Shown here piece by piece: positions 1 through 20,381 of a DNA stretch of 20,381 bases (positions within the stretch are counted from its first letter, which is position 1; each line of letters starts with the position of its first letter). Position numbers and translations under genes: made by a program. Location of the stretch: the IMG/VR virus record IMGVR_UViG_3300037070_001813, positions 1 through 20,381 of that record; one strand, given 5' to 3'. Source of the stretch: a virus. The notes under the pieces are model-generated. The model ran no database searches. It saw nothing but the letters and a program-made list of their open reading frames with translations, and was not told the origin of the DNA.

Positions 1-303
1 GGGAACCCCGCAGGTGATTTCCCTCTCCGTCGGGCTCGTTCGCGCCTGTCGCGGCAACATCGGGTCGCTTCTTATCGGGGTTCGGAGCATCGGTCGCGTC
101 GGCGCTTCTTTGCCGGTGTTGTCAGTGGGGGAACCTGCCGGTGTGTTCGCTGTGGCGGGTTCATCGAGCCGGGCTCGCGCTGGGATCTCGGTCATGCGGA
201 TGGGGAGTCGCCTGGTGGGCCGGAGCACGAGCGGTGCAACCGCGCGGCGGGCGGGCGGAACTCGATCCGTGCTCGTCATCGGAGGGTGAGCGTCGTTCTG
301 TGA
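1..303 (+). CDS. HNH endonuclease, C-terminal part (gene starts before the window)
   Basis: An open frame runs from base 1 to a TGA at 301-303 and gives 100 residues with no start codon, so the gene is cut by the window edge. It carries an HNH signature: CVRC (Cys48 and Cys51), WDLGH (61-65), then PEHERCNRAAG (74-84) holding His76, Cys79 and the NR pair. This matches the zinc-bound HNH nucleases encoded next to terminase genes in HK97-like phages, where such nucleases are known to assist terminase cutting and packaging. The N-terminal part visible here is very Arg-rich. Its TGA overlaps the terminase ATG (TGATG), so the two are probably translationally coupled. Overlapping open frames at 14-289 and 141-302 show no family resemblance. 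The nuclease identity is firm from the motif; the packaging role is inferred from position. Confidence 0.82.
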   Translation, partial: GNPAGDFPLRRARSRLSRQHRVASYRGSEHRSRRRFFAGVVSGGTCRCVRCGGFIEPGSRWDLGHADGESPGGPEHERCNRAAGGRNSIRARHRRVSVVL

Positions 304-1727
304 TGGTGGTTCCGCGTGTCGGCTGGGTTCCGTCGCGCGCAAGGAGTCTGGGGTCGGAGGCGGCGGACTGGTGGTGTTCGCACGGTGGCCGGCTGTTCGA
401 GTGGCAGCGGCATGTGCTGGACGGGATCCTCTCGGTGGGGGATGACGGGCGCTGGTCGACGTCGAACGATGGCCTGTGCATGGCACGCCAGAACGGGAAG
501 GGCGTGGTGTTGCAGGTGATCGAGGGGTTCGCGGCGTTCGAGCTCGGTTTGCCGGTCGTGATGCATACGGCGCATGAGTTCCCGACCTCGACCGAGCACC
601 AGCTCAGGTTGATGGCGTTCATTCAGGATTCGCCGGCGCTGCACGGGCGGGTGAAGGACAAGGGTGGTTACAAGACGGCGAACGGGCAGGAGTCGATCAA
701 CCTGAAGTCGGGCGCCCGGATTTTGTTCAAGGCGCGGACGAACCAGGGCGGTCGCGGCTACTCGGGGGATCTGCTGATCTGGGATGAGGCGATGAAGCTG
801 CCGACGTCGACGGTGGCGGCGCAGAAGCCGATGTTGCGCGCGTCGCAGTTCCCGATGGGCCAGAAGACGATCTACGCGGGCTCGGCTGTGGATCAGGAGT
901 CGCACGAGCATGGGGTGCCGTTCGCGTTGATCCGTGAGCGGGGGCTGGAGCGGAACCCGGCGGTCTGCTATTTCGAGTGGTCGGCGCCTTATGCGCATCC
1001 GGGGGAGATGGACTACAACGTCCTGTCGGACAGGTCGTGGTGGCCGGTCGCGAACCCGTCGATGCCGGAGGGCTTGATCTCGGAGGCGTACATGGCTGAT
1101 GAGGTCGACACGATGCCGACGCGGACGGTCGCGGTGGAGCTCGCGAACGTGGGGGACTGGCCGCGGACGGACGGCCTGGAGCGCGGCGTGATCACGGCCG
1201 CTGCTTGGGACGCGTGTCTGGACGAGGGGTCGGTGTTGCAGCCGGGGTTCGTGCTGGTCTTCGACGTGTCGCCGGAGCGTCACACGACGGTCGCGGCGGT
1301 CGGGTTCAACGAGCAGGGGAAGTTCCATGCGGAGGTTCATGAGCACCGGCCGGGGACGAGGTGGCTGCCGGCGCGGCTCGCCGAGATGGTGGAGCGCGGG
1401 AACCCGGACGGCGTGTTCTGCGACGGTCTTGGCCCGTCCGCGTCGATGATCAAGGATTGCGACGCAGCGGGGGTGACGGTGGAGCCGATCGACACGAAGG
1501 ATCACACCCGGTCGTGTGGGCGTCTGGTGGATCTGATCGAGGAGGGCAACTTGGCGCACCTGGGTTCGCAGGAGTTGCGGGACGCGGTGTTGGGGGCGGC
1601 GCAGCGTCCGGTCGGTGATGCGTGGGCGTGGTCGCGGAAGAACTCGAGCGTCAACATCGCGCCGCTGGTCGCGGTGACGTTGGGTGTCGGCGCGGCCGAG
1701 CTCGTCGGAAAGATCCAGGTCTTCTAG
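303..1727 (+). CDS. terL: Phage terminase large subunit (TerL)
   Basis: This is the DNA-packaging motor, ATPase plus nuclease, of 474 residues. The frame stays open back to 141, but the ATG at 303 is chosen because it overlaps the HNH stop and gives a normal family N-terminus (LFEWQRHVLDGIL at 31-43). A Walker A-like loop, ARQNGKG, is at 61-67, and a Walker B strand ending in acid, LLIWDEA, is at 157-163. The RNase H-like nuclease half begins at VLVFDVSPE (317-325, acid Asp321), followed by VFCDGLGPSAS (371-381, Asp374) and the C-terminal SVNIAPLVAVTLG (449-461). Many relatives have Asp where Asn451 stands here. A GGAGGG at 280-285 is rather far upstream for a ribosome site, consistent with coupling to the HNH gene. 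The portal gene follows at once. No small terminase subunit is in the window. Confidence 0.95.
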   Translation: MVVPRVGWVPSRARSLGSEAADWWCSHGGRLFEWQRHVLDGILSVGDDGRWSTSNDGLCMARQNGKGVVLQVIEGFAAFELGLPVVMHTAHEFPTSTEHQLRLMAFIQDSPALHGRVKDKGGYKTANGQESINLKSGARILFKARTNQGGRGYSGDLLIWDEAMKLPTSTVAAQKPMLRASQFPMGQKTIYAGSAVDQESHEHGVPFALIRERGLERNPAVCYFEWSAPYAHPGEMDYNVLSDRSWWPVANPSMPEGLISEAYMADEVDTMPTRTVAVELANVGDWPRTDGLERGVITAAAWDACLDEGSVLQPGFVLVFDVSPERHTTVAAVGFNEQGKFHAEVHEHRPGTRWLPARLAEMVERGNPDGVFCDGLGPSASMIKDCDAAGVTVEPIDTKDHTRSCGRLVDLIEEGNLAHLGSQELRDAVLGAAQRPVGDAWAWSRKNSSVNIAPLVAVTLGVGAAELVGKIQVF

Positions 1728-1728
1728 C

Positions 1729-2883
1729 GTGGGTCTCCGCGACTACCTGGCCCGTGGGTTCGGGGGGAACGGCGACGCCCTCGAACGCGTCACGATCATC
1801 GACCCGCCGGAACCGCTTGAGGGCACACGGATGTCGCTGTGGAACTCGATCCTGCCGTCGTTCTACGGGCAGTTCGACAACAGCGGCTACTACGGGACAG
1901 CCGACCTCGTCGACCGCACCTGGGTCGCTGCGGTTTGCCAGGATTTGAACGCGTCGCAGATCGCGGCGATGAAGATCATGTGGCATGGGTCGCCGGGGAC
2001 GTTGCAGCCGGCGTGGGTGTCGAGCCCGGATCCGTCGCAGTTCCCGAACGGGATCGGTGACGCCCTCTACGCGGTCAACGACCAGATCGACGGTTGGGGC
2101 TGGTCGCTGCAGTACGTGACGGACTTCTACGACACGGGATATCCGCGCCGCTGGACTGTGATCTCGAGCGCCGCCTGCACGCCGCGCTTCAACGAGGAGA
2201 CGGGTCGGCGTGAGTACAAGATCGGGGACACACTGCTGGATCCGGCGCGGGTGATCCAGATCGACCGGAACCCGACGACGGCGGCGCACGGCACGTCCGC
2301 GCTCAGGGCGTTCGCGCAGCGCGCCTACTCGCTGCTCGCGGCGGGCAACAAGTCGTTGTCGGTGTCGCAGGACGCGTTCCCGGCCGGGTACCTGAAGTCG
2401 GAGAACCGTTTGACGTCGGAGCAGGCCGAGGCGGCGCAGCAGTCGTGGATGTTGAAGACCGAGACGCGGGCTGGGGGAACCCCGGTGCTGGGTCAGGGCT
2501 GGACGTTCGAGAACTCGGGGATCAACCCGTCCGACATGGCTTTGCTGGACACGCAGAAGTGGGACGCGATGGTGATCGCGAACGCGTACGGGGTTCCGGC
2601 ACCGATCCTGAACATGGCGCTAGAGGGCGGGCTGACGTATCAGAACCCGGAGGCGCTGATGCGGATGTGGTGGCTGACCCGGCTACGCACCCGGTCGAAG
2701 CGAATCATGGACGCGTTCTCGGCGCAGATGCTGCCGGCGGGCCAGGCGGTCACGCAGGACGCGTCCGACATCACGATCGAGGGTTCCGTCGAATCCGAGG
2801 ACGATCCACAGCTCTCGCCTGCGGCGAAGGCTTCACCGGCGCAGCAGCCGGGTGGACTGACGGCTATTTCTGGAGGTGGCTGA
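1729..2883 (+). CDS. Phage portal protein
   Basis: This encodes the dodecameric ring at the capsid vertex through which DNA passes and to which the neck attaches. The frame is open from 1684, but GTG 1729 lies one base after the terminase stop and gives MGLRDYLARGF, a typical portal start, for 384 residues. An early helix, VDRTWVAAVCQDLNASQIAA (61-80), fits the portal pattern in which each subunit begins with a helix before a beta region. The later stretch holding the GVPAPILNM and GLTYQNPEALMR motifs, followed by TRLRTRSKRIMDAF, is typical of HK97/siphovirus portals. The tail is a Pro/Ala/Gly-rich, probably disordered end. Position between terminase and protease agrees. No truncation is seen, although the protein is somewhat short for a portal. 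Confidence 0.93.
   Translation: MGLRDYLARGFGGNGDALERVTIIDPPEPLEGTRMSLWNSILPSFYGQFDNSGYYGTADLVDRTWVAAVCQDLNASQIAAMKIMWHGSPGTLQPAWVSSPDPSQFPNGIGDALYAVNDQIDGWGWSLQYVTDFYDTGYPRRWTVISSAACTPRFNEETGRREYKIGDTLLDPARVIQIDRNPTTAAHGTSALRAFAQRAYSLLAAGNKSLSVSQDAFPAGYLKSENRLTSEQAEAAQQSWMLKTETRAGGTPVLGQGWTFENSGINPSDMALLDTQKWDAMVIANAYGVPAPILNMALEGGLTYQNPEALMRMWWLTRLRTRSKRIMDAFSAQMLPAGQAVTQDASDITIEGSVESEDDPQLSPAAKASPAQQPGGLTAISGGG
2872..2877 (+). promoter_or_regulatory. Ribosome binding site of the prohead protease gene
   Basis: GGAGGT lies nine bases before the ATG at 2887. It is one of the strongest Shine-Dalgarno matches in the window and fixes that start. Confidence 0.8.
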
Positions 2884-2886
2884 ACC

Positions 2887-3582
2887 ATGACCGAGATCCT
2901 GCACCGCTCGTTCGAGGTGACTGCGGTCGAGGTCGAGGGCCGCACCGTAGATGTCCGTGTCGTCCCGTTCGGTGAGGTCGCAAGGGTCGCTGACCCACCC
3001 GACTTCGAGCCGTACGAAGAGGAGTTCGTGCCCGGCTGCTTCGACCACCAGTTGAGCGCCGCGAACCGCGTGCACGCGAACTACGAGCACGGCAAGGGCA
3101 TCTCGGACGTGGTCGGGCACGGCGTCTCGCTCAGGCAGGAGTCGGACGGGTATCACCTGACGTCGACGATCCACCGCACCAACAACGGCGACACGGCGCT
3201 CGAGCTGATCAACGCCGGCGCGCTCCCCGGCGTCTCCGTCGAGTTTCACCCGGTCAGGAACGTGAAGGCGGGGAACGTGCTGCAGCGTGTGCGCGCGAAC
3301 CTGCGTGGGTTCGCGTTCTGCCGCCAGGGCGCATTCGCCGGGGCGCAGGTGCTGGCTGTCCGTTCGGAGGACGAGGAGCCCACACAGACTTTGGACGCCG
3401 CGCTGATGCCGGTGGACATCGACCCGGAGCGCGTCGAGCGGTTGCGCGCCCAGGGGATCGTTCTGCCTGACCGCTACACGAAGGCGCACCCCGCCGAGGA
3501 CACCCCCGACACGTCGGGCACCTCCGATGACGACGGCACCCGCCAGACCGCCACGACCACTTCATCGGAGGGAACGGAATGA
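2887..3582 (+). CDS. HK97-family prohead protease (capsid maturation protease)
   Basis: This is a serine protease that cleaves scaffold segments of the capsid protein during prohead maturation. The 231 residues contain the U35/S78-like core: an N-terminal strand region (FEVTAVEVEGRTVDVRVVPF), the catalytic His in ANYEHGKG (His68), and the catalytic Ser in LPGVSVEFHP (Ser117). The strand RANLRGFAFCRQGAFAGAQV follows at about 137-154. Residues after about 160 are acidic and Thr/Asp-rich, probably a flexible tail removed or used in assembly. A GGAGGT ribosome site precedes the ATG. The last codon overlaps the capsid gene start (ATGA), so protease and capsid production are probably coupled. Family assignment is by motif and position. 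Confidence 0.93.
   Translation: MTEILHRSFEVTAVEVEGRTVDVRVVPFGEVARVADPPDFEPYEEEFVPGCFDHQLSAANRVHANYEHGKGISDVVGHGVSLRQESDGYHLTSTIHRTNNGDTALELINAGALPGVSVEFHPVRNVKAGNVLQRVRANLRGFAFCRQGAFAGAQVLAVRSEDEEPTQTLDAALMPVDIDPERVERLRAQGIVLPDRYTKAHPAEDTPDTSGTSDDDGTRQTATTTSSEGTE
3567..3573 (+). promoter_or_regulatory. Ribosome binding site of the major capsid gene
   Basis: GGAGGGA ends five bases before the ATG at 3579. The strength suits a highly expressed capsid gene. Confidence 0.75.
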
Positions 3583-4826
3583 ACGAATCACAGGCCGAGC
3601 GCACCCTGCAGCTTCGGGTCGACGCTCGCGAGCAGACGCACGGCAAGCAGGAGGAGCTGCTGCGCTCGCTCGGCACCGACACGCCGAGCCCGGAGCAGAA
3701 CGAGATGCTCGCCAAGTACCGCGGCGACCTCGCGTACTTCGACAAGGAGATCAACGACTGGTCGGAGCAGGTCGACGCCGACCGGCTCGCACGCGAGAAG
3801 TCCGACGAGATCCGTCGCCGCTCGAACGCCTTCCACGGCAAGGGCGACTTCGGCGAGGACGGCGAGCCGATCTACCGGACGCTCGGACAGGTCGCGATCG
3901 ACCAGCTCCTCACCAGCCAGAACCGGCACGCCCGCGCGCACGTCGGCACCCAGGGCGTCGCACCGGAGGACATCCAGCGGGCAGCCGAGCGTCTTTCCGC
4001 GCTCGAGCGGACACCGGCCACGACGCTTTCCTCGGACATCGCCGGGCTGACGCCGCCGCAGCACATCGCGGAGATCTTCCAGATCATCAACGACGACCGG
4101 CCGCTCGTCGAAGCCGCCGGCGTGAAGCGGAACTTGACGAACCTCGTCTACACGTACCCGCAGGTCGACGCATCGCCGGTCGTCGCCGCACAGGGGACGC
4201 AGAAGACCGAGGCAGGCAACACCGGCATGGACGTCTCGATGGTCACGAAGACCGCGACCACCTACCTCGGTGGCGGCAACCTGTCGTGGCAGGCAATCGA
4301 GTTCTCCGACCCGTCGGCGTACGACCTGTGGTTCCGGCTGATCGCCGCCGACTACGCGCTGAAGACGGAGACGGACGCCGCAACGGTCGTGTCCGCGTCG
4401 GCGTACCTCAACAACATCGCCAGCACGATCGCGACGTCCGCGACGTTCGCGCAGCACATGACCGCGGTCGGTGCCGGATACGCCGAGGTGTGGGCCAACT
4501 CCGGTCGCACCGCGAACGCGGTCATCATGGCCCCCGACCGGTTCGGGTACTTCCTCGGGCTGACGTCGGACGCGTTCACGCAGTTCATCAACGTGAACCA
4601 GGCCGGGATCGGGCCGCTGCGGGTCATCGTGTCCCGCGGACTGAACGCCGGCGAGATCATCGTCGGTGACATGAACGGGCTGCTCGTCGCGGAGAACGCC
4701 GGCGCACCCGTCCGGATGTTCGTGTCGGAGCCCGCAATCGCTGGTGTCGAGGTCGGCCTCGTCGGTGCCTTCGACGCCGCTGTTGTCGACGACGGCGCGT
4801 TCGCGCTGATCTCGACCGCCAGCTAG
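3579..4826 (+). CDS. Major capsid protein, HK97 fold with N-terminal scaffold (delta) domain
   Basis: This 415-residue protein forms the icosahedral shell. Residues 1 to about 85 are highly charged and helical (for example KYRGDLAYFDKEINDW at 46-61), as expected of the delta/scaffold domain that the upstream protease removes. After a linker, the shell domain runs from roughly 146 to the end: LTPPQHIAEIFQIINDDRPL (157-176) is the usual entry to the HK97 fold. A Gly/Asn-rich extended stretch with GTQKTEAGNTG fits the E-loop. Later segments LSWQAIEFSDPSAYDLWF, RTANAVIMAPDRFGYF and GLLVAENAGAPVRMFV fit the P- and A-domains. The start is fixed by the ATGA overlap and a strong ribosome site. A hairpin follows the stop. 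No cross-linking Lys/Asn pair can be assigned from sequence alone. Confidence 0.95.
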   Translation: MNESQAERTLQLRVDAREQTHGKQEELLRSLGTDTPSPEQNEMLAKYRGDLAYFDKEINDWSEQVDADRLAREKSDEIRRRSNAFHGKGDFGEDGEPIYRTLGQVAIDQLLTSQNRHARAHVGTQGVAPEDIQRAAERLSALERTPATTLSSDIAGLTPPQHIAEIFQIINDDRPLVEAAGVKRNLTNLVYTYPQVDASPVVAAQGTQKTEAGNTGMDVSMVTKTATTYLGGGNLSWQAIEFSDPSAYDLWFRLIAADYALKTETDAATVVSASAYLNNIASTIATSATFAQHMTAVGAGYAEVWANSGRTANAVIMAPDRFGYFLGLTSDAFTQFINVNQAGIGPLRVIVSRGLNAGEIIVGDMNGLLVAENAGAPVRMFVSEPAIAGVEVGLVGAFDAAVVDDGAFALISTAS

Positions 4827-4850
4827 GAGGCGGGGAACGGTTCAACCACT

Positions 4851-4888
4851 GTCGGGGGTCGGGTCGGTCTGGGAGCCCGGCCCCCGAC
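4851..4888 (+). terminator. Strong GC hairpin after the capsid gene; partial terminator or mRNA 3'-end element
   Basis: The non-coding stretch 4827-4909 contains an inverted repeat. The arm 4851-4863 (GTCGGGGGTCGGG) pairs with 4876-4888 (CCCGGCCCCCGAC) over 13 base pairs, one of them a G-U wobble, around a 12-base loop. No T-run follows, so it is not a classical intrinsic terminator. It could act as a partial terminator or as a 3' barrier stabilising capsid mRNA. It is the only sizeable gap between genes in the window, which supports a regulatory role. No promoter-like boxes were clear in the gap. Confidence 0.55.
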
Positions 4889-4896
4889 GCTGAAAC

Positions 4897-4902
4897 GAGG
4901 AG
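4897..4902 (+). promoter_or_regulatory. Ribosome binding site of the decoration-like gene
   Basis: GAGGAG lies seven bases before the ATG at 4910 and directly follows the hairpin at 4851-4888. The gene can therefore be translated without coupling to the capsid gene. Confidence 0.65.
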
Positions 4903-4909
4903 CAGATAG

Positions 4910-5338
4910 ATGGCGACCTACAACAAGTTCCAGAACTTCGTGGAAGACCTCGGGCTGGGCGTCCACAACCTGAACACCGGAACGCTCAACGTGTACCTGT
5001 CGAACGCCGCCCCGTCAGCTTCGGGTGACGCGGTGAAGGCGGACATGGCCGAGATCACGAACCAGAACGGCTACACAGCACCGATTGACACGCAGAACAC
5101 GTTTGCGGAGACGGGCGGCACCGCCACGTTGACTGGCACGAAGTGTGTGGTGACGGCGTCAGGGACGGTCGGGCCTTTCCAGTACGTGGTGCTGTACAAC
5201 GACACGCCGACGTCGCCGGCTGACCCGCTGATCGCGTGGTGGGATTACGGCTCGGCGCTGACGTTGGCGAACGGCGAGACGTTCTCGGTGAAGTTCAACA
5301 ACAGCGACACGACCGGGACGATCCTCACGATCGCGTGA
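4910..5338 (+). CDS. Conserved small virion protein, possibly capsid decoration protein
   Basis: The product has 142 residues, begins MATYNKFQNFVEDLGLGVHN and is rich in Thr, Asn and Gly with alternating hydrophobic residues, suggesting an all-beta fold. The body includes LNVYLSNAAP, VKADMAEITNQNGYT and PFQYVVLYNDTPTSPADPLI, then WWDYGSALTLANGETFSV near the end. I recognise this as a family common in tailed phages, usually encoded near the capsid or tail genes and often left as hypothetical. Placement directly after the major capsid gene, with its own ribosome site, favours a head decoration or other abundant structural role, but this is inference. No signal peptide or membrane segment is seen. 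Its stop overlaps the next gene start (GTGA). Confidence 0.72.
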   Translation: MATYNKFQNFVEDLGLGVHNLNTGTLNVYLSNAAPSASGDAVKADMAEITNQNGYTAPIDTQNTFAETGGTATLTGTKCVVTASGTVGPFQYVVLYNDTPTSPADPLIAWWDYGSALTLANGETFSVKFNNSDTTGTILTIA

Positions 5339-5484
5339 AGGACTGTTGCAAAGACCCGGCGAACCGCACCGAGGCCGAGCAGTTGCCGAACGGGGCGACC
5401 TTGCAGAAGTGCACGGTGTGCGGCTGCCGTCATTTCGAGCTGGCCGTCGACCCGGTGCAGGTTGGTGTGAAACTCGATGGCTGA
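5335..5484 (+). CDS. Small zinc-ribbon-like protein (49 residues)
   Basis: The GTG at 5335 overlaps the stop of the upstream gene (GTGA), and the frame ends at 5484, eight bases inside the next gene. The product begins MKDCCKDPANRTEAEQL and contains KCTVCGCRHFEL. It therefore has a Cys pair at residues 4-5, then a CxxC plus CRH cluster at about 28-34, a likely metal-binding knuckle. I recall very similar tiny CCKDPAN...KCxVCxxRH proteins in the structural regions of other actinobacterial phages. The function is unknown; binding of zinc and of a partner virion protein is inference. The frame is open further upstream to 5236, but that part overlaps the decoration-like gene and has no family resemblance. 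Confidence 0.72.
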   Translation: MKDCCKDPANRTEAEQLPNGATLQKCTVCGCRHFELAVDPVQVGVKLDG

Positions 5485-6751
5485 GGTCATCTTCACGGCG
5501 GAGGAGATCGCCGCGTTCCCGCAGGGCCCGCCCGGCCCGCCCGGTGGCGGTGGCGGATACCTCCCCGGCCAGCTCGTCCGGTTCGTCGACCCGCGAAACG
5601 GACTTGACGCGAACCCCGGCACCGAACCAGGACTCGCGAAGAAGACGATTCAGTCCGCGTACAGCGACGTCCGCACGTTCGCGGAGGCGACAGGCTCGAG
5701 CGAGGGCGGCCGACTCGGTGTCGGCACGATCCAACTGCTGCCCGGCGACCACGACGTCGGCGCGGGACTGTCGGTCGCATGGAACCGGCCGGCGTGCTTC
5801 CAGGGCACACGCTCGGGGCCGCGTGATCACGCGCCGCAGAACACCGCCTCGCGGGTCGTCTCGTCCGGCAACCCGACCGAGCTTGTCCGGGTTCAGGGGC
5901 AGGGCGTCGAGGAGATCACCCGCGGCATGTCGTTCGAGGACATCGCGTTCCGCATGAACCACACGGTCAACACGAAGCTCGAGCGGGTCATCTACGCGAA
6001 GCGGGTCGGGTACCTGACGGTGGAACGCTGCTCGTTCACGAACCACGACCTGAACACGAACCAGCCGGTCGTGGCGATCCACCACGACGACTCGAACGAC
6101 CCGAGCGGCGAGGGCGGCTGGGCGCGGATCCGCAACAACAGCGTCTCGCGGATGGCCCTGTACCGCGCGACCGGCGGGAACTTCAACCGCGGCCGGATCA
6201 GCGACAACGTCGTGTTCTACGGCGGCACCCTGCCGATGATCCAGTTGGCCGGGAACACGAACGGGCTCGTCTGTGACGGCAACAACCTCGAGGGCACCGC
6301 GACGGCCGTGGAGATCGGCCCGACCGGCGTGTTCACACAGATGACGTTCCTCGGCAACTCCGGGGAGGATCCGTCTACGGGGACGCCGCCGAACCCGTTC
6401 TACAAGTTCACGGGGTCGACGTCACAGTCGATCATCATCGGCGGCACCTGCTCGAGCGGCAGCTCCACAGGGTTCGGTGTCTGGGTGAACTTCGGCCCGA
6501 CCGCCTACCGGAACCTGGTGGTCGGCGTGTTCGACACGACCGACGTGTCCAGGTCGCACAAGCGTCGGGTGGTCGAGACGACCCATGCGGACAAGAACAC
6601 GCTGATCCCGATGAACGTCACGATCCCCACCTACACGACGGCGCATGTGACCGACCGCGCGTTCGACGCTGCGACGGTCACCCTCCAGGAGCTCGCGAAC
6701 GTGGTCGGCACTCTCGTTGCCGATCTGCGCGGTCGGGGCTGGGTGAAGTAG
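5477..6751 (+). CDS. Right-handed beta-helix, tailspike-like structural protein
   Basis: The product has 424 residues. After a short N-terminal stretch comes a tiny collagen-like run, GPPGPPGG (17-24), and a glycine linker. The segment FVDPRNGLDANPGTEPG (36-52) is the typical entry of pectate-lyase-like beta-helix proteins (a VDPxNGxDxNxG pattern), leading into KKTIQSAYSDV. The middle has many short Asn/Gly-capped strands (GYLTVERCSFTNHDLN, GRISDNVVFYGG, GLVCDGNNLEGTATAVEIG), as in stacked helix rungs. The C-terminal FDAATVTLQELANVVGTLVA, from about residue 395, looks like an amphipathic trimerisation helix. Such proteins are usually trimeric receptor-binding spikes or fibres and may bind or cleave polysaccharide. 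No catalytic residues can be named. The location between capsid and connector genes is unusual for a spike. Confidence 0.75.
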   Translation: MAEVIFTAEEIAAFPQGPPGPPGGGGGYLPGQLVRFVDPRNGLDANPGTEPGLAKKTIQSAYSDVRTFAEATGSSEGGRLGVGTIQLLPGDHDVGAGLSVAWNRPACFQGTRSGPRDHAPQNTASRVVSSGNPTELVRVQGQGVEEITRGMSFEDIAFRMNHTVNTKLERVIYAKRVGYLTVERCSFTNHDLNTNQPVVAIHHDDSNDPSGEGGWARIRNNSVSRMALYRATGGNFNRGRISDNVVFYGGTLPMIQLAGNTNGLVCDGNNLEGTATAVEIGPTGVFTQMTFLGNSGEDPSTGTPPNPFYKFTGSTSQSIIIGGTCSSGSSTGFGVWVNFGPTAYRNLVVGVFDTTDVSRSHKRRVVETTHADKNTLIPMNVTIPTYTTAHVTDRAFDAATVTLQELANVVGTLVADLRGRGWVK

Positions 6752-7294
6752 ATGGCCGACTTCCCGGCCACCTCGCCGGCGATCCAGCCGCAGATGACGA
6801 GCAGCAGCCTGGCGCTCTACATCGAACTGTTCTCTAACAACCCGAACCTGACGACGTTCGAGACGGCGTCGGGTGCGTGGCCGACCGCGAACCTTGCGAT
6901 CCTGGTTCCGTGCCCGATCGCGTCGCCGTTCCTCGTCACCCAGATCTACGTGTTCAACGGGACAGCCGTGTCCGGCAACATCGACGTCGGCATCTACACC
7001 GCTGAGGGCGCGCTGGTCGTGGCCGCGGGGTCGACGGCGCAGACGGGCACGTCGTCGATCCAGGCGTTCAACGTGACGGACACGCTGCTCGCACCCGGCC
7101 TGTACTACCTGGCATGCGCGCTCGACAACAACACCGGGATCGTCAGCCACAACGTGCCGCCCGCGACGCAGTGTCGGATGATGGGGGTCAGGCAGGCGAC
7201 GAGCGCGTTCGCGTTGCCGTCCACCGTGACGTTCGCCGCGGCAGCGAACGCGTACGTGCCGTGCATTTACCTCACAGCAGCGGGGGTTATCTGA
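6752..7294 (+). CDS. Beta-rich structural protein, paralogue A of a tandem pair
   Basis: This 180-residue protein starts MADFPATSPAIQPQ at an ATG directly abutting the previous stop. It is rich in Ala, Thr and Val with alternating strands, including IASPFLVTQIYVFNGTAVSG, NIDVGIYTAEGALVVAAGS, LLAPGLYYLACALDNNTG and CRMMGVRQATSAFALPS. The pattern GNIDVGIY..G.LV...G.TAQ.GTS recurs in the next gene, so the two are paralogues. The sequence resembles jelly-roll or carbohydrate-binding-like modules encoded among phage structural genes; a virion surface role, perhaps adhesion, is inferred. There is no signal peptide. The stop overlaps the start of the paralogue (TGATG). A precise function is not assigned. 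Confidence 0.72.
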   Translation: MADFPATSPAIQPQMTSSSLALYIELFSNNPNLTTFETASGAWPTANLAILVPCPIASPFLVTQIYVFNGTAVSGNIDVGIYTAEGALVVAAGSTAQTGTSSIQAFNVTDTLLAPGLYYLACALDNNTGIVSHNVPPATQCRMMGVRQATSAFALPSTVTFAAAANAYVPCIYLTAAGVI

Positions 7295-7833
7295 TGGCCG
7301 ACTTCCCGTCTCCCGGCGTCTGCCTTCCGGTGTACTCGGTGTTCTCGTCGGTCGCGTCGGGTGGCGCACTCAACTTACTTGCGAACTCGGCAGGCAACGG
7401 CGCCTCGACCGCGTGGCCGTCAGCGAACCGTGCCATCTACGTGCCGTTCTACCTGCCCGCTTCGTTCACTCTCGCGTCGATGTTCTCGTACAACGGCGCG
7501 ACGGCAACCGGCAACATCGACCTGGGTGTGTACGGCGTCGACGGGACGCTGATCGCGTCGAAGGGCGCGACCGCCCAGTCGGGCACCAGCACGTTGCAGA
7601 TCCTGACGATGGCGTCTCTGATCCTGCTGCCGCCCGGCCGTTACTACATGGCGATGTCGGCTTCGTCGACCTCGTCGACCGTGTTCGCGCGAACCCCGAA
7701 CGTCGCCACACAGCAGCGGATGGGGATCCTGCAGGCCGCGTCCCAGAATCCGCTCGCGACCGGGCCGACGCTCGCGACCGTCGCCAGCTCGTTCCTCCCG
7801 TTCTTCGGCATCGCCCAGATCACCACCTATTAG
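7294..7833 (+). CDS. Beta-rich structural protein, paralogue B of a tandem pair
   Basis: The ATG at 7294 overlaps the stop of paralogue A and gives MADFPSPGVCLPVYSVFSSV; the frame is open upstream to 7114, but that would overlap the neighbour deeply. The 179-residue product follows the same plan as paralogue A: a W-P-S/T-A-N segment (AWPSANRAIYVPFYLP), the core GNIDLGVYGVDGTLIASKGA then TAQSGTSTLQ, LLPPGRYYMAMSAS, and a C-terminal QQRMGILQAAS followed by SSFLPFFGI. The N-terminal third differs more from its partner than the core does. It was most likely produced by gene duplication followed by divergence. A structural or adhesion role is inferred from context only. Confidence 0.72.
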   Translation: MADFPSPGVCLPVYSVFSSVASGGALNLLANSAGNGASTAWPSANRAIYVPFYLPASFTLASMFSYNGATATGNIDLGVYGVDGTLIASKGATAQSGTSTLQILTMASLILLPPGRYYMAMSASSTSSTVFARTPNVATQQRMGILQAASQNPLATGPTLATVASSFLPFFGIAQITTY

Positions 7834-7836
7834 GAG
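7832..7836 (+). promoter_or_regulatory. Ribosome binding site for the gene at 7842
   Basis: AGGAG overlaps the TAG stop of paralogue B and lies five bases before the ATG at 7842. It decides the start within a longer open frame that reaches back to 7413. Confidence 0.7.
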
Positions 7837-7841
7837 AACCG

Positions 7842-8189
7842 ATGGCTGTCACCGCACAAGGACAGAACACCCAGTCGGCAACGGTGACGACCGAACACAC
7901 CCTGCTCGACGTCGCTGTCGCCGGCACGTTCACGCTGCATGTCGACACCGTCAACATGGTGGCCGGGGACGGGCTCGAGCTGCGCATCTACCAGATCGTG
8001 CTGACGGGCGGAACACGCCGGGTCGCGTATCTCGGTGCGTGGCAGGGGGCGCAACCGGTCGACGACCTGATCAAGATCAGCGTCCCGATCTCGAACGAAC
8101 TGACCGACTCGGGGTCGCTGCGTTTCACGTTGAAGCAGACGACCGGCACCAGCCGGAACTTCCCCTGGAAAGTCCTGAAGTACGCGTAG
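7842..8189 (+). CDS. Conserved small phage virion-region protein
   Basis: This 115-residue protein begins MAVTAQGQNTQSATVTTEHT after a clear ribosome site. It is all-beta in character: LLDVAVAGTFTLHVDTVNMV, GDGLELRIYQIVLTGGTRRV, then DLIKISVPISNELTDSGSLR and FTLKQTTGTSRNFPWKVLKY. I recognise a short family encoded beside structural genes in diverse tailed phages, without known biochemical function. The size and strand pattern would fit a compact beta-sandwich decorating the head or forming part of an appendage. The next gene starts two bases after its stop. The coding call is firm and the role is open. Confidence 0.7.
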   Translation: MAVTAQGQNTQSATVTTEHTLLDVAVAGTFTLHVDTVNMVAGDGLELRIYQIVLTGGTRRVAYLGAWQGAQPVDDLIKISVPISNELTDSGSLRFTLKQTTGTSRNFPWKVLKYA

Positions 8190-8192
8190 CGT

Positions 8193-8957
8193 GTGGCTGC
8201 TCCTTCGACACGAAACATTGTTCCGCTTCTCCCGACGGGGGCAGCGCCCAACGACTACACCCTCGACTGTCAGCCAGGCACCTATGCGGTCACTGGCGCG
8301 TCGGCAACTCTCGCCCGAGGACTGTTCGTCAATGCCGAGCCAGGCGTCTACACGGTCACTGGTTCCAATGCGACCCTCGCACGGGGATTGTTCCTCGAAT
8401 CGTCCCCTGGCAGCTATGCGGTCACAGGTACAGCGGCCACCGTTCTCTATGGGAAGTTCCTCAGTGCCGACGCCGGTTCATACGCGGTCACCGGGACAGC
8501 GGCGACCACCGCTGCGGGACGGGTCTTCAACGCCGAGGTCGGTTCGTACACCGTCACCGGTCTGGCTGCCACCTTTGCGCTTGCACGCAACCTCTCCGCT
8601 GACCCCGGCGTCTATGTCATCAACGGTGTTGACGCTTCCATCGCGCTCGCCGGCGTGTTCGCTCTCCAGGCCGACCCCGGCGCATACACGGTCAGCGGTG
8701 CGAACGCCACACTTGCTCGCGGACTGTTCCTGCAGGTCGACCCTGGAACGTATGCGGTCACCGGGTTCGCCGCGACGTTCCTGCGCGCCCTGGTTGCGTC
8801 CGCCGACCCTGGCGCCTACGTCGTCACGGGTGTCGCGGCCAGCCTTGTCAAGGTCGGGATCGTGCATCTCGAGCTGGTCGGCTACCCGCCGATCCTCGTC
8901 AGCCACAACGGCGGCGGCTACATCCAGGCGATCGACCGAGTAGAGGTGGAGGTCTGA
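8193..8957 (+). CDS. Repeat protein made of nine 22-residue PGxYxVTGxxAT units
   Basis: The GTG at 8193 gives MAAPSTRNIVPLLPTG, and the 254-residue product is mostly a tandem repeat. The conserved Tyr falls at 31, 53, 75, 97, 119, 141, 165, 187 and 209, a period of 22 residues with one 24-residue step. The consensus is [D/E]-P-G-x-Y-x-V-T-G-x-x-A-T-L-x-R-G-L-F-x-x-x. A non-repeat cap, GYPPILVSHNGGGYIQAIDR, closes the protein near 230-249. Such regularly spaced Gly/Tyr/Val units suggest a beta-solenoid or a fibrous stack. Similar AGSYxITGxxAT repeats occur in phage tail or minor structural proteins. Its stop overlaps the connector ATG (TGATG). The role is inferred: an extended virion fibre, spacer or adhesin. 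Copy-number variation among relatives is likely. Confidence 0.78.
   Translation: MAAPSTRNIVPLLPTGAAPNDYTLDCQPGTYAVTGASATLARGLFVNAEPGVYTVTGSNATLARGLFLESSPGSYAVTGTAATVLYGKFLSADAGSYAVTGTAATTAAGRVFNAEVGSYTVTGLAATFALARNLSADPGVYVINGVDASIALAGVFALQADPGAYTVSGANATLARGLFLQVDPGTYAVTGFAATFLRALVASADPGAYVVTGVAASLVKVGIVHLELVGYPPILVSHNGGGYIQAIDRVEVEV
8272..8860 (+). repeat. Tandem 66-bp coding repeats (nine degenerate copies)
   Basis: Each 22-residue repeat of the surrounding gene corresponds to about 66 bases; one unit has 72. Fragments such as TATGCGGTCAC (near 8283 and 8412) recur at the expected phase, and TATGCGGTCACCGGG recurs near 8751. Variants of CTCGCNCGNGGACTGTTC recur after three of the units. 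The copies have diverged at the DNA level, so they are old duplications under protein-level selection rather than a fresh expansion. Confidence 0.7.
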
Positions 8958-9586
8958 TGGTCATCACGTTCCGCGACTACACGCCGGCGCCCCGTTACGA
9001 CGGCAACCCGTGGACAGAGGTCGACATCGAGGAGTCGGACACGACGACGCTGTCCGATGACACGGTCTGGTCGCTGGTCGAGACGATCGCGCTCTCGCCT
9101 GTTGACGCCGACCCGGAGAACCCGGCGTCGCGTTCGCTCACAACCGAGGACGCGACCGACACGATCGACCTGTGGTACCGGCTGGTCTTCCGTGACGGCA
9201 CCGGGGATGAGCAGCAGACGACGCAGCCGGTGCAGAACACGTCGCTGGCGACGTCGTACGGGACGATCACGGAGCTGGCGCGGATCCTGAAGATCAGGAC
9301 GCCGACGGAGGATCAGCGGGGCGCGATGGCGAGGGTTCTGATCGCCGCCGCCGAGGAGGTCAACAACGAGATCAACCTGCCGGACGACACGTATCTCACG
9401 TCGGGTCAGGTGGCGTTGGCGACCCAGGTCAACCTCGAGCGCGCCGCGGAGCTGTGGAACTTCCAGATGGTGCAGTTCGGCGTGATCCTCGGTAGCGAGG
9501 TCGGGCCCGTCCACATCGGACGTGACACCTGGAAGAAGCATTCGATCACCCTGGGCCCGTTGAAGCAGGGGTGGGGGTTCGCGTAG
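8957..9586 (+). CDS. Head-tail connector (adaptor) protein with an extra N-terminal beta domain
   Basis: This has 209 residues. The C-terminal half, from about 101, is a helical head-tail adaptor of the gp6/gp15-like type: YGTITELARILKIRTPTEDQ, ARVLIAAAEEVNNEI, QVNLERAAELWNFQMVQFGV and GPVHIGRDTWKKHSITLGPL. This helical ring binds below the portal. The N-terminal half (1 to about 95) is different: ITFRDYTPAPRYDGNPWTEV, then WSLVETIALSPVDADPENPA and IDLWYRLVFRDGTG, a fibronectin-III/Ig-like strand pattern. It is therefore probably a two-domain protein, with the beta domain facing outward or contacting the surface proteins encoded upstream. The start overlaps the previous stop (TGATG). Connector identity is well supported by pattern; the beta-domain role is inferred. 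Confidence 0.82.
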   Translation: MVITFRDYTPAPRYDGNPWTEVDIEESDTTTLSDDTVWSLVETIALSPVDADPENPASRSLTTEDATDTIDLWYRLVFRDGTGDEQQTTQPVQNTSLATSYGTITELARILKIRTPTEDQRGAMARVLIAAAEEVNNEINLPDDTYLTSGQVALATQVNLERAAELWNFQMVQFGVILGSEVGPVHIGRDTWKKHSITLGPLKQGWGFA

Positions 9587-10033
9587 GTGCCGACCACGAC
9601 GCAGAACGCCGACCTGTTGGACGCGATGGCAGACCAGATCCGCACGGCGCTCGCCTCGGTGACCGACGTCGAGGTTCAGGTCGAGCCGCGGATGGTGTCG
9701 GCCCCGTCGCCGCCGACGATCGACATGTACCCCGGCGACGTCTCGCGCGGAACCGACGCCGCAGCGTTCGGGCTCGAGGGCGAGTTCCTGTTCACGGTCA
9801 GGGCGAGGGTGAACGAGAACGACGCCGACGCGAACCAGGATCTGCTGCTCAACTTCATGGACGACGTCAACGCTCTTTCGGTCGCGGCGGCGCTGTATGA
9901 AGACCCCACATTGGGGGGGCTGGCGTCCGACATGGATTGCATCAACCCGACCGGCTACGTCCTGTACCCGTACGGGTCGGAGACGCTGCTGGGGTTCCAG
10001 TTCACGGCACGGGTGATCAGGTCGGACTCGTGA
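9587..10033 (+). CDS. Tail terminator-like / neck protein
   Basis: The GTG at 9587 directly follows the connector stop; the product has 148 residues. The layout is that of tail-terminator or minor neck proteins: an N-terminal helix (LLDAMADQIRTALASV, 10-25), strands containing PPTIDMYPGD and the segment EFLFTVRARVNENDADANQD, a long helix (LLLNFMDDVNALSVAAALYE), and C-terminal strands GYVLYPYGSETLLGFQFTAR. In siphoviruses this protein caps the tail tube and joins it to the connector. Its position right after the connector supports this. Sequence identity within the family is low, so a head-completion protein is an alternative. Its TGA overlaps the GTG of the first gene of the accessory cassette (GTGA). 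Confidence 0.72.
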   Translation: MPTTTQNADLLDAMADQIRTALASVTDVEVQVEPRMVSAPSPPTIDMYPGDVSRGTDAAAFGLEGEFLFTVRARVNENDADANQDLLLNFMDDVNALSVAAALYEDPTLGGLASDMDCINPTGYVLYPYGSETLLGFQFTARVIRSDS

Positions 10034-10674
10034 CGACGTTCGCGACAGACGTGCGGCTCGGGATCGAGCTCGGGATCGGCTGCTCCCCGGAGTGCAACCA
10101 CTTCGCGGGCCCGCTCCTGTCGCAGCTCGACTCGGGCAAGTACGACGTGTGCGCCACGATGCCGCTGCCGTTGTCACGCGAGGCATGGCAGGACGAGCAC
10201 CGCACCTCCCGTAAGCGCGCCTGGAAGGCCGAGCACCACGGGTACTTCGCAGCCAGGGTCAACCGCGACGAGTTCGAGGACGACGTCTGGGCCGTCAACC
10301 TGTCGCGCCCCGTAAGACAGGGCCGACCGATGACGGACTCGTACAAGGACAGACCCATGTATGCGCGGGAGAACGCTTCCTGTGCCCTCCACGGGGTACA
10401 TGCGTACGGTGTGCTCGACGGCCACGGCACGCTGGTCGCGTATCTGTGGATGTACCGCGCCGGCGACCTGGCGCTGGTGTCGCAGGTTCTCGGTCATGCG
10501 GCGCACGAGGACTTCGGGATCATGCACCTGCTGTTCCGTGAGGCGCTGACCGCCGAGGGACAGATCGCGCCGGGCGTCGCTTGTTACAACCGTTGGGACT
10601 CAGGGAAGCCGGGCCTCCGTCAGTTGAAGGCGTGGGTCGGGTTCGAGGAGACGAGGGTGGAATGGCTCCCGTAG
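10030..10674 (+). CDS. Putative acyltransferase-like protein (GNAT/FemAB-like)
   Basis: The GTG at 10030 overlaps the previous stop, and the product has 214 residues; the frame is open back to 9937 but that part shows no resemblance. Features: Cys-rich N-terminus (GCSPECNHF, 17-25), a basic helix HRTSRKRAWKAEHHGY (57-72), and the segment VNLSRPVRQGRPMTDSYKDR (89-108). A GNAT-like half follows: GVLDGHGTLVAYLWMYRAGD, LALVSQVLGHAAHEDFGIMH, then GLRQLKAWVGFEETRVEWLP. The end resembles the GNAT 'xxxYxxxGF' tail. I recall this RQGRPM-type protein in phage glycosylation-like cassettes. Acyl transfer to a sugar or protein is inferred, not shown. It opens a five-gene cassette and its end overlaps the next gene by 13 bases. 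Confidence 0.62.
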   Translation: MTTFATDVRLGIELGIGCSPECNHFAGPLLSQLDSGKYDVCATMPLPLSREAWQDEHRTSRKRAWKAEHHGYFAARVNRDEFEDDVWAVNLSRPVRQGRPMTDSYKDRPMYARENASCALHGVHAYGVLDGHGTLVAYLWMYRAGDLALVSQVLGHAAHEDFGIMHLLFREALTAEGQIAPGVACYNRWDSGKPGLRQLKAWVGFEETRVEWLP

Positions 10675-11159
10675 TTTTGGACGGCAGGCTCGGTGAGATC
10701 AGCGCGGAGGCGCGCGTCTACCCGGCGCACCTGTTGCGCGAGGGTGGCACCGGGCTGTGTCTGTTCGCGGCTCGTTTCTGGGGTGTGAACGACGCGATCC
10801 ACATGGCGCGTCAGATTATGGCCGTCGACCTCGTCGATACCAGCCCGCGCGTAATGGAGATGAGCAGGATGTATCGCGGTGGCGGTATGGAGGCCCGCGG
10901 ATTCTGTCACGACGCCTGGGCGTTCGCGGAACGATCGCAAGGAACCGACCGCCAGTGGGACGCGGTGAGCGCGGACACCTTCACCGGCGACCCCATGACC
11001 CGCAGCCTCGCATCGCTCGAGTTGTGGTGCTCCCTCGCCCGCGACGTCGTCACCGTCACCCACGTCCCCGGCGCACCCTACGACGTGCCGGACGGCTGGG
11101 AAGGCGCGCTGTTCCCCCGCAACGACCGTGTCAACTGGCTGGTGCTCACGCCATGCTGA
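10662..11159 (+). CDS. SAM-dependent methyltransferase-like protein
   Basis: The ATG at 10662, inside the end of the upstream gene, gives 165 residues; the frame is open back to 10581. The protein looks like a small class I methyltransferase: a modified nucleotide-loop region GGTGLCLFAARFWGVNDAIH (28-47), an acidic strand end AVDLVDTSP (54-62), an acid in FCHDAWAFAE (81-90), strand WDAVSADTF (99-107), and a later strand VVTVTHV. The classic GxGxG motif is absent, replaced by a GGTGL-type loop, so SAM binding is likely but not certain. It may methylate a sugar, a virion protein or another cassette product. It overlaps the following glycosyltransferase gene by seven bases. The coding call is firm and the activity inferred. 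Confidence 0.65.
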   Translation: MAPVVLDGRLGEISAEARVYPAHLLREGGTGLCLFAARFWGVNDAIHMARQIMAVDLVDTSPRVMEMSRMYRGGGMEARGFCHDAWAFAERSQGTDRQWDAVSADTFTGDPMTRSLASLELWCSLARDVVTVTHVPGAPYDVPDGWEGALFPRNDRVNWLVLTPC

Positions 11160-11743
11160 CCCCCGACAAGGTGACCGCGTGTCTCGTTACCCGCGGCGAC
11201 CAGCCCGAACAGCTCGAGCGGATCATCGCGACGCTGCCCTATGACGAGATCATCGTCTGGGACAACTCGCACGCGCGCGACCTGAAGACCGCCGGCCGCT
11301 ACCAGGCGATGCTCGCTGCGAAACACGACGTCGTCTACTTCCAGGACGACGACACCCTCTTTCGGATGCACGCGGAACTGGTGCTCGAGTACGAGCCCGG
11401 AACGATCACGGCGGTGTATGGGCATGGGGAGAACGACGGCGGCTACGGCGACCTGCCGCTGGTCTGCGGTGGAGCATTGGCAGACCGGGGCGCGGTGCTC
11501 GAGGGGATGAGACGCTACCGCGACGAGCCGCTGTCGGACTGGCCCGACGAGGATCTTTACTACGCCGACTTCGCGATCGGCGTGCTGACACCGCACAAGC
11601 ACGTGCGGTTGCCGTTCGAGATCAACATGGAGATCGCACAGCACCCGTCCCGCCTGTGCAACCAGCCGTGGGCGGCGGACGCGAAACGACGGGTGACGGA
11701 ACGAGCACGGGCGATCAGGGACGGTGCGCTATCCGTCGCGTAG
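11153..11743 (+). CDS. GT-A type glycosyltransferase-like protein
   Basis: The ATG at 11153 gives 196 residues (the frame is open back to 10757). The N-terminus VTACLVTRGDQPEQLERIIA (7-26) is the start of a GT-A nucleotide-sugar fold, followed by DEIIVWDNSHARDL (31-44). The metal-binding DxD-type motif is VVYFQDDDTLF (60-70, acids 65-67). Later parts fit an acceptor-side region: VCGGALADRGAVLEGM and DWPDEDLYYADFAIGV, the latter with an acidic cluster that could hold a catalytic base. It is shorter than many GT2 enzymes. It probably transfers a sugar from an NDP-sugar to a virion or cell-wall acceptor, with donor and acceptor unknown. The C-terminal about 30 residues overlap the open frame of the next gene. 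Confidence 0.75.
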   Translation: MLTPDKVTACLVTRGDQPEQLERIIATLPYDEIIVWDNSHARDLKTAGRYQAMLAAKHDVVYFQDDDTLFRMHAELVLEYEPGTITAVYGHGENDGGYGDLPLVCGGALADRGAVLEGMRRYRDEPLSDWPDEDLYYADFAIGVLTPHKHVRLPFEINMEIAQHPSRLCNQPWAADAKRRVTERARAIRDGALSVA

Positions 11744-12486
11744 GCCCATTCGGCCACGACGACCTCCTCGACCTCGACTCGCTGTACGCACGCGCCGACC
11801 GTGTGATCCCGATGCGCGACGTCTGGAAGGGAGACACCAACCCGCGCGCCATCGCTGTCCGGCACGACGTGGACGACAACGCTGGAGCCTTCGACACCGC
11901 GCTCCGCATGGCCGAATGGGAGTTCGAGCGCGGCTACAGCTCCACCTACTACCTGCTGCACTCGGCGGGCTACTGGAACGCCGACAACCTCGTCCGCGCG
12001 CTCACCTTCCAGGAACTCGGACACGAGGTCGGGGTGCATGTGAACGCAATCGCGGAATCGCTCAGACGCCGCAGGGCACCCGACTGGATCCTCCTAGAGG
12101 CACTGTCGGATCTGCGCTCGGTGGGCCTGAGAATCGACGGTATGGCCGCGCACGGGGATCCCCTCTGTCGTGACCGGGAGGGCCGGGTCAGGTTCGTCAA
12201 CGATGAGATGTTCCTCGAGTCACGCCGCCCGTCGATGGGCTCCGCGACCCGCACCGTCACCCACAAGAAGACGACGGTGATGCTGGAGCCGCAGCCGCGC
12301 GCGAACTACCACCTTTCGTACGACGCGTCATGGCTGTCTCGGGGCGACTACCTGTCGGACTCGGGGCATGTGTGGTCGCAGGAGTTCGACCATGTGTGCC
12401 GTCACTGGCCGAAGCACGGGCAGCTGCACATGCTGGTTCACCCGGACTGGTGGGTCGGCGCGTTCCCGATGGCGGTCGCCGCATGA
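11656..12486 (+). CDS. Polysaccharide deacetylase-superfamily (NodB-like) protein
   Basis: The product has up to 276 residues from GTG 11656; the true start is uncertain (GTG 11668 also possible), and either start overlaps the upstream gene by more than 70 bases. Motifs of the deacetylase fold are clear: AVRHDVDD (67-74), the RHDVD form of motif 1; STYYLLHSAGYW (96-107); LGHEVGVHVNA (121-131), the His motif; MAAHGDP (163-169); and LHMLVHPDWW (257-266), the C-terminal His. These would place a metal and an acid/base His, so a hydrolase acting on N-acetylated sugar is plausible. The substrate is unknown. It lies between two glycosyltransferases, which suits removal of an acetyl group from a transferred sugar. 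Its stop overlaps the next ATG (ATGA). Confidence 0.72.
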   Translation: MQPAVGGGRETTGDGTSTGDQGRCAIRRVGPFGHDDLLDLDSLYARADRVIPMRDVWKGDTNPRAIAVRHDVDDNAGAFDTALRMAEWEFERGYSSTYYLLHSAGYWNADNLVRALTFQELGHEVGVHVNAIAESLRRRRAPDWILLEALSDLRSVGLRIDGMAAHGDPLCRDREGRVRFVNDEMFLESRRPSMGSATRTVTHKKTTVMLEPQPRANYHLSYDASWLSRGDYLSDSGHVWSQEFDHVCRHWPKHGQLHMLVHPDWWVGAFPMAVAA

Positions 12487-13226
12487 GCCTCTGGTTCATC
12501 GTGCCGGCGCACGGCCGGGTCGAGCTCGCACGCATCTGCCTCACCCAGCTACGCCGAACCTGTGACGCGCTCGAGGACGAAGGCATCCGTGCGTCCGCCG
12601 TAGTGGTCGCAGACGACGAGAACCTGGACACCGCCCGCGACCTCGGGTTTGCGTGGGTGCGCCGTGACAACCGGTTCGTGTCGCGCAAGTTCAACGACGG
12701 GATCCAGTTGGCGTGCGACCCGCAGTTCAACCCTCACCCGGTCGAGTTCGTCGTGCCCTGCGGCTCCGACGACTTCGTCGACTGGCGACTGTTCCACAAC
12801 CTGCCGTCGCAGAACACCGTCGTCGGGTTCCAGCGGATGTCGTTCGTCCGCGAGGACGGCGCCGAACTGACGGTCAGGAAGATCAACACGGAGGGCGGCT
12901 GCGGGATCCGCATCTGGCCCCGTCACCTGATGGCCGCAACCGGCTACAGGCCCGCCGATGAGGACAGACCCCGCGGCTGCGACACCTCGATCCTCGTGAA
13001 CACCCGGCGCGCGTTCCCCGACATGCGGGTGGAGCACCGCGACCTGGATCCGCTGCAGATCGTGGACTGGAAGTCGACCGGCGCGAACCTGAACCCGTAC
13101 GACGCGCTTCGCCGCCACAAGTCCGAGCTTCAGCGTGACCCGTTCCAGGTGCTCGACGGCCGCTACCCGCGGGAGGCGTTGCGGGAGATGCAGGATCACT
13201 ACTGCCGGACACTGGTGCCCGCGTGA
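12483..13226 (+). CDS. Family 2-like glycosyltransferase
   Basis: The ATG at 12483 overlaps the deacetylase-like stop; 247 residues. It begins with a typical GT-A strand-loop, MSLWFIVPAHGRVELARICL, then VVVADDENLDTARDLGFAWV (41-59 region), the phrase RRDNRFVSRKFNDGIQLA (60-77), and the metal-site strand VEFVVPCGSDDFVDW (87-101) with SDD acting as DxD. Downstream GGCGIRIWPRHLMAATGYRP resembles the acceptor loop of GT2 enzymes. The C-terminal part (PLQIVDWKSTGANLNPYDAL and after) is basic and may be a helical extension. It is the second transferase of the cassette; a second sugar or chain extension is inferred. The stop overlaps the next gene (GTGA), tying the cassette to the tail operon. Confidence 0.8.
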   Translation: MSLWFIVPAHGRVELARICLTQLRRTCDALEDEGIRASAVVVADDENLDTARDLGFAWVRRDNRFVSRKFNDGIQLACDPQFNPHPVEFVVPCGSDDFVDWRLFHNLPSQNTVVGFQRMSFVREDGAELTVRKINTEGGCGIRIWPRHLMAATGYRPADEDRPRGCDTSILVNTRRAFPDMRVEHRDLDPLQIVDWKSTGANLNPYDALRRHKSELQRDPFQVLDGRYPREALREMQDHYCRTLVPA

Positions 13227-13429
13227 ACATGGGTGTCTACGAGGTGACGGGCAAGCGGGAGTATCGCGGCCACGCGCCCGGCACCGAGTTCGAGGCGAAC
13301 CTTCAGCCCGGTGCCGAGCGTCGCGCTGTCGACCGTGGCGACATCGTCCTATTGCGGCGCGTCACGCCGACGCTGCCTGCCGAGTTCTGTTTACCCGACG
13401 GCTGGATCGCCAGCCACAGAGAGGAGTAA
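13223..13429 (+). CDS. Small conserved beta protein upstream of the major tail gene
   Basis: GTG 13223 overlaps the previous stop (68 residues); ATG 13229, two codons later, is an alternative start. The sequence MNMGVYEVTGKREYRGHAPG, FEANLQPGAERRAVDRGDI and PTLPAEFCLPDGWIASHREE suggests a short SH3-like barrel. I recall similar MGVYxVTGxxxYRGHxPGxxFEA proteins beside major tail or neck genes in actinobacterial phages, without a known function. Its stop TAA lies inside the ribosome-site region of the major tail gene. A neck or tail assembly role is only inferred from location. Confidence 0.68.
   Translation: MNMGVYEVTGKREYRGHAPGTEFEANLQPGAERRAVDRGDIVLLRRVTPTLPAEFCLPDGWIASHREE
13421..13426 (+). 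promoter_or_regulatory. Ribosome binding site of the major tail gene
   Basis: GAGGAG, straddling the end of the small upstream gene, ends six bases before the GTG at 13433. It allows strong initiation for an abundant protein. Confidence 0.7.
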
Positions 13430-13432
13430 GAG

Positions 13433-13852
13433 GTGGCGTACACCAAGAAGATCAGCCGTCACGACAAGATCACCATTGACGGCACCGACGTCTCGAACAG
13501 CTTCCGCACGTTCGGGATGTCGAGCGAGCATTCGCAGGAGGACGTGTCCGGGTTCAGCGCGACCGGCTATGACGAGTTCCTGCCGGGCTCGACGACGCAG
13601 CGGTTCACGGGGGAGGCGTTCTACACGGAGGAGTTGGGCGCGATCGTGCAGCCGCTCCACGCGAACCGGACGTCCTGCACGATCACCTGGCAGCCCGACG
13701 GGCTCGTCGATGCGACTCGTGAGATCTACACGGGCACCGGTTGCATCATCTTCACGTTCGGGCCGGAGAACACCCGCGGCTCCGTTGCCGTGATGCCGTT
13801 CGAGGCGATCCCGACGACGTCGGCTGGGATCAGCGTCGGCAACTGGACATAG
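13433..13852 (+). CDS. Major tail protein (tail tube)
   Basis: The GTG at 13433 gives 139 residues, matching the expected size for a small tube protein. Features: KITIDGTDVSNSFRTFGMSS (an early strand pair), EDVSGFSATGYDEFLPGS (the SGFSATG segment is typical of tail tube proteins), QRFTGEAFYTEELGAIVQPL, SCTITWQPDG, and the Gly-rich strand TGTGCIIFTFGPENTRGSVA. The all-beta pattern with a long loop fits the tube fold shared by siphovirus and other contractile-like systems. It sits between the neck/cassette and the assembly chaperones, as expected. The strong ribosome site is consistent with high expression. I have no evidence for an Ig-like add-on domain. Confidence 0.88.
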   Translation: MAYTKKISRHDKITIDGTDVSNSFRTFGMSSEHSQEDVSGFSATGYDEFLPGSTTQRFTGEAFYTEELGAIVQPLHANRTSCTITWQPDGLVDATREIYTGTGCIIFTFGPENTRGSVAVMPFEAIPTTSAGISVGNWT

Positions 13853-13856
13853 TCCG

Positions 13857-14303
13857 ATGGCGGCGTTCGACATCGACGGGCGGGAGTACCCGATCCCGTC
13901 CGTCTTCCAGCTCACGATGGGCGAAGCACAGACGCTGTTCGACTACTGCGGCTACACGCTCGAGGACTTCGTGCCGCCGCTGCCGGGTGTCGAGGACGAT
14001 CGTGTCCGCATGTTGCGCGACCCGGCGTTCAAGCGGGCGATGGTTCACATCGCCTACCAGCGAGGCAACCCGGAGCTCAACCGCGACGAGGTCGCGGCCC
14101 TGGTGGACGGGGTGCAGATGTTCGACATGGTCGCGGCGATGTACACGGACGAAGATGCCGACCCTACGCCGGTCTCCCAGAAGCAGCAGCCACCGCCGAG
14201 CGAACCCGCAACGCGTTCGAGCACAAAGGGTTCTGGGAGACGTTCGAAGAACACCTCGGAACAACAGGACGGGATCCCCGCACCTACTGGGACTACCGAG
14301 TAG
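13857..14303 (+). CDS. Tail assembly chaperone, short form (gpG-like)
   Basis: The 148-residue product starts MAAFDIDGREYPIPSVFQLT with a compact helical core to about 100 (MGEAQTLFDYCGYTLEDF, AFKRAMVHIAYQRGNPELNR, VQMFDMVAAMYTDEDA). The tail, rich in Gln, Pro and Ser (PTPVSQKQQPPPSEPATRSS), is low in structure. It lies between the major tail and tape measure genes, the classic location of gpG, which binds the tape measure and tube subunits during tail assembly. A -1 slippery site in its C-terminal part yields the longer gpGT form. Translation that does not slip ends at the TAG at 14301-14303. Confidence 0.85.
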   Translation: MAAFDIDGREYPIPSVFQLTMGEAQTLFDYCGYTLEDFVPPLPGVEDDRVRMLRDPAFKRAMVHIAYQRGNPELNRDEVAALVDGVQMFDMVAAMYTDEDADPTPVSQKQQPPPSEPATRSSTKGSGRRSKNTSEQQDGIPAPTGTTE

Positions 14304-14413
14304 GCCACATCTTGCCGGCGGTGCGCCCAGACGACATCGCAGGGATGCGACCCCGTGACCTGCTCGGCGCCGTGCTGCTGTTCGACAACCTCTATGTGAG
14401 GTCGGGCGACTAG
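13857..14413 (+). CDS. Tail assembly chaperone, frameshift fusion (gpGT-like)
   Basis: Slippage at AAAGGGT (14225-14231) fuses the first 125 residues of the short chaperone to 60 residues read in the -1 frame, 185 in all. The added domain starts FWETFEEHLGTTGRDPRTYW and ends RPRDLLGAVLLFDNLYVRSG followed by Asp. It has no start codon of its own near the junction and would be missed as a free gene. Its helical, charged make-up fits the T domain that recruits the tape measure or tube subunits. The stop TAG overlaps the GTG of the next gene. This arrangement is the well-known gpG/gpGT system of tailed phages. The site is read from sequence; its efficiency is unknown. Confidence 0.8.
14225..14231 (+). 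other. Programmed -1 frameshift site (slippery heptamer A AAG GGT)
   Basis: In the frame of the 13857 gene, ACA|AAG|GGT places AAAGGGT exactly in the X XXY YYZ phase, with X=A, Y=G and Z=T. Slipping one base back re-pairs both tRNAs on AAA GGG, and reading resumes at TTC TGG GAG, which stays open to the TAG at 14411-14413. No strong downstream pseudoknot was identified by eye. Confidence 0.78.
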
Positions 14414-14802
14414 TGGCGGTTCGGAAAGGGATCGTGGTGTCGGGGCTCGCGGACATGAACCGTGCGTTCCAGGTCGCGGACAAGGCGACCCAGAAGGAGT
14501 TCCGGCAGGCGCTCCGGGCTGCGGCCGAGCCGGTCAAGGTGGATGCGGAACGTCTGTCGCGTCTTCGGATCCGCAAGATCGGGCCGGACTGGTCGCGGAT
14601 GCGGGTCGGCACCACACAGAAGTCGGTGTACGTGGCGCCGAAGCAGCGCTCGACGAAGGTGCGTTCGCGGCGCCGTAAGAACCTGTTCGACCTGCTGTTG
14701 GATCAGGCGATGGAGCCGGCGCTCGACATGAACATCCGTGAGGTCGAGGACAAGGTGGATGAGGCGCTGACGACGGTCGGCCGTAAGTGGGAGAACGCGT
14801 AG
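14413..14802 (+). CDS. HK97 gp10-like minor head-tail protein
   Basis: The GTG at 14413 overlaps the chaperone stop (TAGTG); 129 residues. It starts MAVRKGIVVSGLADMNRAFQ with the helix VADKATQKEFRQALRAAAEP (the pattern 'GLxxLxxxLxxxAxxxxKxxxxALRAAAxPV' is typical of HK97 gp10-like proteins), then the segment VKVDAERLSRLRI. A basic strand-turn follows: VGTTQKSVYVAPKQRSTKVR. C-terminal helices are NLFDLLLDQAMEPALDM and EVEDKVDEALTTVGRKWENA. In many siphoviruses this family lies between connector and tail terminator; here it comes after the chaperones and before the tape measure, which is unusual. Its role in head-tail joining or tail completion is inferred. Confidence 0.78.
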   Translation: MAVRKGIVVSGLADMNRAFQVADKATQKEFRQALRAAAEPVKVDAERLSRLRIRKIGPDWSRMRVGTTQKSVYVAPKQRSTKVRSRRRKNLFDLLLDQAMEPALDMNIREVEDKVDEALTTVGRKWENA

Positions 14803-15935
14803 TGGCTGACCGCACCCTCGTTGTCAGGCTCGTCGGTGACGAACAGGATCTCCTCCGGTCGTACGCGAAGTCGGAGCGGGCCACCAAGAACTTCGGCAAG
14901 ACGACCGACCAGGTCGCGACCAAGTCGTCGAAGCGGCTGTCGGGGCTGGCGAAGGTCGGCGGCGGTCTCGCAGCCGGGTTCGTCGCAGCCGAAGGTCTGA
15001 ACCAGGTTCGCAACGCCATCAACGCCGCAGCCGAGTCTGAGGCCGTCCTCACCCAGACGAGGCAGGCGCTCGAGTCGACCGGCAAGTCGTGGGAGAGGTA
15101 CGGCGACCAGATCGACGAAACGGTCACGGCGCAGTCGCGGCTCGGGTTCGATGACGAGGCGCTGCTCGGGACGTTCACGAACTTCCAGCGGCAGACGGAG
15201 GATGTGACCGAGGCGCTGAAGCTGAACGCGCTCGCGATGGATGTGGCGCGCGGCCGGAACATCGACCTGGAGTCGGCGGCGAAGCTGGTGACGAAGGCGG
15301 CGGCGGGACAGAAGGGCGCGTTGACGCGGCTCGGGATCGAGGTCGACAAGAACGCCGACAAGACCGACCTGCTGCGGATCCTGACCGAGAAGTACGGCGG
15401 GTCTGCGGAGGCTGCTGCCGGTGATGCGCGGACGGCGAACGAGCGGTTGGCGGTGTCGATCGAGAACGTGCAGGAGTCGATCGGGACGCTGCTGCTGCCG
15501 GTCGTATCCGATCTGGCGACCGAGCTGGCCGGGGCGGCTGACTCTGCCTCTGTCGCGATCGCGAACCTACGTGATCTCGGCAAGGTGAAGATTCCCGTCA
15601 TCAACGTGCCGCTGAACTTCACGGTGCCCGGAACGGACACGAAGATCGGTCGCATCGTTGCGCGGGTGTTCGGTGAGACGAACCCGATCACCGGCCGCAC
15701 GAGCCCCATCGGCGGGCTGCGGACGATTAGGCAGGCAGGCGACCTGTTCCGGGATGACCCGGCCGCGCCGGCGAACACGCGGACGCCGATCACCAGCAAG
15801 AGTCTGCCGCCGATCGTGATCCAGAACACGATCCAGATCGACGGGAAGACGGTCGCGCTCGCCACCCGCCGGTACAACGAGATCGACAAGCGGTCGAACC
15901 CGTCGCAGAAGCGCGGCGGAAACTGGCGCAGGTAG
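14802..15935 (+). CDS. Tail tape measure protein (short)
   Basis: The GTG at 14802 overlaps the preceding stop (TAGTG) and gives 377 residues; the frame is open to 14787. The N-terminus MADRTLVVRLVGDEQDLLRS and the helical segment RATKNFGKTTDQVATKSSKR are typical of tape measure proteins. A hydrophobic Gly/Ala stretch, VGGGLAAGFVAAEGL (52-66), is followed by long amphipathic helices with AAA/LAxxxN patterns. The C-terminal part has strands ending PPIVIQNTIQIDGKTVALAT and a basic end. Length normally fixes tail length at about 0.15 nm per residue, which would give roughly 55-60 nm here, short for a siphovirus. No lytic or Zn-peptidase motif is seen inside. Its function in assembly and DNA ejection is established for the family. 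Confidence 0.85.
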   Translation: MADRTLVVRLVGDEQDLLRSYAKSERATKNFGKTTDQVATKSSKRLSGLAKVGGGLAAGFVAAEGLNQVRNAINAAAESEAVLTQTRQALESTGKSWERYGDQIDETVTAQSRLGFDDEALLGTFTNFQRQTEDVTEALKLNALAMDVARGRNIDLESAAKLVTKAAAGQKGALTRLGIEVDKNADKTDLLRILTEKYGGSAEAAAGDARTANERLAVSIENVQESIGTLLLPVVSDLATELAGAADSASVAIANLRDLGKVKIPVINVPLNFTVPGTDTKIGRIVARVFGETNPITGRTSPIGGLRTIRQAGDLFRDDPAAPANTRTPITSKSLPPIVIQNTIQIDGKTVALATRRYNEIDKRSNPSQKRGGNWRR

Positions 15936-17258
15936 ATGCCCGACGGCCGCGTCCTGATCGGGACAGGCAACGTCCTCACCGCGTCCCCGACCTGGACGCG
16001 CTACGACGAGCTCGCCGACTGCCGCTGCTCCGGCTACACGATCGACACCGGGCGCCAGTCCGAGTTCGACACGACCGACACCGGCAACGCCACCGTGTTC
16101 TTCTCAGACCAGGACGGCACGTTCAACGACGACGCCCTGATCGGCCGTCCGATCATGCTTCAGGTGCAAGACCCGACGACGGACGTCTGGGAGACGCAGT
16201 TCCGTGGCGTGATCGACGACACCGAGCACAACGTCAACCCGAACGGATTCGTCTCGAACGTGCAGGTTCAGTGCAAAGACATCTTCGACTACCTCGCGCA
16301 GACACGGTTCCTGCTCGGCACCCACGGAGACGTCGTGCCTGCGGGCGCGTCGGGGAGCATCTACTACCCGGAGGGGCCGGTCGCAACCGGAACCGGCGAC
16401 CCGGATGACGGTGGCCGGATCGAGTGGATCCTCGACGACGGCGGACTCGACCCCACCCGCTACGTCGTGTTCTCGGGGAACGTCGATGTGATCTCCACGT
16501 TCTACGACCCGGACGACCCGCTCCTCGTCGGGCTCCGCGACGCGTGCGACGCTGAGTTCCCCGGCATCGCGAACTGCTACGTGGACAGGTTCGGCCGGTT
16601 CGTGTTCCACGGCAGGTTGGCCCGGTTCGACCCGGACGGTGTCGCCGGCGCCGAAGCCAACTGGGACTTTCAGCGGTGGGAGGCAGCCACCCGCGAGGAC
16701 GTGACGGGTGACCGTGCGCAGATCCGGGCGTTCGCGTGGAACCAGCCGCGCTCGAGGATCGTGAACGCCGCGATCTCATGGCCGCGGGAGCTCGAGGACG
16801 GACGCAGGTTCCCCGAGGCGTTCAAGGGCGCGCAACAGTTCGAGGACGTGTCGTCGGTTGCGACGTACGGCTATCGGGGGATGCGGCCGATGGGCGACCT
16901 GATCATCAAGGAACACAAGACGAACCCGAGCACCGGGCAGCAGGAATGCCAGCTGTTCGCGGAGTTCTACGTCAACAACTACTCGGTGCCGAGAAAGAAC
17001 GTCCAACGTTGCACCCTGAAATCCGTCGGGCTGACCGAGACCTATGCCGACCCGACGTGGGCACTGATGTTGCAGGCGGACATCTCGGACATCATCGCGC
17101 TCACCATCGACGAGGCCGACCTCGCAGACGAGGACTTCTACATCGAGGGGTTCTCTAAAACGGTGCGGGTGATGAGCCCAGACATGGACTACGTCGAGGT
17201 GACACCGAACCTAACGCCGTTCGCCTACTACACCGACAACGTGTTCGAGGGAACCTAG
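15936..17258 (+). CDS. Minor tail protein, Dit/Tal-like tail-tip hub
   Basis: The ATG at 15936 abuts the tape measure stop; 440 residues. Early strands carry a signature shared by actinophage minor tail proteins: YTIDTGRQSEFDTTDTGNAT and VFFSDQDGTFND, then GRPIMLQVQDPTT, i.e. a 'GRQ-E-D-T-GxAT---xDxDGxF' pattern at the tail end. A middle region with RIEWILDDGGLDPTRYVVFS and ISTFYDPDDPLLVGLRDACD resembles the hub of Gp37/Tal-like proteins, and the C-terminal part (STGQQECQLFAEFYVNNYSV, LTETYADPTW) continues this. It likely forms the distal tail or baseplate hub behind which fibres attach. No cell-wall hydrolase is visible. It follows the tape measure gene as expected. Confidence 0.8.
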   Translation: MPDGRVLIGTGNVLTASPTWTRYDELADCRCSGYTIDTGRQSEFDTTDTGNATVFFSDQDGTFNDDALIGRPIMLQVQDPTTDVWETQFRGVIDDTEHNVNPNGFVSNVQVQCKDIFDYLAQTRFLLGTHGDVVPAGASGSIYYPEGPVATGTGDPDDGGRIEWILDDGGLDPTRYVVFSGNVDVISTFYDPDDPLLVGLRDACDAEFPGIANCYVDRFGRFVFHGRLARFDPDGVAGAEANWDFQRWEAATREDVTGDRAQIRAFAWNQPRSRIVNAAISWPRELEDGRRFPEAFKGAQQFEDVSSVATYGYRGMRPMGDLIIKEHKTNPSTGQQECQLFAEFYVNNYSVPRKNVQRCTLKSVGLTETYADPTWALMLQADISDIIALTIDEADLADEDFYIEGFSKTVRVMSPDMDYVEVTPNLTPFAYYTDNVFEGT

Positions 17259-17719
17259 TGCCCGACGTCGAGTATCACTCGATGACGCATCGGCCGAAGC
17301 GGCGGGGCGGCACCGACCCTGTCCCGTTCGAGGTGTGGCGCGACATCGCCGTGTTCGCGCCACGGAACGCGTTGGACGGGAACCTGCCGGACGCCGCAAT
17401 CGTGGTGTCGACCGGTGACGGCAAGGCGTGGTTCTTTGTGACGGAGGCCGAGAACGGACATGTGGTTGTCGGTGTCGAACTAGGTGTGTCGGAGGCTGGC
17501 GCGGTCGAGGTGCAGCTCAGGAACTCGACGCAGGCCACCGATCTTCTGACGACGCCGGCGACGATTGACGCCGCCGAGTTCACGTCGCACACCGCCACCC
17601 CCGCGGTGCCCGACGACACGGTGATCCTCGCGACCGGCGACCTGATCTTCGTCGACGTGGATGCCGCGGACGGGGACGCGGAGGGGCTGATCGTGACCGT
17701 TGGCACGGGTATGCCGTAG
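17258..17719 (+). CDS. Minor tail / fibre-associated protein
   Basis: The GTG at 17258 overlaps the hub stop (TAGTG); 153 residues. The N-terminus holds HSMTHRPKRRGGTDPVPFEV, a short segment common in phage tail proteins with a HxxxHxxGGxDPxPF pattern. The rest is all-beta: AAIVVSTGDGKAWFFVTEAE, VVVGVELGVSEAGAVEVQLR, then NSTQATDLLTTPATIDAAEF and TVILATGDLIFVDVDAADGD. The 'STGDG...IPxxxxG...QxRNxTQxxDxLxTxxTID' layout is one I recognise as a conserved phage structural protein. It probably forms a fibre base or a sheath over the tail tip. The stop overlaps the next GTG. Confidence 0.72.
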   Translation: MPDVEYHSMTHRPKRRGGTDPVPFEVWRDIAVFAPRNALDGNLPDAAIVVSTGDGKAWFFVTEAENGHVVVGVELGVSEAGAVEVQLRNSTQATDLLTTPATIDAAEFTSHTATPAVPDDTVILATGDLIFVDVDAADGDAEGLIVTVGTGMP

Positions 17720-19068
17720 TGCCCGCCACCTGGAAGGTCGGTGTCCTCACCGTTCCCGGCAGCACAGGGTCAGTGGCGGTCACCGGTCTTGGCGGCACGC
17801 CCGCCGCGGTGTTCTTCTTCGGCACCAACTGGACGACCGAAGACAGCGCGGTCACGTCCAGCGGCACTGGCCTCTTCCGGGGGATGGCCGCCCCGAAGTA
17901 CGACTCCCCATCGACGATCGTGCAGAGCTGCGGAACCATCATCCCGGCCGGCGACGCGCAATATCACCTGGGCGCACGCTCAATCGCGATGCTCGACACG
18001 TCCGGCGGCCTTACGTTCATCTACACCGCCCTAGTCACATCGTTTGATTCGGACGGGTTCACGGTCGACTGGGACACGGCCCCCGGCGGCGGCTACAAGG
18101 TCGTCTATGTCGCGCTGATGGGCGTCGCGAACGTCGGTGCGTTCCGAGGCACCACCAACCAGTCCGGGCTCGCGTTCGGATTCAAGGCCGGCGCGAGCCT
18201 GATGCACGGTGTCTGGGGCACCGGTGACGCCGGTGGCAACGTCGCGAACAACGACCGCACCCAGAACTGGTACGGCGGTGCCGCCTACCCCGGTGGCAGT
18301 TCGTCAGGCTGGATGTCAGCGGGAATGTCGGCGTTCTGCACACAGGGGAGCGGCAGCACCCTGCTCGAACTGTCGCTGGACACCCCGAACATCAGGGTGG
18401 TGACGGGTGGTCACGGCGGCATCGCAGGCACGTTCGTCTCGTCGGACATCAATGCCTCACCGACCGGTGGTGGCCTAACCAACCTGACCTTCCAGGGCGA
18501 CGGCGACGACAGCGGCATGATCGTTGCCTGGGACGACGAGGACAGCGCCACCGGCACGGTCACCATTCCCGACAATGAGGACGACGCCACGACTGTTTCG
18601 GGGCTGTCGTTCGAGCCGGGCCTGCTGATCGGCTACTCGATCAGCGACGAGCCGGACGGCACCGCGAACTACGGGGCAGGGAACGGACGCGGCGCGAACG
18701 GGTTCTCGATTGTGACACCCGACTTCCAGTGGACAGCGTTGGTCGACGGCGTCTCGTCGCGTGGCGCCTACCAGTCGTTCCAGCGTGGCTTCTGCGACCG
18801 CGTGTCCGGCACGAGCGTCCACGCAGGCACGGTCGAACTGACAACCGACGGGTTCGTGATGACAGCGGTGGAGGACGACCTGGACGTCGGCTCGTTCATC
18901 TGGCATGCGTTCGGCCACCCGACACCGTTCCCCTGGATCCCGCAGCTCAGACGACACCACGCCGGCGGCGGCAGACCCGTCGTGATTGTCGTCGAAACCG
19001 ACTACGTCCTGCTCGAGGACGGATCCCTGATCCTGCTCGAAGACGGGTCGGGGGCGCTCCTACTGTGA
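17719..19068 (+). CDS. Large minor tail protein, likely receptor-binding
   Basis: The GTG at 17719 (TAGTG) gives 449 residues. The protein is Gly/Ser/Thr-rich with repeated strand-turn units: TWKVGVLTVPGSTGSVAVTG, AVFFFGTNWTTED, YKVVYVALMGVANVGAFRGT, GSGSTLLELSLDTPNIRVVT and QWTALVDGVSSRGAYQSF. A short Asp/Gly-rich zone (VAWDDEDSATGTVTIPDNED) could bind metal. The end contains VLLEDGS and ILLEDGS in tandem, giving ETDYVLLEDGSLILLEDGSG, a C-terminal cap I associate with phage fibre proteins. It probably mediates host contact. A member of a family seen in other actinophages is likely, but no named domain can be confirmed here. Confidence 0.72.
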   Translation: MPATWKVGVLTVPGSTGSVAVTGLGGTPAAVFFFGTNWTTEDSAVTSSGTGLFRGMAAPKYDSPSTIVQSCGTIIPAGDAQYHLGARSIAMLDTSGGLTFIYTALVTSFDSDGFTVDWDTAPGGGYKVVYVALMGVANVGAFRGTTNQSGLAFGFKAGASLMHGVWGTGDAGGNVANNDRTQNWYGGAAYPGGSSSGWMSAGMSAFCTQGSGSTLLELSLDTPNIRVVTGGHGGIAGTFVSSDINASPTGGGLTNLTFQGDGDDSGMIVAWDDEDSATGTVTIPDNEDDATTVSGLSFEPGLLIGYSISDEPDGTANYGAGNGRGANGFSIVTPDFQWTALVDGVSSRGAYQSFQRGFCDRVSGTSVHAGTVELTTDGFVMTAVEDDLDVGSFIWHAFGHPTPFPWIPQLRRHHAGGGRPVVIVVETDYVLLEDGSLILLEDGSGALLL

Positions 19069-19080
19069 GAGAGGTGACGG

Positions 19081-19599
19081 ATGGCTGACACCAAGATCAG
19101 CGACCTTGCAGCGGTAACCGATGTGCTCGGAACCGATGAGTATGTTCTGGCGCGGTCTGGTGACACCAACAAGATCACCGCCGCAGACCTGGGCGCGGGG
19201 CTCGTCGCAGGCGCCCTGGAACTAGATTATGTAGAGCGCACGTCAGACCTGACCGTTTCCGCAACGACCGTCGCCGGGGCAAACACCCTCATCACAGGCA
19301 ACAGCGTCTTGTACGACGGCTCAACGAGGATCTGTGTCGAGGTTTATATCGCCGGGTCGGCAGCATCACAGTTCATGGACTTGACGATCTGGGACGGGGC
19401 AACCGACCTGGGCGCTATCGGTGACACGTCCAGCGCCGGCAGCACCATCCTGGGGCGTCGCTTCCTGACTCCCTCCGCTGGGTCGCACACGTTCACGGTA
19501 AAGGCGTATCGAGGTACTGGAAGCGCAACCGTTTTCGCTGGCTCCGGTGGAACGTCGGGCCAATACCTGCCTGCCTATCTGAGGATCACGAGAGCCTGA
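19081..19599 (+). CDS. Tail fibre-like protein with ADTKISDL N-terminus
   Basis: The ATG at 19081 follows a GAGAGAGGTGA stretch and yields 172 residues. MADTKISDLAAVTDVLGTDE resembles the head segment that many phage tail fibres use to attach (xxTKISxLxxx followed by a DExxxxRxGxxxxIT region; here EYVLARSGDTNKITAADL). The remainder is beta-rich: LELDYVERTSDLTVSATTVA, VEVYIAGSAASQFMDLTIWD, FLTPSAGSHTFTVKAYRGTG and GQYLPAYLRITRA, consistent with a globular knob. It is therefore a probable short fibre or knob protein. The receptor is unknown. The next gene overlaps its stop by one base (TGATG). Confidence 0.75.
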   Translation: MADTKISDLAAVTDVLGTDEYVLARSGDTNKITAADLGAGLVAGALELDYVERTSDLTVSATTVAGANTLITGNSVLYDGSTRICVEVYIAGSAASQFMDLTIWDGATDLGAIGDTSSAGSTILGRRFLTPSAGSHTFTVKAYRGTGSATVFAGSGGTSGQYLPAYLRITRA

Positions 19600-20207
19600 T
19601 GACCGACAAACAGATCGCCGCGCTCCTCAAGTCCTGCCGCGCCGACCTTCGCAAGACCCGCGAGGGCTACGTCAGCCATCCGGACGGCCCGCATTGGCGC
19701 GTCGCGATGCCGAAGCTCGCGCAGGCAATCAAGGAACTGGAACGCCCCGCGGTGCCCGCGCTCGGCCCGGTTCTCGAGGACGGATTGGACATGCTGCTGA
19801 TGGCGCCAACCCACAACACCGACGGGGTGCCGCACTATCCGGCGTTCGACACCGGGTTCGGGCAGGCAGGCCGGTGGGTGCTCGCCCCGGAGGCTCTGAC
19901 GGTCACCCGGCAGTCTGGCGCGGTCGGCGGCGATGCCGTCTACGCGACCGGGGCGTCGAGGATCGACTACTGGATCGGACATATCGCTCCGGCCCCAGCG
20001 ACGGGCAGGACGTTCCGGAAGGGCGAACGGATCAGCCGCATCGCTGACCAGTCCGGCACCGACCACGTGCATTGGGGACTCGACGCGCGTGCGCTGATCG
20101 GGAAGGACCTCCTTTACGGGCGTAACGGGGACGGGCCGGACTACACCTGGGGCGCACCGACGATCGGGGCGCAACTCGCGACAGGGATCGCAAGGGGGAG
20201 CGTCTGA
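19599..20207 (+). CDS. M23/LytM-like peptidase-fold protein (candidate tail or lysis hydrolase)
   Basis: The 202-residue product has an N-terminal helical part (MTDKQIAALLKSCRADLRKT; LAQAIKELERPAV) and a C-terminal M23-like domain, about 66-165: MAPTHNTDGVPHYPAFDTGF, RWVLAPEALTVTRQ, DYWIGHIAPAPATGRTFRKG, then ERISRIADQSGTDHVHWGLD. The layout matches LytM-type Zn endopeptidases: a first metal motif, a Y-x-x-GH-like strand, and HVH (156-158) as the final HxH. The first motif is HYPAFD (His79-x4-Asp84), one residue longer than the usual HxxxD. It may be a peptidoglycan hydrolase for entry or lysis, or a degenerate member. The C-terminus is Gly-rich. It sits after the fibre genes, where lysis genes often begin. 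Confidence 0.68.
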   Translation: MTDKQIAALLKSCRADLRKTREGYVSHPDGPHWRVAMPKLAQAIKELERPAVPALGPVLEDGLDMLLMAPTHNTDGVPHYPAFDTGFGQAGRWVLAPEALTVTRQSGAVGGDAVYATGASRIDYWIGHIAPAPATGRTFRKGERISRIADQSGTDHVHWGLDARALIGKDLLYGRNGDGPDYTWGAPTIGAQLATGIARGSV

Positions 20208-20381
20208 TGGTCTCCGACCGGTACATCCTCGAGCTGATCCGCAAGAGCGTCGGGTACAAGACGACGGTCGGGCCCGTCGACAAGAACAAGGTGCAGCGGG
20301 CGCTCGCCGGGTTCAGCACAACCAAACCATCATCGGCGCTCGGTGAGGCCGCGTGGCATCTTGCAAGGAGGGCGGCGGCCG
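20207..20381 (+). CDS. Unknown protein, 5' end only (cut by the window)
   Basis: The ATG at 20207 overlaps the previous stop (TGATG), and 58 residues are visible to the window end with no stop: MVSDRYILELIRKSVGYKTT and later KVQRALAGFSTTKPSSALGE. The sequence is basic and probably helical, without an obvious membrane segment in the visible part. I do not recognise it. Being next to the M23-like gene, it might belong to a lysis or tail-tip region, but nothing in it shows this. Confidence 0.6.
   Translation, partial: MVSDRYILELIRKSVGYKTTVGPVDKNKVQRALAGFSTTKPSSALGEAAWHLARRAAA

Follow-up and report, generated by a model that had tools for sequence, protein, structure and literature searches.

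Why should a tailed phage carry five enzyme-like genes in the middle of the genes that build its particle? The question is raised by the IMG/VR record IMGVR_UViG_3300037070_001813, which we analysed at its full length of 20,381 bases (the window; 66% GC). The window is the complete record and is classed as linear, a class that often denotes a fragment. It encodes a terminase, a portal, a protease, a major head protein, several fibre-like proteins, a connector and a tail terminator. Rightward of the terminator follow the five genes, here termed g1 to g5, then a small conserved gene, a putative tail tube, a tape measure and baseplate genes. Window genes without a PHROG match were named from gene order. 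Our answer is that g1 to g5 probably form a cytoplasmic, modular virion-glycan cassette embedded among the late structural genes of a siphophage. The features that bear on this answer are the following.

3579..4826, + strand: major head protein (phrog_2263, E 5e-32), used for the lineage tree
9587..10033, + strand: tail terminator, left flank of the cassette (phrog_17840, E 7e-7; gene order at empty sites)
10030..10674, + strand: g1, putative GNAT-like (Acetyltransf_6/FemAB-related) acyltransferase (weak PF13480 matches; invariant residues)
10662..11159, + strand: g2, putative class-I (RsmD-like) methyltransferase (weak PDB profile matches; fusions)
11153..11743, + strand: g3, predicted small GT-A type (GT2-like) glycosyltransferase (PF00535 in members; invariant QDDD)
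~11668/11731-12486, + strand: g4, predicted CE4/NodB-fold deacetylase (predicted fold; conserved residues)
12483..13226, + strand: g5, predicted glycosyltransferase of GT-A type, shared more widely than any other member (PF00535, PDB 3bcv; 61 loci)
13223..13429, + strand: small conserved structural gene, right flank (retained whether or not the cassette is present)
13433..13852, + strand: putative tail tube (order and conservation, terminator to tape measure)

The terminator overlaps g1 by 4 bp, g1 overlaps g2 by 13 bp, g2 overlaps g3 by 7 bp, and the g4/g5 junction and the junction of g5 with the next gene are overlaps of 4 bp each. Genes g3 and g4 also overlap, with an uncertain start of g4: the options are a GTG at 11668 or an ATC at 11731, where the orthologue in the nearest relative (L002) has ATG, and the conserved part begins at about 11740. 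No promoter-like or terminator-like site was found between the cassette genes. The preliminary description of five co-directional, overlapping genes at 10030-13226 that overlap their neighbours on both sides is thus confirmed, as are its gene boundaries and operon linkage. Amino-acid identity between the window and L002 is 82-88%, and dN/dS for this pair is 0.25 (g1), 0.29 (g2), 0.18 (g3), 0.17 (g4) and 0.18 (g5). Since values of 0.17-0.29 indicate purifying selection, g1 to g5 are not chance open reading frames. Hydropathy analysis reveals no transmembrane or signal-like stretch in any of the five proteins, which are soluble by that measure.

None of g1 to g5 reaches a curated Pfam cut-off singly, and NCBIfam and PHROGs gave no usable match for them; the Pfam family matches described here were drawn from alignments of 12-19 orthologues. 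Weak Pfam matches to Mesothelin, GSG-1, PdxJ and WS_DGAT_cat were discarded as chance. The AlphaFold model of g4 has a pLDDT of 95.1, and among PDB structures Foldseek ranks CE4 deacetylases of peptidoglycan, chitin and xylan highest (probability 1.0; moderate TM, 0.35-0.48; low identity). We therefore assign a predicted CE4/NodB deacetylase fold to g4 with high confidence. The window g4 protein has no match to Pfam PF01522, and one member matches Polysacc_deac_1 at E 0.06. Across phage and bacterial homologues, the RHDxD motif and residues His99, His137 and His233 are invariant, which suggests an active metal enzyme that does not keep the canonical TFDD/HxxxH spacing. Counted by position in 81-89 rows, Asp42, Asp44, His99, His137 and His233 are invariant and His94 is 99% conserved, again with non-canonical spacing.

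Both g3 and g5 are predicted GT-A-like (GT2-like) glycosyltransferases as judged from family matches and conserved motifs. Six of the 12 g3 members match Glycos_transf_2 (PF00535; best E 3e-5), the window protein itself scoring below the cut-off, and a QDDD motif is invariant in 44 rows. For g5, one member matches PF00535 (E 3e-4; window protein below the cut-off), the profile matches PDB 3bcv at E 0.007, a GSDD motif is conserved and the gene occurs at 61 loci. Alignment of the g3 profile with g5, c20 (an extra glycosyltransferase-like gene, see below) and c36 by hhalign was not significant. The evidence for g1 points weakly to a GNAT-like acyltransferase: three of 14 members match GNAT Acetyltransf_6 (PF13480; best E 1.4e-4), the window protein scores 14.1 bits against a cut-off of 22, and Ser92, Arg96, Met101, Tyr105, Cys118, His121, Tyr138, His156 and Lys200 are invariant in 67 phage and bacterial rows. 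Marginal profile matches of g2 to PDB entries 2ift, 3c0k and 7xif (E 0.2-0.9) are of the methylase type, and the region of its invariant Asp105 aligns with the DPPF motif of HI0767, a marginal class-I methylase match; hhalign of g2 against c26 and c28 was not significant. We describe g2 as methyltransferase-like, a weak assignment and not securely a methyltransferase. Of the families first guessed for the cassette, both GT-A enzymes and, by fold, the NodB-like deacetylase hold, the acyltransferase holds weakly and the methyltransferase stays weak.

To map the distribution of the set, we scanned 2.9 million viral contigs with g1, g2, g3, g4, g5 and the tube and then mapped gene order. In about 45 contigs of uncultured soil phages the set comes immediately downstream of the tail terminator, and it is not unique to this phage; since loci were gathered via cassette genes or the tube, these and the following counts do not represent a random phage sample. 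The usual orders are g1 g2 g3 g4 g5 and g2 g1 c20 g3 g4 g5. Start sites and short genes of the relatives are partly approximate because the gene caller was a simple codon-model script. Among contigs with g1 plus at least 3.5 kb beyond, g4 is near g1 in 48 of 49. Conservation, purifying selection and synteny in dozens of contigs therefore place the set far beyond chance.

In 25 related contigs, found with the tube query and thus independently of the cassette, the terminator is directly followed by the small gene, with a 4-bp overlap in 20 of them. Both outer cassette junctions in the window keep 4-bp overlaps. This empty site in related phages supports the earlier statement that the cassette is inserted. 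In a tree of the major head protein, a 99/99 branch separates the 45 rows that have the cassette from the 15 that have the empty site.

The set also occupies other positions. Within the cassette clade, L110 carries g1-g4 between terminase and portal, with g5 beside the small gene. Phages whose head is of a different type (phrog_267; L112, L122 and others) have the set behind the major head protein; it lies just before or near the terminase in L140, L142, L143 and L261, and after the tube in L105. In 12 contigs, g5-type enzymes are accompanied by an alternative set consisting of a methyltransferase and a WbqC family protein (PF08889, E 1e-20); this alternative set is absent from all 77 contigs that carry g1 or g4.

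Homologues outside phages link the set to surface glycans. In the Chloroflexota loci L028 and L030, homologues of g1 and g4 are adjacent and stand beside Wzm/Wzt-like exporters and GT4 enzymes, neighbours that we recognised by eye from the sequences. The Accumulibacter locus L042 encodes a polysaccharide-export-like protein and a single 832-aa protein with the order g4-g1-g2, and a neighbouring protein carries g1-g2 behind another domain. In Sterolibacterium, g4 is fused to a TPR-methyltransferase, and in phage L140 g2 is fused to g5. Fusions and adjacency tie g1, g2, g4 and g5 into one pathway connected with surface glycans, and together with the polysaccharide-export loci they support the original reading of the cassette as glycan-modifying. 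In the g4 tree, the phage proteins, except for a few divergent viral rows (L141, L142, L144), form a clade, and the bacterial proteins nearest to it are those of Chloroflexota. The location of the bacterial homologues in cell-surface loci would fit modification of the host surface equally.

We propose that a horizontally mobile glycan-tailoring operon has entered the late structural region of a siphophage, probably one with an actinobacterial host. The host is a guess based on the GC content of 66%, on the nearest named heads, which belong to the mycobacteriophages MooMoo and Corndogvirus (26-27% identity to the window head protein), and on one contig of the same type that is binned in an Actinomycetota MAG. 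The soluble enzymes would act in the host cytoplasm during virion assembly. There, g5 (the shared core GT-A enzyme) and g3 would add one or two sugars to a virion protein, e.g., tail tube or capsid, joined in some relatives by a further glycosyltransferase. The sugar donors would be host nucleotide sugars; these precursors must be assumed because no nucleotide-sugar synthesis genes were found nearby. We suggest that g4 strips the N-acetyl group from an amino sugar, that g1 loads the amine so exposed with a different acyl group or with an aminoacyl group, and that g2 methylates. Such a deacetylation followed by N-acylation is a possible step that we put forward with some reserve. The chemical logic would be that of Nod-factor synthesis by NodC/NodB/NodA/NodS, carried out on a virus particle, and the benefit would most likely be particle shielding or changed adsorption. 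What the sequences show is the conservation of the set, purifying selection, empty sites, several genomic positions, the predicted g4 fold, the bacterial fusions and the polysaccharide-locus context; each reaction and its place in the series, like the sugar, the acceptor and the benefit, is our inference.

Gene position and the analogy with Corndogvirus (see below) suggest a virion protein as acceptor. Possible candidates are the major head protein and the putative tail tube, which consists of 24% Ser+Thr and has no PHROG, PDB or named-phage match. The Ser+Thr fraction of the putative tube is 0.210 in cassette phages versus 0.175 in the lineage compared with them, and that of the head protein is also higher, but since two lineages are compared the contrast is confounded by descent and is a hint only.

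Alternatively, the modified sugar might be carried not by tube or capsid but by head or tail fibres or decoration proteins, for example, the products of the variable genes at 4910-8957 of the window or of the 400-517-aa genes between g4 and g5 of relatives. We consider this somewhat unlikely: L002, L003, L014, L104 and L105 do have variable fibre-like genes within or next to the cassette, but many cassette contigs have no such gene within it.

The operon might also act on a polysaccharide of the host surface, either at a late stage of infection or during lysogeny, and so cause receptor change or superinfection exclusion. Phage gtr clusters modify the host surface in this way, and the bacterial homologues of g1, g2 and g4 are situated in polysaccharide-export loci. 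However, the cassette encodes no membrane protein, flippase, undecaprenyl enzyme or transmembrane segment, and it is translationally coupled within a late structural operon with no promoter-like site of its own. Moreover, in all phage contexts that we examined closely it lies in or beside the structural or packaging module, a setting unlike the placement of typical lysogenic-conversion genes. Modification of the host surface is therefore unlikely.

Still less probable is a role of g4, possibly together with other members, as a structural deacetylase built into the virion, where it would attack host glycans during adsorption. Deacetylase domains do occur in virions, in the HFTV1 turret (PMC12494034) and in Acinetobacter phage Aristophanes (as cited in PMC12494034), and g4 has weak fold similarity to minor tail proteins of Arthrobacter phages. 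Nevertheless, g4 consists of a single enzyme of 247 aa with no structural domain attached, the proteins most closely related to it adjoin or are fused with g1 and g2, which need intracellular cofactors, and g4 travels with the set to non-tail positions. DNA hypermodification is very improbable, for although phage base modifications use glycosyltransferase, GNAT and methyltransferase classes, we recognised no base-synthesis or hydroxylating enzyme within the 20.4-kb record (the rest of the genome is missing), the cassette is located in the tail module and its bacterial homologues are in polysaccharide loci.

We thus favour a virion glycan and tentatively extend this reading to an undescribed family of mobile operons in soil phages. 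In such a family, a g5 core might be combined with one of two mutually exclusive sets (deacetylase/N-acyltransferase/methyltransferase-like or methyltransferase/WbqC), yielding chemically distinct, exchangeable sugar coats by a Nod-factor-like chemistry borrowed from bacterial surface-polysaccharide loci. To our knowledge, virion glycosylation has been shown in only few actinobacteriophages, in which it shields particles from antibodies. If the proposal is correct, a sugar coat would be a common trait of soil-phage particles, with a diverse chemistry. The enzyme set is widespread, syntenic and swappable, and a tblastn search of 50,697 named phages gave no match for any of its five window proteins; divergent cassette versions match one unannotated faecal record. 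A literature search for WbqC or a NodA/NodB pair in phages returned no relevant report. Phages with the empty site or the alternative set represent ready natural controls.

Among known systems, the CE4 deacetylases PdaC, chitin deacetylase and PgdA share the predicted fold of g4, whereas g4 is only about 12% identical to them, has RHDxD and HExGxH in place of TFDD and HxxxH, and lacks a signal peptide. The Nod-factor enzymes NodC, NodB, NodA and NodS represent the same classes as those predicted here: GT-A transferase, CE4 deacetylase, N-acyltransferase and methyltransferase. Since g1 does not match the NodA Pfam model, nor g2 the NodS model, this comparison describes how the cassette may work and not what it belongs to; furthermore, Nod enzymes act on chitin oligomers, whereas the presumed acceptor here is a protein.

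For Corndogvirus (cluster O), glycosylation of capsid and tail tube by genes of this kind is reported in PMC11600133 and in PMC12363180, each of which cites Freeman et al. 2023. The head module of Firecracker, a Corndogvirus, encodes a methyltransferase and three glycosyltransferases (gp33-gp36) between portal and protease, and the relative MooMoo has none there. Both systems place glycosyltransferases and a methyltransferase (weakly assigned here) among the virion structural genes, and the head protein of the actinophage Corndogvirus is distantly related to that of the window. The enzymes, however, are unrelated by profile (neither hmmsearch nor hhalign showed similarity between the cassette profiles and gp33-36), Corndogvirus has no deacetylase or acyltransferase at that place, and its genes lie between portal and protease instead of between terminator and small gene. 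The bacterial polysaccharide loci of Chloroflexota (L028/L030) and Accumulibacter (L042) differ in being chromosomal, beside export genes and with fusions to SGNH-like, TPR or extra methyltransferase domains, but they contain true homologues of g1, g2 and g4, adjacent or fused.

Variable fibre-like genes are inserted between the predicted deacetylase gene g4 (CE4/NodB fold) and the GT-A-like gene g5 in four related loci, including L002, the nearest relative of the window.

Fibre-like genes
Window 5477–6751: fibre-like gene with a GPPGPPGG stretch, adjoining the paralogue pair at 6752–7833
L002 6157–7362: variable fibre-like gene between g4 and g5
L003 8704–9978: variable fibre-like gene between g4 and g5
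L014 8439–9992: variable fibre-like gene between g4 and g5
L104 8681–9928: variable fibre-like gene between g4 and g5

The products of the intervening genes (400–517 aa) are possibly glycan acceptors, or the site may be a hotspot for decoration genes. The window's tandem paralogues (6752–7833) encode 180 and 179 aa, and a relative of these genes is located immediately upstream of g5 in L006. The protein encoded at 8193–8957 consists of ∼19-residue repeats of the type DPGxYxVTGxxATLARGLFL, a repetition seen at the protein level only and not in the DNA sequence of the gene.

In L003 (4748) and L014 (4412), the putative tail-tube gene directly follows the major head gene rather than the cassette, a shuffled placement of the tube gene.

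At 11728–11745, g4 lacks a usual start codon at the point where its L002 orthologue starts: position 11731 is ATC in the window versus ATG in L002. The closest upstream in-frame start is GTG 11668, within the GT-A-like gene g3.

Elsewhere in the window, a Cys-rich ORF (5335–5484; 49 aa) with a CxxC motif (KCTVCGCRHF) overlaps the following gene. The product of 19599–20207, which ends with an M23-like HWGLDAR motif, is possibly a tail-associated or lytic peptidase.

In L016, L017, L305, L309, L312, L317 and L318, the g5-type transferase is adjoined by a methyltransferase (c28) and a WbqC-family protein (c29). This alternative set never occurs together with g4 or the GNAT-like g1; it is frequently joined by c36 or c26.

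Follow-up and report, generated by a model that had tools for sequence, protein, structure and literature searches.

The gpG and gpGT proteins of phage lambda, in which the slip site is GGGAAAG, consist of a short 0-frame protein and its -1 fusion to a second frame that has no start of its own, encoded just upstream of the tape measure region, and the locus described here has the same arrangement. The two systems differ in that there is no sequence-family match between them, in that the sites found here are CCCTTTG, CCCCCCG or C_CCT_NNN and not lambda's GGGAAAG, and in that, unlike in lambda, a neck-like gene lies between GT and the tape measure gene in 14 of our 15 records. A -1 frameshift in the genes of tail assembly chaperones is well known in tailed phages, as described in two reports (PMC5009743; PMC10885494), and the lambda G/GT type of frameshift is the best reading of the present locus. 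The mean distances from slip site to 0-frame stop given in the second report are 26 and 36 nt, as compared to 105-195 nt in the records analyzed here. For the PRFect program, the corresponding report (PMC10274946/PMC10885494) describes chaperone frameshifts that lack an XXXYYYZ motif, as well as 22 annotated phages with no PRFect motif in the overlap; PRFect sites come from annotation, whereas the site reported here was fixed by comparison with relatives, and its local form, CCCTACG, corresponds to no motif among the eight backward ones given there, as judged by motif names alone. An actinobacterial phage, Mycobacterium phage MooMoo (NC_051721), has an annotated joined chaperone before its tape measure gene, but the MooMoo G protein has no detectable similarity to the one considered here (hhalign probability 0.2%) and its second frame stands in the +1/-2 and not the -1 register. 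The joined MooMoo gene (4572-5493) also has no canonical -1 heptamer near its 0-frame stop. Our literature search, which covered few subscription papers, returned no title or abstract on the slip site described below, and the papers that it gave for CCCTTTG concern, by title and abstract, a phage small RNA. The new elements here are the lineage, the long distance that separates a C_CCY site from the 0-frame stop downstream of it and, in one branch, a possible decay of this C_CCY site.

The DNA analyzed, which we call the window, is the whole of a 20,381-base IMG/VR virus record (IMGVR_UViG_3300037070_001813), and its genes are ordered as terminase, portal, protease/capsid, tail terminator, tail tube, G/GT locus, neck-like and tape-measure-like (Table 1). 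The tail tube and tape measure genes of the window were named via relatives. The tube protein has no family match of its own, and its homologue in record L004 matches phrog_1407 (major tail protein, E 5e-4); the tape-measure-like protein likewise has no tape measure match of its own, and the proteins at its position in L020, L010 and L013 have tape measure PHROGs as matches, with best E-values of 4e-24, 8e-25 and 1e-29. The -1 frame stays open between 13853 and 14413, and its TAG stop (14411-14413) overlaps the GTG at 14413 that starts the neck-like gene. It has no ATG, GTG or TTG before 14312, so that the first-pass annotation was right to describe a second open frame without its own start, ending in a TAG that overlaps the next gene. 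Judged from sequence comparison, the locus likely encodes the tail assembly chaperones of an uncultured siphophage-like virus, and a -1 slip at 14163-14165 would join 103 residues of G to the 82 residues of T in a GT fusion of 185 aa.

Table 1. Features of the G/GT locus and its neighbors in the window
Feature	Coordinates	Strand	Basis or remark
Major tail (tube) protein, 139 aa	13433..13852	+	Directly 5' of G; homologues in L003-L008
G, short tail assembly chaperone, 0 frame, 148 aa	13857..14303	+	Alignment of 14 records; predicted fold
C_CCT_ACG, inferred -1 slip site	14162..14168	+	Aligned across 15 records
T, -1-frame C-terminal half, 82 aa plus TAG	14165..14413	+	Alignment of 15 records; synonymous-change pattern against L009; all-helical model
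5' arm of 11-bp perfect stem	14172..14182	+	Partly conserved in group A; putative function
AAAGGGT heptamer, probably a chance match	14225..14231	+	Unconserved; change in L009 is T-synonymous
3' arm of 11-bp stem, 48-nt loop	14231..14241	+	Pairs with 14172..14182
Tail completion/Neck1-like protein, 129 aa	14413..14802	+	phrog_5, E 2e-4; start overlaps T stop
Short tape-measure-like protein, 377 aa from GTG 14802	14802..15935	+	ORF listed from 14787; positional counterparts

With the fused protein, the tube protein and alignments of T as scan queries, we found both halves of the fusion encoded in another 14 distinct records: L009 (identical to L002, L003 and L019), L010 (L022, L029), L011 (L021, L028), L012, L013 (L023), L014, L015, L016 (L005), L017 (L004, L024), L018, L020 (L027), L025, L026 and L030. 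Group A comprises the window, L009, L010, L011 and L020; group B comprises L012, L014, L018, L025 and L026; and group C comprises L013, L015, L016 and L017. Three other records (L006, L007 and L008), which share the tube protein alone and in which it is followed by other genes or by the end of the contig, were excluded from the counts. The closest relative is L009, with a GT that is 93-94% identical to that of the window. No relatives were found in the genome contig scans, in the viral scan with the 15936-17258 protein, or in the "phages" collection when it was queried by tblastn with the tube protein, GT, or G and T from four relatives. The second half of the fusion lies in the -1 frame of the first in all 15 records. 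A tube homologue is found 5' of G/GT in 12 of them (L015 is cut off there, and none was seen in L010 or L030), a tape-measure-sized ORF lies 3' of GT in all 15, with tape measure family matches in three of the five scanned, and a Neck1-like gene occupies the equivalent place in 14. The exception is L030, where the phrog_5 neck/tail-completion-like gene lies before the chaperone locus and not between it and the tape measure gene. The earlier proposal of a gpG/gpGT-like -1 fusion is thus well supported by the retention of both proteins in a -1 relation in 15 records, the lack of a nearby start and the fitting gene order, and an uncultured phage would very probably make a longer, second tail-building helper protein by a one-base slip of the ribosome.

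The position of that slip is common to the relatives, in which both frames are conserved with no alternative start. A C_CC(C/T) sequence occurs at one upstream junction in all 15 records, and a canonical heptamer stands exactly there in 11 (eight CCCTTTG, two CCCCCCG and, in L030, CCCCCCC), although the records are related to one another, the five of group B closely, and do not amount to 11 independent cases, so that a binomial value overstates the result. Elsewhere in the 0-frame ORFs, canonical heptamers number five per 2,476 codons. Measured from the other side, a canonical heptamer precedes the FW codons of the T frame (WW in two records) by approximately 72-87 nt in 10 of the 14 records that have this motif, which L030 lacks. 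In 11 of 15 records the T frame is closed by a stop codon 3-9 nt before the site, which means that the shift must occur at or after the site and not earlier, and T homology resumes within a few codons of it, as LPE(A/R)A in the window's subgroup and as RRIIA(D/E) and similar sequences in the others. The four records without a canonical heptamer have C_CCT_CCG (L011), C_CCT_CCT (L016) or C_CCT_ACG (the window and L009) at this place, and from this alignment we infer that the C_CCT_ACG of the window is a degenerate form of the conserved slip site.

In the mechanism that we propose, most ribosomes would translate the locus in the 0 frame to give G, and a minority would slip back by one base with CCT in the P site (14163-14165) re-pairing as CCC (14162-14164), so that the next codon read would be TAC (14165-14167) and translation would go on in the -1 frame to give GT. 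For the C_CCT_TTG and C_CCC_CCG of relatives, this would be ordinary tandem slippage. In the window, the tRNA-Pro that reads CCT could re-pair with CCC, but one would not expect the tRNA for ACG to pair with TAC, and the shift would then depend on the P-site tRNA by itself. One possible history, which we offer tentatively, is that the tandem heptamer has decayed to C_CCU_ACG in the window's lineage while the fusion frame is still selected, that a single P-site re-pairing of tRNA-Pro suffices, perhaps helped by an 11-bp stem, and that the CCCTCCG and CCCTCCT of relatives represent intermediates. The degeneracy of C_CCT_ACG, together with the fact that T homology within group A becomes firm no earlier than the LPE codons at 14174, leaves some room for a genuine -1 fusion in which the window's lineage shifts elsewhere in 14166-14175 or without P-site re-pairing; we regard this as unlikely, because C_CC(C/T) is common to all 15 records at this very point and no canonical in-phase site is present between 14166 and 14175.

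In pairwise comparisons of the stretch from the slip site to the FW codon, a test that covers groups A, B and C with L030 left out, T is the most conserved of the three frames in every subgroup, with identities in the T, 0 and third frames of.52/.33/.43 in group A,.92/.82/.84 in group B and.42/.31/.27 in group C; in group A, the BLOSUM score of the third frame (1.80) comes close to that of T (2.06). The window and L009 differ before 14162 by 31 changes, 21 of which are silent in the 0 frame (P 1e-7). The interval 14166-14227 has four changes only, three of them synonymous in T (P 0.055) and none in the 0 frame. Of the 15 changes between 14231 and 14300, 9 are silent in the -1 frame (P 0.001), as are 11 of 12 after 14304 (P 5e-6). 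The heptamer AAAGGGT does occur at 14225-14231 as the first-pass annotation stated, phased A_AAG_GGT in the 13857-14303 frame. It is the only in-phase XXXYYYZ of the window's G frame, and at 69 nt it is closer to the 0-frame stop than the C_CCT site, which speaks for a shift there that would give ...SSTKG-FWETF.... We nonetheless consider such a shift very unlikely. The heptamer is AAGGGGT in the 93%-identical relative, and no other record among the 15 has an in-phase heptamer at this place. The first-pass annotation had named loss of the heptamer from relatives with both frames as refuting its claim, and this is what is observed, with AAAGGGT in 1 of 15 records. The -1-frame protein (LPEAA...) is already conserved upstream of it, and the A>G change at 14227 by which L009 lost it is silent in the -1 frame. 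Taken with the frame comparisons above, this places the beginning of -1-frame translation very probably upstream of AAAGGGT. When the 45 codons of the overlap were shuffled, an in-phase XXXYYYZ appeared in 27% of shuffles, and a count over 22 of the window's reading frames gave a lower rate (4 in 5,800 codons). AAAGGGT is thus probably a chance match, and we have rejected it as the slip site. The tail-chaperone frameshift itself was very probably called correctly and its slip site wrongly, and the predicted junction ...STKG-FWETF... is to be replaced by ...DEDADP-YAGLPEAAATAER..., with the conserved site lying 63 nt upstream of AAAGGGT. That T might be a separate protein started within the -1 frame, or a decayed gene, is hardly credible, because the TTG at 14312 and the GTG at 14321, which do exist in the T frame and lend this no positive support, fall inside the conserved T core, because ATG, GTG and TTG are absent from the site to +128 in all 15 records and CTG, ATT, ATC and ATA are also absent from the window's T frame from 13949 to 14308, and because synonymous changes predominate in T relative to L009 (20 of 27 beyond 14231), which argues that T has not decayed.

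For a -1 slip at the C_CCY site, stimulatory elements were sought on both sides. The 11-bp perfect stem of the window begins 3 nt past the slip heptamer, and in L010 the equivalent stem has 10 bp, in L020 it has 8 bp and in L011 it is weak. T-synonymous recodings equalled the stem in 8 of 400 trials for the window, 37 of 400 for L010 and 215 of 400 for L020, and covariation among five sequences amounted to one pair changed on both sides, which is not above shuffles. Because the two arms encode the conserved LPE and FWE, their complementarity may be in part a by-product. Group C has strong local hairpins just past the site (at most 2% of 40-nt windows of the locus are as stable), of which only that of L015 is unusual in comparison with recoding (0 of 400 by stem), and overall folding energy was not below the recoded null in 12 of the 13 records tested. 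These results are suggestive of a stimulatory stem in the window, L009 and L015 only, and not of a general one. Of 14 records tested for a Shine-Dalgarno-like stretch upstream of the site, five (L020, L013, L015, L017 and L010) have a strong one, equalled by at most 5.5% of background, and it is absent from the window and L009, where 63-64% of background windows are as strong; as a stimulator it was accordingly rejected for the window, despite its presence in some relatives.

The conserved core of G consists of residues 1-103, that is, the part shared with GT, and the remainder is a Ser/Pro/Thr-rich, poorly conserved tail. The model of G (pLDDT 84) has a beta-hairpin followed by helices, and that of T (pLDDT 83) is all-helical. 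Neither protein matched the Pfam or PHROG chaperone families, and family searches with the neighboring genes were likewise poor in matches; the G model had no credible match in the PDB, and the T model had nothing credible in the viral library. A search with the G fold did return several viral chaperones as weak matches (best E 0.011, none at 0.001), among them the chaperone of Microbacterium phage BonaeVitae (E 0.11, probability 0.90). We infer a chaperone role for G and GT from the frameshift as such and from their position and architecture. If lambda is taken as the model, G would coat the tape measure protein, and tail-tube subunits would be recruited by the T portion.

The corrected junction changes the sequence of the GT protein and, with it, the target for mass spectrometry and the design of reporters. 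It also illustrates how choosing an in-phase heptamer near the 0-frame stop can mislead, and that in this phage group the true site can lie more than 100 nt upstream of the stop. The forms CCCTTTG, CCCCCCG, CCCTCCG, CCCTCCT and CCCTACG constitute a natural series for asking what portion of a tandem slip site a shift requires.

Several other features of the window were seen in passing. Its tape-measure-like protein (14802-15935) and that of L009 (5618-6766) have approximately 380 aa, as compared to 614-943 aa in the other 13 records, which suggests an unusually short tail. The region between the tail terminator and tail tube genes (10030-13226) contains approximately five genes that by eye resemble those for enzymes of acetyltransferase, methyltransferase or glycosyltransferase type, and a Pfam scan of the five ORFs in this block gave no match; L010 has at 3695-4444 a look-alike of window 12486-13226. 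The protein encoded at 8193-8957 carries several copies of a repeat of approximately 22 residues, PGxYxVTGxxATxARGLFL, as seen by eye in the translation. The named-phage relatives of the capsid protein (3579-4826) are remote and all 34 are mycobacteriophages, the best being MooMoo with 27% identity, hinting at an actinobacterial host.
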